Source: Proteinivorax tanatarense (GTDB lineage: Bacteria > Bacillota > Proteinivoracia > Proteinivoracales > Proteinivoracaceae). Taken from it: a DNA stretch of 64,000 nt. A model generated the notes under the pieces. That model made no database searches and had not been told where the DNA came from. It was given only the letters and a program-made list of their open reading frames with translations. The stretch lies in the NCBI RefSeq assembly GCF_040267685.1, contig NZ_CP158367.1, positions 1,984,001-2,048,000 of the forward strand, given 5' to 3'. Numbering within the stretch: position 1 is the first letter of the stretch; each line of letters starts with the position of its first letter. Both the position numbers and the translations under genes were made by a program. Positions 1-64,000 of this stretch are shown here, in pieces.

Positions 1-23
1 TTAGTGTATTATATACTCTCTTT

Positions 24-878
24 TTAGAATTTAAGCTCAAATAACAAAGCATTAGGTTCTTTATCTATTCCTTCTTGATCCCTTTCATGGAAACCTGCTT
101 TTATAAATGTATCTATATGCTTTGATTTGGGAATTAGCATAGTTTTTATCTCAAAGTCTTTATGTTGGCGTATGACTTCTGTTAATAGGTCCTGTACCCC
201 TTGTATAGTCCCTCCATAGAACAGGATGCGAACGTCATCCCCCTCTTTTTTATATGCCATTACACTCTGGCCATCTTCTGTCACCAAAATTCTTCGTTTT
301 GTCCATAGGTCTTTAACTGTCTCTTCTGTTATAGGTATAAACTTCCAATGCATGTCAAAGTAAAGCCCCTCAGTTAAGTTGTACTCCTCAACGTTTTGCA
401 TTAGCTGCAGTGCTTGCTGATAATCATTACTATGTTTAATTATATTTTTTTGCGGTAGCTGTTTGGGATTATTACTTAACACTGAATAATATTTGCTTTT
501 TACCTCAAACCCGTATTTTAGCCCTGACTTAATACTTCCTATGGCATTTTTGTGGGTAGCAAAACGCAAAGAGTCAAGTTGCATTTTTTTAGCTTTTTCA
601 ACATAGAATTTGGTCAACAAATAGGCATAACCTTTTCCCCTATGCTCCTCTTTTACTCTAAGTCCTTCTAACCAACCATGTTTCTTGTACACAAAGGCTA
701 ACTTAGAAAAAGCTCTTACCTCTCCATCTTTTTCCACTACAGCTATTAAACCATTTTCATCTTCTAACCATTTGTCAATACTTGTTAATAAGTAATCTCT
801 TCCCCCCCAAACATTGCGGCAAATATCAAGCATCTGCCCCTTATCATTATTTTTTGCAAATCTTATTGTCTCTTCCAT
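24..878 (-). CDS. GNAT-family N-acetyltransferase
   Basis: The 284-residue protein has an N-terminal GNAT domain (about residues 1-135). The acetyl-CoA pyrophosphate loop is visible as HRGKGYAYLL around residues 79-88. The C-terminal half (about 140-284) resembles no domain I can name and may be a second, degenerate GNAT-like fold. The ATG start is supported by a GGAGAGGG site just upstream. The substrate cannot be read from sequence. The gene lies 33 bases downstream of a metallophosphoesterase gene on the same strand and may be co-transcribed. The family assignment is firm; the role is unknown. Confidence 0.8.
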   Translation of the reverse strand: MEETIRFAKNNDKGQMLDICRNVWGGRDYLLTSIDKWLEDENGLIAVVEKDGEVRAFSKLAFVYKKHGWLEGLRVKEEHRGKGYAYLLTKFYVEKAKKMQLDSLRFATHKNAIGSIKSGLKYGFEVKSKYYSVLSNNPKQLPQKNIIKHSNDYQQALQLMQNVEEYNLTEGLYFDMHWKFIPITEETVKDLWTKRRILVTEDGQSVMAYKKEGDDVRILFYGGTIQGVQDLLTEVIRQHKDFEIKTMLIPKSKHIDTFIKAGFHERDQEGIDKEPNALLFELKF

Positions 879-911
879 ATTTCCCTCTCCTTTCTAGCTA
901 TCTAATTTATG

Positions 912-1994
912 TTAACTTAACTTTATCCCATGCTTATCAACATGGCCGATTGGCCACTTACCTACCTTTACAAATCTCTTGCCGTTATCATTAAAAATAA
1001 ACTCTCCTGCATACCAGATAATTTTTTCATCTTTAATGATGTTGAGTATTTTAAGTTGGACGTTAAAATCCCCGTCTTCAGTTATAAATAAATCAATTAA
1101 ATCACCTATGTCGTATTTAGGCTTAGTAAATGGATAATTTTTTTCTTTACTGACAACCTTCATTATTCCATCTTCACCTAAGGGTAGTTTTTTTTGGTCA
1201 TTATTTATTTTTAGTTTTATATGACTGTTATCTATCTCAATGATAAAAGGCATTTGGTTTTGATTCATACCTAAATCAGCGTATACCAGTTTGCCGTTTT
1301 GGGATATTTCTAAACCCATTTTAGGAGTGTGACCAACTATTTGCCTTTTTACATCATATTCCTCACACTGCTCTGCTAATGCCTGCTCTGAAAAGTTACG
1401 AATCCAAAAAGGCCCTGTTCGACTAAAGATATCTTTTTCGTACAGATGCTTAGATTTGTTTGCAAAAGTTTGATGCAGAATTTTGTTAAGTTGCCTAATA
1501 CTGCGATTTTCCCCTATGATTCCTCCATGAACAAATAAATTGCCGCTATGCTTAAAGGCAACTTTATACTGGCTTATTATTTGCCCATAGGAACGTTCTG
1601 GCGAAAACTCATTGTAAAATATTTCTGGTACAGGGCTTTGACAATTTTTTTTATCACTCCATTCTTTATATACCCAGTCCCCACCATTAAAAAACCAGTG
1701 AAATTTAGCATAGTTATTTCCCATCCCTGCAAAAATAGCCATTAGTTCATGATTGCCCAACATAACTTCTACACTAGAATTATACTGTTGAGCTTGTTTT
1801 GCTAATTTTGCTAAAAACAAAATGTTTTTCAAAGAGTGGGGCCCTCTATCTATGATATCCCCCAGCTGCACCAAAACTGTATCTTTCTTTATCCAGTTAG
1901 ATGTTTTATCTATAATTCCTGCTATTTCCAGAGATTGTTTTAAAAGATCAAGACGTCCGTGAATATCTCCTATAACATATAATTGTTTTGTCAA
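912..1994 (-). CDS. Metallophosphoesterase of the PPP/ApaH type with an extra C-terminal domain
   Basis: This 360-residue protein carries the calcineurin-like dimetal motifs in order: GDIHGR (residues 9-14), GDIIDRG (45-51), GNHE (80-83), a VHGG histidine near 155 and GHTP near 218. These are the metal ligands and catalytic residues of PPP-family phosphatases and of ApaH/PrpE-type diadenosine tetraphosphatases. Residues from about 260 to 360 form an additional domain I do not recognise. The start is TTG, placed by a GGGGGGAT site. It precedes the acetyltransferase gene on the same strand. A cytoplasmic phosphatase is likely; protein versus dinucleotide substrate is undecided. Confidence 0.85.
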   Translation of the reverse strand: MTKQLYVIGDIHGRLDLLKQSLEIAGIIDKTSNWIKKDTVLVQLGDIIDRGPHSLKNILFLAKLAKQAQQYNSSVEVMLGNHELMAIFAGMGNNYAKFHWFFNGGDWVYKEWSDKKNCQSPVPEIFYNEFSPERSYGQIISQYKVAFKHSGNLFVHGGIIGENRSIRQLNKILHQTFANKSKHLYEKDIFSRTGPFWIRNFSEQALAEQCEEYDVKRQIVGHTPKMGLEISQNGKLVYADLGMNQNQMPFIIEIDNSHIKLKINNDQKKLPLGEDGIMKVVSKEKNYPFTKPKYDIGDLIDLFITEDGDFNVQLKILNIIKDEKIIWYAGEFIFNDNGKRFVKVGKWPIGHVDKHGIKLS

Positions 1995-2242
1995 ACAGAT
2001 CCCCCCTATAGCATATTTTACAAGTTATTTTTTAAGCTTCTGATTAAATTCTTATGAAATTTATGAAACCCTTTATTTATAGTATATATTAAATATTTAG
2101 AGTAGCAAACTATTTTATTATTTTTGAAAAAAATTTTTAAAGTTATATTACATTATTGTAAAATCATAAATATTTCCCTTTTAAAAAAGGATTTGAAATT
2201 CCTATATAGAAGTGTTAAACTGAGACCATTGGAGGTGTTACT

Positions 2243-2566
2243 TTGATTAAAGAAAAAGCTCAAGAACTAGCAGACCTTATTAAAGAGTCTGAGCAATTTG
2301 AGGCTCTAAAGTCAGCCGAATCTAGATTAAAATTAGATCCAACTGCTCAAGACTTGGTACAGAACTTTCAGGAGCTACAACAGAAGGTAATGGAAGCTCA
2401 ATACAGCGGACAACAACCTGACTCAGCAGACATGGAAAAGCTTCAAAACATGCAAAATGAAATGAAGCTTAACCTTACCATTAAAAATATGGCTGAAGCT
2501 CAAGAAAACTTCGAGGGCCTTATGAAAGAGGTTAACGAGACTGTATCACAAGAATTAAGTAAATAA
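2243..2566 (+). CDS. YlbF/YmcA-family protein
   Basis: A 107-residue all-helical acidic protein matching the Com_YlbF family. Visible features are the N-terminal helix with ADLIKESEQFEALKSAE, a central FQELQQKV segment and a C-terminal NFEGLMKEVN helix. In Bacillus, YlbF, YmcA and YaaT form a complex that directs RNase Y-dependent mRNA processing and affects competence, biofilm formation and sporulation; whether this paralogue does so is inference. The TTG start follows GGAGGTG with good spacing. The gene stands alone and ends in a strong terminator. Confidence 0.8.
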   Translation: MIKEKAQELADLIKESEQFEALKSAESRLKLDPTAQDLVQNFQELQQKVMEAQYSGQQPDSADMEKLQNMQNEMKLNLTIKNMAEAQENFEGLMKEVNETVSQELSK

Positions 2567-2597
2567 TAAAAGAATCCCTAAGGGGATTCTTTTATTA
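2565..2597 (+). terminator. Rho-independent terminator after the YlbF-like gene
   Basis: An inverted repeat AAAAGAATCCCT / AGGGGATTCTTTT begins just after the stop codon and ends in a T-rich run. It separates this gene from the downstream aldo/keto reductase. Confidence 0.85.
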
Positions 2598-2627
2598 TTT
2601 AAATATACATGACCCAGTTTAAGCTAT

Positions 2628-2656
2628 TTGTCAAAAATACTGTTTGATATTATAAT
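2628..2656 (+). promoter_or_regulatory. Sigma-A-type promoter of the aldo/keto reductase gene
   Basis: TTGTCA (2628-2633) and TATAAT (2651-2656) are separated by exactly 17 bases. The predicted transcript starts near 2663, giving a leader of about 250 bases before the start codon at 2912. Confidence 0.6.
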
Positions 2657-2911
2657 TAATTTTAAGAAGTGAACAATTTGAAAAAGTATATTTTTAGTCT
2701 AAGATTAAACAAGCTTAGATTAGCAATTAAGTGTCTAAAAGCTTTTCAATCCCCTATACTAAGTGTTCAGTTAACCCCATACTTGTTTTTTCTAAGTGGC
2801 AATTCGATAATTCGGGGTATTTTTAAAATCATCTATATAAAATACTGTTATATCAGGTGTGTAGAATTTTACAATCGCCTACTAATAAATAATTACAGGA
2901 GGGTGTTTAAG
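2657..2911 (+). other. Long untranslated leader of the aldo/keto reductase gene
   Basis: An open frame extends the reductase upstream to 2669, but that stretch encodes a basic, unconserved-looking peptide with no ribosome binding site, so I treat it as leader. It contains a stem closing with ACCCC (about 2774) and GGGGT followed by ATTTTT near 2815-2825, resembling a weak attenuator. It also contains the palindrome GTGTAGAATTTTACAA at 2859-2874. Confidence 0.4.
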
Positions 2912-3913
2912 TTGAGGAAATTTGGCAGCACTGATTTAAGTATTAATCCTTTAGGTTTTGGTGGCATACCTATTCAAAGAATTAGTCCAGAGCAAACAAT
3001 GGAAGTAATTGCAAAGGCAAAGGAGCTGGGTGTTAACTTTATCGATAGCGCACAAGGATATACTGATAGTGAGAAAAAAATTGGACAAGCAATTAAAAAT
3101 CACAAAGATTACTGGGTTTTAGCGTCCAAAGCCCCGGCCAAGGATGAAAAATCAATGGAGGAAGCTATTCAGCAAAGTCTTGAAAGTTTTGGTAGAGATT
3201 ATATCGATCTTTATCAACTGCATTTGGTTTCTTCAGAGGGTGATTTAAATGAACGTCTTGATCCTGATAATGGTGCTATAAATGCTTTAGTAAAAGCTCA
3301 GGAAAAAGGATATATAGGTCACATAGGAATTACCGGTCATAGGCCTGAGATTTTGGAAAAGGCTTTAGATGTTTATCCTTTTGCATCTGTACAAGCTCCT
3401 TATAACTTTTTAGAAACTCAAAGCGAAGATTTGTTGAAAAAGGCAACTAATAAAGGTGTGGCAACAATTATTATGAAACCGATGGCCGGAGGGGCTCTTT
3501 CAAGCCCTACGGCAAGCATTAAATATATTCTGCAAAAAGATTTTGTTACTGTTGCTATCCCCGGTATGGAGAGTATAGAGCAAGTAATTGAAAATGTAAA
3601 TGCTACTAATAACTTAAAAATAGCCTCTGATGAGAAAGAGGGTATGGAAAAGGATATTGAAGAACTGCAACATAACTTTTGTCGACGCTGCGAGTATTGC
3701 CAGCCCTGTCCCCAGGGAATAAAAATTCATTCTTGTTTTATTTTCCATGGTTATCACAAAAGATACGGCCTTAAAGATTGGGCGCTGCCAAGATATAAAT
3801 CCTTACCGGTACCAGCTTCTGCTTGCACTGAGTGTGGTTTATGCGAAACCAAGTGCCCTTATGAATTACCCATAAGAGAAATGCTTAAAGAGGTAGTCGG
3901 AGATTTCGAATAA
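2912..3913 (+). CDS. Aldo/keto reductase with C-terminal [4Fe-4S] ferredoxin domain
   Basis: The 333-residue protein starts with the AKR barrel (LRKFGSTDLSINPLGFG). The usual catalytic elements are visible: Asp and Tyr in FIDSAQGYTDSE, Lys in LASKAP and His in YQLHLV. The last 80 residues hold two cysteine clusters, CRRCEYCQPCPQG and CTECGLCETKCPY, typical of the ferredoxin-type AKR subfamily common in anaerobes. The substrate is unknown; electrons probably pass between NAD(P)H and iron-sulfur clusters. The TTG start at 2912 is chosen because AGGAGGGTG lies 7 bases upstream and the domain begins there. It is a single-gene transcription unit. Confidence 0.88.
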   Translation: MRKFGSTDLSINPLGFGGIPIQRISPEQTMEVIAKAKELGVNFIDSAQGYTDSEKKIGQAIKNHKDYWVLASKAPAKDEKSMEEAIQQSLESFGRDYIDLYQLHLVSSEGDLNERLDPDNGAINALVKAQEKGYIGHIGITGHRPEILEKALDVYPFASVQAPYNFLETQSEDLLKKATNKGVATIIMKPMAGGALSSPTASIKYILQKDFVTVAIPGMESIEQVIENVNATNNLKIASDEKEGMEKDIEELQHNFCRRCEYCQPCPQGIKIHSCFIFHGYHKRYGLKDWALPRYKSLPVPASACTECGLCETKCPYELPIREMLKEVVGDFE

Positions 3914-3963
3914 AAGTACTTTTAAAAGACACACAATCCATGTTTAGGCACCTTTTGTTGTAG

Positions 3964-3992
3964 TTGACTGCTTTTGTTGCCCATGTTAAAAT
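3964..3992 (+). promoter_or_regulatory. Promoter of the lysine-riboswitch transcript
   Basis: TTGACT (3964-3969) and TAAAAT (3987-3992) are spaced by 17 bases, a standard sigma-A promoter placed about 30 bases upstream of the riboswitch aptamer. Confidence 0.65.
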
Positions 3993-4021
3993 AGCATAGT
4001 TAATTGAATAGTGTTACCTCA

Positions 4022-4210
4022 CTATCTAGTGAGGTAGAGGTGCGGGAATTATCAGTACTTTTGAGGAGTGTATGGAAGCTTTGATTCAAAAGGAAAGGAG
4101 TAACCGCCGAAGGAGAAATTTCATCCATAGAAGTGTTCTCCTGGTTTTGCAGTTAACAGCTGTAAGACTGTCACAGTAGGTAACCGTGTCTACTGTGGAG
4201 TGCTATCTCT
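4022..4210 (+). ncRNA. Lysine riboswitch (L-box)
   Basis: The aptamer shows L-box landmarks in order: GAGGTAGAGGTGCGG at 4031, the core GTAACCGCCGAAGGAGA near 4100-4115, CTGTAAGACTGTCAC near 4160, and GTGGAGTGCTATCTC ending at 4209. GAGGTAG (4031-4037) pairs with CTATCTC (4203-4209) as the closing P1 helix. A terminator follows directly. The established role of this class is to terminate transcription when lysine is bound. It sits between a good promoter and an NhaC-family transporter gene, so lysine should repress that transporter. Confidence 0.9.
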
Positions 4211-4247
4211 TTTTGAGATATAGGTGGGGTATCCAAACCTTTGTTTT

Positions 4248-4278
4248 AACAGTCTGGATATTTCTAGGCTGTTTTTTT
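4248..4278 (+). terminator. Riboswitch-controlled terminator
   Basis: AACAGTCT (4248-4255) pairs with AGGCTGTT (4266-4273) and is followed by a run of Ts. An overlapping alternative pairing TATCCA (4230-4235) / TGGATA (4255-4260) would block this stem and could be part of the antiterminator. Confidence 0.75.
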
Positions 4279-4307
4279 ATGTTTAATTATATATTAAGGA
4301 GAGTGTT

Positions 4308-5798
4308 TTGTTTATGGAAAGTTCAATTTTAGTTTTACTGCCTCCAATTATAGCCATAGTATTAGCTATTATAACTAAACAGGTTATTTTTTCTTTGGGG
4401 TCAGGGATTATTATAGGGGGGTTAATGCTTAATGGTTTTAATCCATTATCAACTTTGGAATATTTAAGTGTCACTCTAATGGAAAGTATTGCAGACCCTG
4501 AGTGGAATACACCGATAATGGTATTCTGCCTACTTTTGGGCGGTATAATTGGAATGGTCAGTCGTAGTAAAGCTACCATTTCTTTTAGTAACTGGGCTGC
4601 AAAAAGGGTGAAAACACGTAGAGGTGCTTTACTTACCACATGGTTTCTAGGGATGTTAATGTTCATTGATGATTATTTTAACTCTCTAAGTGTTGGTGCT
4701 GTTATGAGGCCGATTACTGATAAAATGAATATTTCAAGAGAAAAGCTAGCTTATATCTTGGACTCAACTGCAGCCCCTGTCTGTATTCTTGCACCTGTCT
4801 CAACTTGGATTGCCTTTGTTATGTCTATCATGGCTGAAGAGTTTACTCGTTACGGTATTGAGAAAAATCCTTTTTCAACATTTATTTCAATTATACCTTA
4901 CAACTTTTATGCTATTTTAGCTTTAACCATGGTAATCTTTATAACAGTTGTAGGTAAGGATTTCGGTCCGATGAAGGAGGCGGAAAAAAATCATACAAAG
5001 CTATCTGAGATTGTAAGTAAAGAAACTGCACCTAATGGTAGTATCTGGGATTTATTGGTTCCTGTTGGCAGCTTAGTTTTAATTACTATACTTTCTATGG
5101 TATGGACAGGAGGGTACTTTAAAGGTGATGTTAATCTATGGGAAGCGTTATCTAATAGCGATCCTGCTTATTCTCTAATTTATGGTGGATTAACAGCTGT
5201 AGTTATAACTTTTGTTTTATATGGTTTTAAAAAAACTTTGCCCTTTGACGAAATTTTTGAAAGCTTTGTAGAGGGAATGAAAACTATGATGGGTGCTATA
5301 GTGGTTCTAGCCTTGGCTTGGACCATCGGAGCTGTCATTGGAGATTTAAATGTGGGTCAATTTATAGCAAGTATAGTAGATGATGGTTCGATACCCCTAT
5401 TTTTATTACCTGCTACTATGTTTTGTATTTCTGCTTTAGTAGCTTTTTCTACAGGAAGCTCCTGGGGAACATTTAGCATAATGATCCCTATAGCAATAGC
5501 CACTGCCGTAGCTGGTCCACCTGATTTTATACTCTCGACTTTAGGGGCTGTTTTAGGTGGAGCTGTTTTAGGTGATCATTGCTCGCCAATATCAGATAGT
5601 ACCATTTTATCTTCTGCTGGAGCAGAATGTTCACATATAAGCCATGTTAATACTCAGCTACCTTATGCTTTGTTTGTAGGAGCTTTTGCTTTTTTAGGCT
5701 CTATTTTAGTTGGTTTTGGAATTAATCAATATCTAGTACTAGCTTTATCTATGATTAGTATGTTAAGTGTTCTGCATGTAATTTTGAAAAACAATTAA
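4308..5798 (+). CDS. NhaC-family transporter, predicted lysine transporter (LysW type)
   Basis: A 496-residue polytopic membrane protein with roughly 11-12 hydrophobic segments. Family hallmarks include FIDDYFNSLSVG near residue 120 and VLGDHCSPISDSTILSSAG near 430, seen in Na+/H+ antiporter NhaC superfamily members. NhaC homologues located downstream of lysine riboswitches were predicted in comparative genomics of the lysine regulon to be lysine transporters. The riboswitch here supports that over a simple Na+/H+ exchange role. The start could be TTG at 4308 or ATG at 4314; AAGGAGAG lies just upstream of both. Sodium coupling is inferred from the family. Confidence 0.85.
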   Translation: MFMESSILVLLPPIIAIVLAIITKQVIFSLGSGIIIGGLMLNGFNPLSTLEYLSVTLMESIADPEWNTPIMVFCLLLGGIIGMVSRSKATISFSNWAAKRVKTRRGALLTTWFLGMLMFIDDYFNSLSVGAVMRPITDKMNISREKLAYILDSTAAPVCILAPVSTWIAFVMSIMAEEFTRYGIEKNPFSTFISIIPYNFYAILALTMVIFITVVGKDFGPMKEAEKNHTKLSEIVSKETAPNGSIWDLLVPVGSLVLITILSMVWTGGYFKGDVNLWEALSNSDPAYSLIYGGLTAVVITFVLYGFKKTLPFDEIFESFVEGMKTMMGAIVVLALAWTIGAVIGDLNVGQFIASIVDDGSIPLFLLPATMFCISALVAFSTGSSWGTFSIMIPIAIATAVAGPPDFILSTLGAVLGGAVLGDHCSPISDSTILSSAGAECSHISHVNTQLPYALFVGAFAFLGSILVGFGINQYLVLALSMISMLSVLHVILKNN

Positions 5799-5803
5799 AT
5801 AAG

Positions 5804-5852
5804 AAGTCAAGTCAAGCAGGTCTATACAAGACTGCTTGACTTGACTTTTTTT
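5804..5852. terminator. Bidirectional terminator between convergent genes
   Basis: A perfect 16-bp stem AAGTCAAGTCAAGCAG (5804-5819) / CTGCTTGACTTGACTT (5832-5847), with T runs on one side and A runs on the other. It serves the transporter gene and the convergent LCP gene. Confidence 0.85.
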
Positions 5853-5872
5853 ACATCGCCACTATTTTATGT

Positions 5873-7225
5873 TTAAACATTTTCTTCATCTTCATTCTCT
5901 TCACTATCTTTATCGCCATCATCTTTGCCGTCATCTTTATCTTTTTCGTCGTCCTCACTTTTATCATCGTCTGTGTCCTTATCTTTGTCTTGATCTTCAT
6001 TTTTGTCTTTACCATCGTCTTTATCTTTATCATCATCTTTACCTGTTTCATCATTTTCTCTATTTTTGTCGCCATCTTTATCTTCTTCTAAATCCTGGTC
6101 TTTTACATCTTCATTATGTTCGTCATTTTCCTCAGTTGGATCATCTTTTTCCTCTGTTCTATGGTCTTCTTCTACCCAAGGATTTTGCATTACTATAGTT
6201 CTCCATGAGGATTCTATGCCAAATACTTCTTTGATAACAGACACTCTCTGATGCTCATCTAACATTACATAACTAATTCCATTATTGTCTCTCGCTGTGC
6301 TTCCGCGTAATGTGTGGAAGTTGATATCATTATTTAAGTCAATTTGATTTGCTACAAGAGTTAAAGCTGTTATTTGGGCAACTGTCAAGTCTGTGTCAAC
6401 CATATGATTGACTTGCCTATATAGTTGAGGAATTTTGGGAATCATGTTAGCTTGCATCATTTGCTCAAAAGCAGCTTTCATCAGCTGGTTTTGCATTTCA
6501 ATTCTTTCAAAATCGTTTGAATTTAAAGATGTTCTATCCCTTGCTAAGTACATAAATTTTTCACCATCTAAAACTTGTTTCCCCTGCTGAAGCCTTTTTC
6601 TGGTCCCTCTATAATTGTAGACATCTCCGGGTACATAAAACTCCACACCACCTATTAAATCAATTATTTCTTCAGCACCGTCCATATCTACCGTTACATA
6701 GTTATGGATAGGAATGTCACTTAACACCCAACTCATGGTTTCCATAGTATACCGTAAGCCTTCTTCTTTTCTAGACTCTATATCTACTCCATCACCAAAT
6801 CTCTGCCCATAATAAAATGCATGGTTTATTTTATCTTTATGCCCGCCTCTATTTGCTATTTGTACGTAAGAATCCCTTGGAATATTTATAACATCCACTG
6901 TGTTCTTTTCAATATCAATTGACGCTACAAAAAGAGTATCAGGTCTATAAAAAGTATCTTCTCTACTATCTGACTCATCAAATCCCAAAAATGCAATATT
7001 TACAAAAGAGCCTAAAACTTCTTCTGGATCTAATTCCTCTCCCTCTATCTCACCAACCCCAGCAGGTGAATATACTTCAAATGCAGACCCTATATTATGG
7101 GCTTGATTTGCAAATTGGGCACCATAAGCTACCGATGATAAGATAATTATGGACATTATAAAAATTGCTATTCTCTGAATGTTGGAAGAAATAAACTCCC
7201 CAAGTTTTTTTAAATTCTTTTTCAA
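5873..7225 (-). CDS. LytR-CpsA-Psr (LCP) family protein with a long acidic C-terminal tail
   Basis: The 450-residue protein has a cytoplasmic basic start, one membrane anchor (about residues 17-36) and an extracellular LCP domain (about 70-340). LCP hallmarks are AFLGFDESD, the RPDTL segment, VINIPRDSYV and DKINHAFYYG, including the acidic and arginine residues that bind pyrophosphate and metal. LCP enzymes transfer glycopolymers from lipid carriers to peptidoglycan. Residues 350-450 are almost entirely Asp, Glu and Lys in DKDKD/DDGKD-like runs, which is unusual for the family. The start is TTG behind GGAGGGG. An ECF-type promoter lies upstream at 7418-7443. Confidence 0.88.
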   Translation of the reverse strand: MKKNLKKLGEFISSNIQRIAIFIMSIIILSSVAYGAQFANQAHNIGSAFEVYSPAGVGEIEGEELDPEEVLGSFVNIAFLGFDESDSREDTFYRPDTLFVASIDIEKNTVDVINIPRDSYVQIANRGGHKDKINHAFYYGQRFGDGVDIESRKEEGLRYTMETMSWVLSDIPIHNYVTVDMDGAEEIIDLIGGVEFYVPGDVYNYRGTRKRLQQGKQVLDGEKFMYLARDRTSLNSNDFERIEMQNQLMKAAFEQMMQANMIPKIPQLYRQVNHMVDTDLTVAQITALTLVANQIDLNNDINFHTLRGSTARDNNGISYVMLDEHQRVSVIKEVFGIESSWRTIVMQNPWVEEDHRTEEKDDPTEENDEHNEDVKDQDLEEDKDGDKNRENDETGKDDDKDKDDGKDKNEDQDKDKDTDDDKSEDDEKDKDDGKDDGDKDSEENEDEENV

Positions 7226-7300
7226 TTTGTCCCCTCCTTACTAATTATATGATAACTTATTTTTTGTTGTTTTTCTAGAAGAAAAGCAACTTTATTTTTT

Positions 7301-7378
7301 GACTTTAATTAATGAAAAAACCAGCCACTAAAATATAGTAGCTGGTTTAAAGTCGAAAAATAAAATTAGCTCGACTTT
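7301..7378 (-). promoter_or_regulatory. Pair of hairpins in the LCP leader, possible attenuator
   Basis: On the minus strand, AAAGTCGA/TCGACTTT (7371-7378 with 7349-7356) is followed by an AACCAGC..GCTGGTT stem (7318-7348) with a T run, a plausible terminator. A third segment, TTAAAGTC (7301-7308), can pair with GACTTTAA (7347-7354) and would disrupt the first hairpin. These sequences lie downstream of the ECF promoter and upstream of the LCP start, and may also terminate transcripts from the upstream activase gene. Confidence 0.5.
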
Positions 7379-7417
7379 TTCCGAATCTATTTTTCCCTTT
7401 ACCCTTTCATATATATA

Positions 7418-7443
7418 GACGAATAAAAAGAGAAAAAGTTTCA
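7418..7443 (-). promoter_or_regulatory. ECF-sigma-type promoter upstream of the LCP gene
   Basis: Read on the minus strand: TGAAAC (7443-7438), 16 bases, CGTC (7421-7418), then TATATATATGAA. This matches the GAAAC/CGTC pattern of extracytoplasmic-function sigma promoters and has the same spacing and downstream sequence as the promoter of the ECF sigma gene at 63592-63617. The TGA of the -35 box is also the stop codon of the upstream activase gene. Confidence 0.75.
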
Positions 7444-8166
7444 GTTTTTGCAAAAAAAATTTCTTTTTTTAATAATTTTTTCTAACCCTAAGCTATACAT
7501 TGTTTTTAAAATCCTATTATATTGGTCCTCAGTCATAGAAGGCAATGACTTAAATTCTCCAACTACTCCCTGATTCCTATAAGGTATTAACATTAAATAG
7601 GTTTCAGCATTTAAATATTTTATAAAGTTGGCTAAGTCCTTTAAGTCATTTTTACTGTCGTTTATTTCCGGTATTAACACATATCTTAGCTCATACAATT
7701 TATTATGTTTTACTGCTTTTTTTATAGTTTTAATTACTTGCTCGTTTCCTTTACCAGTGATACGTTTATGAGTATCGTAATTAACTGCTTTTAAATCAAT
7801 CATAAAGCCATCTGTATAGCCTAGCAAAGCATCCATTTTTTTATCGCAGACATTTCCGTTAGTGTCAATAAATGTTGTAAGTTGAGTTTGCTCTTTTAGC
7901 TTAGCGAATAATTTCATTAATGGTTCCCATTGTAAAGTACATTCTCCCCCAGAAGCAGTTACACCGGCAATATAATCTTTTCTTTTTATTATATAATTAA
8001 AGGTTTCTTCCACCGTATAACTTTTAGCTTTCCTTTCAGGAATGGTTTCTGGATTATGACAGTACTGACAATTAAAGTTACATCCTTGAAGGAATAATAC
8101 CAATCTATTGCCTGGACCATCAACATAGGAAAAATCAACTATTTTATTTATGTGCAAATTATTCAT
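7441..8166 (-). CDS. Glycyl radical enzyme activase (YjjW/NrdG-like radical SAM protein)
   Basis: A 241-residue radical SAM protein with the [4Fe-4S]-SAM motif C29-x3-C33-x2-C36 (CNFNCQYC) and TASGGE near residue 80. The usual role is to generate a glycyl radical on a partner enzyme using S-adenosylmethionine. It lacks the inserted ferredoxin domain of pyruvate formate-lyase-type activases. It overlaps the upstream glycyl radical enzyme gene by 8 bases, so the partner is clear. It could be annotated as anaerobic ribonucleotide reductase activase, but no nrdD lies nearby and the adjacent enzyme is YjjI-like. Confidence 0.85.
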   Translation of the reverse strand: MNNLHINKIVDFSYVDGPGNRLVLFLQGCNFNCQYCHNPETIPERKAKSYTVEETFNYIIKRKDYIAGVTASGGECTLQWEPLMKLFAKLKEQTQLTTFIDTNGNVCDKKMDALLGYTDGFMIDLKAVNYDTHKRITGKGNEQVIKTIKKAVKHNKLYELRYVLIPEINDSKNDLKDLANFIKYLNAETYLMLIPYRNQGVVGEFKSLPSMTEDQYNRILKTMYSLGLEKIIKKRNFFCKN

Positions 8167-9658
8167 TTAACTTCCTGACCTTGCGATTAAGTATCCGCTG
8201 ATTGACTACTGCTTCAGCACCTAAATTGCCCGATAGTTGAAGATTCTTTTTACTGCTGTTGAAATTTTCAAGATCAGATTTCTTTATAAGATATCCCGTT
8301 ACTCTTATTAAATCACTGTCTTTTTGGTTTGCTGTAAAAGTTCTAATTCCTTGTTTCATGGCACCCTTGATGATGTCACACATAGCTTTGGGGTTATCTT
8401 TAACTGTTTGATCAAAAATAAATATATCACTAATCCCAGAGTTAAAATATTTATGCATTGGTATAACTGCACATAGGTGTTGATAAAGATCTGGTTCATC
8501 ACCAATAGGCACCCTTGTACCTGGAGTTTCCTCGATATCCTCAGATATTCCTGATTGAGCATGTAGCGTTAGTTTGTTAGCTGTACCTTTGCAATATTTC
8601 CCTTCAATTTCTGTCAATTTATCATAAATTAATTTAACCAACTCTAGACCTAATTTGTTTGTTTCTTCATCTTTGCCATATTTGCCGGAGCTAAACATAT
8701 TGGCAACTTCTGCTAAACCAAAAATGCCTATCATAGAACTGAATTTATCCAAGTCAATTAGGCCTTCTTGGGCTAAAAAGTCTGAATCAAAAAATTTTGA
8801 TTCTTCAACTAAAAATTCATTGCGCTTATTTGCTAACTCAGCTGCGGAGTTTACCGCTAATGGCAATAAGTTTTCTTTATAATCCTCTAAACCATCTGCT
8901 TCTTTAGCCAGTTTTAATAAGTTAATCCTGACTAACGTATGACTTCCACCGCCAATTAACAAATTGTTGTAGCAACTTACAACACCGTAGTCTCCTAGCT
9001 GTTCTTTTATAAGATTATGGTTGTGAAAATGGGGCTTACCTGTTATTAAGGCTGTTTTGGCTGCTTCTTCTAAAAAGGCATCTTCAGTGGATTTTGCGCA
9101 GTATTTTAGTGAAATATTGGGAACAGGCTGTTTTAATTCCCTTTCTGCTTTTAAAATCATTCTTCCTACCAGAGTATCATATGGACCTATATTTAAATGG
9201 CAAAATCCATCAGCTAAAACTCTATCTATGTTAATTAAAAACCATTTAATTTGTTTATAAAGTTCACATTCGCTGACACCTCCAGTAAAAGGCTGCAACA
9301 AAGTATCAACATTCCCTAAATATACTGGTTTTCCTGTAATTGAAGGAACATGATTGTAGGCAATTAACAGGGTTTGGATAGCTTCGAAAAAATCTTGTGG
9401 AGGTTTAAGCCCCAAAAATTCACTACCGTTTTCTAATAGTTTTTGATAGTCAGGCAACACATATCTAGGTCGATATGGGGCATTGCCTTCATAAAGGTCA
9501 CAAAGTATTCCCTGTTCGTAGAATCTGCGAGTTTCAGCTGATACATTTACATATGGTAGCATGTTTTCCCCTTCTATGGATAAAAAATGTTTCTTTTGCG
9601 CAACTGTTAATGTTTCGTCAGAAATAATTGAAAGTATCTTTTTTTGATTTTTTCCCAT
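8159..9658 (-). CDS. YjjI-family glycyl radical enzyme of unknown substrate
   Basis: The 499-residue protein is much shorter than pyruvate formate-lyase or NrdD (about 700 or more) and matches the YjjI type. A candidate active-site cysteine lies in VVSCYNNLL (C229). A candidate glycyl radical loop is RVTGY (residues 452-456, Gly455) close to the C terminus. The dedicated activase gene overlaps its 3' end. YjjI has no established reaction, so the substrate is unknown. Such enzymes are oxygen sensitive, fitting an anaerobic host. The ATG follows AAAGGAGG. A hairpin (9703-9732) separates it from the gene upstream. Confidence 0.8.
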   Translation of the reverse strand: MGKNQKKILSIISDETLTVAQKKHFLSIEGENMLPYVNVSAETRRFYEQGILCDLYEGNAPYRPRYVLPDYQKLLENGSEFLGLKPPQDFFEAIQTLLIAYNHVPSITGKPVYLGNVDTLLQPFTGGVSECELYKQIKWFLINIDRVLADGFCHLNIGPYDTLVGRMILKAERELKQPVPNISLKYCAKSTEDAFLEEAAKTALITGKPHFHNHNLIKEQLGDYGVVSCYNNLLIGGGSHTLVRINLLKLAKEADGLEDYKENLLPLAVNSAAELANKRNEFLVEESKFFDSDFLAQEGLIDLDKFSSMIGIFGLAEVANMFSSGKYGKDEETNKLGLELVKLIYDKLTEIEGKYCKGTANKLTLHAQSGISEDIEETPGTRVPIGDEPDLYQHLCAVIPMHKYFNSGISDIFIFDQTVKDNPKAMCDIIKGAMKQGIRTFTANQKDSDLIRVTGYLIKKSDLENFNSSKKNLQLSGNLGAEAVVNQRILNRKVRKLNE

Positions 9659-9702
9659 TATTAAATTCCTCCTTTAAATTTATTATATCAGAGGTAAAAT
9701 AC

Positions 9703-9732
9703 TAAACACAAGTTCCTAAGAACTTGTGTTTA
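9703..9732 (-). terminator. Hairpin overlapping the stop codon of the toroid-protein gene
   Basis: A perfect 13-bp stem, TAAACACAAGTTC (9703-9715) with GAACTTGTGTTTA (9720-9732). The four-base loop contains the TAG stop codon of the 9716-10612 gene. The following T tract is weak, so it may act as a partial terminator or 3' stabiliser ahead of the glycyl radical operon. Confidence 0.55.
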
Positions 9733-10612
9733 GTTTAAACATAAAGTATGTTAAATGGTATGAAAAAAATTCTTTAGACATTTTATCACTAAAATAATCT
9801 CCATAAGTTAAACAATTTTCTTTAAGGAATTTAGGCAATTGAAAATATGTACCGTTATAATAAGTCAAAGCCCATTTTTTAGCCCAGTTTAAATCTTCTT
9901 TAGGCAGAATATCTACAGCAATCTTTAGAAACTCTAAAATATCTAGCCTTTTCAAAAGCAACTCATTTATTTGTTGTTGAGATTTGATTTTCAAATAGCT
10001 ATTCAAAAATTTAACGCCTTGTTCTAACTTATGTTCATATTGAGGAAGTTGAACTAAGCTCAAAGCATGAATTACTTGCAACGTTTTAAAAGGGCAGCTC
10101 ATTCCTTTTTCAAATTTTTTACATCCTTTCCCCCATCCTCCATCTTTACTTTGCTGCTTTATAACTTTTGCAAAACTTTTTCTTACTCTGATATCCAAAG
10201 GAGGAAAGCCTGCTAACAGTAACGTTTTTAGAAAAAAACTGTCCACAGCATAACAGTGGTGATATTCACTTAGATCTTGGTTTAACATAGCAGCCCATCT
10301 GTAATTTTTATCTTGATATTCCAATATATGTCTGCAACTTTTGTGAATGTTAGGATCAGAAATATCAAAACCCCTTTGAACTAGCTTCAGCAGTATTGCA
10401 GGAGTACCATCCCAAACGTTTCCACTTCCTAAGCTACCGTCTTCATTTTGATTTGCTATTGCGTCTATATATGTTATATCGCTTTTTATATTATGTTTTA
10501 ACCTTTTTAAGGAGCATTGTGGCATATTCAAGATGTTTTTAGCAGTGAGATATCTTACATTTTCGTTGGCGTCTTCGATAAGCCACTCTAGGGTTTGAAT
10601 TTGATTAAACAT
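9716..10612 (-). CDS. Terpenoid-cyclase/prenyltransferase-toroid-like protein
   Basis: This 298-residue protein starts at ATG (10612) just behind GGGAGGAG; an upstream ATG at 10639 falls before that site and is less likely. Repeated helical segments with QNEDGSLG, RWAAML and QSKDGGWGKG resemble the alpha/alpha toroid repeats (QxxDGxW) seen in squalene cyclases and prenyltransferases. No DxDD cyclase motif or clear metal site is visible, so enzymatic activity is not assured. Cysteines occur in KGCKKFEKGMSCP. It lies upstream of the glycyl radical pair on the same strand. The function is unknown. Confidence 0.65.
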   Translation of the reverse strand: MFNQIQTLEWLIEDANENVRYLTAKNILNMPQCSLKRLKHNIKSDITYIDAIANQNEDGSLGSGNVWDGTPAILLKLVQRGFDISDPNIHKSCRHILEYQDKNYRWAAMLNQDLSEYHHCYAVDSFFLKTLLLAGFPPLDIRVRKSFAKVIKQQSKDGGWGKGCKKFEKGMSCPFKTLQVIHALSLVQLPQYEHKLEQGVKFLNSYLKIKSQQQINELLLKRLDILEFLKIAVDILPKEDLNWAKKWALTYYNGTYFQLPKFLKENCLTYGDYFSDKMSKEFFSYHLTYFMFKLNTSS

Positions 10613-10780
10613 GGTGTCTCCTCCCGCTTGTATTTCCATAAATGTAAGTTTCGACTTTAGTCCGTTTTTTTCCTGCTAAAAATATCTTATATTTAATAAT
10701 ATAAAAAAGTAGGTCTAATTGCCCATAACCCTTAATTTCAGTCTCAGAAAGTTTCCTAGATTTTGAACTGACTTAAAAAA

Positions 10781-10809
10781 GGTGCTGCCAAGTGTAGAGA
10801 GGCAGCACC
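10781..10809 (-). terminator. Terminator of the ABC exporter operon
   Basis: GGTGCTGCC (10781-10789) and GGCAGCACC (10801-10809) form a GC-rich stem flanked by A and T runs, immediately after the stop codon of the 687-residue ABC protein. Confidence 0.88.
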
Positions 10810-10814
10810 TTTTT

Positions 10815-12878
10815 TTACTGAGCTAGTTGCTCTTTATATTGGAGTTGATATAAATCATGATAAATTCCTCCATTGTTTAACAGTTCTTGATGTGTTCCCA
10901 TTTCTCTAATTTTACCTTTATGCATTACAATAATCTTATCTGCGTTTTGTATAGTAGAAAGACGATGTGCCACCACTAAAGTAGTTCTACCCTCTTGTAA
11001 CTTCTCTAATGCGTTTTGAATAATACTTTCTGTTTCGGTATCTATATTTGCAGTAGCTTCATCTAAAACTAAAATAGAAGGATCAAAAGCCAAAGCACGA
11101 GCAAAGGCTAACAATTGCCGTTGACCAGAAGATAAAGTTGAACCTCTTTCTTGAACCTCATGCTCATACCCTCCAGGAAGTTTTTCTATGAAAGTATCAG
11201 CATATATAGTTCTAGCAATTTCCTTTATCTTTTCATCGTCTATATGGTCATTGTTTAGTCTTATATTGCTTTTTATATCTCCACTAAACACAAACACATC
11301 TTGTAATACAACACCAATATTTTTCCTCAATTCTTCTTGTTTAACATCTTTAATATTTATTCCATCTACTAAGATTTCACCTTTTTGTATATCGTAAAAG
11401 CGGCTAATTAAGTTTATTATAGAAGTTTTCCCTGCCCCAGTGGCGCCAACAAAAGCTACTGTTTCTCCTGGTTTAACTTCAAAGTTAATATCCTTTAACA
11501 CCCACTCGTTGTCATTATAAGCAAACCAAACATTTTTAAATTCTATAGCGCCTTCTACTTTGGGTAGGTTTTTAGGTTCCTTAGGATTAGTAACTTCTAT
11601 TTCAGTGTCCAGCAATTGGAAAATTCTTTCTGATGAAGCCATGGCCTCTTGTAATATGTTATACTTTTCGGTTATAGCGTTAATTGGCTGGAAGAACATT
11701 CTTATATAAGTAGTGAAAGCGTAAAGCACTCCAATCTCCAAAGTTCCATCCATTACCGAACCTCCACCCCACCAAACAATGAGGGCTAATACTAAAAAGT
11801 GAAGAATATCCACAACCGGCCTATAAATAGCAAAGATTTTCACTTCCCTTAGAGCTGCACTTAAATGTCCTTTATTTATTTCATCAAACTCATTGTATTT
11901 TTTATCCTCTTGTTTAAATATCTGTACTATCTTCATCCCAGATATGTTTTCAGCTATGCTTGCATTTATTCTAGCTAGTTTTGTACGGACCTCTCGATAG
12001 GCTGCCCTAGCTTTAATTCTAAAAATAATGCTGGCAATTACTACAAAGGGAATGGCAGATAGAGCTATAAGAGCTAACTGGAAATTTAATCTAAGCATGA
12101 CTATTACTATACCAATTAACATAAAAATATCTCTAAAAGCATTAACCATGACACCAATAAACATTTCTTTTAACCTTTCGGTATCATTAGTTACCCTTGT
12201 TACCAGTCTACCTATTGGACTTTTATCAAAATATGACAGTTGAATATTTTGAAGATGTGTAAAAACCTCTACTCTTAAATTGTAAATAATTTTAAAAGAG
12301 GTTTTGTGTAAAATAAGTACTTGAGCATAATTAAGACCAAATCCTAGTAGCACTATAACTAAAAAAGTGATTCCTAGCCTTGTCAAACCTTTAACGTCAT
12401 TTTCGCGGAAATGACTATATGTGTTTTCATCCATTATATCCCCTGTAAACTCACCTTGTTCGTTGATGAAAAAAACTTCTCCTTGGCGTTCTTCTATGGT
12501 GTATTCTTCCCTTTGAAATGTAGAAGGAACTAAATAGTTTTCTCCTTCATACACCATAATTTGATACTTAGGGTTTTCAGGATAATCTTTATCAAGGTGC
12601 CTTTCTTTAATAAATACTTTACCTTGATGTTCAATACCTTCTTGAGGTTCTTCGCCTGGTTCAAAAGCTATCATGGGGGAGGTGAATATATAGTCATCAA
12701 TCGCTACCGCCACAATATATGGTCTAGCTATCTGAATTCCAGTGACTACAGCAAGCAATAGTATTGAAATTAAAAATGCTTTCCAATATGGTGCACTATA
12801 TTTTAATAACCTTTTCATTAATCGCCCGTCATATGCTTTGCCTAATTTTTCTTCTTCATGGTAATTTTGATTAGCCAT
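10815..12878 (-). CDS. Heterodimeric ABC exporter subunit, BmrD/YheH type
   Basis: The 687-residue half-transporter has six membrane helices and a C-terminal nucleotide-binding domain. Between the first two helices lies an inserted, charged extracellular segment (about residues 66-160), which makes it about 100 residues longer than usual, as in Bacillus BmrD. Walker A is GATGAGKTS, the signature is LSSGQRQ and Walker B is LVLDEAT with the catalytic glutamate present. It should supply the catalytically competent site. It lies 13 bases downstream of its partner. Drug export is inferred from the family. Confidence 0.85.
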   Translation of the reverse strand: MANQNYHEEEKLGKAYDGRLMKRLLKYSAPYWKAFLISILLLAVVTGIQIARPYIVAVAIDDYIFTSPMIAFEPGEEPQEGIEHQGKVFIKERHLDKDYPENPKYQIMVYEGENYLVPSTFQREEYTIEERQGEVFFINEQGEFTGDIMDENTYSHFRENDVKGLTRLGITFLVIVLLGFGLNYAQVLILHKTSFKIIYNLRVEVFTHLQNIQLSYFDKSPIGRLVTRVTNDTERLKEMFIGVMVNAFRDIFMLIGIVIVMLRLNFQLALIALSAIPFVVIASIIFRIKARAAYREVRTKLARINASIAENISGMKIVQIFKQEDKKYNEFDEINKGHLSAALREVKIFAIYRPVVDILHFLVLALIVWWGGGSVMDGTLEIGVLYAFTTYIRMFFQPINAITEKYNILQEAMASSERIFQLLDTEIEVTNPKEPKNLPKVEGAIEFKNVWFAYNDNEWVLKDINFEVKPGETVAFVGATGAGKTSIINLISRFYDIQKGEILVDGINIKDVKQEELRKNIGVVLQDVFVFSGDIKSNIRLNNDHIDDEKIKEIARTIYADTFIEKLPGGYEHEVQERGSTLSSGQRQLLAFARALAFDPSILVLDEATANIDTETESIIQNALEKLQEGRTTLVVAHRLSTIQNADKIIVMHKGKIREMGTHQELLNNGGIYHDLYQLQYKEQLAQ

Positions 12879-12891
12879 AACTCATCCCCCT

Positions 12892-14634
12892 TTATGCGCT
12901 TCCCAGCTTTTCTTCCAACTGCTGCTTATGGTTCAGGTTGGCATACAAGCCACCTTGTTTTACTAACTCATCATGATTGCCTCTTTCTACAATTTCTCCT
13001 TGGTCCATAACAACTATTTCATCAGCGTCCTTAACAGTTGAAACACGATGAGATATAATGATACTTGTTTTATTATTCATAATATCTTCCAGTTGTTTTA
13101 ATATTTCCTCCTCTGTTTGAGTATCTACAGCGGATAGACTATCATCTAAAATTAAAATTTCTGGGTCCTTTATTATTGCTCTTGCAATAGAAATCCTTTG
13201 TTTTTGCCCTCCGGATAGAGTTACGCCGCGCTCTCCTACCATGGTGTCAAATTTTTCGGGGAACTCGATAATATTATCATAAATATGTGCAAATTTTGCT
13301 GCTTCCTCGACTTCAATGGTGTTAGTTTTTTCTAAAGCAAAAGCTATGTTATTGGAAATATCTGTTGAAAACAAAAAATTATCTTGAGGTACGTATCCTA
13401 TGCTTTCTCGTAGATTTTTTAGCTTAATATCATTAATATCTACCCCATCTACGTATATTGTTCCTCGAGGAGGATTAGCCAAACGTAACAATAAATTAAC
13501 TAAGGTAGTCTTACCACTTCCTGTTCTTCCTATTATTGCCACAGTTTTACCTTTTTTAATATTAAGGTTTATATTTTTTAAGGCCTTGTGCCCATCTTCA
13601 TATTCAAAAGATAAGTCTTTTATTTCAATATTTCCTTGAACATCTACATCTTTTGCGTTGTCGCCATCATAGATATCCGGCTGTTCATCTAAAATTGCAT
13701 TCAGTCTATCCATAGAAGCTCTACCACGCTGTAAAACATTAATAACCCAACCTATGGCCATCATAGGCCAAATCAGCATGACCAAATAGCTATTAAAAGC
13801 AACAAAGTCACCTATAGAAATACTGCCATTTATTACTGCTCTACCTCCAAACATTACTATTAAAATTACACTTGCTGTAGCTAAAACTTGTACTAAGGGC
13901 TCTAACATACCCCAAACTTTAACTAAGTGAACATTTGTATCCACATGCTTTTGTGCAGCTTCTTCAAACCTCTTTATTTCTTCATCCTCTTGAACAAATG
14001 CCTTCACCACTCTTGCTCCTTCTAGGTTTTCCTGTACTGATTCAGTCATGGTAGAAAAAGCAGCTTGAACGTTTTTAAATCTACTATGAATTATCCTGCC
14101 AAAAGAACTGGCTGATACAGCTAAAATAGGCAATGGTATAATTGCGATTAAAGTCAGCTGCCAGCCCACTTGAGCTACCATCAGCCCTCCAGCTAATAAA
14201 GTTAATACAATAGCATCGGTAGCCATAATAATCCCACCACCAAAAGCCATGCGAACAGCGTTAATATCATTGGTAGCATGTGCCATTAAATCGCCTGTTT
14301 TCATTCTATTAAAATAGTTAGGGGACATCTTTTGAAGGTGTGCAAAAAGTTTAGTCCTAAGATAATATTCCAACCTTCTTGCAGATCCAGTAATGAATAT
14401 TCTCCACAACGCTCTGCCAAATCCCATAATCAAACCAATCCCTAGTATCATTAATGCATACATCAACAAACCTCTTGCATCAAGCATACCTTGGGCTAAA
14501 CTGTCGGTTATATTACCCAACAGCCTTGGGACCATCATCTGAACTACATTAACTACTAGTAGCCAAAAAATCCCAAAAAAATAGTACCACTTATACTTTC
14601 TAAAAAATTGAGTCAGATACCTGAATACTCCCAT
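12892..14634 (-). CDS. Heterodimeric ABC exporter subunit with degenerate ATP site, BmrC/YheI type
   Basis: A 580-residue half-transporter with six membrane helices and a C-terminal ABC ATPase. Walker A is GRTGSGKTT and the signature is LSGGQKQ. Walker B reads LILDDSLSAVD, so the catalytic glutamate is replaced by aspartate. This is characteristic of the non-canonical subunit in BmrCD, LmrCD and TM287/288-like heterodimers. The order and relative sizes of the two genes match Bacillus bmrC-bmrD. A TTCGACA sequence upstream (14655-14661) resembles a Spo0A box but is weak evidence alone. Confidence 0.86.
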   Translation of the reverse strand: MGVFRYLTQFFRKYKWYYFFGIFWLLVVNVVQMMVPRLLGNITDSLAQGMLDARGLLMYALMILGIGLIMGFGRALWRIFITGSARRLEYYLRTKLFAHLQKMSPNYFNRMKTGDLMAHATNDINAVRMAFGGGIIMATDAIVLTLLAGGLMVAQVGWQLTLIAIIPLPILAVSASSFGRIIHSRFKNVQAAFSTMTESVQENLEGARVVKAFVQEDEEIKRFEEAAQKHVDTNVHLVKVWGMLEPLVQVLATASVILIVMFGGRAVINGSISIGDFVAFNSYLVMLIWPMMAIGWVINVLQRGRASMDRLNAILDEQPDIYDGDNAKDVDVQGNIEIKDLSFEYEDGHKALKNINLNIKKGKTVAIIGRTGSGKTTLVNLLLRLANPPRGTIYVDGVDINDIKLKNLRESIGYVPQDNFLFSTDISNNIAFALEKTNTIEVEEAAKFAHIYDNIIEFPEKFDTMVGERGVTLSGGQKQRISIARAIIKDPEILILDDSLSAVDTQTEEEILKQLEDIMNNKTSIIISHRVSTVKDADEIVVMDQGEIVERGNHDELVKQGGLYANLNHKQQLEEKLGSA

Positions 14635-14765
14635 ATATGTACCCCCTTTTTTTACTTCGACACCCTAATTATATCATGTAATTTATCTTTACACAATCGT
14701 AATATAAGCGTTATTTTTCATTTATTGTATATTGTTTGCAAATTCAGTTTTTATTTGCAAAAAAA

Positions 14766-14788
14766 AGTGACTGTACCTACAGCCACTC
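14766..14788 (-). terminator. Terminator of the rubrerythrin gene
   Basis: AGTGACTGT / ACAGCCACT forms a stem, with a run of eight As on the left giving a U tract on the minus-strand transcript. Confidence 0.8.
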
Positions 14789-14799
14789 TTTAGGGGGAA

Positions 14800-15294
14800 T
14801 TATTCTATTATTTCAAATGCTTTTGAACCTGCTCCGCAGATAACACATTTGTCCACCGGTTTTAGTTCAACATTGCCACAAATCTTACATAAGTGAAAAG
14901 TGTATTCTTCATCGGAATCTATGTTGTCAAGCATTTTTTGATATAGTTCTGCATGAACCCTCTCTGCTTCCATGGCAAACTTAAAAGATCTTGCAGCCTG
15001 CTTTTCACCTACTTCTTCTGCTCTTTTAACCATGTCAGGATACATTTTTTCAAATTCAAAAGTTTCTCCTTCCACTCCTTCTTTAAGGTTTTCTTCTGTA
15101 CTTCCAATGCCGTTCATAGCTTTTAAATGGGAATGGGCATGGATCGTTTCAGCCAAAGCCGCTGCTTTAAACATTTTAGCTGCATTTTTATGCCCTTCCT
15201 TTTCAGCATGCTTTGAAAAAGCTAAGTATTTTCTATTTGCTTGTGATTCACCAGCAAATGCCTCTTTTAAGTTTTCTAAAGTTTTTTTATCCAT
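14800..15294 (-). CDS. Rubrerythrin
   Basis: A 164-residue protein with the ferritin-like diiron domain: ExxxN in FAGESQANRKY and ExxH in ALAETIHAH and AEAERVHAE. A C-terminal rubredoxin-like domain (CKICGN..CVICGAGS) follows. Rubrerythrin reduces hydrogen peroxide in anaerobes. The ATG at 15294 is preferred over an in-frame TTG at 15309 because that codon is inside the GGAGGG site. A rubredoxin gene and a PerR-like regulator in the window suit the same defence. Two copies of a palindrome related to TTGTAGAATTTTACAA lie upstream (15331 and 15453). Confidence 0.95.
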   Translation of the reverse strand: MDKKTLENLKEAFAGESQANRKYLAFSKHAEKEGHKNAAKMFKAAALAETIHAHSHLKAMNGIGSTEENLKEGVEGETFEFEKMYPDMVKRAEEVGEKQAARSFKFAMEAERVHAELYQKMLDNIDSDEEYTFHLCKICGNVELKPVDKCVICGAGSKAFEIIE

Positions 15295-15585
15295 ATGTAA
15301 TCCCTCCAAAATATAATTTCTAATAGACTATTGCAAAATTCTACAACACTTAATATGACAATTAAAAAGTACCCCAAGCCAGCTATCATAATGTCATTTT
15401 TAAGCCTAGGCTAAGAATCTGAGGTTTATTTCTACTTTTATCCATGCTATAGTTCTAGAATTTTACAATTCCTAATAAATTTTTATTAAATTGTTATTAG
15501 ATAATAATTAAATTTTTTATTAAATAGACCTTTGAAGTAATAGTAATTATTCTTAATTAGATTATACATTGAGTGATATAGGCTG
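15295..15585. other. Non-coding stretch upstream of rubrerythrin
   Basis: About 290 AT-rich bases between rubrerythrin and the FolC-like gene. It holds TTGCAAAATTCTACAA (15331-15346) and TTCTAGAATTTTACAA (15453-15468), two related palindromes in opposite orientation. I see no ORF, no clear terminator for the FolC-like gene and no strong PerR box. Confidence 0.5.
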
Positions 15586-16878
15586 TCAAGTATTTTGATA
15601 AACTTTTTTTATTTCTCCTAACAAAGATTGTGTGCCAAATACACATATATTTAAAATATCGTTATCCTCTATGTATTTTATAGCTTTTTGAGGGTTTGGT
15701 ATTATTTTAAGATTTGTGCCGTAAAATTTCTTGTTATCAAAAGGGTATTGAGTTTGGGTGGTTTCGGTCAATATTATTAAGTCAAATTTATCGGCAAGTT
15801 GCTCAATTACTCCATTTAGATCTTTGTCCTTGGGTAATGCTAACAAGCAGGCTTTTTTGCCATGCATATGAAGTTTATCTAAAAATGTGGATACTTCTTT
15901 AGCCGATTCACTGCTGACCATACCATCAAACAAAAGGGTTTTGGTAGGTGTTTTTATGACTTCGCATCTGCCAGGCAATTTTAAGTTATTAGCTATAGAA
16001 TTTAAAGTGGATTCGTTTAAAGTGACATTACCTAAAAATTTTGCCGCAACAGTTGCTGTTACAAAATTTTCGGTAATGTATTGGGGCAAGGGGGGAAATT
16101 GAAGATTATACCTTTTAGAATCTATTTTTAGCTTGGTTGTTGACTCATCATTCCTAATTACAAAATCCTTGTTAAACTCTTTTGTCTTTATGTCAAATTT
16201 TGTTGCCTGCTTTTTAAATTGCCTATGGACCATGCTATTTACTTGTTTAGATATAACCGCATGTGTAGTGTTATTGTTCATAGCTTTTATTTTAGTTTGA
16301 GATATTTCTTCTAACGAATTACCAAGTCTGTATTTATGTTCTTTAAAAATAGGGGTAAAAATGATTTTTTTTCCCATCTTATAAGTATCATCATATAAAC
16401 CGCCTCTCCCAGCTTCCAGAATATTTAGTTGTGTTTTATTTTCATTAAAATACTTTAAAGCTGCAACCAACATTATACCATTTGGGCCAAGATATTTAGG
16501 AGGTTTTATGCTATTCCCCACTGCATTTATGTTTTTTTCAAGGGCTTTAACTATTCTATTTAAATCGTCGCTACTTATTTTTTCTCCGTCTACTTGAATA
16601 CGTTCTTTAAAATCAATTAAGTGAGGGCTTTTAAACAACCCCACCTTAATGCTGTGTCTTTTTAAAATTTCACCAAGAATTTCTGCTGTGCTCCCCTTAC
16701 CCTTGCTTCCTATAACAATAATATTTCTATCTATCACAGAATCAACAGAAGAAATACTTAGTAGTTTCCTTGTTATACAAGGGGACCTGAACTGGCTATC
16801 GTGATAATCAAGGGGAATTTTTTCGCCTATTTTATTATAAAACGAATAAATTATATCAATACTATTTTCTATACTCAT
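15586..16878 (-). CDS. FolC-like Mur ligase family protein
   Basis: The 430-residue protein has a FolC-type ATP loop, GSKGKGS (residues 57-63), and FKSPHLIDFKERIQVDGE, close to the folylpolyglutamate synthase substrate loop. The region normally reading GLGGRLDATN is replaced by AGRGGLYDDT, so it is divergent. The C-terminal ligase domain (from about 300) includes FDGMVSSESAKE. It overlaps the upstream MurF-like gene by 17 bases, implying coupled translation. It could be a true FolC, but the pairing and divergence suggest a different amide ligase. The substrate is unknown. Confidence 0.7.
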   Translation of the reverse strand: MSIENSIDIIYSFYNKIGEKIPLDYHDSQFRSPCITRKLLSISSVDSVIDRNIIVIGSKGKGSTAEILGEILKRHSIKVGLFKSPHLIDFKERIQVDGEKISSDDLNRIVKALEKNINAVGNSIKPPKYLGPNGIMLVAALKYFNENKTQLNILEAGRGGLYDDTYKMGKKIIFTPIFKEHKYRLGNSLEEISQTKIKAMNNNTTHAVISKQVNSMVHRQFKKQATKFDIKTKEFNKDFVIRNDESTTKLKIDSKRYNLQFPPLPQYITENFVTATVAAKFLGNVTLNESTLNSIANNLKLPGRCEVIKTPTKTLLFDGMVSSESAKEVSTFLDKLHMHGKKACLLALPKDKDLNGVIEQLADKFDLIILTETTQTQYPFDNKKFYGTNLKIIPNPQKAIKYIEDNDILNICVFGTQSLLGEIKKVYQNT

Positions 16879-18268
16879 TTTTGTCCTCCAGCAAAGTGAA
16901 GATTTTTCTTAAATGTTGGTGAAAATCTCCTTTTAAATAAACAAAATCACCGGGCAAAGTTCTCGTTTTTATCTCCTTTGTTACCCCTTTAATATCAGAA
17001 AAAATTTTTATTTCTTTTGATATATTATCTAAAAAAGCACTTTGGTTTTCCCATTCTACCCCAATTAAGTAAAGGCCTTTGATCCTATCTTTATACCTAG
17101 ATAATATGTTGAATAAATCAAAAAAATCAAAATTTTTACTCTCAAACTTGTAATCATATCCCAAAATTAGATAGCCATTTTTGGGTGTTATTGTAAAAAA
17201 AGTTTCAAGACCTGATTCTAAACCAGGGAGGTTAAAGTGCTGGCTGTCGTCATAAAAGTGTCTTTTAATAACTTTTTTAAATCCACTTGTTTCATAATTC
17301 TCATGGACTAGACCGGTAAATGATGATATTCCAGCCATTATATGCTCTGGTTCTATCCCTATACTATTGCATAGGGCAAATACACCACAAGCATTGGCAA
17401 CATTGTGCTTGCCTACTAGTGGGGTCTTAACCGTATACTTTTCATTTCCTTGGAATATTGTAAAACTACTCCCAGCCAAGTTTTGGCTATGAATATCTTT
17501 TATAACATAATCATTATGGCTTCCAAAACCAAAAGTTATAGTTTGATCTGTAACATAATCTTGTAAATATGGGTCATCTCCATTTAGCACAACAATTTTT
17601 GGAGGGGAGCTATTATGAGCAAGTTTTAGTTTGTGGCTAGCAACTTCTTCAAGGGTTTGAATTCTATCAAAGTGGGTATTATAAATGTTAGTAACAAGCA
17701 GGTAATCAGGTAAAATTGTTTCAGCTAAAAGTGGCAACCTCTTTAGCCCATTTACTCCCACCTCTATGTTTAACCAATCATTACCCTCAGAATTAAATAG
17801 CACATGAGATGCTCCCCCAAAACCATTGATATTTCTCTCTGTTTTTAACGATTTTATTTTTGCAGACTCAAAAACTTGGTTTATCATCTCTTTACTAGTA
17901 GTTTTTCCACAACTACCGGTGACTGATATAACTTTCCCTTTATGCTGAAGTCTATAGTGTCTAGCTAACGCCAGGCTGGCTTTTTGCAAATCTTTTACAA
18001 TAACATAAAACTGAAAGCCTTTAGTGTCCACCATAGTTAATTGATGTTTTTCTAGTAAAACTCCCTTTGCTCCTTTAGTCGCCATAGTTTCTATAAAATT
18101 TGTACTGTCAATATTTCTATAGTTATTTATATAGGGAATATATAAAAATGGTGTTTTCGGATTATCTTGCTTTAAAACATCATAGTAGATATAATCAATT
18201 TCCACATCTTTATTTCCAATTAACTCTCCTGATACTATTTTCGAAATTTGACAACTTGTTAAGTTCAA
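16862..18268 (-). CDS. MurF-like Mur ligase family protein
   Basis: The protein has the three-domain Mur ligase layout: an N-terminal MurE/F-like domain (about 1-105), an ATP domain with TGSCGKTT near residue 120, IEVGVNG and NIYNTHFDRI, and a C-terminal domain. The MurF signature YNANP is replaced by DDSQHFNLPGLESG, so it is probably not the housekeeping MurF. The start is taken as TTG at 18268, with AAGGAGAG 8 bases upstream; GTG at 18274 is an alternative too close to that site. It is translationally coupled to the FolC-like gene. Its substrate is unknown. Confidence 0.7.
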   Translation of the reverse strand: MNLTSCQISKIVSGELIGNKDVEIDYIYYDVLKQDNPKTPFLYIPYINNYRNIDSTNFIETMATKGAKGVLLEKHQLTMVDTKGFQFYVIVKDLQKASLALARHYRLQHKGKVISVTGSCGKTTSKEMINQVFESAKIKSLKTERNINGFGGASHVLFNSEGNDWLNIEVGVNGLKRLPLLAETILPDYLLVTNIYNTHFDRIQTLEEVASHKLKLAHNSSPPKIVVLNGDDPYLQDYVTDQTITFGFGSHNDYVIKDIHSQNLAGSSFTIFQGNEKYTVKTPLVGKHNVANACGVFALCNSIGIEPEHIMAGISSFTGLVHENYETSGFKKVIKRHFYDDSQHFNLPGLESGLETFFTITPKNGYLILGYDYKFESKNFDFFDLFNILSRYKDRIKGLYLIGVEWENQSAFLDNISKEIKIFSDIKGVTKEIKTRTLPGDFVYLKGDFHQHLRKIFTLLEDKNEYRK

Positions 18269-18390
18269 ATCCACCTCTCCTTTAAAAAATTAATTTTTAC
18301 CTTTTCTTTCATTTTATCTTATGCTATACTTTTTTACCACAGGGATATAATTTCCTTTTTTATCATATTAAGTATTTGGAGGTGATATCA

Positions 18391-18615
<225 letters not shown>

Positions 18616-18729
18616 AAGTTAAACATTAAAAGTTCACCTTATAACATATAACGAGAATTAATTATTATTTTTTGTAGCCTTTTATTAAGAAGGGATATCA
18701 ATATTCAAAATTGAAACCCCATGGAAAGT

Positions 18730-19368
18730 TTAAAGAGGAAGGATAAACAAAACTATCATTAAAAAATGAACTATACTTCCAGCCATAACCCAAAGATGAA
18801 AATTTTCATGAAACCCAAATTTATTTGGTATAAAGTCAAACCACTTTCTAGCATAAACTAAAGCACCGATTGAATACAGTATCCCTCCTAAAATCATTAG
18901 AATAATGGCCTCAGTAACATATACTTGCACTAAATGATAAAACGGAACTACTGCAAACCACCCCATACTAACATAAATTACAGATGAAACCCATCTAGGA
19001 ACGTTGATAAAGAAAAACTTCACTATCATACCTGCTAACGCTAATACCCATATAGTGGATACCATACTTATACGCCATGCACCTTCTAAACCATATATCA
19101 AGACTGGGGTGTAAGTTCCTGCTATCAGCACAAAAATGGCTAGATGATCGACTTTCTTTAACACTCGCTCCACTTTATCAGTAGAGTTAACCCAATGATA
19201 TGCTGAACTAGCCCCATATAGTAAGATTAGACTTAACCCATAGATAGACATTGATAAAACCTTTACTGTATCTCCTCTAGCCTTCATCACTAAATATACA
19301 GTCCCTATTACAGCCAAAATACAAGTAACTAAATGGGTTATTGTGCTTACAGGTTCTTTGATTTTCAT
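18730..19368 (-). CDS. Hemolysin III / TrhA family membrane protein
   Basis: A 212-residue protein with seven predicted membrane helices. Family residues of the PAQR/hemolysin III group are present: SSAYHW with the preceding YGASSAYH histidine, DHLAIFVLIAGTYTP, and a C-terminal FHLWVMAGSIVHF that supplies further metal-binding histidines. Such proteins affect membrane lipid homeostasis. The ATG at 19368 is chosen because GAGGGG abuts the GTG at 19380. A promoter with an overlapping perfect inverted repeat lies upstream, and a PadR regulator gene precedes it, suggesting direct repression. Confidence 0.85.
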   Translation of the reverse strand: MKIKEPVSTITHLVTCILAVIGTVYLVMKARGDTVKVLSMSIYGLSLILLYGASSAYHWVNSTDKVERVLKKVDHLAIFVLIAGTYTPVLIYGLEGAWRISMVSTIWVLALAGMIVKFFFINVPRWVSSVIYVSMGWFAVVPFYHLVQVYVTEAIILMILGGILYSIGALVYARKWFDFIPNKFGFHENFHLWVMAGSIVHFLMIVLFILPL

Positions 19369-19392
19369 TTTGATTTTCACCCCTCTATTATG

Positions 19393-19447
19393 CTATCACA
19401 AGTGACATCTTAATTGCAATGTTATCACTTGTGATAGTATATGTCAA
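19393..19447 (-). promoter_or_regulatory. Promoter and operator of the hemolysin III gene
   Basis: On the minus strand TTGACA (19447-19442), 17 bases, TAACAT (19424-19419). The perfect 13-bp inverted repeat CTATCACAAGTGA (19393-19405) / TCACTTGTGATAG (19425-19437) places one arm exactly in the -35/-10 spacer and the other just downstream of the start point. Each arm is nearly palindromic itself (TCACAAGTGA). This is a repressor-site layout; the adjacent PadR protein is the obvious candidate. Confidence 0.75.
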
Positions 19448-19467
19448 TTTTGGTTTCTATATACAAA

Positions 19468-19503
19468 AAAAGCCAATCCTTGTTATCTAAGAATTGACTT
19501 TTT
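19468..19503 (-). terminator. Terminator of the PadR gene
   Basis: A 12-bp stem (AAGTCAATTCTT with AAGGATTGGCTT on the minus strand, allowing G-U pairs) followed by a T run. It overlaps the end of the PadR coding sequence. Confidence 0.75.
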
Positions 19504-19945
19504 TTTGTATATAATTTTCAATACCCTCAAAAATTAGCTTTGTTTGGCTTAAACTCGATAATAATTGTTCTCTTTGATTATACAATTCATTAAAGCCACT
19601 GTCGGTTATGCTATACATTTTTTTGTTTCTTTTATCAGGGTCATCCCACTTGGCGTCCATAAACCCTTTCTTTTCCATCTTTTTTAAAATTGGATAAATT
19701 CCACCTGTGCTAGGTATCCACTTTCCTTCAGTAATCTCTCCAATAGTAACTGAAATTTCGTTACCATTTTTAGGTTCTCTAGAAACAATTTCCAACACCA
19801 ACACTGGAAGGACACCTTTTGCTAATATATTACCAACCATCTGGCTTTCTTTTTTTCTCTGCTTTAGCTGGTTAATCTTTTTTTTATATTCTTCTTCAAT
19901 TTTTTGTTCTTCCTTCTCCCAATCAACAATAATTTTATCTGACAT
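19487..19945 (-). CDS. PadR-family transcriptional regulator
   Basis: The 152-residue protein has a charged coiled-coil-like N-terminal extension (residues 1-38) followed by a PadR winged helix. Family motifs are ISVTIGEITEGKWIPSTGGIYPILKKMEKKGF and KKMYSITDSGF, followed by a C-terminal helix for dimerisation. The N-terminal extension is longer than in minimal PadR proteins. It lies between the FNR-like gene and the hemolysin III gene, with a strong inverted repeat at the promoter of the latter. The inducer is unknown. Confidence 0.85.
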   Translation of the reverse strand: MSDKIIVDWEKEEQKIEEEYKKKINQLKQRKKESQMVGNILAKGVLPVLVLEIVSREPKNGNEISVTIGEITEGKWIPSTGGIYPILKKMEKKGFMDAKWDDPDKRNKKMYSITDSGFNELYNQREQLLSSLSQTKLIFEGIENYIQKKVNS

Positions 19946-19955
19946 TGTTCCCCTC

Positions 19956-20669
19956 CTAATCTTGAGAAGAATGCTGCATAAGTTTATTTAAATCTTTAAT
20001 AATTATTTTTTTACTTGATAGTAATTCTATAAGCCCTTCATCTTGTAGTACTCCAAGCTTGCGGCTTATTGTTTCCCTAGCAACTCCAACATAATTGGAT
20101 AAATCTTCCCTAGACATTGGTAGGGTTAAGTTAACTCCTGATTTATTTACTGTGCCATATTCTTCCGCTAAGTTGACTAGAGTTTGTGCAAGCCTTGCTT
20201 CTACATCTTTGGTTCCTAAATTTTGAACTAAACCTTCAACTTTCTGGAGTCTTTCTCCCACAGTTTCCATGATTTTAAGTATAATTTCAGACTCTTGTCT
20301 AATTACTTGTTGAAAATCATGACTTGTCAACATACATACACGGGTATTTTCCATAGCTACTGCGCTATAGTTTATGGTTTCCTTTTTTAATAGGCTTAAT
20401 TCACCAATTGTGTCACCATCTGTTAGGATATAAAGTATCTGCTCTTTCCCATTGGATGAATCCTTAAATACCTTTATCTTACCAGAATTTATAATATAAA
20501 GATTTTGTGCTATATCCCCTTGTAAAAAAAGTTTTTCACCTTTTTTATATGTCTTATGTACAACTTTGGAACTTATTTTTGCTAAACTTTCAATATTCAA
20601 TCCCTGAAATATTGAAACTTTTTTAGAGCAATATTGTTGTGTGCACTGATCACATCCACATCTTTCCAT
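19956..20669 (-). CDS. Crp/Fnr-family regulator with N-terminal cysteine cluster
   Basis: A 237-residue regulator. Cysteines at positions 4, 6, 9 and 14 (CGCDQC..C) resemble the iron-sulfur-binding N terminus of FNR. A cyclic-nucleotide-fold domain (about 20-140) follows, with FLQGD and DGDTIGELSL. The C-terminal HTH contains VARETISRKL; the E-x-x-S-R pattern is that of FNR, which reads TTGAT half-sites. Oxygen sensing is therefore plausible but unproven. It lies 10 bases upstream of the PadR gene, likely one operon. The 50 to 130 bases upstream of its start can form a stem structure. Confidence 0.82.
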   Translation of the reverse strand: MERCGCDQCTQQYCSKKVSIFQGLNIESLAKISSKVVHKTYKKGEKLFLQGDIAQNLYIINSGKIKVFKDSSNGKEQILYILTDGDTIGELSLLKKETINYSAVAMENTRVCMLTSHDFQQVIRQESEIILKIMETVGERLQKVEGLVQNLGTKDVEARLAQTLVNLAEEYGTVNKSGVNLTLPMSREDLSNYVGVARETISRKLGVLQDEGLIELLSSKKIIIKDLNKLMQHSSQD

Positions 20670-20989
20670 CTATATGCCTCCTAGCCCCAATTTCAATAAT
20701 CACTAACTAACCTGAAGCTTTAACGGTAAGAATCCTAGCTCTGATGATTATTAGTTAACTAGTCCTTTTTACTGGCTTTTGACCTATGAGCTCCCCGTTA
20801 AATAGTCAAATAAAGAGTTTATAGCCAACTAACTTGGAATTCAAAAGTTTGACTCAGCAACCGTATAATCTTAATTTTATTATAACATAAATAATAAACC
20901 AAAACTTAACAACAATAAAATTTGCCAACACAAATATTGAAGCTATATAAGGATAAACTATAATAAAGATTTAATGGGAGGTTTTAAGT
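20670..20989 (-). other. Non-coding region with a possible structured leader for the FNR-like gene
   Basis: Between divergent genes. On the minus strand TTTAACGG (20802-20795) can pair with CCGTTAAA (20726-20719), and inside it AGCTC pairs again (20792-20788 with 20741-20737). The enclosed loop includes the palindrome TAGTTAACTA (20752-20761). An alternative pairing between TAATAATCA and a downstream TGATTATTG is possible. I could not assign it to a known riboswitch class. Confidence 0.35.
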
Positions 20990-21466
20990 TTGAACAATGA
21001 TCCTTTGAATGTTATGGAAGCAACAGTATTGTGGGAAAGTGCAATGACCATGAAGTTTACTATTAATGCTAATAAAGTTATGTTAAACCATGCAAAAGAC
21101 GATGATTTGCAAAAATATCTATCAACGAAAATTCAAAAGGTTGATACTCCAATTCTTGAACAAATGGAAAAGATGCTTGAACAGGAAGGAATTTCTTTGG
21201 AAAACTCTTTTAGTTCTAAACCAAGTATAAAGAGCGAGCTGCCTGCAGGCGCGTTTTATGAAGACATAGAAATCGCCCAGTACTTAACAGGTGAAATTAA
21301 GGGTGGTTTGATGGGACTAAGCGGAGCGATGGCTTCCTTTGTTCGAGAAGATATAGCTGCAGAGTTTGCCAAATTTCACAGCCAATGTGTAGATTCTGGA
21401 AGGAAACTCTTAAAGCTAATGAAGAAAAAAGATTGGTTAATTGTACCTCCTAAATTTAAGCAGTAG
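20990..21466 (+). CDS. DUF3231-family protein
   Basis: A 158-residue helical protein resembling the DUF3231 family of Firmicutes, where a ferritin-like four-helix repeat is often duplicated; here only one repeat is present. Recognisable segments are LWESAMTMKFTINANKVMLNHAKDDDL, DIEIAQYLTGEIKGGLMGLS and RKLLKLMKKKDWLIVPP. No metal-binding pattern is clear. The family occurs in spore formers but has no defined function. The TTG start sits behind GGGAGG. It forms a single-gene unit with a downstream terminator. Confidence 0.72.
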   Translation: MNNDPLNVMEATVLWESAMTMKFTINANKVMLNHAKDDDLQKYLSTKIQKVDTPILEQMEKMLEQEGISLENSFSSKPSIKSELPAGAFYEDIEIAQYLTGEIKGGLMGLSGAMASFVREDIAAEFAKFHSQCVDSGRKLLKLMKKKDWLIVPPKFKQ

Positions 21467-21517
21467 ATAATAAAATTAAACTTTAATCACTGGAGAGTCA
21501 GCTTAGTTCAACACAAT

Positions 21518-21560
21518 AAAACCCAAAAAAGCATCCAAAACGGATACTTTTTTGGGTTTT
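21518..21560. terminator. Bidirectional terminator between DUF3231 gene and panD
   Basis: AAAACCCAAAAAAGCATCC pairs with GGATACTTTTTTGGGTTTT. It has T runs for the plus strand and A runs for the minus strand, and serves both convergent units. Confidence 0.8.
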
Positions 21561-21568
21561 AAGCTAAA

Positions 21569-21952
21569 TTATCTCTTTTCGCCGTGCTTTTCACCATTTT
21601 CCACAGATTGGATATTATTATCATCATCGACAAATACTATTGTAGGCTCATGCTCTTTTGCCTCTTTCTCATCTACCTGACAGTATGAAATTATAATTAC
21701 GTTATCTCCTGGCTGTACTAACCTAGCTGCTGCCCCATTTAAACAAATAGTTTTACTACCTGGTTCTCCTTTTATTACATACGTTTCAAGTCTTGCACCG
21801 TTATTATTGTTGACAACTTGTACTTTTTCGTGAGGAAGTATATTGGAAGCTTTTAACAACTCTGAGTCTATAGTTACACTTCCTACATAATTTAAATCTG
21901 CTTCCGTTACAGTTGCTTTATGAATTTTGGACTTAAACATTGTCAATAGCAT
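21569..21952 (-). CDS. panD: Aspartate 1-decarboxylase
   Basis: The 127-residue precursor converts L-aspartate to beta-alanine for pantothenate synthesis. The self-processing site is visible at YVGSVTID (Gly24-Ser25), which yields the pyruvoyl cofactor. Downstream [22 protein letters not shown] and IIISYCQ are typical PanD segments. The last 30 residues are more acidic than usual. It is the last gene of the panG-panB-panC-panD operon, starting 6 bases after panC. Confidence 0.95.
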
Positions 21953-21958
21953 AAATCT

Positions 21959-22804
21959 TTACACCTCCACTATTATATTATCTATCAGTCTGACTTTACC
22001 AATTTTAACTGCTAACGCTATAAGGTTTTTTCCCTTTAGAACCTGAATATCTTCCAAAGTATCAAAATTTACAATTTCTACATAGTCAATTTCAGCCTGT
22101 GGGTATGTTTTAATTTTGTCAGCAATAGATTTTTTAATCTTTTCTGCATCTAGGCAACCATTTTCCACCATTTCTTCTGCCTTTTTTAAAGACTGATATA
22201 ATACTGTGGCATGCTCCCTCTGGTCTTTTTTCAAGTTTACATTTCTAGAACTAAGTGCTAAACCATCAGCCTCTCTAACTATAGGACAAGGCACTATAGT
22301 TACAGGAAAATGAAGATCTCTTACCATTTTAGAGATAACAACTACCTGTTGTGCATCCTTTAAACCAAAATAAGCATTGTCCGGAAGCACACAGTTAAAG
22401 AGCTTAGCAACTACTGTAGTAACTCCCTTAAAATGACCCGGCCTTGAAGCGCCACATAGTTTTTCTGTGACTTTATAAACATCAACATAAGTATTATAAG
22501 ACCTGGGATACATCTCGTCAACAGTTGGATAAAAAATAACATCTACCCCCATTTCCTCTAATAGTTCTTTATCTCTGTGAAAGTTCTTAGGGTAAATATC
22601 AAAGTCTTCTCCTTCACCAAACTGGGTCGGATTAACAAAAATGCTTACTACTACGATTTCGTTTTGGCTCCTTGCCTCTTCAACTAAACTGAGATGTCCT
22701 TTATGCAAAAAGCCCATTGTAGGAACAAAACCAATCTTCTTTCCGTGGAGCTTTTCTTTTTTAGAAAATGCCTGCATATCAGAAACTGAGTTAATTATTT
22801 TCAT
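21959..22804 (-). CDS. panC: Pantothenate synthetase (pantoate-beta-alanine ligase)
   Basis: A 281-residue enzyme joining pantoate and beta-alanine with ATP. The family motifs are VPTMGFLHKGHLSLVEEA (HIGH-like), IFVNPTQFGEGEDFDIYP, CGASRPGHFKGV, YFGLKDAQQ and ADGLALSSRNVNL. Length and residues are standard. It lies 18 bases downstream of panB and starts at ATG behind GGAGGG. Confidence 0.96.
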   Translation of the reverse strand: MKIINSVSDMQAFSKKEKLHGKKIGFVPTMGFLHKGHLSLVEEARSQNEIVVVSIFVNPTQFGEGEDFDIYPKNFHRDKELLEEMGVDVIFYPTVDEMYPRSYNTYVDVYKVTEKLCGASRPGHFKGVTTVVAKLFNCVLPDNAYFGLKDAQQVVVISKMVRDLHFPVTIVPCPIVREADGLALSSRNVNLKKDQREHATVLYQSLKKAEEMVENGCLDAEKIKKSIADKIKTYPQAEIDYVEIVNFDTLEDIQVLKGKNLIALAVKIGKVRLIDNIIVEV

Positions 22805-22822
22805 TTTTGCCCTCCACTAACA

Positions 22823-23653
22823 TTAGTATAGCTTTTTCAAAACTTCTTCTTTTATCGAAAATGAGTGTTTTTTTTCAGGGAAACTAGTATCTTTAACTTC
22901 TTTTATATAATCTTTTACAGCTGTCTCCATTTGCCCACCAATATTAGCATACTGTTTAACAAACTTTGGCGCCATATCACTATACATGCCAAGCATATCC
23001 TGATAAACCAGTATCTGACCATCTGTTTTATTTCCTGCCCCAATCCCTACAGTTGGAATTCTAAGTCTTTCACTCACTATTTTAGCTAGTTCAGCAGGGA
23101 CACATTCTAATACAATAGCAAACACCCCTGCTTTTTCCAATGCAAGTGCATCATCTATTAACTTTTGAGCTTGTTTTTCTGACTTACCTTGTACCTTGTA
23201 TCCTCCCACAATATTAACCGATTGAGGTGTCAAACCTAGGTGCCCCATTACAGGTATTTGAGCGTTAATAATCCCCTTAACTTTGTCGATAATCTCAATA
23301 CCACCTTCTAGCTTAACAGCTTGGGCATTACCTTCTTGAATTAGCCTACCTGCATTTTTTATGGACTCTTCTTTACTGACATGATATGACAAAAATGGCA
23401 TATCAGCTACAACCATTGCCTCTTTACATCCCCTAGCTACAGCCCTGCTATGATGGATTATATCATCCACTGTCACCTTTAGAGTGTCATCATACCCTAG
23501 CATAACCATTCCTAATGAGTCGCCAACTAACATTGCATCTATCCCCGCATTATCAAAAAGCTTAGCTGTTGAATAATCATAAGCTGTAAGCATGGTAATC
23601 TTTTCACCATTCTTCTTTGCTTTTACAAACGAACTTACAGAAAATTTTCCCAT
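22823..23653 (-). CDS. panB: 3-methyl-2-oxobutanoate hydroxymethyltransferase
   Basis: The 276-residue protein transfers a hydroxymethyl group from methylene-tetrahydrofolate to ketoisovalerate, giving ketopantoate. The family motifs are [54 protein letters not shown] and [21 protein letters not shown]. The ATG at 23653 (MGKFSV) is preferred because AAGGAGG precedes it. It starts one base after the upstream panG-like stop codon. Confidence 0.95.
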
Positions 23654-23654
23654 A

Positions 23655-24518
23655 TTATTTTTCCTCCTTAAGAATTGTTTCAATTTCCTTTATTTTATCT
23701 GGACTTAATTCCCTCTTTTCAGCTATATCTAAAGTTCTAAGTCCCATTAATGTATACATGCTTTTTATATCACTTAGATTGTTTTTATCAAAAGAACTTA
23801 AGTGACCCAACACTGTAGATACATCCCCTCGTACAATAGGACCTGTTAACGCATCAGTTGTGCCTAAGTCAGAAATGTTTGATACTGTTCCTGACGCTAG
23901 GTTACTGATCATTTCACATGAAAGACTTCTGTCAATTCCTATATCCTCTAACAAGTTTATAGCCGAATCCAATAAAGATACTAAATAGTTTGATGCTATA
24001 CATGCTGCGCTATGGTACAAAGCCTTATCCTCAGGTGAGATTTCAATGTTATTGTTTCCAAGTACAGTAAGAATATTGTTTATACCTTTTTTCTCTCCTT
24101 TTCCTTCCCATGTAAAAAAAGTATTTTCTAATTTCTTTGCAGATGTCATAGGTTCAGCAAAGGACTGAAGGGGGTGTAATGAAAAGATATTACATCCTTG
24201 TTGTGACGCCGCTTTTAACTGCTCAGAGCACAAGCTCCCTGACATATGGACTACTGTTTGCCCCTGGTTAAAGCCAATTTCTTCTGCCACTTTATTACAA
24301 ACTTCTTTAATTAAATCATCAGGAGTGGTTATAAAAATCACTTCGCTTTTTTTTACTACGTTTTCTAAAGATAATACTGTAGACTCCGTCAAATCAGCAG
24401 CTTTTTGTGCAGAATCAAGGGACCTACTGGAAAAACCTGATAAATGAAGTCCGTTATTCTTAAGGTAAATCCCAAACCCTTTAGCTACTTTACCTGCTCC
24501 TATAAAACCAATCTTCAA
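23655..24518 (-). CDS. panG: Rossmann/DUF2520 oxidoreductase, candidate ketopantoate reductase PanG
   Basis: The 287-residue protein begins [18 protein letters not shown], a Rossmann NAD(P)-binding motif. The C-terminal half matches DUF2520 ([23 protein letters not shown]). Proteins of this type in pan operons have been described as PanG, a ketopantoate reductase unrelated to PanE. The operon here otherwise lacks that step, so the assignment is well supported by context. The TTG at 24518 is preferred, with AAGGAGGG 7 bases upstream. ATG at 24524 is possible. A further open extension to 24704 lacks a ribosome site and looks non-coding. Confidence 0.75.
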
Positions 24519-24771
24519 AATCATCCCTCCTTTTAAAATAAACTTTAGGCGATTAAAAAACTTTAAAACTCCATGTATAACAACGTTTTTATCGATAAAT
24601 CCAATTAACTCCACCAAACTAACTAACGAGAACCTAAGGCAAAAAATCTTGTTTTTTCTAAATAACTCTTTTGCATAGGAATTTAAAATCTGCTCATTTT
24701 GCAATTATATTTTACGTAGGTATTTACCCCAACAATGCTAGTATAAAAACTTAAACTTACCATTACTAAAT
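24519..24771. other. Upstream region of the pan operon
   Basis: About 250 AT-rich bases with no recognisable gene. An in-frame extension of the panG-like ORF runs through part of it but looks unconserved. The adjacent RNA gene terminates into this segment. Confidence 0.4.
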
Positions 24772-24938
24772 AAAAAATCTATCTTCCAAGTTCGGCAGAT
24801 AGACATGCATAAACATCCCTCTTTTTTGAAGGGAACATCTATATTATGCCTGTCTCATGCCTAAAAGGCTTTAAGCAGTATTTTTTAGTTGCAATCAATA
24901 CTTTTAGGTTGTCTCCATATCTATGGTAGACTCCTATA
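24772..24938 (-). ncRNA. Unassigned structured non-coding RNA of about 165 nt
   Basis: A perfect promoter (TTGTCA at 24972-24967, 17 bases, TATAAT at 24949-24944) and a terminator (TCTATCT/AGATAGA with a T run, 24772-24803) bound this stretch. Three further helices fit: GTCT..CCAT/ATGG..AGAC (24911-24931), CCTAAAAG/CTTTTAGG (24908-24901 with 24867-24860), and AGACAGGCATAA with TTATGCATGTCT (24855-24844 with 24812-24801), the last enclosing a TCCCT/AGGGA hairpin. No ORF is present. The class is not recognised with certainty; raiA-like RNA is one guess. Confidence 0.6.
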
Positions 24939-24943
24939 GTTCC

Positions 24944-24972
24944 ATTATATTCTAGACAAATAAGTTTGACAA
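24944..24972 (-). promoter_or_regulatory. Promoter of the unassigned structured RNA
   Basis: On the minus strand, TTGTCA (24972-24967) and a consensus TATAAT (24949-24944) with a 17-base spacer. Confidence 0.75.
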
Positions 24973-25111
24973 CCGTTAATTTCTAAGAGTCATAAACATA
25001 ATATTTTTTCCTTTAATACCATAGCTATTGATTGTTTAAAAAAGTATTTATTTTTATTAAATGTTTTTACTAAAAACTTATGTAGAGTATCTTTTCTGTT
25101 TAGGTTTATAA

Positions 25112-25344
25112 ATAAAAATAGCGTCAATCAAAGATTGACGCTCACAAATGTTTAAGTATTAAGTGCCCCAAAATGCCGATACCCTATAATTTTCAAAACC
25201 CTGTTATTTCAGGGGGGTGCTCTGTTCACAAGCTCCACTGTCCACAAAAAGAGGCATAGTGTTACAGATGAAACGCGAGCTCCCAAAGTCAAAGTGTAGG
25301 TTGAAAATTAAAAGGTGTTATCGAACACCTCAGGTGCTCTCATA
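25112..25344 (-). ncRNA. ssrS: Probable 6S RNA
   Basis: A transcript of about 230 nt is bounded by a promoter (25351-25378) and a strong terminator (AGCGTCAATC/GATTGACGCT, 25120-25142, then a T run). The sequence folds as one long rod: 25319-25337 pairs nearly fully with 25165-25181. AATTTTCAA pairs with TTGAAAATT further in. An apical arm GGGAGCTC/GAGCACCC follows with further pairing. A rod of about 180 nt with internal bulges, no ORF and its own promoter fits 6S RNA, which binds sigma-A RNA polymerase. No SRP-RNA core motif is present. Confidence 0.55.
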
Positions 25345-25350
25345 TTATAT

Positions 25351-25378
25351 ATAATACTTATTTTAATTCTAAAGTCAA
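25351..25378 (-). promoter_or_regulatory. Promoter of the probable 6S RNA
   Basis: TTGACT (25378-25373) and TATTAT (25356-25351) on the minus strand are spaced by 16 bases; a TATAAT lies a few bases further down. Confidence 0.6.
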
Positions 25379-25823
25379 GCTATTTATTTTTATTAACTAT
25401 ATTTAATAATACGTTTATTTAGTTTACATTATACCATCTTCACATTATAAAATCCACCATTTTTTTAATGGTGTTTTCTGGTTATTTAACAGTTTCCATG
25501 GCTTTATAGTTAGTATTATGCCAGATTACATTTTTTCTGATTGAACACAATTCAACAACTATTGAGTGTTTATAATGCTAATTTTAATTTGAACATGCCA
25601 ATTAGTTGATGTTATCTTCTAAGTTTATTTTTATTAAGCCTGTCCTTGTCAGCTACATGTTTTAGTAATCTCTGCTGCTTTTAATTCTTGGGTTTATTAT
25701 TGACACACCTTTATATTGTTTTTTACTTTAAAAAAAGGATACATTTTTTGAAAATATATCCTTTTATCACAAATTAACTAACAGCTAATAAAGGAAAAAG
25801 CCTCTACTAGTAGTCCCTTTTAC
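25379..25823. other. Non-coding AT-rich stretch downstream of the MATE gene
   Basis: No gene seen. It contains an AAAAGGATA/TATCCTTTT stem (about 25734-25767) that can terminate the MATE transcript. AACAGCTAAT/ATTAGCTGTT (about 25780-25832) overlaps the end of the MATE coding sequence. Confidence 0.5.
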
Positions 25824-27209
25824 TTAAGCATTAGCTGTTGATTGTTTCGATTGTTCCCCGACCTTGATTTCCTGCCATTTTTCACCTTTGAATCTATAGA
25901 ACATCATTATAGCTCTTACAAAGTTATCTAAAACCATTGCATACCATAGCCCGTGTATGCCATAAAGGTTGGCAAAGATATATGCCACTATAACTCGCAT
26001 GCCCCATGTTCCAGCCATAGTTGTAACTAATACAAATTTAGTATCTCCAGCTCCCCTTAGTCCTCCTGCCATTACCATAACAAAAGCTAAAGCGGGCTGA
26101 GAAATCGCTAATATCTTAATACACTCTGATACAACCTGCCGCACACTCTCATCTTTATGAAAAAACATAGCTATTAAATCAGAGCCAAAGAAAAAGAACA
26201 GTCCAACCCCGGTCATAAATATAAAAGCCATTTTTGTTGCTAAGTAGCCACATTCTTTTGCTCGCTTATAATTCCCTGCTCCTAAATTTTGTCCAACTAA
26301 AGTTGTTGCTGCTAAACCAAATCCAAATCCCGGCATAAAAGAAAAAGACATAGCCTTTAGAACGATGGCGTTAGAGGCTATTGCCAAAGGACCTAAAGAA
26401 GCGGCAATCATTGTAAAGATTAATTGCCCACTGCTTCTTACTCCTTGCTCACCAGCAGAAGGGATTCCAATTTTAAGAATATCCCGTATAATTTTTTTAT
26501 CAAATTTTATTTGAAACAGTTTTAAGTTGAAGTTTTTATTTCTAGTTAAAACTATAGCTCCTATAAGTCCTGCTAAACTTCGAGCTCCCCCGGTGGCAAT
26601 TGCAGCACCAGCTACCCCTAGTTGCGGGAATATTCCTATGCCAAATATCAGCAACCAATCAAATAGAATGTTAAATGAATTAGCAAATATCATTATATAC
26701 AGAGGAGTTTTCATATCCCCTGCTCCTTGTAGAATAGCATTTGTATTCATCATTACAAACATTAAAGGCAAAGAAAAAACGATAATTCTTAAGTATATTG
26801 TCCCTTGTCGTATTACCTCTGCAGTGTTTTCATCCCCCGCTCCTCTTTCTACTAAAAAGCTCATTATAGATTCAGCAAAGATAGACCCTAGTATTGCTAA
26901 GATTACTCCTGAACCAAAGGTTAGCACAATTGACTGCTGAGCGACTTCACCTGCTTTTTCAGGATCTTTTGCTCCCACATACCTGGCAATCAATGCTGTT
27001 GTACCGATAGTAAAAGCCGTAGCCACTGTTATAGTAGTCATAACTAACTGATTCGCCATTCCCACTGCAGCTGTAGCCTCTGTGCTATCCAGCTGACCTA
27101 TAAAAGCTAAGTCAACAACACCTACAATCATCTGCAATGTCATTCTTAAAACAACCGGCAAAGCTAACAGAATCACCGTTTTCTTTAATGATCCTTTAGT
27201 AACATCCAT
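25824..27209 (-). CDS. MATE-family multidrug/sodium efflux protein
   Basis: A 461-residue protein with twelve predicted membrane helices in two homologous halves. Typical segments are LALPVVLRMTLQMIVGVVDLAFIGQLDS, a NAILQGAGDMKTPLYIM repeat-like loop and, in the second half, AGGLRGAGDTKFVLV. MATE proteins export cationic compounds in exchange for Na+ or H+. The substrate is unknown. The ATG follows GAAGGGGAAG. It is probably a single-gene unit. Confidence 0.92.
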   Translation of the reverse strand: MDVTKGSLKKTVILLALPVVLRMTLQMIVGVVDLAFIGQLDSTEATAAVGMANQLVMTTITVATAFTIGTTALIARYVGAKDPEKAGEVAQQSIVLTFGSGVILAILGSIFAESIMSFLVERGAGDENTAEVIRQGTIYLRIIVFSLPLMFVMMNTNAILQGAGDMKTPLYIMIFANSFNILFDWLLIFGIGIFPQLGVAGAAIATGGARSLAGLIGAIVLTRNKNFNLKLFQIKFDKKIIRDILKIGIPSAGEQGVRSSGQLIFTMIAASLGPLAIASNAIVLKAMSFSFMPGFGFGLAATTLVGQNLGAGNYKRAKECGYLATKMAFIFMTGVGLFFFFGSDLIAMFFHKDESVRQVVSECIKILAISQPALAFVMVMAGGLRGAGDTKFVLVTTMAGTWGMRVIVAYIFANLYGIHGLWYAMVLDNFVRAIMMFYRFKGEKWQEIKVGEQSKQSTANA

Positions 27210-27308
27210 ACTTCCCCTTCTTTCGCATATATAATATTTCGACTATAGTACAATTATAATATACTATTTCATTTTGGTAAAGAGAAGCTTACTATTAATT
27301 CGCAAAAA

Positions 27309-29117
27309 TTACGATAATCCTAGCACCCAAGCTAGGATCCCTCCAATAAAAAAGGCAATAGCAATGCTGAGAGTTATTGTTATTGCACCTACCAATGGAC
27401 CCCTTTCTTTAAATGTTATCATAACCGAAGCAATACAAGGGGTAAATAAAGTTATTGTCGTAAGTGCTATTAGGGTTTGTTCAGCAGATAATACCAAATT
27501 ATGTAAACCAGCAGTACCAAAATCACGACGGATAATTCCCATTATAAAGGCATTTGCCGATTCTTGGGGTAACCCTAGCCAGCTTACAGTTATTGGCTGT
27601 AATATTACTTGTAATAAGTCTAGTATTGCAAAATAGTGCAGGAACGTTATTAACACTGCTCCTAGAGCGAATAGTATGGTTGCATCTTGTAAAAATCCAA
27701 TAGTTTTATTGTATGTTTTTTGCAAAACATTTAAAGCTTTAGGAAAACGAAGGGTTGGAATGTCTAACATTAAACTTGTTGTCCTACCAGGAACAATATA
27801 TGAAAGTAAAAGTCCTACCATACAAAAAGTTCCTAACATTACTACTATATAGATTGTAATATATTTCACCCCCAATGGTGCTATCATCCCAACAATCACC
27901 CCTAACTGAGCGCTACATGGGATACTAATTGCTAAGAGAAAAGTTGCTATTGTTCGCTCCCTTCTATTTCCTAATATCCTAGTTGAAATGATTGCCATTG
28001 TTACACAACCAAAGCCCAAAATTATTGGTATAACCCCTTTGCCGTTTAAACCGATTTTCGTCATATGCTTATCTAAAAGAATGGCTACTCTTGGTAGATA
28101 ACCACTATCTTCCATGATAGATAGTAGCAAATAAAAGCCAATTACTAAAGGAAGTAGCAACCCAAATAAGTATGTAATAGTTAGTGTAAAAACCCCAAAC
28201 TCTCCCACCAGTAACTGTCCTATGAGTGACTCATACTCAATAAAGCTAGTGACAGATCTTTTAATGACGGGTTGGATATACTCTAACATCAGTACCCCTT
28301 CTGTAAAATCAACTATTCGCTGTGCAACTATATCTCCGATAAATAGATACATTAAATAAAGAACTCCGATTAAAAATAACGTTCCCCATAATGGATCGAG
28401 AAGGTAATGGTCAACTAATTTTTTAGCACTTTTTTTTGCTGGATTATCCTGAACAATTTTTTTTGTTATAGCCTTTACTCTATCTCTTCTTCTTATATAA
28501 TACTTTTCTTTATCCCCATTAGCGCTCAGACCATATTTTTTTAAAAGCTGTTCATCTTCTTCCAAAAGAAGTACTCTTTCAGGCTTCTGTGCTTTGGGAA
28601 AACTTTTAATGGCTTTAGTTACAGTTTCATTATCACTAGCACCAGTTTTGGGAGACTTTAAGGTTTTTTTTAACAAACCAAACCCCTTTTTTTGAGTAGC
28701 TATTGTTGGTATTATTGGGACATTTAACAATCTAGTTAACTGTCTATAGTTAATTTTTCTTCCGTTTTTCTCTGCCTCATCTATCATATTCAAAGCTATT
28801 ACCATAGGTTTTCCCATATCTATTAATTGTAAAGTTAAAAAAAGATCCCGTTCTAAGTGATTTGCATCTACGATATTTAAGATTATATCGCTTTCTAACA
28901 CTACATTTCTTGTCACACTTTCTTCATCGTTATATGAGGAAATTCCATAAACTCCAGGACAATCGATTATTTCTTTTCCTTGAAATGTACCTTTACTTAC
29001 ATCTACAGTAGTACCTGGGTAGTTAGATACATCAACATATACTCCTGTTAAATAATTGAAAAATACTGACTTGCCAACGTTAGGATTTCCAACTAAAGCT
29101 ATAGTTTGCTTTTTCAT
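27309..29117 (-). CDS. feoB: Ferrous iron transport protein B
   Basis: A 602-residue Fe(II) transporter with an N-terminal GTPase domain: GNPNVGKS (G1), PGTT (G2), DCPGVYG (G3) and NMID (G4). A helical insertion and a membrane domain with about eight helices follow, including the paired gate-like segments. It is somewhat shorter than the best-studied FeoB proteins. The ATG at 29117 is chosen because the upstream TTG is inside GGGAGG. The start lies inside the 3' end of feoA, overlapping by 38 bases, so the two are translationally coupled. Confidence 0.93.
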   Translation of the reverse strand: MKKQTIALVGNPNVGKSVFFNYLTGVYVDVSNYPGTTVDVSKGTFQGKEIIDCPGVYGISSYNDEESVTRNVVLESDIILNIVDANHLERDLFLTLQLIDMGKPMVIALNMIDEAEKNGRKINYRQLTRLLNVPIIPTIATQKKGFGLLKKTLKSPKTGASDNETVTKAIKSFPKAQKPERVLLLEEDEQLLKKYGLSANGDKEKYYIRRRDRVKAITKKIVQDNPAKKSAKKLVDHYLLDPLWGTLFLIGVLYLMYLFIGDIVAQRIVDFTEGVLMLEYIQPVIKRSVTSFIEYESLIGQLLVGEFGVFTLTITYLFGLLLPLVIGFYLLLSIMEDSGYLPRVAILLDKHMTKIGLNGKGVIPIILGFGCVTMAIISTRILGNRRERTIATFLLAISIPCSAQLGVIVGMIAPLGVKYITIYIVVMLGTFCMVGLLLSYIVPGRTTSLMLDIPTLRFPKALNVLQKTYNKTIGFLQDATILFALGAVLITFLHYFAILDLLQVILQPITVSWLGLPQESANAFIMGIIRRDFGTAGLHNLVLSAEQTLIALTTITLFTPCIASVMITFKERGPLVGAITITLSIAIAFFIGGILAWVLGLS

Positions 29118-29337
29118 TTTTTTGCCTCCCAACTACTATTTCATGAGCTAATCTATAACCAATTGCTAAAAAAATGTTGTCTACATTAATAATGACAGGT
29201 CCTTTTTTAATGTTTTTAATACAATGTATTTCTGCTCCAAAAGTTAAACCGAAGCGAGTTATTTGCCCCCTTGACTTCTTATCGTTTACTCTTTTTATAA
29301 AAGCCTTTTGTCCAGGCTTAAGCTGGGTCAATCTCAT
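29080..29337 (-). CDS. feoA: FeoA-family SH3-like protein
   Basis: The 85-residue protein matches FeoA: MRLTQLKPGQKAFIKRV, LTFGAEIHCIKNIKKGPVIINV and AIGYRLAHEIVV. FeoA modulates FeoB in Fe(II) uptake. Its last 12 or so codons overlap the feoB start. The C-terminal tail KNEKANYSFSWKS past the usual domain end is probably a by-product of that overlap. Confidence 0.9.
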   Translation of the reverse strand: MRLTQLKPGQKAFIKRVNDKKSRGQITRFGLTFGAEIHCIKNIKKGPVIINVDNIFLAIGYRLAHEIVVGRQKNEKANYSFSWKS

Positions 29338-29395
29338 TTTTTATCACCTCTACTTCTATAATCTATATTCAATGTTTTTGTTTTTTTGCATAAAA

Positions 29396-29431
29396 AAACC
29401 CCTTGAAAGCAATTCCACTTTCAAAGGGTTA
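29396..29431 (-). terminator. Terminator after the M28-like gene
   Basis: AACCCCTTGAAAG pairs with CTTTCAAAGGGTT, with a run of As on the left giving a U tract on the minus transcript. Confidence 0.8.
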
Positions 29432-30478
29432 TAAATTCTTATAAAATTTGTCAAGATTTTTAATTAATTGCCGAGTAAAGACTTTATAATTATCGATAGC
29501 CAGTTCATCCAGGGGTTTATTTTTAAAGAATGATACATCCTTTCCCGATATGGTAATAGTTTTTATTCCCCCATACTGATAAAGTTTATAACCACCTGTC
29601 ATTCCATTATATCTACCGTTAATCAGTTCAGTCCCGAATATAATTCGATGAATATTATATGCTTCTAATATTAAAGGTTTGTATGTCTTTGCTGTGCTTA
29701 GTAACCCTTCCTCTGTAATTACTTTAATGGGTTCACCCATTAAGCTTTGAAAGTTAATTGCTATTTCTATTTCAGGACATGACTGAAGAAATAAATCAAG
29801 ACCTTCATCATATCCATTATCTCCTTCCCTTGCTAAAAACCAAAGTTGAATATTTTTAATATCACCACTAGATATTAATTCAGAAAAGGTCTCTGTAGCT
29901 GTCAAGCTTTCATACCCACTGCTAAACTTGTTAATTTTACTAAAACGGTACTTAAAGTAAATTGCTAATAATGCTAGATACAATATCACAAGTAATGGTA
30001 AAGCTATCCAAAAATAAATAACCTCTACCGTGTTCATGGCAGAAGATTTAAATGCTCCCCAAAAAATAACACAGTTAAAAGCTAATATAGAAAATATTAT
30101 AATCTTAGATTTCTTTCTAAACCCTGTAACAGAGGTAAAATTAAAAAAAGGTTCTAAATGTTCTTTCTGGGCAGTTATTAATATTATTGGTAATGATTGC
30201 TGGGGTTTAGGGTTGTAAATATACAGAGAATTTAAACAGTCTTTTTTAGGAAGAAACGTAGAAATAATTTCTACACCTTTAAACTCTAAAACCATACATA
30301 GGGTGGTTAGAAATGTAAAAAGAGCAGCTAAAAAGGGATTTATTGGGTAAACAATTAAAGCAATTAAAAAAATAGGTGTATAAATCAGTAAATTCCAGCT
30401 ATAGTCTATGGAACACTGAAAATCTTCTTCATAATGTTGTATATCTAATTTTTTTAATTCTTCTTTAATTACGTCCAT
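29429..30478 (-). CDS. Membrane protein with a degenerate M28-peptidase-like domain
   Basis: The 349-residue protein has two adjacent membrane helices (about 28-66), a loop domain, then two more (about 125-175). The C-terminal half follows the M28 aminopeptidase pattern: SSGYESLTATETFSELISSG aligns with the DNASGVA region, NIQLWFLAREGDNGYDEG with the FxxxGAEExGLxGS region, and EIAINFQSLMG with the metal-binding NlDmvG strand. Metal-binding His, Asp and Glu residues are missing or changed, so it is probably not a peptidase. The comparison is mine by eye. The function is unknown. Confidence 0.55.
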   Translation of the reverse strand: MDVIKEELKKLDIQHYEEDFQCSIDYSWNLLIYTPIFLIALIVYPINPFLAALFTFLTTLCMVLEFKGVEIISTFLPKKDCLNSLYIYNPKPQQSLPIILITAQKEHLEPFFNFTSVTGFRKKSKIIIFSILAFNCVIFWGAFKSSAMNTVEVIYFWIALPLLVILYLALLAIYFKYRFSKINKFSSGYESLTATETFSELISSGDIKNIQLWFLAREGDNGYDEGLDLFLQSCPEIEIAINFQSLMGEPIKVITEEGLLSTAKTYKPLILEAYNIHRIIFGTELINGRYNGMTGGYKLYQYGGIKTITISGKDVSFFKNKPLDELAIDNYKVFTRQLIKNLDKFYKNL

Positions 30479-30495
30479 TTAATCACTTCCATCCT

Positions 30496-31155
30496 CTATT
30501 TTGCTGTCTTTGATTTATGATCAAAAATTAAATCATTAACTTCAATTAAACTTGACACGATTAATGGGTTAAGCTCTTTTAAGTCATTAAGCCTAACACT
30601 CCATTTTACCCCTACTGGTATGACTCCAGCCTCACGTGCAGAAATTATATCAAAGGGACTATCTCCTATGTAATAAACTTCTGCCTCAGGGTTTGCCTGC
30701 AAATCATTTAAAGCTTTTATTATAGGGGCAGGGCTTGGTTTGTGTTGACTAGTATCTTCCTTTGAAACTACTACATCAAAAAAATTAAAAAGGTCGTAAA
30801 GCTTTAATCCCTTAACACACATTTTTTTTGATTTTGAAGTAACCACTCCTATTTTACAACCTTTTTCCTTAAGAATCATTAAGGTTTCTTTAACCATGGG
30901 AAAAGGCTCTACTAAATTATCATGATTATGAAAATTAAATTCTCGATAAGTTTTAACCATTTCTTTTATTTTTTGTTTATCAAATCTTTCTAAAGTAGTT
31001 TCAAGGGTTTCCCCGAAATATTGCATTAACTCTTCAGACGAAACTTCAATACTCAATACTTCTTTAAAAGTGTGTTTAAATGATTTAATAATAAGGTTAT
31101 TAGTGTTAAGCAGTGTACCATCTAAATCAAACAAAACAATGACTTCTTTTTTCAT
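30496..31155 (-). CDS. HAD-family phosphatase (PpaX/Gph-like)
   Basis: A 219-residue HAD hydrolase with motif I FDLDGTLLNT, motif II VTSKSK, motif III K(PSPAP) and motif IV IGDSPFDI. PpaX-type enzymes hydrolyse pyrophosphate, and Gph-type enzymes phosphoglycolate; the sequence does not decide. The ATG at 31155 behind AAGGAG is preferred over upstream in-frame starts that add a poorly supported hydrophobic extension. It is 17 bases upstream of the M28-like gene on the same strand. Confidence 0.82.
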   Translation of the reverse strand: MKKEVIVLFDLDGTLLNTNNLIIKSFKHTFKEVLSIEVSSEELMQYFGETLETTLERFDKQKIKEMVKTYREFNFHNHDNLVEPFPMVKETLMILKEKGCKIGVVTSKSKKMCVKGLKLYDLFNFFDVVVSKEDTSQHKPSPAPIIKALNDLQANPEAEVYYIGDSPFDIISAREAGVIPVGVKWSVRLNDLKELNPLIVSSLIEVNDLIFDHKSKTAK

Positions 31156-31301
31156 AGACAGCTCCTTTATAAAATAAATTATACTTATAATTTTCTCCAA
31201 AAAATTCAATTTTCCTTTAAATATCGACATAATAATCACAAATACTTTTATGGATGAAATAGAAAAAGAGCCTTTTAAGACTCTTTAACCATCAGCTAAA
31301 G

Positions 31302-31700
31302 TTACTTTTTGTTGATAATTATTATGTTATCTCCATTTTCTATTTTCCGTTTAATCCAACTTTTAACCTGAACCTTTATAAATTTTCTCGTTACTGGAAT
31401 CAAACAACAAAGTCCAAAAAAATCAGTAAACAATCCAGGAGTTAATAAAAATGCGCCTCCCACCAACACAATCAATCCATCAAAAATATCATTTTGAGGC
31501 ATATACCCTCTACTTATATCACCATGCAAACTTCTTAATACTAAGAAACCTTGTGATTTAGCCAAAATCACACCAAAAAAACCTGTTGCAGCCACAACAA
31601 CAATTGTCATCCCCCCTCCAATAACATCACTTAGCTTAAATAAAACATATAGCTCAATAAGCGGTACTACAGTAAATAGCAACAATAGCTTTGCTAACAT
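31302..31700 (-). CDS. fxsA: FxsA-family membrane protein
   Basis: The 132-residue protein matches the FxsA family: two N-terminal helices with FTVVPLIELYVLFKLSDVIGGGMTIVVV, the small residue-rich TGFFGVILAKSQG, and LVGGAFLLTPGLFTDFFGLCCLIP, followed by a basic tail. FxsA in E. coli counters phage T7 exclusion by F; the cellular role is unclear. The ATG at 31700 is preferred, with AAGGGAG 8 bases upstream. A weak AAAGAG/CTCTTT stem follows the stop codon. Confidence 0.85.
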   Translation of the reverse strand: MLAKLLLLFTVVPLIELYVLFKLSDVIGGGMTIVVVAATGFFGVILAKSQGFLVLRSLHGDISRGYMPQNDIFDGLIVLVGGAFLLTPGLFTDFFGLCCLIPVTRKFIKVQVKSWIKRKIENGDNIIIINKK

Positions 31701-31914
31701 TTTAACCACTCCCTTATATCTTATTATGGACGATTAAACAACTCTACAAATACTTTACAAGCCTAAACTCTAGTGGGAACGTCGATGTCGTTTTGAGCCT
31801 AAGGCGCATATATTGTTTTTTCATGTAAAAGGTTAAATTCTATTACTTTGCAGTTATCTAGTATTATTATAACTTCTATGTTAGTATTTTTCTATAAAAT
31901 ACAATTTTAATTAT

Positions 31915-31959
31915 AAAAATCCCATTTAGCACTTGTTAAAAGTACCAAATGGGATTTTT
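31915..31959 (-). terminator. Terminator of the sigma-54 activator gene
   Basis: A perfect 13-bp stem AAAAATCCCATTT (31915-31927) / AAATGGGATTTTT (31947-31959), with terminal A/T runs on both sides. Confidence 0.85.
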
Positions 31960-31974
31960 ATATTAAAAGTTTTA

Positions 31975-33372
31975 TTAAATAAAGCCATATTTTCTGGCTT
32001 TAGCTGCTACAGTTTTATGGGTAATACCCAAAGCCTTTCCAGTAGCGTTGAAGCTTTTAAACTTCTGCAATGCTTTAAAGATAATCTCTTTCTCGTATTC
32101 CTCCAACGTCTTAAAACTTTCCTCTGTGGAACAAATTGGAGATATTGAATTAACTTTGTAAAGTTTAGATAAATGACTTGGCAAATCTTCGATTTCAATC
32201 TGTTCTGACTCTGTCATCACCATTAGCCTTTCCATTAAATTTTTAAGCTCTCTTACATTTCCAGGCCATGTATAGTTTTGCAAAACGTTAATCACTTTTT
32301 TTGAAACACTTTTAACTTGACTATCCATTTTCTTTTGGTAGCTATTTATAAAGTGATTAAGTAGTAATGGGATATCTTCAGGTCTATTTCTTAGGGGAAC
32401 TAAGGTTAAAGAAATAACGTTTAACCGATAAAATAAATCTTGTCTAAACTGTCCTTGGTTGACTAGTTCTTCTAAATTTTTATGGGTTGCAGATAATATT
32501 CTTACATCGCACTTTATACTTTTTGTTCCCCCAACCCTTTCAAACTCCTTTTCCTGAAGTACCCGTAGTATTTTTACCTGCATATGAACAGGCATATCAC
32601 CTATTTCATCTAAGAAAAGGGTTCCTCCTTGAGCTCTTTCAAATTTCCCAATTTTAGTGGCTACAGCTCCAGTAAATGCTCCCTTTTCGTGTCCAAAAAG
32701 TTCTGATTCTAGTAAATGTTCTGGTATTGCTCCACAATTAACTTTTATAAAAGGCTTGTTTTTTCTCGGGCTTAAATTGTGAATTCCTTTGGCAATTAAC
32801 TCTTTTCCTGTCCCACTTTCTCCTCTGATAAGAACAGTGGAAGAAACTTTAGCAGCTTTTTTGGCGGATTTCATTATAGTATACATATCTTTATTTTTAG
32901 TTATTATATTGTCGAACTTTTTATTAAGAGTATTGTTTTTTAGATCATCACAAGAATTATTTTTATTAAAAGTTGAATCACCAACAATTTGGGCTCTTTC
33001 TTTTGACAACAAAGAGTATAAGGCAACTAATCCCTCAAAACCATTTTCATTGATTACAGGATAAACAGAGACTTTTATATTTTTACAAAATTGTTCAAAT
33101 CTAAGACTCCCTAAAACTTTTGTTTTATTTCTGAAAGCAAAGTCTAATGCTTCATCATGGGTAACCTTATTAAATTTCTTTCTAACTATATCATTAAAAT
33201 TAACACTAAAAATATCGGCATATTTTTTATTTGCATATACTATTTTCCCTGTATGATCAACAATTAGGATTCCTTCCTCAAACTGATCAAACAAAGCTTT
33301 AAATTGTTGTTCTGGTTTAACAATAGATGTCACTCGATTAAACCCTTTATAGTTTGTAATCATCGACATCAT
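31975..33372 (-). CDS. Sigma-54-dependent transcriptional activator with PAS domain
   Basis: The 465-residue protein has an N-terminal PAS domain (about 22-130; FDQFEEGILIVDHTGKIVYANKKYADIF), a central AAA+ domain with Walker A GESGTGKE, the sigma-54-contacting GAFTGA loop and Walker B GGTLFLDEIGD, and a C-terminal TyrR-like helix-turn-helix (FKSFNATGKALGITHKTVAAKARKYG). It activates a sigma-54 promoter in response to a ligand or redox cue. It lies 14 bases downstream of the oxidoreductase operon, but no -24/-12 promoter was found there. The target is unknown. Confidence 0.85.
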   Translation of the reverse strand: MMSMITNYKGFNRVTSIVKPEQQFKALFDQFEEGILIVDHTGKIVYANKKYADIFSVNFNDIVRKKFNKVTHDEALDFAFRNKTKVLGSLRFEQFCKNIKVSVYPVINENGFEGLVALYSLLSKERAQIVGDSTFNKNNSCDDLKNNTLNKKFDNIITKNKDMYTIMKSAKKAAKVSSTVLIRGESGTGKELIAKGIHNLSPRKNKPFIKVNCGAIPEHLLESELFGHEKGAFTGAVATKIGKFERAQGGTLFLDEIGDMPVHMQVKILRVLQEKEFERVGGTKSIKCDVRILSATHKNLEELVNQGQFRQDLFYRLNVISLTLVPLRNRPEDIPLLLNHFINSYQKKMDSQVKSVSKKVINVLQNYTWPGNVRELKNLMERLMVMTESEQIEIEDLPSHLSKLYKVNSISPICSTEESFKTLEEYEKEIIFKALQKFKSFNATGKALGITHKTVAAKARKYGFI

Positions 33373-33386
33373 ACCAACCTTCCCCT

Positions 33387-33758
33387 CTATATTTTTTCCA
33401 TACTTCGGGTTGCTACAATATTTGATCCTGTATTAAAGATGTTTTCGATTAATATATCTTGTTCCTTTATAGGGGAAGTAACTTTTAATGCGTCAATTTC
33501 CTTCATACATTCCATAACCATTTCTTTAGGAATGGGTTTATCAGTTTTTACTGGCAATCTTGGAAGGTGAGCTCCTGAAATTTTTACAGTTGATGTTATC
33601 ATCCTTGTTGGGTTTGTAACCTCCTTAATTCCATACTCCTTACCCCTAGGACAAATAGCTCCCTCAACCTTAAAGCCTTCGGCAGTGTTATCATCTTTTG
33701 TTACCTCTAGGTTGCATCCTTTTGGGCAAACTATGCAGATCATTTTCTTTTTAGTCAT
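33387..33758 (-). CDS. DUF1667 small protein linked to glycerol-3-phosphate oxidoreductase
   Basis: A 123-residue protein of the DUF1667 family. The N terminus carries a CxxxC motif (CIVCPKGC, residues 8-15) and a third cysteine in ICPRG, a likely metal site. It is commonly the third gene behind two FAD oxidoreductases. Its ATG overlaps the stop codon of the preceding gene (TAATG), indicating a coupled complex. The biochemical role is unknown; electron transfer or cofactor insertion is possible. Confidence 0.75.
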   Translation of the reverse strand: MTKKKMICIVCPKGCNLEVTKDDNTAEGFKVEGAICPRGKEYGIKEVTNPTRMITSTVKISGAHLPRLPVKTDKPIPKEMVMECMKEIDALKVTSPIKEQDILIENIFNTGSNIVATRSMEKI

Positions 33759-35023
33759 TACATTTCCCCCCTTGCCTTTACTTCAATAGAGATAGTGCTA
33801 GATTTTTTAGGAATATCTTTTGTGGGAAGATTTATCGACTCCATCTCACCTGGAGCTAAGTGTGTTTTATTAAATTCTTTTAACACTTTACCGTCTACTC
33901 TGACTATTAATTTTGCCTTTTCATTAACCTCTTTCACTCTAAACATCAATTCTAAACTTTCCTTTATGTTCTCTAGATCCACTTTATGAGGTACTGTATA
34001 TGAAACACCAGACTTTGCTTCAGTTCTCATTACAGAAGCACCCCTAGTTAAATTACCTTTTAGATAATTAGCAGCACTTTTTCCCGCTTTTTTGCTTTCC
34101 TCCGTAACCCAATCCACAAGGTCGTGAACATGCACCACATTACCACATGCAAAAATACCGTTCACCGATGTTTCCATGGACTCATTAACTATGGGGCCTG
34201 AGGTTTTTGCACAAATTTGCACTTCTGCTCCAGTTGAAAGTTCATTTTCAGGTATTAATCCTACTGACAATAAAAGGGTGTCACATTCAATCCAGCGCGC
34301 CGTATCTTGAATGGGTTTAAAGTCTTTATCAACTTTTGCAATCTTGACTGCTTCTAACCTTTCCTTTCCTTTTATATCTACTACTGTGTGACGTAATAGT
34401 AAAGGAATATCATAATCATGAAGGCATTGAACTATGTTTCTATTTAAACCACCAGAATGAGGCATTAGTTCAACTACAGCTTCCACCTTAGATCCTTCCA
34501 ATGTAAGTCTTCTAGCCATTATTAACCCTATATCTCCAGAGCCCAATATGACAGCTTTTTTTCCCACCATATACCCTTCCATGTTTACAAACCTTTGAGC
34601 CATGCCTGCGGTATAAACCCCTGCAGGTCTAGTACCTGGTATTTGTATAGCACCTCGGGTTCTTTCTCTACATCCCATAGCCAACACAACAGCTTTAGAT
34701 TCAATTTCTAACAAACCATCCTGTGTATTTAACGCTGTAATCTGCTTGTCTTTTGTAACTTCTAACACCATGGTATCTAGTTTATATTCTATACCCATGT
34801 CTTTTAACTCATTTATAAACCTTTCTGCATATTCTGGACCAGTAAGTTCTTCTTTGAAAACATGCAAACCAAATCCATTATGAATACATTGTTGTAAAAT
34901 GCCACCAAGCTCTCTATCTCGTTCAATTACTAAAATATCTTTTGCCCCATTTTTCTTGGCTTCTATAGCAGCTGCTAGCCCAGCCGGTCCGCCACCTATA
35001 ACAACAATTTCATAGCTTTTCAT
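33758..35023 (-). CDS. NAD(P)/FAD-dependent oxidoreductase
   Basis: The 421-residue pyridine-nucleotide-disulfide-type flavoprotein starts with YEIVVIGGGPAGLAAAIEAKKNG for FAD. It has a second nucleotide fold KKAVILGSGDIGLIMARRL and the motif NGIFACGNVVHVHD near the C terminus. It probably receives electrons from the glycerol-3-phosphate dehydrogenase subunit encoded upstream and passes them to NAD+ or another acceptor. The upstream and downstream genes are 18 bases apart and overlapping, respectively. Confidence 0.85.
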   Translation of the reverse strand: MKSYEIVVIGGGPAGLAAAIEAKKNGAKDILVIERDRELGGILQQCIHNGFGLHVFKEELTGPEYAERFINELKDMGIEYKLDTMVLEVTKDKQITALNTQDGLLEIESKAVVLAMGCRERTRGAIQIPGTRPAGVYTAGMAQRFVNMEGYMVGKKAVILGSGDIGLIMARRLTLEGSKVEAVVELMPHSGGLNRNIVQCLHDYDIPLLLRHTVVDIKGKERLEAVKIAKVDKDFKPIQDTARWIECDTLLLSVGLIPENELSTGAEVQICAKTSGPIVNESMETSVNGIFACGNVVHVHDLVDWVTEESKKAGKSAANYLKGNLTRGASVMRTEAKSGVSYTVPHKVDLENIKESLELMFRVKEVNEKAKLIVRVDGKVLKEFNKTHLAPGEMESINLPTKDIPKKSSTISIEVKARGEM

Positions 35024-35041
35024 GTCTTATTCCCCCAGTTT

Positions 35042-36472
35042 TTATTTTGTTTCACCAGTCAAAATGAAAGAACCTTGCCGCTCTTTTTCAATTTCTGTTA
35101 TATCTTTATTAGTTTCTCTAGCTAGGATTTCCATAACTCTCGGACCACAAAAACCGCCTTGACATCGCCCAGACCCAGGCCTTGCTCTGCGTTTTATTCC
35201 ATCAACTGTGGTAGCTCCTACTCCTTTATGAATCGCTTCTACTATCTCACCTTCTGTAATATATTCACAGCGGCAAACTATTCTGCCGTATCTTTCATCT
35301 CTATCCATTAACTTTTGTTTGCTATGATTGTCCAACATTAAAAAATTTGTCAAAGGTTCTACTTTATTAGTAAATTCCTCTTTTTTGGTAATTGCGTTAT
35401 CTTTTTTTAGTAATAAATCAACTACATATTCGGCGATAGCTGGAGCTGCAGTCAATCCTGGTGAATCTATGCCAGCAACGTTAAAAAAGTTTCTAGCAAC
35501 TTCAGATTCTTCAATAATAAAGTCTCCATTTTTTGTCTTTGCCCTTAAACCAGAAAATGAGGTAATTATATTTCTAAAGTTAATGTTATCTACCGATTTT
35601 GAAGACTTTTCCATTATAACTTGAAGCCCAGCTTTAGTTGTTTCCAGAGAGTCTTTATTTTCTACATATTCGTGATTTGGTCCTACTAGTAAATTACCAT
35701 GAACTGTAGGCAGCACCAGCACACCTTTCGACTCCTTAGATGGACTTTGAAAAACAATGGAATTTACAGTGTTTCCTTCACTTTTATCTAACAAATGGTA
35801 TTGTCCCCTATTAGGCTCAATAGTAAATGATTTATCTCCTACCATATTACTAATTTTATCAGCATGTACACCTGCTGCATTTACGACATACTTAGCTTGG
35901 ATTGTTTCTTTATTAGTTCTTATAATATACTTTGAATCATCGAAGTCGATTTCCTCAACTGATGTGTTCAATTTTAAATCGACTCCATTATTAATTGCAT
36001 TTTCTATTAACGCTATGGTCAGCTCCCAGGGCCCTATAATGCCAGCTGTAGGCGCATACAAGGCTTTATAAACCTTCTTACTTATTCTAGGTTCTTTAGC
36101 TAACACTTCTTCTTCTGAAAGAATCTTTATATCAGGAACACCAATTTCTAAACCATTCTTATATAAATTATCTATGATGTTGAACTCTTCTTCGTTGAAA
36201 GCTAACACCATTGAACCTATCCTTTTAAAAGGAACACCCAACTCTTTAGTAATTTGGTCATACATTGCATTTCCTCGTAAGTTTAGCTTGGCCTTAAGGC
36301 TACCAACTTTAGGGTCATATCCAGCATGTATTATTGCACTATTAGCTTTGGTTGTTCCACAAGCCACGTCACTTTCTTTTTCAACTATAGCTATTTTCAA
36401 ATTAAATTTTGATAATTCCCGAGCGATAAAACCACCTGAAACACCAGCCCCTATAATTGCTACATCATACAT
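35042..36472 (-). CDS. FAD-dependent dehydrogenase, anaerobic glycerol-3-phosphate dehydrogenase-like, with [2Fe-2S] BFD domain
   Basis: The 476-residue protein begins DVAIIGAGVSGGFIARELSKF for FAD and matches the DAO/GlpA-like fold. The C-terminal 90 residues carry a bacterioferredoxin-like [2Fe-2S] domain with CRCE, then GSGRCQGGFCGP. This layout is that of anaerobic glycerol-3-phosphate dehydrogenase. The 2-hydroxyglutarate-oxidase-like family is an alternative, but the preceding glpP gene and terminator leader favour glycerol metabolism. The start follows GGAGGG. It leads a three-gene operon with the second flavoprotein and the DUF1667 protein. Confidence 0.8.
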   Translation of the reverse strand: MYDVAIIGAGVSGGFIARELSKFNLKIAIVEKESDVACGTTKANSAIIHAGYDPKVGSLKAKLNLRGNAMYDQITKELGVPFKRIGSMVLAFNEEEFNIIDNLYKNGLEIGVPDIKILSEEEVLAKEPRISKKVYKALYAPTAGIIGPWELTIALIENAINNGVDLKLNTSVEEIDFDDSKYIIRTNKETIQAKYVVNAAGVHADKISNMVGDKSFTIEPNRGQYHLLDKSEGNTVNSIVFQSPSKESKGVLVLPTVHGNLLVGPNHEYVENKDSLETTKAGLQVIMEKSSKSVDNINFRNIITSFSGLRAKTKNGDFIIEESEVARNFFNVAGIDSPGLTAAPAIAEYVVDLLLKKDNAITKKEEFTNKVEPLTNFLMLDNHSKQKLMDRDERYGRIVCRCEYITEGEIVEAIHKGVGATTVDGIKRRARPGSGRCQGGFCGPRVMEILARETNKDITEIEKERQGSFILTGETK

Positions 36473-36499
36473 TTTATTCCCTCCTAAGTTTGAATAAAA

Positions 36500-36549
36500 A
36501 AAGCCATCACATATTTAGCTGTTTTTTAACAGCTTATATGCATGGCTTT
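36500..36549 (-). promoter_or_regulatory. Leader terminator of the glycerol-3-phosphate operon, probable GlpP antitermination site
   Basis: AAAGCCAT (36549-36542) pairs with ATGGCTTT (36507-36500), enclosing ATAT/ATAT and AGCTGTT/AACAGCT helices, and is followed by a T run. It lies between the glpP gene and the dehydrogenase start and about 20 bases before the ribosome site. A terminator in front of an operon, next to the gene for an antiterminator protein, fits the Bacillus glp system. Confidence 0.7.
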
Positions 36550-36551
36550 TC

Positions 36552-36811
36552 TCTATATTCTCAACACCATTTTATTTAATTGTATTTTTATTATATCCTT
36601 TAACTTTACTCTTGTAAAGGCTAAAATTATTTTTCACTGTTTACTTATTTACTCTTATTTTTTAAAAATTCACTTTAGAATTATTAACTACAATTACTTA
36701 CAATCAGACTAATTAAGTTTTTTGTCACTTTTTTACTAAAATATTGGGTTCCTTTATTTTTCTAATATATTAAGTTGTAAAAGTGTTTTAATCGCACTAA
36801 TAAACATAACC
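36552..36811. other. Non-coding stretch between glpP and the leader terminator
   Basis: AT-rich, no ORF of note. It should contain the operon promoter; I do not see a convincing consensus match. No second inverted repeat stands out. Confidence 0.4.
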
Positions 36812-37375
36812 CTATTTGTACCAAACCTCCTTATTGCTAGTTGAGACTGCAATAGAGCCAGCATTCAAAGAATCAATTATATCGCTCTTTTCGTGTATCA
36901 ACCCCCCTGCTATAACAGGTGTTTTACTTTCCTTACTGATTTTTCTTATAACTTTTGGCATAATACCAGGCATAATTTCCACAGCATCAGGTTTCATAGC
37001 TTGAAGGGATTTTATACCAGTGTCTAATGAAATGGAATCTAAAATAAATAGCCTTTGGATAACAAAAACATCAAGTCTTTTTGCATATTTAATTAAATTT
37101 GGTTTTGTTGTCAAAATGCCGTCAGGTTGTATTCTTTCTTTTACATACTTTAATGACATAAAATCTTTAGATAGCCCCTCCATAAGATCAATATGAATAT
37201 ACAAACTTTTATTTGCTTGCTTAGCTTCTGCTACAACATTTTCTAGCATCATAATATCACCAGTTAGTAAAAAAATAACTTCACTAGGTGATTTTAAAGC
37301 GTCCTGTAATGTATTTCTATTATTTACAGCAGCAATGATTGGGCTCCTGTGGGTCTTATCATAAAAGTCTGCCAT
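36812..37375 (-). CDS. glpP: Glycerol-3-phosphate-responsive antiterminator
   Basis: The 187-residue protein matches GlpP: IIAAVNN, LTGDIMMLENVVAEAKQANKSLYIHIDLMEGLSKD, a GILTTKPN motif, AVEIMPGIMPKVI and PVIAGGLI. In Bacillus, GlpP with glycerol-3-phosphate binds leader mRNA and prevents termination upstream of glpFK and glpD. Here it precedes an operon with a leader terminator. The ATG follows GAGGAGCG. It is likely expressed separately from the operon. Confidence 0.9.
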   Translation of the reverse strand: MADFYDKTHRSPIIAAVNNRNTLQDALKSPSEVIFLLTGDIMMLENVVAEAKQANKSLYIHIDLMEGLSKDFMSLKYVKERIQPDGILTTKPNLIKYAKRLDVFVIQRLFILDSISLDTGIKSLQAMKPDAVEIMPGIMPKVIRKISKESKTPVIAGGLIHEKSDIIDSLNAGSIAVSTSNKEVWYK

Positions 37376-37461
37376 CTTTTTCGCTCCTCTTTAATTATAT
37401 TCCGCAATTATTATGCCAATTCTTTAAATCAAGTTTACCATAGTATTTGGAATTTAACCAT

Positions 37462-37540
37462 TTTTTTGAACCTCTTTGGTTGGTAAATAGTATCAACTTC
37501 GCAAGTGTTGATTGATATTATTTACCAACCCTTCAAAAAA
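37462..37540. repeat. Large imperfect inverted repeat
   Basis: The outer arms TTTTTTGAA (37462-37470) and TTCAAAAAA (37532-37540) enclose GGTTGGTAAATA (37478-37489) and TATTTACCAACC (37519-37530), with TATCAAC/GTTGAT closer to the loop. Neither strand has a terminal U tract after the stem, so it is not a simple terminator. A small mobile-element relic or a stable RNA hairpin are possibilities. Confidence 0.5.
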
Positions 37541-37546
37541 ACAAAC

Positions 37547-37566
37547 AAACTCCCATCTAGGAGTTT
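37547..37566 (-). terminator. Terminator of the lipase gene
   Basis: AAACTCC/GGAGTTT hairpin with a long T-rich tract on the minus transcript, just before the large inverted repeat. Confidence 0.7.
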
Positions 37567-37568
37567 AA

Positions 37569-38384
37569 TTATATCCTTTTATCAAGCCAAGATAAAACCT
37601 CAGCCATAACTTCATCTTTTTCTGGTTCATTAAGAAGTTCGTGATATAGTCCAGAAAATAACTTTTTCGTCTTATCTTTGGAAGAGTTTTTCTCATAAAA
37701 ATTTATAGAGTGTTGATAATCAATTATGCTATCTTCAGTTCCATGCATAACGAGACAAGGGCAGCTATAGTTATTAAAATTACTTTGTACATAACGAACA
37801 CCTTTAATAAAGACCTCGTGATAGAATTTGGCTGTAGCAGCTTTCAATACAAGTGGGTCTTCAACATATTCATGAACCACCTGTAAATCTCTGCAAATTT
37901 CACCACTTAAATTATTATTAATATATTTTTTAGGGCAGATTTTTGCCAATATTTTTAACGCTATCTCCATACCCTTTCCCATAGGAGAACCAATAGCAGG
38001 TGCAGAAAAAACTTGACCTTTTAACTTGTTTTTATGTTTTACCCCATATGCCGCTGTTATTAACCCTCCCATGCTATGCCCAAACATGAAAATTGGTAAA
38101 TTAGGATTGTCCTCAGTAGCCAATGAAACCAAACCGTCAACTGACTCCACCATTTCCTCAAGTCCTTCTACATAGCCTTTTATCTTTCCAGAACGACCGT
38201 GACCGAGATGGTCCATGGAGTAAGTAGCATATGAATTTTTCTCTAAAAATTTCATAAACTCTTTATACCGGCCCATGTGTTCTGCAAAACCATGCACTAC
38301 AATTACAACCCCTTTGGTTTCTTTAGGCTGTCTTTTTGTATAAGCTATTTCAGTACCATTCTCTAAAAAAAATTTCTCATGCAC
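37569..38384 (-). CDS. Alpha/beta hydrolase, monoacylglycerol lipase/lysophospholipase-like
   Basis: The 271-residue serine hydrolase has the nucleophile elbow GHSMGG (serine near residue 108), the conserved HGFAEHMGRY oxyanion loop, DHLGHGRSG, the acidic residue in HGTEDSIID, and the catalytic histidine in LYHELLNEPE. No signal peptide is visible, so it is cytoplasmic. It probably hydrolyses monoacylglycerols or related lipids and may supply glycerol for the neighbouring glycerol genes; that is inference. Confidence 0.85.
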   Translation of the reverse strand: MHEKFFLENGTEIAYTKRQPKETKGVVIVVHGFAEHMGRYKEFMKFLEKNSYATYSMDHLGHGRSGKIKGYVEGLEEMVESVDGLVSLATEDNPNLPIFMFGHSMGGLITAAYGVKHKNKLKGQVFSAPAIGSPMGKGMEIALKILAKICPKKYINNNLSGEICRDLQVVHEYVEDPLVLKAATAKFYHEVFIKGVRYVQSNFNNYSCPCLVMHGTEDSIIDYQHSINFYEKNSSKDKTKKLFSGLYHELLNEPEKDEVMAEVLSWLDKRI

Positions 38385-38586
38385 AACTTAGCCTCCTTAT
38401 CTAATAAATTGATGATTTTTATCTTTAGCAGAAAACTTAGTTTAGTGAACCTCAATAAGTGGTGGATTACAGGCAACTAACCTACAAAATATAGGAGTTC
38501 ACCATTTCTTTTTAGCAATTTTATCATACCTTATTAACATAATATTCTATCTCTGACTTATATATCCCTTTAATTTGCACAAAATA

Positions 38587-38618
38587 AAAATCGGCTGCAT
38601 TTGCAACCGATTTTTATT
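38587..38618 (-). terminator. Terminator of pyk
   Basis: AAAATCGG..TGC/GCA..CCGATTTT hairpin with T-rich flanks, just after the stop codon of pyruvate kinase. Confidence 0.85.
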
Positions 38619-38619
38619 T

Positions 38620-40371
38620 TTATTTTACCGTAGCATTCCCTTTATAAATTAATCCTCTTTCAGAGTCCACTGTAATTTGTTGACCATCTTGTAGTACTTT
38701 TGTTGCGTTTTCAGCTCCAACTATCACAGGTATTTTTAAGTTTAGGCCAATGATAGCTGAAGGTGAGGTTAAGCCACCTTCCTCTGCAATTATGGCTTTT
38801 ATTCCATCTAGGTTATTCACCATCTCGTTATCTGTTGTTAGACTAACTAAAATATCCCCTTTTCCTTTTTTATCCAAAAGCTCTTTGTTGTCTTTGGCAG
38901 TTATAACATCACCAACGACGGAACCTTTTCCTATTCCCATACCCTTTAATATTATATCTCCTACTGTATGAACTTTTAAAAGGTTAGTTGTGCCTGAGAC
39001 TCCAACAGGAACTCCCGCTGTTATAACAACCAATTCACCATTATTTATATATCCTGAATCCAATGCGCTTACCACCGATTCATACAGCATTTCATCAGTA
39101 TTATTTGTGTCTTTCCCAAGAACAGGACATACTCCCCATGAGAGTAATAGTTTTCTAACTACTTTACTATTAGGAGTCACTGCTACTATTGGGCAATCTG
39201 GACGATATTTTGAGACCATTCTTGCGGTATATCCTGATTGAGTTGCAGTTATTACAGCAGAAGCCTCCAACTGTTTTGCAGTATTACAGGTAGCATAGCT
39301 TATGGAGTCTGTAACCACATTTTCTGGGGTTAAACCTCTTTTCCCCTGAATTTCTTCAAATCGAGTCGCCTCTTCTGAACGTTGTGCTATTTTAGCCATT
39401 GTTAAAACAGATTCTTCTGGATAACTACCAGCTGCTGTTTCACCAGAAAGCATTATAGCATCTGTGCCATCAAAAATTGCATTGGCTACGTCGCTAGATT
39501 CCGCTCTAGTTGGCCTTGGATTTCTTATCATCGAATCTAGCATTTGAGTTGCTGTAATAACTGGTTTTCCTACTTTGTTACACTTTTCAATCATTGTTTT
39601 TTGTGCCAGAGGTACTTCCTCTGCAGGTATTTCAACACCTAAGTCCCCTCTAGCAACCATCAAGCCATCTACTACATTTAGTATTTCATCTAAATTATCT
39701 ACACCTTCTTGGTTTTCTATTTTAGCAATTATATGTATGTCGCTTTTATTTTCTTCCAAAACTTTTTTAATAGCAATGACATCTGAAGCTTTTCTAATAA
39801 ATGAAGCAGCTATAAAGTCTACTTCTTGCTTTACTCCAAAAACTATATCTTCATAATCTTTATCACTCATAGCGGGAAGGGAAATAGAAACATTAGGTAT
39901 ATTAACTCCCTTTTTATCACTTAGGTCTCCACCGTTAATTACCTCACAGTGTACATCATTATCAGTTACCTCTTTTACTTCTAGTTCCACTAAACCATCA
40001 TCGACAAGTATTTTATCTTTTGGTTTAACATCTTTTGTCAAACCCTCGTAAGTTACTGCCACTTTTGTCTCATCGCCTATAATATCAGCAGTAGTTAAAG
40101 TAAAGGAATCACCTTCATTTACCACAATTTTACCCTGCTGAAATTTTTTTAATCTTATTTCTGGTCCTCTGGTATCTAAAAGTATAGCTACATTTTTTCC
40201 TATCTCCTTAGCAACCTTTCGAATATTGGTTATTCTCTCACCGTGTTCCTTATGATCCCCATGGGAAAAATTCAAACGGGCAACATCCATTCCAGCCAAC
40301 ATCAACTTTTTCAACATTTCTGGAGATTCACTAGCTGGACCTATAGTACATACAATCTTTGTTCTTCTCAT
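38620..40371 (-). CDS. pyk: Pyruvate kinase with C-terminal PEP-utilizer domain
   Basis: The 583-residue enzyme makes pyruvate and ATP from phosphoenolpyruvate. The core carries [33 protein letters not shown], the catalytic lysine segment [20 protein letters not shown] and [11 protein letters not shown]-terminal extension (about 475-583) resembles the PEP-utilizer domain of Bacillus-type Pyk. In it the GGMTSHAA-type site reads GGLTSPSA, so the phosphorylatable histidine of the full domain is absent. It lies 16 bases downstream of pfkA, likely one operon. Confidence 0.95.
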
Positions 40372-40387
40372 AATGTTCCTCCTTTAA

Positions 40388-41410
<1,023 letters not shown>

Positions 41411-41461
41411 TTAATTCTATTTTACAACTTATATTTGATCGGTGCAATACCTTTTATTAGT

Positions 41462-41647
41462 TTAGTCTAATTTTGATATAAATTCTGCTACATCCTGAGC
41501 TTCTGAACGAGGAACCAGTATTTCTACTTGACCAGTTCTTTGTGAAGATAAATGCCTAAGCTGAACCATAAACCCTTCTTGTCCTAGTTTGTGCTTAATT
41601 CTATCAGCTTTGTAATCATCAGGTGCTATATAAACAACTTTCCACAT
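41462..41647 (-). CDS. Small conserved protein upstream of pfkA (DUF2007-like)
   Basis: The 61-residue protein reads as a small alpha/beta fold, with KVVYIAPDDYKADRIKHKLGQEGF and EILVPRSEAQDVAEFI. Its layout resembles short DUF2007-type signal-transducing proteins, in which one ferredoxin-like unit binds an unknown ligand. Such proteins are sometimes misnamed glutamate decarboxylase. It is preceded by a GGGGG site and follows a TrkA-C protein gene by 18 bases, so these are probably co-transcribed. Confidence 0.65.
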   Translation of the reverse strand: MWKVVYIAPDDYKADRIKHKLGQEGFMVQLRHLSSQRTGQVEILVPRSEAQDVAEFISKLD

Positions 41648-41665
41648 CTTAAATTACCCCCTCTT

Positions 41666-42316
41666 TTATTTACATAGTATTTCTTCTATATTTTTAATTT
41701 TTCCATAAACAGTTAGTGTATCACCTTTTCTAATGATATCTTTTCCTTTTGGAGTTAATATTACTCTGTCTTCTCCTTTCACAGCTAAAACCAGTATCCC
41801 TTTAGATGTTAAGTGTAAGCTAGCTAAAGATTTATTAATCAGGCTACATTCTGTTTCCAACCTAACTTCAGCCACCTTATACTCATCATTAATTAAAAGT
41901 ACTTCTTCTATAGGCTCTTTTTTAAAATGCAGCTTTTTAACTAATTGTGACTCAATTTGGTTGTCTAGTTTGTCAACAAACACCCTGTTTCGAGCAAAAA
42001 GATATGTTACTATACATAATATTGTTCCTATTATAAGCTGCCAACTAGAAATCAACTGAGGTAAATTAACTGCAAAAACAACTATAACAGTTAAGCCAAT
42101 GTGACCTATAACCATTAGAATCATAGCTATTTTTTTCCTAGTTTTACTTTTTGTTATAATGTCAGCATCTTTTGTGGTAAAGCCGGTTCCTGTAAGCGCA
42201 GATAAGGCTTGAAACCTAGCATTTGATGGTTCTACTCCTGTTAGTTTAAAAGCTATAGATCCTACTTCCATAACAAAAGTCATAAATATTATTAAACAAA
42301 TTACTAAAACCAACAT
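41666..42316 (-). CDS. Membrane protein with pore-like loop and TrkA-C (RCK_C) domain
   Basis: The protein of about 216 residues has a first hydrophobic helix (1-22), a re-entrant-looking segment FQALSALTGTGFTTKDAD, two further helices (about 62-110), and a cytoplasmic TrkA-C domain (about 125-215; VLLINDEYKVAEVRLETECSLINKSLA, GILVLAVKG, GDTLTVYG). TrkA-C domains bind small ligands and gate cation transporters. The loop resembles TrkH/KtrB selectivity segments, but a full transporter would need four. The ATG at 42316 is preferred over 42325. The role is unknown. Confidence 0.65.
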   Translation of the reverse strand: MLVLVICLIIFMTFVMEVGSIAFKLTGVEPSNARFQALSALTGTGFTTKDADIITKSKTRKKIAMILMVIGHIGLTVIVVFAVNLPQLISSWQLIIGTILCIVTYLFARNRVFVDKLDNQIESQLVKKLHFKKEPIEEVLLINDEYKVAEVRLETECSLINKSLASLHLTSKGILVLAVKGEDRVILTPKGKDIIRKGDTLTVYGKIKNIEEILCK

Positions 42317-42454
42317 TTGCCTCATTCCTCTTATTGTTTTTATTGTTAGTTAGGGCTCATATTAAAGTAATTCTTTACCAACAATTAAATTCCTCTAATA
42401 AATTATTATAAATTAAAATCCTTTTTTTAAACCCACAATCTTTTGATAAATTAG

Positions 42455-42482
42455 CCCTAGTTTTATCTAAGTAAAACTAGGG
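42455..42482. repeat. Perfect 11-bp stem-loop
   Basis: CCCTAGTTTTA/TAAAACTAGGG with a 6-base loop in the region between the malic enzyme and TrkA-C genes. It may be an extra terminator or a leader hairpin; no clear U tract follows. Confidence 0.5.
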
Positions 42483-42530
42483 TTAAAAACAATGCCAACT
42501 CAAGGATTTAACAATAATAAGGTTTAAAAA

Positions 42531-42571
42531 AATCTAGACTCCTTTTGTTTTGTGCAAAAAGAGTCTAGATT
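42531..42571 (-). terminator. Terminator of the malic enzyme gene
   Basis: AATCTAGACTC (42531-42541) pairs with GAGTCTAGATT (42561-42571), with As on the left forming a U tract on the minus transcript. Confidence 0.85.
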
Positions 42572-42587
42572 GGTGTTTCAGTCGAAA

Positions 42588-43811
42588 CTATTTTATTGTG
42601 GCTAAAGTCTTAGTCTTTTGCTCCACATCATCGGGATTAACTTTTATTGTTGCTACTCCAGTATCCATAGCTGCTTGTGCCACTTTTTTAGCCACCATCG
42701 GTGCTACTCTTGGGTCAAATGGGTTAGGTATTACGTATTCCTCTGTTAGTTCTTCTCTATCAATTAGCTGAGCAATACCTTCTGCAGCTGCAATTTTCAT
42801 TTCTTCATTGATATCGGTAGCTCTTGTATCTAGAGCTCCTCTAAATATCCCGGGAAATGCTAGCACATTATTTACTTGATTGGGGTAATCAGACCTTCCT
42901 GTACCTATTACTCTAGCCCCTGCTTTTTTTGCCAATGCTGGATCAATCTCTGGGGTTGGATTGGCCATTGCAAAGACAATTGGATCTTTTGCCATTTTAA
43001 ACACCATTTTTTCCGATACTACGTTACCAGCTGATAGACCTATAAATAAGTCAGCATCTACCATAGCTTCTTCTAGAGTTACTTTTTCATTTTTGGGGTT
43101 AGTGGTTCTTGCTATTTCTTCTTTATACTTATTCATAGCTTCTTGTCGACCTTCATAAATAGACCCTTGTCTATCGCACATTATTATGTTTTTTGCTCCT
43201 AGTTTCATTACTAGCTTTGTAACAGATATTGCGGAAGCACCCGCTCCATTGACTACCACTTTAATATCCTTTGCTTTTTTATCAACAAGTTTTAATGCAT
43301 TTATAAGCCCTGCTACTGTAACAATAGCTGTACCATGCTGATCATCATGAAAAATTGGGATATCACATATTTCCTTTAATCGCCTTTCGATTTCAAAACA
43401 AGCTGGAGCTGCGATATCTTCTAAATTTACTCCTCCAAAAGTAGGCTGGATCGCCCTAACTAGTTCTACTATTTTATCTGGATCAGTTGTATCTACACAA
43501 ATTGGAAATCCATCTACACCAGAAAAGGATTTAAAAAGAACTGCTTTCCCTTCCATTACAGGCATAGATGCTTCAGGACCTATATCTCCCAACCCTAAAA
43601 CAGCTGTACCATCAGAGACAACTGCTACAAGGTTACCCTTAGCAGTATAGTCATAGGCTGTGGATTTATCCTTATGTATTTCAGTACATGGCTCTGCTAC
43701 CCCTGGTGAATAAGCTAAGCTTAAGTCATCTGCATCTTTTAAAGCCACTTTGCTGGCGACCTCTAATTTACCTTTATTTTCTTTGTGCATTTTTAAAGCT
43801 TTGTCTCTCAT
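42588..43811 (-). CDS. NAD(P)-dependent malic enzyme
   Basis: A 407-residue short malic enzyme catalysing oxidative decarboxylation of malate to pyruvate. The conserved segments are LAYSPGVAEPC, DGTAVLGLGDIGPEASMPVMEGKAVLFK, FGGVNLEDIAAP, IFHDDQHGTAIV with metal ligands, and the Rossmann motif VVNGAGASAISV. Lys in MEGKA is the catalytic base. No phosphotransacetylase domain is attached. It is a single gene with its own terminator. Confidence 0.94.
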   Translation of the reverse strand: MRDKALKMHKENKGKLEVASKVALKDADDLSLAYSPGVAEPCTEIHKDKSTAYDYTAKGNLVAVVSDGTAVLGLGDIGPEASMPVMEGKAVLFKSFSGVDGFPICVDTTDPDKIVELVRAIQPTFGGVNLEDIAAPACFEIERRLKEICDIPIFHDDQHGTAIVTVAGLINALKLVDKKAKDIKVVVNGAGASAISVTKLVMKLGAKNIIMCDRQGSIYEGRQEAMNKYKEEIARTTNPKNEKVTLEEAMVDADLFIGLSAGNVVSEKMVFKMAKDPIVFAMANPTPEIDPALAKKAGARVIGTGRSDYPNQVNNVLAFPGIFRGALDTRATDINEEMKIAAAEGIAQLIDREELTEEYVIPNPFDPRVAPMVAKKVAQAAMDTGVATIKVNPDDVEQKTKTLATIK

Positions 43812-43880
43812 ATTAGATCCTCCTTGTGAAATAATTTACAAAATTTTATTTACAATTCACTCTTTTATATTATAAATTAA

Positions 43881-43907
43881 GCCGATAAGGAACGCAACCT
43901 TATCGGC
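43881..43907 (-). terminator. Hairpin after the PgpA-like gene
   Basis: A perfect 10-bp stem GCCGATAAGG/CCTTATCGGC. The U tract is AT-rich rather than a pure run. Confidence 0.65.
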
Positions 43908-43913
43908 TATATA

Positions 43914-44390
43914 CTAAATTACCACATCTTCGTCTTGATGAGCTAATCTTGATGCAGCAGCTGCAGCTATTGCTGCAACTAAATCATCTAGAAAAGTATT
44001 AACTTTGCCATTAGTTTTATCATTAAGTTTATTTATGATACCAATTTTACTTTTGTCTAAGTATCCAAAATTTGTCAAACCTATAGTTCCATAAATGTTT
44101 GTAATGCTAAGAGCTAATATTTCATCAATTCCATACAATCCTTTATCCTCTTTTAAAATCGTTTGTAACGGTTCCGGAAACATATTTTTTTCAGCATACA
44201 TATCCATGACGAGGCCTGTTAAAACCGCATTTTGTGTTTCTCTTTTTTCTAGAACTTTACTAACGTGCATTATACATTCCTCTAAAGTTAGGTTTGGTAG
44301 GTACGATTTTTGTATTTCTAATACTATTTTAGCTATATCTTCTAGTGTAACACCACGTTCTTCTAACATTTCAGTAATTAAAATTTTCAT
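43914..44390 (-). CDS. Phosphatidylglycerophosphatase A-like protein (YutG type)
   Basis: A 158-residue protein resembling the PgpA/YutG family. Helical segments include MLEERGVTLEDIAKIVLEIQKSYLPNLTLEECIMHVSKVLEKRE, DEILALSITNIYGTIGLTNFGYLDKSKIGII and the C-terminal FLDDLVAAIAAAAASRL, whose acidic pair is the likely metal site. The soluble Bacillus-type members lack the usual membrane helices. The role in phosphatidylglycerol synthesis is inferred from homology. It follows dnaE by 23 bases. Confidence 0.75.
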   Translation of the reverse strand: MKILITEMLEERGVTLEDIAKIVLEIQKSYLPNLTLEECIMHVSKVLEKRETQNAVLTGLVMDMYAEKNMFPEPLQTILKEDKGLYGIDEILALSITNIYGTIGLTNFGYLDKSKIGIINKLNDKTNGKVNTFLDDLVAAIAAAAASRLAHQDEDVVI

Positions 44391-44413
44391 TTTACTCTCC
44401 CTTTCGCCAAAAT

Positions 44414-47400
44414 TTATTTAACCTTGACATTTTTTTTCCCCAAAAATTCCCTTAATCCATTTAATATGTTCTGCTCTATAGAAACTTTATACTTTGATTT
44501 TATCGCCTTTTTATCTGACTCGATATAGTATATTACAGAGTGTTCGCCAGGTGAAACATCTAGCAAACGATTTATCATTTCAATTGTATTTTTATCCATT
44601 TTGGGCAATCTTAGATAAAGTTTTTCTAGCTCGTTGTTTTCATTTTTTTTTGGATTGTTGTTGCGTTTGCCAGCAATAGCTTTTGAGTATTCTTCAATAT
44701 CCCATATTTTTTGGCACAACAGTTTGGCGCCCTCTTCTTCTTTAAAGCTAACCCTTCCTTCCACAACCAAAGGTTGGTCACTTTCTAATTGTGACTGATG
44801 TTTTTCATAGCTATCAGTAAATACAATAACTTCTATTTCAGAAAAAGCATCTTCCAAACTGACAAACGCCATAGGTTTATTGTTTTTTGTCATTATTTTT
44901 TTTGATGCCGATATTACCCCAGCTACAGTTACTTGGCTATTATCTTTATATGATTGGACATCTATTGAATTTTTAACACCTGTTTTATAGATGCTTTTAT
45001 ATTCATCTAAAGGGTGCCCACTTATATATAACCCAAGAGTCTCTTTTTCTAGTTGTAGCTTGTCTTTTTCGCTAAAGGGTGGAACTTTCTCTAATGATAA
45101 ACTTTCATTTTTATTAAAGTCATCCATTAGCTCAAACATAGACATCTGTCCACTCTCTTTTTGTGACTTTATCATTTGTGAAAATGTAACTAGCACATCT
45201 ATTGACCCTAATAGTTGTGCTCTATTATTGTTAATAGAGTCAAAAGCTCCCGCTTTAATCAGGCTTTCTAATACTCTCCTGTTACAACTAGAAACTCTTG
45301 AACAAAAATCTTCCATAGATGTATATACCCCATTGTCTTCTCTTTCTGAAATTATGTTATCTATTACCCCTTCACCTACATTTTTAATTGCTAACATCCC
45401 AAATCTTATTTTCTTTTCATCTACTACAGTAAAGTTTTTTAAGCTTTCATTTATATCGGGAGGTAGCACAGATACATTTAATTCTTTGCAGTCATGGATA
45501 TATAAAGCTACTTTTTCAGAAGATGCTATAGCCCCTGTCAACATAGCCGCTAAAAATTCTGTTGGATAATTAGCTTTTAGATAGGAGGTTTGAAAAGCTA
45601 ATACTGCGTAAGCTGCTGCATGGGCTTTATTAAAACCATAATCGGCAAATTTAACTATTAAGTCAAATATTTCCTTAGCTTTTTGTTGTTCTAACCCATT
45701 TTTTACACAACCATCAATAAATTTAATTTCTTGCTCTGCTAACACATCTCTTTTCTTTTTCCCCATAGCCCTCCGTAAAATGTCTGATTCTCCTAAAGTA
45801 AATCCCGCTAATTCTGATGCCACCCTCATAATCTGCTCTTGATAAACCATTATTCCATAAGTTTCTTCTAGAATACTCTCAACCTTTTTATGTGGGTAAG
45901 TTACAGGAATTTCTTTATGTTTACTCTTAATAAACTTAGGTATTTGCTCCATCGGTCCCGGTCGGTATAAAGCTAATACAGCTATTATGTCCTCAAATTT
46001 AGATGGTTTTAGTTCTCTTAATACATTTCGCATACCTGAACTTTCTAACTGAAAAATACCTAGGGTTTTTCCCTGTGAAATGAGCTCATAAGTATTTTTG
46101 TCATCAAAGTTTAATTCTTCTATATTTATTTCAATTCTTTTTGTTTTTTTTATAATTTTAACAGCTTCATTAATTATAGTTAATGTTCTCAGCCCCAAAA
46201 AGTCCATTTTTAAAAGTCCTAGTTCTTCCAGAGTATTCATGGGGAACTGAGTAACCACCCCATGATCACTTGTTTGAAGGGGAACATATTCAGTTAAGGG
46301 TTCCTTTGAGATAACTACTCCTGCCGCATGGGTAGATGAATGCCTTGGCATTCCTTCCAATGATTTAGATATATCAATTAGCTGTTTTATTTCTTCATCT
46401 TGTTTATAGAGTTCAGCTAGCTTAGTTTCTATTTTCAACGCTTTTTCTATTGTCATATTCAGCTCAAAAGGTATAAGTTTAGCTATTTTATCTACAACAC
46501 CGTAAGGCATTCCTAATGCCCTTCCAACATCTCTAACCGCTGCCCTGGCCGCCATGGTACCGAACGTTATAATTTGGGCAACTCTTTCTTCACCATACTT
46601 TTCAACTACGTAGTCAATTACTTCTTCTCGGCGTTCATAACAAAAGTCGATGTCGATATCTGGCATTGTCACTCTTTCTGGATTCAAAAACCTTTCAAAA
46701 AGGAGGTCATACCTTAAGGGGTCGATATTGGTTATCCCTAAAGAGTAAGCAACCAAACTCCCGGCAGCTGAACCTCGACCTGGGCCTACTAAAATACTAT
46801 TTTCTTTTGCATAATTTATAAAATCCCAGGTAATTAAAAAGTATCCACTATACCCCATACTATTAATAACGTCTAGCTCATATTTAAGCCGTTGTTGAGC
46901 TTCAACTGTAATGTTATTACCATAACGTTTTTTAAGCCCTTGTTGACACAAATCAGTCAAATGCTGGTGAGTAGTTTTCCCTGGAGGTATTGGATAATTA
47001 GGCATGTGCATACTATCAAAATCAAACTCTAAATTACACTTTTCTGCTATTTCTACTGTATTATCCAAAGCTTCTGGTATATGGCGAAATTTTTCTTCCA
47101 TTTCTTCTCTACTTTTTAAATAAAATTCATTGTTAGGAAAACTCATTCTATCTTGTTCATCAATTTTATTAGCTGTTTGAATACAAAGTAAAACATCATG
47201 GGGATAGTGGTCATTTCTGTCAATATAATGTATATCATTCGTAGCTACCAGTTTTAAGTCAAATTTTTGGGATAGCTCAATTAAATAACTATTTACTTCT
47301 CTCTGTTCTAATAAGCTATGGTCTTGTAACTCGAGATATAAATCTTCTTTACCAAAAATCTGAATATATTTTTCACATAGCTCGTCAACTTCATCCCATC

Positions 47401-47851
47401 TTTTCTGGAGAATCATTTGCGGGAGTTCCCCTGCCAAACATCCAGTTAAACACACAAGACCTTTACTGTACTTTTGTAACAGCTCCATATCAATTCGTGG
47501 TTTATAATAAAAACCTTCGGTAAATCCTATAGTAACAAGATTCATTAAATTTTTATAACCTATTTGATTTTTTGCAAGTAAAACTAAGTGGTGAGTACTT
47601 TCGCTAGGTTTTCCTTTTTTATATTCTCTGCCTTGAGGTGAAGTGTAAACTTCACACCCTATAATTGGCTTAACACCTTGTTTTTTACATTCTTTATAAA
47701 AATCAATAATTCCATACATTACTCCGTGATCAGTAATCGCCATGGCAGGCATATTTAATTCTTTTGCTCGCGTTACCACATCTTTTATTTTAGCTGCTCC
47801 ATCTAGCAGACTATACTCGGTATGAACATGTAAGTGAACAAAGCTAGACAT
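44414..47851 (-). CDS. dnaE: DNA polymerase III alpha subunit, DnaE type
   Basis: The 1145-residue replicative polymerase has an N-terminal PHP domain (HVHTEYSLLDG, AITDHGVMYG), the C-family polymerase core with the catalytic triad region PDIDIDFCYERR and GRGSAAGSLVAY, a helix-hairpin-helix region, an OB fold (about 1000-1080, VTVAGVISASKKIMTKNN) and a C-terminal tail. Its length is typical of DnaE in Firmicutes. The ATG follows GGGGGAAG. It lies between psd and the PgpA-like gene on the same strand. Confidence 0.95.
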   Translation of the reverse strand: MSSFVHLHVHTEYSLLDGAAKIKDVVTRAKELNMPAMAITDHGVMYGIIDFYKECKKQGVKPIIGCEVYTSPQGREYKKGKPSESTHHLVLLAKNQIGYKNLMNLVTIGFTEGFYYKPRIDMELLQKYSKGLVCLTGCLAGELPQMILQKRWDEVDELCEKYIQIFGKEDLYLELQDHSLLEQREVNSYLIELSQKFDLKLVATNDIHYIDRNDHYPHDVLLCIQTANKIDEQDRMSFPNNEFYLKSREEMEEKFRHIPEALDNTVEIAEKCNLEFDFDSMHMPNYPIPPGKTTHQHLTDLCQQGLKKRYGNNITVEAQQRLKYELDVINSMGYSGYFLITWDFINYAKENSILVGPGRGSAAGSLVAYSLGITNIDPLRYDLLFERFLNPERVTMPDIDIDFCYERREEVIDYVVEKYGEERVAQIITFGTMAARAAVRDVGRALGMPYGVVDKIAKLIPFELNMTIEKALKIETKLAELYKQDEEIKQLIDISKSLEGMPRHSSTHAAGVVISKEPLTEYVPLQTSDHGVVTQFPMNTLEELGLLKMDFLGLRTLTIINEAVKIIKKTKRIEINIEELNFDDKNTYELISQGKTLGIFQLESSGMRNVLRELKPSKFEDIIAVLALYRPGPMEQIPKFIKSKHKEIPVTYPHKKVESILEETYGIMVYQEQIMRVASELAGFTLGESDILRRAMGKKKRDVLAEQEIKFIDGCVKNGLEQQKAKEIFDLIVKFADYGFNKAHAAAYAVLAFQTSYLKANYPTEFLAAMLTGAIASSEKVALYIHDCKELNVSVLPPDINESLKNFTVVDEKKIRFGMLAIKNVGEGVIDNIISEREDNGVYTSMEDFCSRVSSCNRRVLESLIKAGAFDSINNNRAQLLGSIDVLVTFSQMIKSQKESGQMSMFELMDDFNKNESLSLEKVPPFSEKDKLQLEKETLGLYISGHPLDEYKSIYKTGVKNSIDVQSYKDNSQVTVAGVISASKKIMTKNNKPMAFVSLEDAFSEIEVIVFTDSYEKHQSQLESDQPLVVEGRVSFKEEEGAKLLCQKIWDIEEYSKAIAGKRNNNPKKNENNELEKLYLRLPKMDKNTIEMINRLLDVSPGEHSVIYYIESDKKAIKSKYKVSIEQNILNGLREFLGKKNVKVK

Positions 47852-47872
47852 GGTTTTACTTCCCCCTATATT

Positions 47873-48763
47873 TTATATCTTTGCTCCTATTTTTTCTCCC
47901 AATCTTACAGAAGTTTCTAAATGTCTACTACTATTTCTTAAAATATCCTTATCAACGACTAATTTCCCTTTTTTAAAAAATAATATAACAGTAGAGCCTC
48001 CAAACTTAAAATAACCTTTTTCTTCCCCTCGAGACACTTTATTATTTTTAAAAGTTTGTACAATGCTTCCTACGCAGGTTGCACCGACTTCTACCATAAC
48101 TGTTTCGTCAAAATTATCACTTGCAAAATATGTTACCTCTCTTTTATTTTTGCAGTAAAGATTCGAAACTCTTTTAAGGGCTAAAGGATTAACAGAGTAG
48201 TAACTTCCTTTTATTTTATGACAAGACGTTACTTCTCCCCAATCAAAAAAGTGAAACCGGTGATAATCAGCAGGAGCTAGTCTAAAAACAAGACACGTCC
48301 CTTGGTTATATAAGTCTGCCTTTTTATCATCGTTTATGAGTTCCTCCAATGTAAAGTAAAAACCCTTGATTTGGATAATTCTGTTTACATCAATATTAGT
48401 GTAAGCCATTACTTTCCCGTCTACTGGGGATATCAAGTTGTTTTTTTGCTGACAAATTGGTCTAGCATTAGGAGTAAGTCTTCTTGTGAAAAAATGGTTA
48501 AAACTTTTGTAATCTCTGGGGTCACTATTTAAAGACTCAGATAAATCTATTCCATACTGGTTGACAAACTTTGAAATCTTAAATTTGCTAATTGGCAAAC
48601 TTTGCATTAAGCCATAAAAAGAAGACGCCCACTTCCTTTTTACCACTATGTCCAATGTTTTAGTTCCAGGTCTAGAATAGTACAACCAGTTTAGCATTTT
48701 TGTACTAGGTATTTTTTCTACTTTTTTTTCTTTTGTAATTCTATCTATATAAAATATGTCCAT
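47873..48763 (-). CDS. psd: Phosphatidylserine decarboxylase proenzyme
   Basis: A 296-residue precursor that makes phosphatidylethanolamine. SPVDGKVMAYT and RLAPADYHRFHF are the family segments with the conserved histidines. The self-cleavage site reads FGGST near residue 253, where the serine becomes the pyruvoyl group (LGST in many homologues). It is encoded 21 bases upstream of dnaE. Confidence 0.9.
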   Translation of the reverse strand: MDIFYIDRITKEKKVEKIPSTKMLNWLYYSRPGTKTLDIVVKRKWASSFYGLMQSLPISKFKISKFVNQYGIDLSESLNSDPRDYKSFNHFFTRRLTPNARPICQQKNNLISPVDGKVMAYTNIDVNRIIQIKGFYFTLEELINDDKKADLYNQGTCLVFRLAPADYHRFHFFDWGEVTSCHKIKGSYYSVNPLALKRVSNLYCKNKREVTYFASDNFDETVMVEVGATCVGSIVQTFKNNKVSRGEEKGYFKFGGSTVILFFKKGKLVVDKDILRNSSRHLETSVRLGEKIGAKI

Positions 48764-48866
48764 TGTTAATTGAATCCCCTTTAATAATTTTTGTAAAGTC
48801 TTCTTCTAAAAAAGGTGTGTAATAAATATACTATATTTTAAGAAGGATTAAAAGAGGAGTGACGTA

Positions 48867-49193
48867 ATGCAAAATAATTTTTGGGCTACTGCAGTGTTAG
48901 ATTTTTGTATTGCTCTAGGCGTGGTAATAGGTGGTGCAACTATCGGGTCGCTAAGCACTCTGCTTACTTCTAAGCCCCCTTTTTATACAATGCTAGACTT
49001 AGCCGGCAAACTAAAAATTTGGGCAATGGTTGCGGCATTAGGGGGAACTTTTTCTACTATTAGAGCTTTTGAGTCTGGAGTTTTAGAAGGGCAACTTTCT
49101 GTGATATTTAAACAACTATTGCTAATATTGTTTGCTTATGGTGGTGCTCAGTTTGGATATGTTATAATTCTTTTAATTGCAAAGGGAGAATAA
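48867..49193 (+). CDS. ytrH: Sporulation membrane protein YtrH
   Basis: A 108-residue protein with three predicted membrane helices and the family start FWATAVLDFCIALGVVIGGATIGSLSTLLTSKPPFYTMLDLAGKLKIWAMVAA... In Bacillus, YtrH and YtrI are made under sigma-E in the mother cell and are needed for efficient sporulation. The gene sits immediately before ytrI (3-base gap). The ATG follows AGAGGAG. Its presence points to an endospore-forming host. A sigma-E promoter is expected upstream; AATATACTAT near 48825 could be its -10 region, with low certainty. Confidence 0.87.
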   Translation: MQNNFWATAVLDFCIALGVVIGGATIGSLSTLLTSKPPFYTMLDLAGKLKIWAMVAALGGTFSTIRAFESGVLEGQLSVIFKQLLLILFAYGGAQFGYVIILLIAKGE

Positions 49194-49196
49194 TGT

Positions 49197-49679
49197 ATGA
49201 AGCTATTATATTTACCTTATAAAAAAATCATGAGAACAGTAGGCCTTTTAATAATCGGGTTTATAATAGGTGCTGTATTTGCACAGATTAAGCAAGGACA
49301 AATAATTGACGAACTTTACATTGAAAAAAAAGAACTAGAAAACCATGTGGTAGATTTGCAAAACACCATCGAAAGGTTAGAAGATTCCCGAAAAGAAAAA
49401 CAAGCTTTAGTAGTGCGAGATATAGAGATTTTTCTAGAGTACGATGATGAAGTAGTGGCCTTAGAACTTAAAAGCAAAGTTTCAGATTTATTAAATAATA
49501 TAATTGGAGAAGATGTTGAATCTATTAACCCCAATCTAATTCGTAGTATTGTTCACAATCGCACCTTTGTAATTGAAGAAAACCGATATCAGTGCAATCT
49601 TGAAATGCTGATTATAGCGGAAACTACAAAGGTATACACAACTGCCAAACTGCTGGAAGCGAAAGACCCATCTGAGTAG
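49197..49679 (+). CDS. ytrI: Sporulation membrane protein YtrI
   Basis: A 160-residue single-pass protein. Residues 12-32 form a membrane anchor and 37-70 a coiled coil (IDELYIEKKELENHVVDLQNTIERLEDSRKEKQ), followed by a small alpha/beta domain. It resembles YtrI from sporulating Firmicutes. It is co-transcribed with ytrH. Its stop codon directly abuts the stop codon of the convergent ytoI-like gene with no terminator between them. Confidence 0.82.
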   Translation: MKLLYLPYKKIMRTVGLLIIGFIIGAVFAQIKQGQIIDELYIEKKELENHVVDLQNTIERLEDSRKEKQALVVRDIEIFLEYDDEVVALELKSKVSDLLNNIIGEDVESINPNLIRSIVHNRTFVIEENRYQCNLEMLIIAETTKVYTTAKLLEAKDPSE

Positions 49680-50987
49680 CTATTCTTCCATTACCCTTAG
49701 CGATATAATCGCTTTACATACCAGTTCTTTGTTGCAATAGGCACACACTTCCACTTTAGAAGTTTTTCTTCCAAATTCAAAAACTTTTCCTTCTAAAACT
49801 AGCTCTGTTTCAATTTGCACAGGCTTTAAAAAATATATTACTATATTTTCCGTTACAGTATCTATATATGTAACATTCTGCATAGTTGAGTAAGCTGTAT
49901 GGGTGAGTAAGGTCATCAATACCCCATTGCTGGCGCCTCCTAAGTGATTTGTCATTATAGGGGTTATTTTACCTGACATCCTAACTCCATCGCTAATTTT
50001 TTCTTCTTTAAATTCACTTAAAACCATATCACTTAAAGTCAAGCCTACCTGTGGCTGCTTCTGTCCATGCTGCAACGCCTTCATCACATCTTGTCGACTG
50101 ACTACACCAATCAGCTCTTTTTTAGAATTTATAACAGGAATCAATTCTATTCCCTGCCAAACCATGGTATGAGCAACTGAAGATAAAGAATTATCTATAG
50201 TTGTTACAGTAGGGTTCTTTGTCATAACTTTTTCTATTGTAGTGTCTATATTGGTCTCTGCCACATCCTTTGCGGTTACAATCCCAACAACTTTACGCTC
50301 TTCATCTACTACAGGGAAGCGAGTGTGAGTAGTTTCTTTAACCTTTTTATTCCATTTCTCCACTGTATCAGAAGAAAGCAAGTATTCAGGTTCTTTTACC
50401 CATATATCCTCAACTAGAACTATATCCTTCTTTATTAATCGATCATATATTGCCCGGTTAATAATTGTTGCAATTGTAAAAGTATCATAGGTAGTCTGAA
50501 TTAAGGGTAGATTTTTTTTATCTGCAATATTTTTTATCTCTGGTTCAACGTCAAAACCACCAGTTATTAATACAGCAGCTCCTTTTTCTAGTGCTTTTTT
50601 TTGTGCTTCAAATCTATTCCCAACAATAAGTAAATTATTGGGATCTATGTACTTTATCATTGCATCTATTTCCATTGCCCCTATTACAAAACGATTTAAA
50701 GTTTTATATAGGCCCTCTCTTCCTCCTAGAACAATTCCTTCAACAATATTTACTATTTCAGCAAAAGTTAACTGTTCTATATGTTCTTTGCCTTTTCTTT
50801 TAATTCTAACAGTCCCTACACGGGGCATAGTAGTTACATACCCCATAGACTCAGCTTCCTTTATAGCTCTATAAGCAGTGCCCTCACTTACATGTAATTC
50901 ATTAGCTATTTTCCTAACGGAAATCTTGCACCCTATTGGTAGATTCTCTATATATTCAATAATTTTTTTGTGTTTTGTATCTGGCAT
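49680..50987 (-). CDS. HTH-DRTGG-CBS-thioesterase-type regulator (YtoI-like)
   Basis: A 435-residue protein with four parts: an N-terminal winged helix (ISVRKIANELHVSEGTAYRAIKEAESMGY), a DRTGG domain (about 70-190, IVGNRFEAQKKALEKGAAVLITGGF), two CBS motifs (about 190-310) and a C-terminal hot-dog thioesterase-like domain with NHLGGASNGVLMT. Bacillus YtoI has the same layout. CBS domains suggest control by an adenine nucleotide. The ATG at 50987 follows GGAGGTG; an upstream ATG at 51005 is less likely. The regulatory target is unknown. Confidence 0.85.
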   Translation of the reverse strand: MPDTKHKKIIEYIENLPIGCKISVRKIANELHVSEGTAYRAIKEAESMGYVTTMPRVGTVRIKRKGKEHIEQLTFAEIVNIVEGIVLGGREGLYKTLNRFVIGAMEIDAMIKYIDPNNLLIVGNRFEAQKKALEKGAAVLITGGFDVEPEIKNIADKKNLPLIQTTYDTFTIATIINRAIYDRLIKKDIVLVEDIWVKEPEYLLSSDTVEKWNKKVKETTHTRFPVVDEERKVVGIVTAKDVAETNIDTTIEKVMTKNPTVTTIDNSLSSVAHTMVWQGIELIPVINSKKELIGVVSRQDVMKALQHGQKQPQVGLTLSDMVLSEFKEEKISDGVRMSGKITPIMTNHLGGASNGVLMTLLTHTAYSTMQNVTYIDTVTENIVIYFLKPVQIETELVLEGKVFEFGRKTSKVEVCAYCNKELVCKAIISLRVMEE

Positions 50988-51047
50988 TATTAAATACACC
51001 TCCATTCTCTGTATTATAACAGATTTTCCCCTTTAAAACACAAAAAA

Positions 51048-51077
51048 ATACAAAAAAGAACAATTTCTTTTTTGTAT
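51048..51077. terminator. Terminator after the small membrane-protein gene
   Basis: ATACAAAAAAGAA/TTCTTTTTTGTAT hairpin with A/T flanks, 22 bases past the stop codon of the 51099-51353 gene. Confidence 0.65.
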
Positions 51078-51098
51078 CCAATTTAGTTTTAACGTATC

Positions 51099-51353
51099 TT
51101 AACCCCTGACTTTATAACCTCTGTCTCTTTCATATGAAGCTCTATTCTGCTTAAATGTCCTACTTTCTTCTTCGGACTGCTGTTCCTCTTTGCTCATTTG
51201 TTTAAAGCTAGCTACTAAAGACAACACCGCTACAAAGTACCACACTATAGCAAAGTATCCTCCTATGTAATCAGTGCTAACCCTTGGATAGTATAGTAAA
51301 GCCACTATTATCATTGCAATAACACCTAAGGTTTTAAAATATCCTTTTGTCAT
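51099..51353 (-). CDS. Small two-helix membrane protein
   Basis: An 84-residue protein with two hydrophobic segments (about 8-22 and 32-50), then a charged cytoplasmic tail rich in Glu, Gln, Arg and Lys. It resembles no family I can name with confidence; Bacillus YtpI occupies a similar place near ytoI, so a distant relation is conceivable. It starts at ATG behind AGGAGGTG. It is divergent from the SH3 gene. Confidence 0.6.
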   Translation of the reverse strand: MTKGYFKTLGVIAMIIVALLYYPRVSTDYIGGYFAIVWYFVAVLSLVASFKQMSKEEQQSEEESRTFKQNRASYERDRGYKVRG

Positions 51354-51482
51354 TAACTAACACCTCCTAATAAATAAAGTATGCCTAGTAAAATAAGGTA
51401 TTCTTATTTAGCCAAAAAAAGCAGGATTTTATAAGCTCTTGTCGAATTTTACAAATACACAAACCATAAGGAGGGGTAATAG

Positions 51483-52211
51483 TTGCAGAAAAAGACAAAG
51501 GTAGCAATTATAGTAACTTTAGTTATAGTTTTTTCCGTTGTAAGTGCTCAAGTGGGATGGACCAATACTGCACAGCCTGGTAGTGAAAATGATCCTTTAA
51601 TTAGCAAAAGTTATTTAGACAACATTTTATCTGTTTTTCGTTCTGATGTAGAAGAAAGTTTAAATAACCAAGAAGAAAAAATTAATGAACTTACGGTCAA
51701 GTATAATGATTTAAAGAATGAATTAAACAACATCAAAGCTAATGGAGATGCTCCAGTCAGTGAAGATACCGATAGTAATTCTAACGATGATCCACAACAA
51801 GACAATAGTTCACAACATAGTGCTGGTAATGTAGTCGTTGATGCGGGCACCGTAAACTTTCGCTCTGGTGGAGGGACTTCTTATTCAAGAGTTGCAACTG
51901 TTTCAAGAAATGACGTGATTAAGGCTATAAAGTACGAAGATCGCTGGATAAAAGGCTCAATAAATGGTGAAACTGGATGGATTGCTGCTTGGCTAGTACA
52001 ACCCCAATCTGGACATGATCTAGAGTACATAAATGCCGGTACAGTAAACGTTCGTCAAGGTCCTGGAACAAACCATTCTAGAATTACCACCGTCTCAAGA
52101 GGGGATATAGTTAGAATAGTAGATTCTAATGGTGATTGGAATAAAGTAATTCTAAATGATGGTACAAGTGCATGGATTTATGCTCCTCTTAGCAATGATA
52201 TTCAATTTTAG
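51483..52211 (+). CDS. Secreted SH3-domain protein
   Basis: The 242-residue protein has an N-terminal signal or anchor (residues 6-24, VAIIVTLVIVFSVVSA), a coiled coil (about 40-75), a low-complexity Asp/Ser/Asn linker (about 82-112) and two bacterial SH3b domains (about 116-175 and 180-240; both contain TVNFRSG/TVNVRQG and SRV/SRI followed by ATVSR/TTVSR). Such domains bind cell-wall peptides. The TTG start follows AAGGAGGGG. The palindrome TTGTCGAATTTTACAA lies 30 bases upstream of the start. Confidence 0.82.
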   Translation: MQKKTKVAIIVTLVIVFSVVSAQVGWTNTAQPGSENDPLISKSYLDNILSVFRSDVEESLNNQEEKINELTVKYNDLKNELNNIKANGDAPVSEDTDSNSNDDPQQDNSSQHSAGNVVVDAGTVNFRSGGGTSYSRVATVSRNDVIKAIKYEDRWIKGSINGETGWIAAWLVQPQSGHDLEYINAGTVNVRQGPGTNHSRITTVSRGDIVRIVDSNGDWNKVILNDGTSAWIYAPLSNDIQF

Positions 52212-52220
52212 ATATATAGT

Positions 52221-52250
52221 AAAAGGTAGCCAATTTAAAGGCTACCTTTT
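52221..52250 (+). terminator. Terminator of the SH3 protein gene
   Basis: AAAAGGTAGCC (52221-52231) and GGCTACCTTTT (52240-52250), followed by a T run; A runs on the other side also suit the convergent threonine aldolase gene. Confidence 0.85.
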
Positions 52251-52251
52251 T

Positions 52252-53265
52252 TTACGCTTTACTAAAATCGTTAATTACTTTGATAACTTTTTCTACGTCA
52301 TTTTTAGTAATATTTAGGTGAGTTACAATCCTAAAAAAGTTTCCTGTTCGTTGGATTTTCACCTTATTATCTTCCATATATCTGATTAATTTATTTGAAA
52401 TTTCTTTCTCTACCACGAATCTACAAATATTAGTGGAATAATCAACTGACTTTATCCATGGTTGTATAGATAATGATTCTCCTATCATTTTACAATGCTG
52501 ATGATCTTTCAATAAATTTTCTGGTCCTTCTTTTAGTGCCATTAATCCTGCAGCAGCACTGTGCCCCCACTGCCTCATACCCCCGCCAAGCATTTTTCTA
52601 TATTTAAGTGCTTTAGCAATCAGCTCATCATTCCCTACCAACATTGAACCCACAGGAGCTCCTAGTCCTTTAGATAGGCAAACCATAACCGAATCAACAT
52701 TTTCAACTAACTTATGCATAGGTATACCCAAGCTAACCTGGGCGTTAAAAATTCTTGCGCCATCTATATGTAGGTGTAAACTATTTTTTTTAGCTAACTT
52801 TGCTACAGCGTCTATATATGGCTTATCTAAAACTTTTCCTCCAGCCATGTTATGGGTATTTTCTAGTGCAATCATTTTAGTTTTAGGGAAATGGATGTTA
52901 TCTTCTCTTATAGCATTCTTTATGTAATCCAGAGGTATTTTACCATCTACACCAGAGAGGGGGTGGATCTGAACTGAAGCTAAGGCCGCTATGTTGGCTA
53001 CTTCATATTTAAAAATATGCATATTACTCTCCGTTATAATTTCATCCCCTCTATCACATACAGATAACACAGCGAGTAAATTACCCATGGTTCCTGTTGG
53101 AACAAACAAAGACTTTTCTTTTCCAAACACTTTTGCCACTTTCTGTTGAAGCAAATTTACTGTAGGATCCTCTCCATATACATCATCACCTACCTTTGCT
53201 TCAGCCATAGCTTTACGCATTTCAGCTGTAGCCACTGTAAAAGTATCACTTCTTAACTCAATCAT
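52252..53265 (-). CDS. Low-specificity L-threonine aldolase
   Basis: A 337-residue PLP enzyme cleaving threonine to glycine and acetaldehyde. Motifs: MIELRSDTFTVAT, DDVYGEDPTVN, FVPTGTMGNLLA, HLHIDGARIFNA and the PLP lysine in VMVCLSKGLGAPVGSML. The ATG at 53265 behind GAGGAGG is preferred over an upstream extension to 53301. It lies downstream of the PerR/Fur gene on the same strand, but a terminator-like hairpin separates them. Confidence 0.93.
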   Translation of the reverse strand: MIELRSDTFTVATAEMRKAMAEAKVGDDVYGEDPTVNLLQQKVAKVFGKEKSLFVPTGTMGNLLAVLSVCDRGDEIITESNMHIFKYEVANIAALASVQIHPLSGVDGKIPLDYIKNAIREDNIHFPKTKMIALENTHNMAGGKVLDKPYIDAVAKLAKKNSLHLHIDGARIFNAQVSLGIPMHKLVENVDSVMVCLSKGLGAPVGSMLVGNDELIAKALKYRKMLGGGMRQWGHSAAAGLMALKEGPENLLKDHQHCKMIGESLSIQPWIKSVDYSTNICRFVVEKEISNKLIRYMEDNKVKIQRTGNFFRIVTHLNITKNDVEKVIKVINDFSKA

Positions 53266-53291
53266 TTTGGTGCCTCCTCTTAACATATTAA

Positions 53292-53328
53292 AAAACGTCA
53301 AACTAGTAAAAAACTAGTTTAACGTCTT
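53292..53328 (-). terminator. Hairpin overlapping the end of the Fur-family gene
   Basis: An ACGTyAAACTAGT stem with a T-rich loop and a T run on the minus strand. The Fur-family stop codon lies inside the stem. Confidence 0.7.
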
Positions 53329-53724
53329 TTTTCCTTCTTCTTTTAAACACTCCTTGCATACACCATAAAATTCTATACGATGCTCTTTAACTTTATGGCC
53401 ATTTACAGAGCTTATTTCTTTATCAAGTTCATCTTGTAAAGGAATATCTACATCATATACTTTCTGACATGTCCTACATGTAAAATGGTAGTGATTTTTT
53501 GGATTACCATCATATCTACTAAAAGTACTCCCATAATTAAGCTCTAATATTTTTCCTTGTTCTTTTAAAACATTCAAATTCCTATATACAGTACCTAAAC
53601 TAATAGTAGGCATTTCTTTTTTTACTTCATTATAAATCCAATCTGCAGTGGGGTGACAGGTAGTTGATTGTAACGTTTCTAAAATCTTCTTTCGTTGCTT
53701 GGTCATTCTTTGCTGCGTAGACAT
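53314..53724 (-). CDS. Fur-family repressor, PerR-like
   Basis: The 136-residue protein has the Fur N-terminal winged helix (TKQRKKILETLQSTTCHPTADWIYNEVKKE) and the C-terminal zinc site made by two CxxC motifs (CRTCQKVYD and CKECLKE). HYHFTC and the Asp/His residues around the linker (RYDGNPKNHYHF) fit PerR, a metal-dependent peroxide sensor. PerR commonly controls rubrerythrin in anaerobes, but the two are 38 kb apart here. Fur or Zur identity is not excluded. Confidence 0.85.
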   Translation of the reverse strand: MSTQQRMTKQRKKILETLQSTTCHPTADWIYNEVKKEMPTISLGTVYRNLNVLKEQGKILELNYGSTFSRYDGNPKNHYHFTCRTCQKVYDVDIPLQDELDKEISSVNGHKVKEHRIEFYGVCKECLKEEGKKTLN

Positions 53725-53794
53725 ATAAACACCCCTTTCTCGCTGTTAATTAGTAATAGTTCTTACTAAATGTTATCAAGAAAAAACTTTTCTG

Positions 53795-54514
53795 TCAATA
53801 ATAAATATTGATTTTTTTAATAACTTTGGGCAAATCTTTAAGTGGGCCCTGATAATCGGTAAGGTAATTACCTCCACTTCTGTCTATAACCAATCCGTCA
53901 TCTACTAAATAAGTTTTTATTCCAAGCTTTGCTACAACCAGATCTTCCTGACAATCATTTCCTACCATAAGAGTTTCTTCAGCTTTGACATCAATTTTAT
54001 TTAAAATTTCCTGATAATAATTTAGATTAGGCTTTGTTGCGGTCATATTCTCATAGGTGGTAACTAAATCAAAATCGTCAATATTTAGGTCAGCCCATCT
54101 CACTCTTTCATAGGTTGCTTCTTTTGGGAAAACAGGATTTGTTGCTAATACCACCTTTAGATTTTCATTTTTGCAAAACTCCACCACTTCTTTTGCGCCT
54201 TCTACCGCTTTTATATCTTTTTGAAGTTTAGAAAATTCTTTTGAATAAAATTCATCAAAAACTGGCAAAATCTCTTTTTCGTCGGCTTTTGTTAAAGAGA
54301 AAAAAGTTTCCATAAAAACATCTTTATTGGTTTTATTTGGCTCCACATTCTCTACCATTTTTTCTGTTCCAGCAAACAACGCTTTTTTAAATTGTTTAGA
54401 TGGAATTTTATGCTTTACTTTTTCAGATATACTTTCTACGTATCTGGGTAGAAAACTGTCAACATTTAACTTTAGTAAAGTCCCATCTAAATCAAATAAC
54501 ACAGCTTTTAACAT
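53795..54514 (-). CDS. HAD-superfamily hydrolase
   Basis: A 239-residue HAD enzyme with motif I FDLDGTLL, motif II ATNPV, a conserved lysine in TKPN and motif IV GNDCQEDL. A helical cap lies at about 20-90. The substrate is unknown. The ATG at 54514 is preferred over the in-frame GTG at 54523, which overlaps AGGAG. It lies 1 base after the endonuclease-IV-like stop codon, so it is co-transcribed. Confidence 0.82.
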   Translation of the reverse strand: MLKAVLFDLDGTLLKLNVDSFLPRYVESISEKVKHKIPSKQFKKALFAGTEKMVENVEPNKTNKDVFMETFFSLTKADEKEILPVFDEFYSKEFSKLQKDIKAVEGAKEVVEFCKNENLKVVLATNPVFPKEATYERVRWADLNIDDFDLVTTYENMTATKPNLNYYQEILNKIDVKAEETLMVGNDCQEDLVVAKLGIKTYLVDDGLVIDRSGGNYLTDYQGPLKDLPKVIKKINIYY

Positions 54515-54515
54515 T

Positions 54516-55370
54516 TTAATCACTCCTATTTTGTAAATATAAGTTTTTCATAAAAATAGCATCTTCTGTCTGCATACCTGAAGATTCACAAATAATTGTT
54601 GGAGTCATATTATTTTCTAAAATTATAGGAAGAAAATCTTCAAATCTTGGTCCAAAGCCTTTATCTGCAAAAACCCGGTGCTTTTTTTCTCCCCCTTTGC
54701 TAAACTCTATTGGGCTAAAGTGGGCATGTAGATTTTTTACTACATCTTCACCTAGTATAGAACCTATTTTATCAACCACCCTACCAAATTCTTCTTTATT
54801 ATTTAAACTTCCATGTTCTCTAGCATGTAAATGCCCAAAGTCTATTACTGGAATACATCGCTTAGGGTTCACTAAGCAAAGCTCTAAAATTTCAGCTAAA
54901 TTCCCCAATTGATTTATCTTTCCCATTAGCTCCAAACCAATCTTGACATGCTCATAGGATTTAGTTTTTTGTAAAACTTCCTCCAAAAAAAATTTAGCTC
55001 TTGCCACAACTTCTTTTCTGTCTTCTTCTTTAGGGGCAGAGCCAGGGTGCACAACAATCTTCGTGCCTCCCATGTCGTTAACAGCTTTTAGTGATTTGCT
55101 AATATGCCCAATGCTTTTATCCAGTTTTTCTCTGTCTGTGGATGCCAAATTAATAAAGTATGGGGCATGAAGGCTCAACGCTATATCATATTTTTGACAT
55201 TCTTTTTTCAGTTTTTCACAAAATTCTTCCTTTACTCGCACCCCACGTCCGCATTGGTATTCATAAGCAGTTAACCCTTTTTGCTTAAGCCACTGTGGTA
55301 TTTGCAAGGAACTTTTGTTTCCTTCATCATAAAATAAATTTGAATTTCCTGCCGGTCCAAATCTTATCAA
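54516..55370 (-). CDS. AP-endonuclease family 2 (endonuclease IV-like) TIM-barrel protein
   Basis: The 284-residue protein matches endonuclease IV: LSLHAPYFINLAS, VVHPGSAPKE, GLELMGK near the catalytic glutamate, IDFGHLHAREHG and LHAHFSP, which provide zinc ligands. It probably cleaves abasic DNA sites, although some such barrels are sugar isomerases. TTG is the likely start, directly after the TAA of the YigZ gene with no spacing. It is part of a trmL-yigZ-nfo-HAD operon. Confidence 0.82.
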   Translation of the reverse strand: MIRFGPAGNSNLFYDEGNKSSLQIPQWLKQKGLTAYEYQCGRGVRVKEEFCEKLKKECQKYDIALSLHAPYFINLASTDREKLDKSIGHISKSLKAVNDMGGTKIVVHPGSAPKEEDRKEVVARAKFFLEEVLQKTKSYEHVKIGLELMGKINQLGNLAEILELCLVNPKRCIPVIDFGHLHAREHGSLNNKEEFGRVVDKIGSILGEDVVKNLHAHFSPIEFSKGGEKKHRVFADKGFGPRFEDFLPIILENNMTPTIICESSGMQTEDAIFMKNLYLQNRSD

Positions 55371-56003
55371 TTATTTTTCCTCCTTAAAACTATATAGTTT
55401 TTCACCTTCACTAAATTTCAATTGTCCACTGGTAATGTTTAATAAATCCTGTCTTATTTCTGGTATCTGATGATTCTTTAGTAATAGTTCCATTTCAACT
55501 TTATCGGTAAATTGGATGCTGTTTATCAATTTTAATGGCTGTAGGTAGTTTTCTATCTTGCCATGAAATGAGTAATCAAAAGCTGTAGATACTTTTGTTA
55601 AAAGCTGCATATGCCCAATGCCGGATTTAATTAACGCTGCCTTAGCACTTTGACTATAAGCTCTAATCAGCCCCCCTGTCCCAAGTTTTATGCCACCAAA
55701 ATATCTAGTTACCACTACAACAACATTTTTAAGCTTTTCTTTTTTAATAAGTTCCAAAATGGGCTTGCCTGCTGTTCCTGAAGGTTCTCCATCATCATTG
55801 CTTTTTTGTATTCGTTCATCTTGTCCAATCAAATATGCATATACATTGTGGGTTGCACTATGATGCCTTTTATTAACTTCTTCAACTATAGATAAAGCTT
55901 CTTCTTCTGTTTTTGCTGGAGCAGCAACTGCTATAAACTTTGATTTTTTCACTTCCAATTCTGCCTGCTCTTTTTTATTAATAGCTCTATAACTATCTAA
56001 CAC
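55371..56003 (-). CDS. YigZ/IMPACT-family protein
   Basis: The 210-residue protein carries the UPF0029 N-terminal domain with KKSKFIAVAAPAKTEEEA and SATHNVYAYLIG, and GEPSGTAGKPILELI followed by VVVVTRYFGGIKLGTGGLIRAYS. The C-terminal domain (about 135-200) is the ferredoxin-like DUF1949 part. The family is related to eukaryotic IMPACT; the bacterial role is unknown. GTG is the likely start, behind GGGAGGG. It is the second gene of a four-gene unit. Confidence 0.88.
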   Translation of the reverse strand: MLDSYRAINKKEQAELEVKKSKFIAVAAPAKTEEEALSIVEEVNKRHHSATHNVYAYLIGQDERIQKSNDDGEPSGTAGKPILELIKKEKLKNVVVVVTRYFGGIKLGTGGLIRAYSQSAKAALIKSGIGHMQLLTKVSTAFDYSFHGKIENYLQPLKLINSIQFTDKVEMELLLKNHQIPEIRQDLLNITSGQLKFSEGEKLYSFKEEK

Positions 56004-56018
56004 AAAAGTTCCCTCCCA

Positions 56019-56474
56019 TTAAAAATTGAACCCCGTCTGCCTCAAAGCTTCATAAACTACCAAAGCTACTGAATTGGAAAGATTTAATGACCTTGCTTTT
56101 TTAACCATAGGAACTGTTATTGCGGTATCGGGGTTTGATTTGATTAAGTCTTCTGGTAAACCGGCAGTCTCCTTGCCAAAAAGTAAAAAATCACCATCTT
56201 TAAATTTAACTTTATGATAAGGTTTACTTACCTTAGTAGTCAAATAATAAAATTGTTTTCCTTCAAATTTTTCAAAAAACTCCACTAAATTATTATGTAT
56301 ATCAACCATGGCTAGATCTCGATAGTCAAGGCCTGCTCTTTTTAAGTTTTTATCATCAAGGGAAAAACCCAACGGTTTAATTAAGTGTAACTTTGAGTTA
56401 GTTGCTGCGCAAGTCCTAATAATATTACCAGTGTTATGGGGGATCTCAGGTTCTACTAGCACGATATTAAACAT
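56019..56474 (-). CDS. trmL: tRNA (cytidine/uridine(34)-2'-O)-methyltransferase
   Basis: A 151-residue SPOUT methyltransferase. MFNIVLVEPEIPHNTGNIIRTCAATNSKLHLIKPLGF is the family start, LLFGKETAGLPEDL provides the knotted SAM site and SLNLSNSVALVVYEALRQ the C-terminal motif. It modifies the wobble base of leucine tRNAs. It leads a four-gene operon with YigZ, the endonuclease-IV-like and HAD proteins. Confidence 0.93.
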   Translation of the reverse strand: MFNIVLVEPEIPHNTGNIIRTCAATNSKLHLIKPLGFSLDDKNLKRAGLDYRDLAMVDIHNNLVEFFEKFEGKQFYYLTTKVSKPYHKVKFKDGDFLLFGKETAGLPEDLIKSNPDTAITVPMVKKARSLNLSNSVALVVYEALRQTGFNF

Positions 56475-56685
56475 AAGCTTACCTTCTTTCTTCTATTTTC
56501 TTAATTCATATATTATCAAACCTTTGTAAAAGGTGCAAAACAAGTAAAGTTATTTAAGTTTTTTTAAGTTTATAAAAGGGGCTAGTAATTTTTTATAGAA
56601 AATATTATGATAAAATAAACACAGTGGTACAACTTTTGGGTTTAAATAACGAAGATGTTTTTAAAATTTAAAAGGGGGAAGGTTA

Positions 56686-58527
56686 ATGGGGTTTAAAAAA
56701 TTAAATAAACTTAACTTAGGTTATGAACACTTAAAAGAAGTGCTTTTATTTAGCACTTTGACGCTTATTAAAATGCTTATTTTTCACCACTTTATGAATT
56801 TAAATTCAGGAATCTTATTAATAACATTTAATAATTTCATCCTTGTTTTAGCCATTTATTGTTTAGTAGATATATGTTCAAAGGAAAATAGAATACGAAA
56901 CTTGTTAATAGCCCATTTCTTAATTTCGTCGCTATTTTTTATAGAAAAATTGTACTTTAGCCATTTTTTTACTTTGATACCTATTCACAGTGTATACCAA
57001 ATAGGACAAATAGGTGGAGTGTCAGAAAGTATATTTACATTAATTAAACCAATATATTTCTTGTTTTTTTTAGACTGTTTTTTCCTTTTGTATTATTCTA
57101 AAAAATTTAGTTCAAACATTTTACTACAAAAAAAACATAAACTAGTCTCAATATCACTTGCTATAATATTAATTTTAACTACTTTATTTGTTAACTCAAA
57201 TATTGTTTACTCTTCAAAGGGTGTGTATTCACCTTACAATTTAGGTTTAATGAATTATCATTTTTATGATATATACAGCCTTTTATCAAACAGACCTTCA
57301 GAACAAAAAAAGAAGGATATAGACCAATATATTCACCAAAATGATCTGATTGATGAAGATACCTTTGGTTTAGCAGAAAATAAAAACATCTTTATTTTAC
57401 AACTGGAATCAATCCATAACTTTGTAATCAACAAAAAAGTTAATGGCCAATATATTACTCCTGTCCTTAATGGGCTTATTGCTAAGGATAGTTTTTATTT
57501 TGATAATTATTTTGAACAAGTAAGTACTGGTAATACATCTGATGCAGAGTTTGTGTCAAATAACTCTTTCTATCCTTCCGATAATGTACAAACCTATAGC
57601 AGATACGAAGAAAATAGCTTTATGTCATTCCCTCAGCTCCTAAAAGAGCAAAAGGACTACAGTACCATGGTTTTTCATGGTTTTCACGCAGAGTTTTGGA
57701 ACCGAGAAGATTTTTATAAAACTCAAGGCATTGACAGCTTTATTAGTATGGAACAATTATATGATGATGAAATAATTGGGATGGGTATTAGTGATGGATC
57801 TGTATTTGATCAGTCACTAGATTATCTTATGGATAGTCCCCAACCATTTTATGCTAAGTATATAACCTTAACGTCTCATACCCCATTTAAAATGGATGAA
57901 AAATATCATTTTTTGGATCTTCCAAAAAGCTACCATGATACACTGGTAGGTGATTACTTACAAACAGTAAAGTATTTAGATACCATGATAGGATCTTTTT
58001 TAAAAAACCTTAAAGAAAAAGACCTCTATGATAATTCTATATTTATTATTTACGGTGACCACAAAGGATTACGTGTAGAAGACGAAAATGCTAACCAACT
58101 TGTTAGTAAACTTATAGGAAAGACTTTTACCCATGATGAAATGTATAAAGTACCTATGATTATTCATATCCCCAATTCAGATCTAAATGAAACAATTAGT
58201 ACCACTGGAGGCATGATTGACTTTTATCCTACTGTTGGCAATTTAATGGGATTAAAACTTGATGGGGTACCAATTTTAGGTAGAAACCTTTTTAATGTCG
58301 ACGAAGGCTTCGCAGTGATAAAAGATCCTATGGGTAAAGGTTCATTTATTGATGATGATAAAATCTTTTTAATGTCTAACGATGGCGTTTTTGAAAACAG
58401 TACGGCTTGGAACCTTAAAACAGGGGAACCTGTTGATTTAAGTAACTGTAAGGATGGCTATAAAAAAGCTTTGTATAAGCTTAATTTGTCAGAATATATA
58501 CTAGATAATAATTTAATATCTGAATAA
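56686..58527 (+). CDS. LTA synthase-family sulfatase-fold membrane protein
   Basis: The 613-residue protein has five N-terminal membrane helices (to about residue 180) and an extracellular sulfatase-type domain (about 225-590). Catalytic features of LtaS are visible: the metal-binding glutamate in IFILQLESIHNFV, the threonine nucleophile in VSTGNTSDAEFVSNNSFYPS and the DH pair in YGDHKGL. It transfers glycerol phosphate from phosphatidylglycerol to make lipoteichoic acid or a related polymer. It could also be a phosphoglycerol transferase of another type. It is a single gene. Confidence 0.9.
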   Translation: MGFKKLNKLNLGYEHLKEVLLFSTLTLIKMLIFHHFMNLNSGILLITFNNFILVLAIYCLVDICSKENRIRNLLIAHFLISSLFFIEKLYFSHFFTLIPIHSVYQIGQIGGVSESIFTLIKPIYFLFFLDCFFLLYYSKKFSSNILLQKKHKLVSISLAIILILTTLFVNSNIVYSSKGVYSPYNLGLMNYHFYDIYSLLSNRPSEQKKKDIDQYIHQNDLIDEDTFGLAENKNIFILQLESIHNFVINKKVNGQYITPVLNGLIAKDSFYFDNYFEQVSTGNTSDAEFVSNNSFYPSDNVQTYSRYEENSFMSFPQLLKEQKDYSTMVFHGFHAEFWNREDFYKTQGIDSFISMEQLYDDEIIGMGISDGSVFDQSLDYLMDSPQPFYAKYITLTSHTPFKMDEKYHFLDLPKSYHDTLVGDYLQTVKYLDTMIGSFLKNLKEKDLYDNSIFIIYGDHKGLRVEDENANQLVSKLIGKTFTHDEMYKVPMIIHIPNSDLNETISTTGGMIDFYPTVGNLMGLKLDGVPILGRNLFNVDEGFAVIKDPMGKGSFIDDDKIFLMSNDGVFENSTAWNLKTGEPVDLSNCKDGYKKALYKLNLSEYILDNNLISE

Positions 58528-58671
58528 TTATTTTCAATATAATCAGTCAACATATTAAAAAATGGGAATAATTTTTTATTTATAAAAATTATTCTAAATT
58601 TAAAGAAGGATTACTACTATTAAATATAGAATTGTTTCTATATCCTAAATAAATAAGGAGGAAAATAAATA

Positions 58672-59529
58672 ATGTTAAAGACTAATCAAGATAAGCTAGT
58701 TATGCAATCTGTTTGTGGTGAAATTAGCCATCCAAGAGCCCGTACATATCGTTTTGATACTGAAGGGCAAGCCCACATGGTTCCTGGTACAGGAGGAATT
58801 ACCTATAATGTTAAAGTTGGAGACTATGCCAGTGGCTGGAAAGGTGATCATGTAGAGCCGGGAGTAAGCATCCAACTTTCTGATGCTCTTAAAAATAGCG
58901 GACTTAACTGTATGGCTTGCGTAGGTAATGAAGCTAAAGTAATAAGTGGCGAAGCTAAGGGTGAAAAAGGAGTAGTGACAGGCTTCCACGGTGGTATAGA
59001 ACATACTCTTATTCATTTCGAGGATGAAATAATGGAAAAACTATCAATAGGAGATAAAATACAAATAAAGGCTTTTGGTAATGGTTTAGAAATTGAAAGT
59101 TACGAAGATATTAAAATCTATAATCTTGACCCAAAATTGTTTGAACAATTAGGCATTAGAAAGCAAGACAACGGGAATTTAGAGGTGGATGTAGTTACAG
59201 AAGTGCCAGCTAGATTAATGGGTTCTGGCATCGGCTCACCTGCATACAGAGGTGATTATGACATTCAAACTGCTGACCCACAGGATTATAAAGATTTTGG
59301 GTTAGATAAATTAAAGCTGGGTGATATTGTGCTTTTAAGAGACTGTGATACCACCTACAGCAGAGGATACTTAAAAGGAGCTGTAACTATAGGAATAGTA
59401 ATACACAGCGACTGTATAATTGGAGGTCATGGGCCGGGAGTTACTACTCTTTTAACTTGTAAAGAGAGCAAAATCAAAGGAAAGAAAAATTCAGAGGCGA
59501 ATATAGTTAATTACTTAAATCTTAAATAA
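58672..59529 (+). CDS. DUF4438-family protein of unknown function
   Basis: The 285-residue protein is rich in glycine-containing turns and beta structure: HMVPGTGGITYNVKVGDYASGWKGDHVEPGVS, CMACVGNEAKVISGEAKGEKGVVTGFHGG, GSGIGSPAYRGDYDIQT and SDCIIGGHGPGVTTLL. I assign it to DUF4438, without a known activity. The conserved histidine and glycine segments suggest a binding pocket. The ATG follows AAGGAGG. It lies downstream of the LtaS-like gene and has a very strong terminator. Confidence 0.8.
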   Translation: MLKTNQDKLVMQSVCGEISHPRARTYRFDTEGQAHMVPGTGGITYNVKVGDYASGWKGDHVEPGVSIQLSDALKNSGLNCMACVGNEAKVISGEAKGEKGVVTGFHGGIEHTLIHFEDEIMEKLSIGDKIQIKAFGNGLEIESYEDIKIYNLDPKLFEQLGIRKQDNGNLEVDVVTEVPARLMGSGIGSPAYRGDYDIQTADPQDYKDFGLDKLKLGDIVLLRDCDTTYSRGYLKGAVTIGIVIHSDCIIGGHGPGVTTLLTCKESKIKGKKNSEANIVNYLNLK

Positions 59530-59536
59530 TTTTTTT

Positions 59537-59583
59537 AAACTTAGGAGGCTGATAAGATAAAATCTTATCAGCCTCCTAAGTTT
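59537..59583. terminator. Very strong bidirectional terminator
   Basis: A perfect 22-bp stem from AAACTTAGGAGGCTGATAAG... (59537-59558 with 59562-59583) and a 3-base loop. It separates the DUF4438 gene from convergent nth, whose stop codon lies at its edge. Confidence 0.9.
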
Positions 59584-60217
59584 AACTATTATGTTTTGCA
59601 GCATATCTACATGTAGTATGTATCGGACATATATGACATTTAGGTTTTCTTGCGACACAAATATTTCTTCCGTGGTGAATTAGCAAATGGTGCCCATGGC
59701 TCCACCACTTTTGGGGAATATTGTCCATTAACTGCTTTTCTGTTTGGTCAACATTTTGTGTGTTAGCCAACCCTATTCTATTAGATACTCTAAAAACATG
59801 AGTGTCAACAGCTATTGCAGGCACGCTAAATGCATTACTTAAGACCACGTTGGCTGTTTTTCTTCCTACTCCCCCTAGCTTAACTAAATGTTTTAAAGAT
59901 TTAGGCACTTCACCGCTATGTTTGTCAATTAAATCTTCACTCATACTTATTATGTTTTTACTTTTATTATTGTATAAACCACATTCCTTGATAATTGGTT
60001 TTAAATTATCAATTCCCAGCTCTAGCATTTTTTGAGGAGTATTTGCTTTTTTAAATAGTTTTTCTGTTACCAGGTTAACACGTTTATCAGTACATTGCGC
60101 TGAAAGTATTGTAGCTACTAACAATTCATATGCCGTAGTATAATCTAAGCCACACTTAGCATCGGGATAAGTGTTATCTAAAGTCTCTAAAACTTTAATT
60201 ATTTTTTTTTCTTCCAT
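59582..60217 (-). CDS. nth: Endonuclease III
   Basis: The 211-residue base-excision enzyme has the helix-hairpin-helix LVKLGGVGRKTANVVL with the catalytic lysine, the aspartate in VDTHVFRVSNRIGL and a C-terminal [4Fe-4S] loop CVARKPKCHICPIHTTC. It removes oxidised pyrimidines and cleaves the abasic site. The ATG at 60217 behind AGGGGGAGG is preferred over an upstream in-frame start at 60247. It follows the CDF gene by 22 bases. Confidence 0.95.
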   Translation of the reverse strand: MEEKKIIKVLETLDNTYPDAKCGLDYTTAYELLVATILSAQCTDKRVNLVTEKLFKKANTPQKMLELGIDNLKPIIKECGLYNNKSKNIISMSEDLIDKHSGEVPKSLKHLVKLGGVGRKTANVVLSNAFSVPAIAVDTHVFRVSNRIGLANTQNVDQTEKQLMDNIPQKWWSHGHHLLIHHGRNICVARKPKCHICPIHTTCRYAAKHNS

Positions 60218-60239
60218 AACTTGCTCCTCCCCCTTTACG

Positions 60240-61190
60240 TTACTCAATATAAACCCCTTTAATGCCTCTTTTACTCCTAGGACACGCTACACACTCAGAT
60301 TCATTTTTCTCATCACCGGTATGATTACAAGGATTTACATGTATCAAAACATCACCTACATCATCAACGGTTTTTATCACCATTTCTTTTGCTTGTGCTG
60401 CTATAGAGTGACCTTTTTCTACTGTAGCTTGAGGATCAACACATATCTTTAAATCCACTAAAATCTTTGCACCGTGCCATCTAGCCTTAACATCATTAAG
60501 TTCTTTTAACCCCTTTACACCTAATGCTGTTTGCTTAATCTCTTCCAATATCTCTGGTTCTGGTGCTGTATCCATAAGTTCTTTTACCGCATCCATAAAA
60601 ATTTTAGCCCCGCTATACATAATCATTCCCGAAACAATTATACCTGCAACAGGATCAAAAAAAGGAAAGCCTAGGGTTGCACCTAACACTCCTGCTAATG
60701 CAGCTACAGATGAAAGAGCATCTGTTCTTTGATGCCAAGCATCGGCCATAATAGCAGAGCTTTGAATTTTTTTTCCAACTCTTGAAATATATCTATAAAG
60801 ACCTTCTTTTGTCAGTAGCGAAATTATAAGGGCATATATCGCAACTGTCCCCGGCACATCCATATCTCCCTCAATTAAAACAGAAATTGCGGAATATCCT
60901 ATGGCACCTCCCGTAACAACTAAGATTATAGCGATAATTTTGGCGACCACAGATTCTGCCTTATAATGTCCATAATGATGGGTTTCATCAGGTGGCTGAT
61001 TAGCCCATTTAATACCACCTAAAACAACTCCGCTACCTACAATATCGGTAAAAGAATGGGCTGCGTCAGCTACGAGAGCGGTACTACCTGACACAAAACC
61101 TAACACCGCTTTTAAAATAGTTAACAATATATTGGAAACCATACCCACAACGGTTACTTTCAGACCCTCTTTATATCTGGTTTTTGACAT
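60240..61190 (-). CDS. Cation diffusion facilitator transporter
   Basis: A 316-residue CDF transporter with six membrane helices and a cytoplasmic metal-binding domain. Helix II has the site DAAHSFTDIVGSG and helix V DAWHQRTDALSS, the paired Asp/His residues for zinc, iron or manganese. The extreme C terminus ends in a cysteine- and histidine-containing tail (PCNHTGDEKNESECVACPRSK), a possible extra metal site. The ATG at 61190 is preferred over the GTG at 61199, which falls inside the GAGGTG ribosome site. Confidence 0.9.
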   Translation of the reverse strand: MSKTRYKEGLKVTVVGMVSNILLTILKAVLGFVSGSTALVADAAHSFTDIVGSGVVLGGIKWANQPPDETHHYGHYKAESVVAKIIAIILVVTGGAIGYSAISVLIEGDMDVPGTVAIYALIISLLTKEGLYRYISRVGKKIQSSAIMADAWHQRTDALSSVAALAGVLGATLGFPFFDPVAGIIVSGMIMYSGAKIFMDAVKELMDTAPEPEILEEIKQTALGVKGLKELNDVKARWHGAKILVDLKICVDPQATVEKGHSIAAQAKEMVIKTVDDVGDVLIHVNPCNHTGDEKNESECVACPRSKRGIKGVYIE

Positions 61191-61248
61191 TTTGTTCACC
61201 TCAAAATAATATTAACATAATTTTACCATATATTTTATCCAGAACAAA

Positions 61249-61485
61249 CTACCAGCTAATTTTTTCTACTTCTATTCTCTTATCAGTATTACAAATCTCA
61301 CAAAAAAATAGATGTGTACATGTTTTATCTTTATCACCTAACTCTCCATCATTGACAGATAAGTAAGGGCTATATGGATCTAAAAACTGACTTATACTCC
61401 CTGCCTCTTCCATTGTTTTATTGCAGGTAGGGCAGGCCTTAAATACTTGTTTGACACCATTACACACTGGACAAATTAAAGCCAC
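61249..61485 (-). CDS. Small zinc-ribbon protein
   Basis: A 78-residue protein with four CxxC pairs (CPVC, CPTC, CTHLFFCEIC), enough for two zinc ribbons. I recognise no specific family. The GTG start and its GGAGG site lie within a large hairpin (61478-61525), suggesting controlled translation. It follows the PEGA-domain anti-sigma candidate gene by 45 bases and could be a downstream member of that operon. Confidence 0.65.
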   Translation of the reverse strand: MALICPVCNGVKQVFKACPTCNKTMEEAGSISQFLDPYSPYLSVNDGELGDKDKTCTHLFFCEICNTDKRIEVEKISW

Positions 61486-61525
61486 AGGACAACCTCCTTT
61501 TTTAGTTAGGTTGCCCAGTGGCTTT
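61478..61525 (-). promoter_or_regulatory. Hairpin covering the ribosome binding site and start of the zinc-ribbon gene
   Basis: AAAGCCACAGGACAACCT (61478-61495) pairs with AGGTTGCCCAGTGGCTTT (61508-61525), 18-base arms with two mismatches. The GTG start (61483-61485) and the GGAGG site lie inside the stem. Its T tract is weak, so translation control is as likely as termination. Confidence 0.6.
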
Positions 61526-61530
61526 CTTAA

Positions 61531-63012
61531 TTAGTAAATTTTTTTGTATTCTCCACTATTTAAATTATATTGCCAAATGTTGAGATAATTTTCCTTAACA
61601 AATATTAGCATATGTTCTCCTTTTTCATCTAAGATGAAATATTCCATGTTATTAAACCCTTCTGGATTTTTAAATGAACCGTCTTCTTTGAAATATATCT
61701 CATCATCTATTAATAATATTAACTGATTGTGATATTTTTTTACCTTTTTTATTTCTTCAATTTCCTTTGGAAATCTTCCTAGAGAAAAAACTTCAGACTC
61801 TTCCTCTACAAGACAATATCTAAGTATTATATTTTCCTGCTCTGACCAAAGGTATATAGCGTTTGTGGATGAGTTTAAAACTTTATGCTCACCTTTAATA
61901 TCAGCATAAACGGTGCCCGTTAGCAAATCTTCTATAAGAATTTCTGGACCTTCTTTTACACCAAAAAGACTGTTATTAGATATGTTTGCTTTTTTTCTTA
62001 TAATGTCTGAAATGTTAAGAGTTTTAATTTGTGGCTCTTCAAATTGCAAACTATCTCCATATATTTCATCATAGTTCTCTATAGTTAAAAACTCTTTTAA
62101 TACCTCATCTAAAGATGATTCTCTTATTTCTTTTCTTTCTAAATTGATAACTTGTGTTTTAAGTTCTCCATCTCTTTGCAAAAATTTTGCTACATTATTA
62201 TCATTTAGCCAGATAGAATGTTTAGGTATCCAAATATCCTCAAGGGTGACATGTATAGCATAGCCATGCTCTGAGTATTTTAACTGAGCATTTTCAGATT
62301 CCCCTAATTTCAGTTTATCTCCTGTGCTTAAAGATAATGTTACCTTATCCTTATCAGGGGCTATTAGTTTTAAATGATTATTGTAATTCTTTTCTAATTC
62401 TAAGGTGATAGGAGTTTCCCCCACCCATCTTCCATTTAACATCACTGATGTATTTTCAGCATTAGAGTCTAACTTAACCATATTTGGATTTGCCGGCATT
62501 AACTTCCCCTCTATGTTAACTTGATTGTTGCTAAAGAATATTGAGTACTCATCTGATGATTCAAAACTTTGTATTAGTTCTTCAGGCCCTCCGCATTGAA
62601 AATCTCCTTGCCATATTAAATATCCTGGTTTTCTTATAGACATTGAGTTAATGTCTCCTTCATCTTTTTCCATGGTATATGTCATTGGTGTATTGCCAAT
62701 TTTTTGGCCATCTAAAAATACCTCTGCACCTTCAATGTTGGAGATTACCTTTAAATCAAATTCATCAACCCCTGTTTGTGGTATTATTCCCACTTTTAAG
62801 TTAGCAAAGAAAAACAATAATACCATTGAGGCAACAAACGCTAATGGTTTTATATGGGGCAATAGTCTATGTAGTAAACTGTAATTATTATTTTCTTCCT
62901 CTAGTATATTACTTAACATCTTTTCTTTTGTACCTAAAGGGGCTTTTACATCAGGAAGTTCATTTATTTTGTTTATGTGTTTACTGTGAGAGTTTTGCTC
63001 TTTATTACTCAT
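61531..63012 (-). CDS. Membrane protein with PEGA domains, candidate anti-sigma factor
   Basis: The 493-residue protein has a cytoplasmic N terminus (1-54), one membrane helix (about 55-75) and a large extracellular part. Two PEGA repeats are visible, with DGQKIGNTP (101-109) and NGRWVGETP (about 192-200); the remainder (to 493) contains beta-rich repeats such as IWQYNLNSGEY. It overlaps the ECF sigma gene by 8 bases. The order sigma then single-pass membrane protein is the classic anti-sigma arrangement. The cytoplasmic domain lacks an obvious ZAS zinc motif, so the inhibitor type is not certain. Confidence 0.75.
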   Translation of the reverse strand: MSNKEQNSHSKHINKINELPDVKAPLGTKEKMLSNILEEENNNYSLLHRLLPHIKPLAFVASMVLLFFFANLKVGIIPQTGVDEFDLKVISNIEGAEVFLDGQKIGNTPMTYTMEKDEGDINSMSIRKPGYLIWQGDFQCGGPEELIQSFESSDEYSIFFSNNQVNIEGKLMPANPNMVKLDSNAENTSVMLNGRWVGETPITLELEKNYNNHLKLIAPDKDKVTLSLSTGDKLKLGESENAQLKYSEHGYAIHVTLEDIWIPKHSIWLNDNNVAKFLQRDGELKTQVINLERKEIRESSLDEVLKEFLTIENYDEIYGDSLQFEEPQIKTLNISDIIRKKANISNNSLFGVKEGPEILIEDLLTGTVYADIKGEHKVLNSSTNAIYLWSEQENIILRYCLVEEESEVFSLGRFPKEIEEIKKVKKYHNQLILLIDDEIYFKEDGSFKNPEGFNNMEYFILDEKGEHMLIFVKENYLNIWQYNLNSGEYKKIY

Positions 63013-63562
63013 AATTTATCACTCCCTTATTTGTACAAAAATCTGCAGAGCTTTTATTCTCTAGATTCTTCATACCCCTGTGCAATAGCGTCTTTACAGC
63101 ACTTTCCTTTACGCCCATAATTTTAGAGGTTTCTTTTATACTAAAACCATGTAATCTTCTTAAAAGAATAACAGTTCTTTGTTCACACTTTAAGGTGCCC
63201 AAAATTTTTAAGGTGCTTTCCAACTCACTTTTATGTTCTAGAATATCTTCTGGAGTTATATTAGTCATTAATTTACCACTATAATCATCTAAGTTTAAAT
63301 GTTTTTTATTTTTTCTATAATGGTCATAAACAGACCTTCTAGCTATGTTAAAGACCCAGCTTTTAATACTACTTTTCCCTTTAAATGATTTCATTTTGCG
63401 ATATACTTTTACAAAAATTTCTTGAGTTACATCTTCACAACATGTTATTCCTACTGAATAAGCAACAAAATTATAAACATCTTGAAAATACATATTATAA
63501 ACCTCAATGAAGGCAGATTGCTCACCATCTATAAATCTTTTAACTAAAACTTGCTCCTCCAA
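63005..63562 (-). CDS. ECF-family RNA polymerase sigma factor
   Basis: The 185-residue sigma factor has region 2 (about 15-85; DVYNFVAYSVGITCCEDVTQEIFVKVYRKMKSFKGKSSIKSWVFNIARRSVYDHYRK) and region 4 (about 125-178; LKCEQRTVILLRRLHGFSIKETSKIMGVKESAVKTLLHRG). It starts at TTG, with GGGAGGG 7 bases upstream. A TGAAAC-N16-CGTC promoter lies upstream at 63592-63617, consistent with self-activation. The partner membrane protein gene overlaps its end. The signal is unknown. Confidence 0.92.
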   Translation of the reverse strand: MEEQVLVKRFIDGEQSAFIEVYNMYFQDVYNFVAYSVGITCCEDVTQEIFVKVYRKMKSFKGKSSIKSWVFNIARRSVYDHYRKNKKHLNLDDYSGKLMTNITPEDILEHKSELESTLKILGTLKCEQRTVILLRRLHGFSIKETSKIMGVKESAVKTLLHRGMKNLENKSSADFCTNKGVINYE

Positions 63563-63591
63563 ATAACTTCCCTCCCGCCTTCATATATATA

Positions 63592-63617
63592 GACGTAAAT
63601 AAAACAAAAAAGTTTCA
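63592..63617 (-). promoter_or_regulatory. Auto-regulatory ECF-sigma promoter
   Basis: Minus strand: TGAAAC (63617-63612), 16 bases, CGTC (63595-63592), then TATATATATGAA. The architecture is identical to 7418-7443. It lies about 30 bases upstream of the ECF sigma start codon. Confidence 0.8.
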
Positions 63618-63747
63618 TTTTTTAAACTTTATTTTTAGATTAACACAACTTTTTCCTTTTTTCTAGTTGACTTAAAAGTTAAATTAAGTATATCAAATGA
63701 ACTTTTCACAAAACATAGTTATAAGAGTGAAAAAGGCAGGTGCTTAA

Positions 63748-64000
63748 ATGTTTAAAAAAAATAATAAATCAAAAATATCTCATTTAACAAAAAACAAAGG
63801 CCTATTAATCGGGTTAGGAGTAGGTGCAACACTTACTTTCGCAGGGTATTTGGCTTATAATAACTTTCGAAAGAGTGTAAAACCTATGGACCCAGATCTT
63901 GCTCATCAAGCCTCCAAAATTTTATTTGAAGATGTTAAAAATGCGCTAGTTATATCACCACATCCTGCTGATTTTATCTTTTTCGCAGGGGGAACTATTA
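63748..64000 (+). CDS. PIG-L/LmbE-like deacetylase family protein, partial
   Basis: The window ends 84 codons into this gene. The N terminus is basic, followed by a membrane helix (about 18-37), so the protein is probably anchored with the rest extracellular. VISPHPADFIFFAGGTI (68-84) is the start of a PIG-L deacetylase domain. The usual zinc motif HPDD is HPAD here: His and the second Asp are kept, but the catalytic-base Asp is Ala. The start follows GGCAGGTG. It is divergent from the ECF sigma gene. Confidence 0.6.
   Translation, partial: MFKKNNKSKISHLTKNKGLLIGLGVGATLTFAGYLAYNNFRKSVKPMDPDLAHQASKILFEDVKNALVISPHPADFIFFAGGTI

Follow-up and report, generated by a model that had tools for sequence, protein, structure and literature searches.

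A gene for an ECF sigma factor overlaps a gene for a membrane protein with two PEGA repeats in the stretch of Proteinivorax tanatarense DNA analysed here (64,000 nt, hereafter the window). This arrangement raises the question whether the membrane protein is the anti-sigma factor of its neighbour, and which genes such a pair would control. To our knowledge, PEGA domains occur widely, and for most of them no function has been established. Our reading, which we hold to be very probable, is that 63005-63562 is the gene of an ECF sigma factor and 61531-63012 that of its membrane-bound anti-sigma factor, and that an envelope signal would free the sigma factor to activate its own operon and an envelope regulon. 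Gene layout, domains, promoter, regulon sites and conservation were analysed at the sequence level; sigma binding, inhibition, the signal and the release step are what we infer.

A PEGA domain on a presumed receptor with a readable output promoter would make PEGA sensing testable by reporter assay. The exchangeable-looking sensor and the constant short segment of the protein would also provide a clean case of a minimal anti-sigma segment and of modular sensor exchange. The predicted regulon, possible small RNA included, is small and directly checkable.

The sigma factor and its promoter

The sigma gene and the elements upstream of it are as follows.

63005..63562 (-): ECF sigma factor, 185 aa, with regions sigma2 and sigma4 (Pfam, NCBIfam, PDB relatives)
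63314..63325 (-): region 2.4 DXXR motif (D80-H-Y-R83), with no change of D or R in the alignment of five orthologues
63586..63617 (-): predicted autoregulatory ECF-type promoter TGAAACTTTT-N12-CGTCTATATA, exact sequence match
63612-63617 (-): -35 element of this promoter
63592-63595 (-): CGTC of this promoter

The initial annotation had called an ECF sigma gene at 63005-63562, and domain searches bear this out. The open reading frame scores above the cut-offs for Sigma70_r2 (PF04542) and Sigma70_r4_2 (PF08281) in Pfam and for the superfamily model TIGR02937 in NCBIfam, where the top subfamilies are BldN/SigM-like and below cut-off. Only sigma2 and sigma4 regions are present, as in ECF (group IV) sigma-70 factors, and the PDB relatives are sigma-E and SigW. 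The gene starts with TTG, preceded by GGGAGG, and an ECF-type promoter sequence lies directly upstream of it in all five genomes of the order.

The minus strand at 63592-63617 reads exactly TGAAAC TTTTTTGTTTTATTTA CGTC, so that the promoter had been placed correctly upstream of the sigma gene; 29 nt separate the end of CGTC from the TTG start at 63562. The G at 63582 is the predicted +1, because it agrees with the start site mapped for Tt-RpoE1 of Thermoanaerobacter tengcongensis and because a purine occupies the equivalent position in 36 of 39 sites. These 39 are distinct sites, one of them from a more distant genome, and they share further geometry: an A-tract precedes the -35 element, T is found at -1 in 28, and the purine at +1 stands at a fixed distance. 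T at -1 and purine at +1 are also the geometry mapped for Tt-RpoE1 (PMC3397946).

A genome search with TGAAAC-N15-17-CGTC had been proposed in the initial annotation as a check. This short form is not significant genome-wide, as the genome of 3.09 Mb contains it 14 times, versus 21 times for the reversed control, which is chance level. It was dropped as regulon evidence, and the extended form alone is informative. Within the window, TGAAACTTTT-N12-CGTCTATATA has two exact matches, versus 0.02 expected even with three mismatches permitted. The genome holds 14 matches at up to three mismatches, ten of them at no more than one, versus one in the control. A strict form, TGNAACNTTT-N11-13-CGTCTA, was counted in the five order genomes and gave 38 sites versus 2 in the reversed control. 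Six orthologous promoters were compared in the window's genome and that of its sister species. Each of the six pairs has an unchanged -35 hexamer and an unchanged CGTCTA, and in four pairs the spacer has diverged to 62-67% identity. The promoter sites inspected are intergenic and lie mostly ahead of envelope genes.

Related sites occur at other ECF loci. A distant ECF locus in another genome of the phylum (L103, genome G361) also has a site of the form TGAAACATTTT-N11-CGTCTA, which suggests that the promoter type may predate the order. At a pair of loci (L044 and L072; G000:C1:1082449 and G004:C1:1845180), a variant promoter, TGTAACCTTTTTGAC...CGTTTATATA, stands before a frame-split ECF gene in the sister genome, and the window's genome retains a similar promoter-like site, with no ECF gene after it.

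Predicted regulon

The regulon of the pair's sigma factor seems to comprise about a dozen cell-envelope genes and possibly a small RNA. The sigma operon itself is a predicted target in 5/5 genomes, and a MoxR-type AAA operon and a Big_14-domain protein are predicted targets in 4/5 each. An LCP ligase and a small PEGA protein are predicted in the two sister genomes, and large single-pass proteins in the three others. ABC exporter genes account for five sites in the window's genome and for two in its sister, and a family-4 glycosyltransferase is a predicted target in the sister genome G004. As judged from the genes behind the sites, this predicted set is a cell-envelope programme.

At one exporter locus (L015; G000:C1:2800193-2800224, minus strand), the sigma promoter is kept before a permease gene and the ATPase gene has shrunk to a few codons. 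L015 is one of several similar ABC exporter loci with a reduced ATPase gene.

A second promoter and a candidate small RNA

The other exact match in the window is followed by a short predicted transcript.

7412..7443 (-): second promoter copy, exact match; shares bases with the stop codon of the radical-SAM (pflA-like) gene ahead of it
7315..7408 (-): small RNA candidate, about 94 nt, presumably sigma-dependent; 5' end predicted as GAAAGGGUAAAGGG, strong intrinsic terminator at 7348-7318
5873..7225 (-): protein of the LytR-CpsA-Psr (LCP) family, behind the second promoter (PF03816; same order in G004)

This promoter is conserved in G004, and each of the five genomes has, behind the same promoter, a predicted transcript that lacks an open reading frame and ends in a terminator (the window and loci L061, L055, L068 and L062). 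The predicted 5' end is G-rich; four genomes read GGTAAAGGG there and the fifth reads GCAAAGGG. A pflA-like gene closely precedes the candidate in 4/5 genomes. In two genomes, an open reading frame of 191 residues, presumably xpt-like, is located between the pflA-like gene and the candidate RNA, and the genome without a pflA-like gene just upstream has part of a similar reading frame nearby. The candidate was also considered as a small coding gene, which was rejected on inspection, with no suitably placed ATG, GTG or TTG frame after the G-rich segment. Rfam assigned no family to it and returned one sub-threshold, chance-like match.

The LCP gene is a probable member of the regulon, if transcription reads through the terminator. 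There is a considerable chance, if short of an even one, that the candidate is a mere leader with an attenuator for this gene and no separate regulatory RNA, as the terminator lies between the promoter and a same-strand LCP gene in both the window and G004. Against this, the three other genomes have no same-strand gene after the terminated transcript, and the G-rich 5' segment is kept there.

The PEGA membrane protein

The presumed partner of the sigma factor is divided as follows.

61531..63012 (-): probable anti-sigma factor, 493 aa, single-pass membrane protein with a PEGA ectodomain
62851..63012 (-): residues 1-54, presumed cytoplasmic sigma-binding segment (alignment)
62902-62958 (-): residues 19-37, conserved motif LP-x7-T[KR]-x-[KR]-[IM]-L-x-N-[IV]-L (orthologue alignment)
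62782..62850 (-): transmembrane segment, about residues 55-77 (hydropathy maximum; model helix 47-71)
62503..62766 (-): PEGA domain 1 with a C-terminal helix-strand extension, residues 83-170 (PF08308 at 86-131; pLDDT about 80)
62362..62481 (-): PEGA domain 2, residues 178-217 (second PF08308 stretch)
61534..62361 (-): C-terminal beta-rich region, residues 218-493 (alignment; low-confidence model)

The description of an overlapping, single-pass protein with two PEGA repeats was accurate. The two genes overlap by 8 nt, and hydropathy indicates one hydrophobic segment and no second. PF08308 matches with 48.6 bits versus a cut-off of 20.8 and in two stretches; the three orthologues scanned for this family are also above the cut-off. 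PEGA 2 is related to PEGA 1 (hhalign E 3.9e-7). The C-terminal region, which is shorter in two orthologues, is possibly propeller-like: Foldseek with the low-confidence model returned mostly beta-propellers at a TM score of about 0.14, which is too weak to classify it. Pfam gave no TolB profile match in the protein, and sequence searches found no convincing PDB relative. The structure model places a helix at residues 28-39, with pLDDT below 50. Residues 1-54 contain no known anti-sigma domain by Pfam or NCBIfam, and they contain no Cys and hence no zinc-finger anti-sigma motif.

In all five order genomes, the PEGA gene directly follows the sigma gene and overlaps it. These genomes also share the surroundings, which consist of a divergent deacetylase-like gene, the sigma gene, the PEGA gene, a cation-efflux transporter and endonuclease III. 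A DUF4438 protein with a weak KOW-like segment (58672-59529 of the window, plus strand) lies near the pair, also in at least three of the four other genomes. Among 398 genomes of the phylum, the PEGA anti-sigma protein was found in five, and in none outside the order. The nearest sigma factor outside the order (L090) is of the same class, and its partner protein has the same N-terminal motif and spacing, then a hydrophobic segment. Its ectodomain differs and contains no PEGA domain. Because the N-terminal motif is shared without PEGA, it seems that the sigma-binding part stays constant and that the sensor can be exchanged among related sigma partners.

These observations bear on whether the PEGA protein inhibits its neighbour at all. 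It could be an envelope protein transcribed along with the sigma gene, or a co-factor that assists the sigma factor, with the real anti-sigma factor elsewhere or absent, and both the undetected anti-sigma domain and the phylum at large would fit this: PEGA proteins there mostly lack sigma partners, with no ECF gene within 1.5 kb of any of the 30 best PEGA loci. We nevertheless consider it highly unlikely, given the conserved overlap and gene order, the experimentally tested precedent of Tt-TolB, and the recurrence of the N-terminal motif in a partner with a different ectodomain, as expected if the shared part binds sigma. The pair and its autoregulation, as first proposed, are well supported at the level of sequence by the conserved operon, overlap, promoter, N-terminal motif and neighbourhood.

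A small PEGA protein

One predicted target resembles the sensor part of the presumed anti-sigma factor.

G000:C1:2066882-2067223 (-): small single-pass PEGA protein, 116 residues (L175; also L161 and L117)

Pfam alone does not place this protein above the PEGA cut-off. An alignment of its domain with PEGA 1 of the presumed anti-sigma factor covers 69 columns and takes in the helix that lies outside the Pfam model (hhalign E 8.5e-5), and the predicted order of strands and helix is that of the PEGA 1 module. A structure search with the protein returned nothing at E below 0.001. The N-terminal sigma-binding segment is absent. In both sister genomes the spacer of its promoter is 17 bases long, and the homologue in another genome (G001) has no recognised promoter site. 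A feedback or decoy role for this protein is a guess.

Proposed mechanism

We propose that at rest the sigma factor is held at the membrane by residues 1-54 of the PEGA protein, mainly by the helix after the LP motif. The PEGA and beta-rich ectodomain would sense an envelope signal, and a conformational change or regulated proteolysis would then release the sigma factor. The free sigma factor would read TGAAACTTTT-N12-CGTCTATATA, recognising the CGTC element through its DXXR motif. It would activate its own operon, creating positive feedback in which the inhibitor is co-produced, and also cell-envelope genes, the small PEGA protein and the candidate small RNA.

We give almost no weight to the reading in which another ECF sigma factor mainly serves the 63592 promoter and the other sites, the pair being a downstream target that is not autoregulated: the genome has several further ECF-like genes and the ECF sigma factors of Bacillus subtilis are known to overlap in specificity, but in every order genome the motif stands ahead of this sigma gene, no such site was seen by eye upstream of the other ECF-like genes inspected, and DXXR is invariant in this sigma factor. 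Some of these promoters could also be shared with other ECF sigma factors of the genome.

An extension of the proposed mechanism, rather unlikely in our judgement, would give the sigma factor two inducible feedback arms, in which the small PEGA protein would serve the sensor as decoy or partner and the small RNA would act through a G-rich 5' seed. We know of neither arm in any Gram-positive ECF system; for seed-type small RNAs, the comparison is with the sigma-E-dependent RNAs of enteric bacteria.

Comparison with known systems

SigM, SigW and SigX of B. subtilis use promoters of the TGAAAC-N16-CGT type, and their targets include LCP ligases and a MoxR-type operon. The promoter class and predicted targets of the present sigma factor are similar, and the models of the SigM and SigX families are among its best-scoring ones, below cut-off. 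The anti-sigma factors of B. subtilis, for example RsiW, differ in having other ectodomains, whereas the protein described here has a PEGA sensor and no zinc-finger anti-sigma motif.

In class I anti-sigma domains (ASDIs), helix 4 binds sigma2 (PMC7406223). The PEGA protein resembles ASDI proteins in being membrane-bound, and a helix predicted with low confidence between the LP motif and the transmembrane segment may be the counterpart of helix 4. Unlike ASDIs, it has no Hx3Cx2C zinc motif, no profile match in Pfam or NCBIfam, and no confident four-helix domain within its 54 residues. The missing zinc motif alone does not exclude it from the class, because about 44% of ASDIs lack this motif (PMC7406223). 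Even without a match to an ASDI profile, an anti-sigma-like working is the best-supported reading of the protein's sequence.

By analogy of design, the closest tested relative is Tt-RpoE1/Tt-TolB of T. tengcongensis. In this autoregulated pair, the anti-sigma factor has an N-terminal sigma-binding segment (residues 1-39), one transmembrane segment and a large ectodomain; the promoter is tGTTAC-N16-CGTC with TATA after CGTC, and the D of the DXXR motif has been shown experimentally to read the -12 G of CGTC (PMC3397946). Both systems have a sigma gene followed by a single-pass partner with a short N-terminal segment, presumed to bind sigma here. As in the description of the Tt pair, a CGTC -10 element followed by TATA here goes with DXXR in region 2.4 (PMC3397946). 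Compared with that published description, the -35 element differs, being TGAAACTTTT here and tGTTAC for Tt-RpoE1. The ectodomain of Tt-TolB is annotated as TolB with no mention of PEGA, whereas the present protein has two PEGA domains and a C-terminus that may be propeller-like.

The initial annotation saw no precedent for the signal and binding mode. This holds only in part, because Tt-RpoE1/Tt-TolB has the same gene order, CGTC, DXXR and short N-terminal segment (PMC3397946). The claim stands for the PEGA sensor, since the literature searched yielded nothing relevant on PEGA combined with sigma factors. The new element is the PEGA ectodomain on a presumed anti-sigma factor, in a kind of system that is already known.
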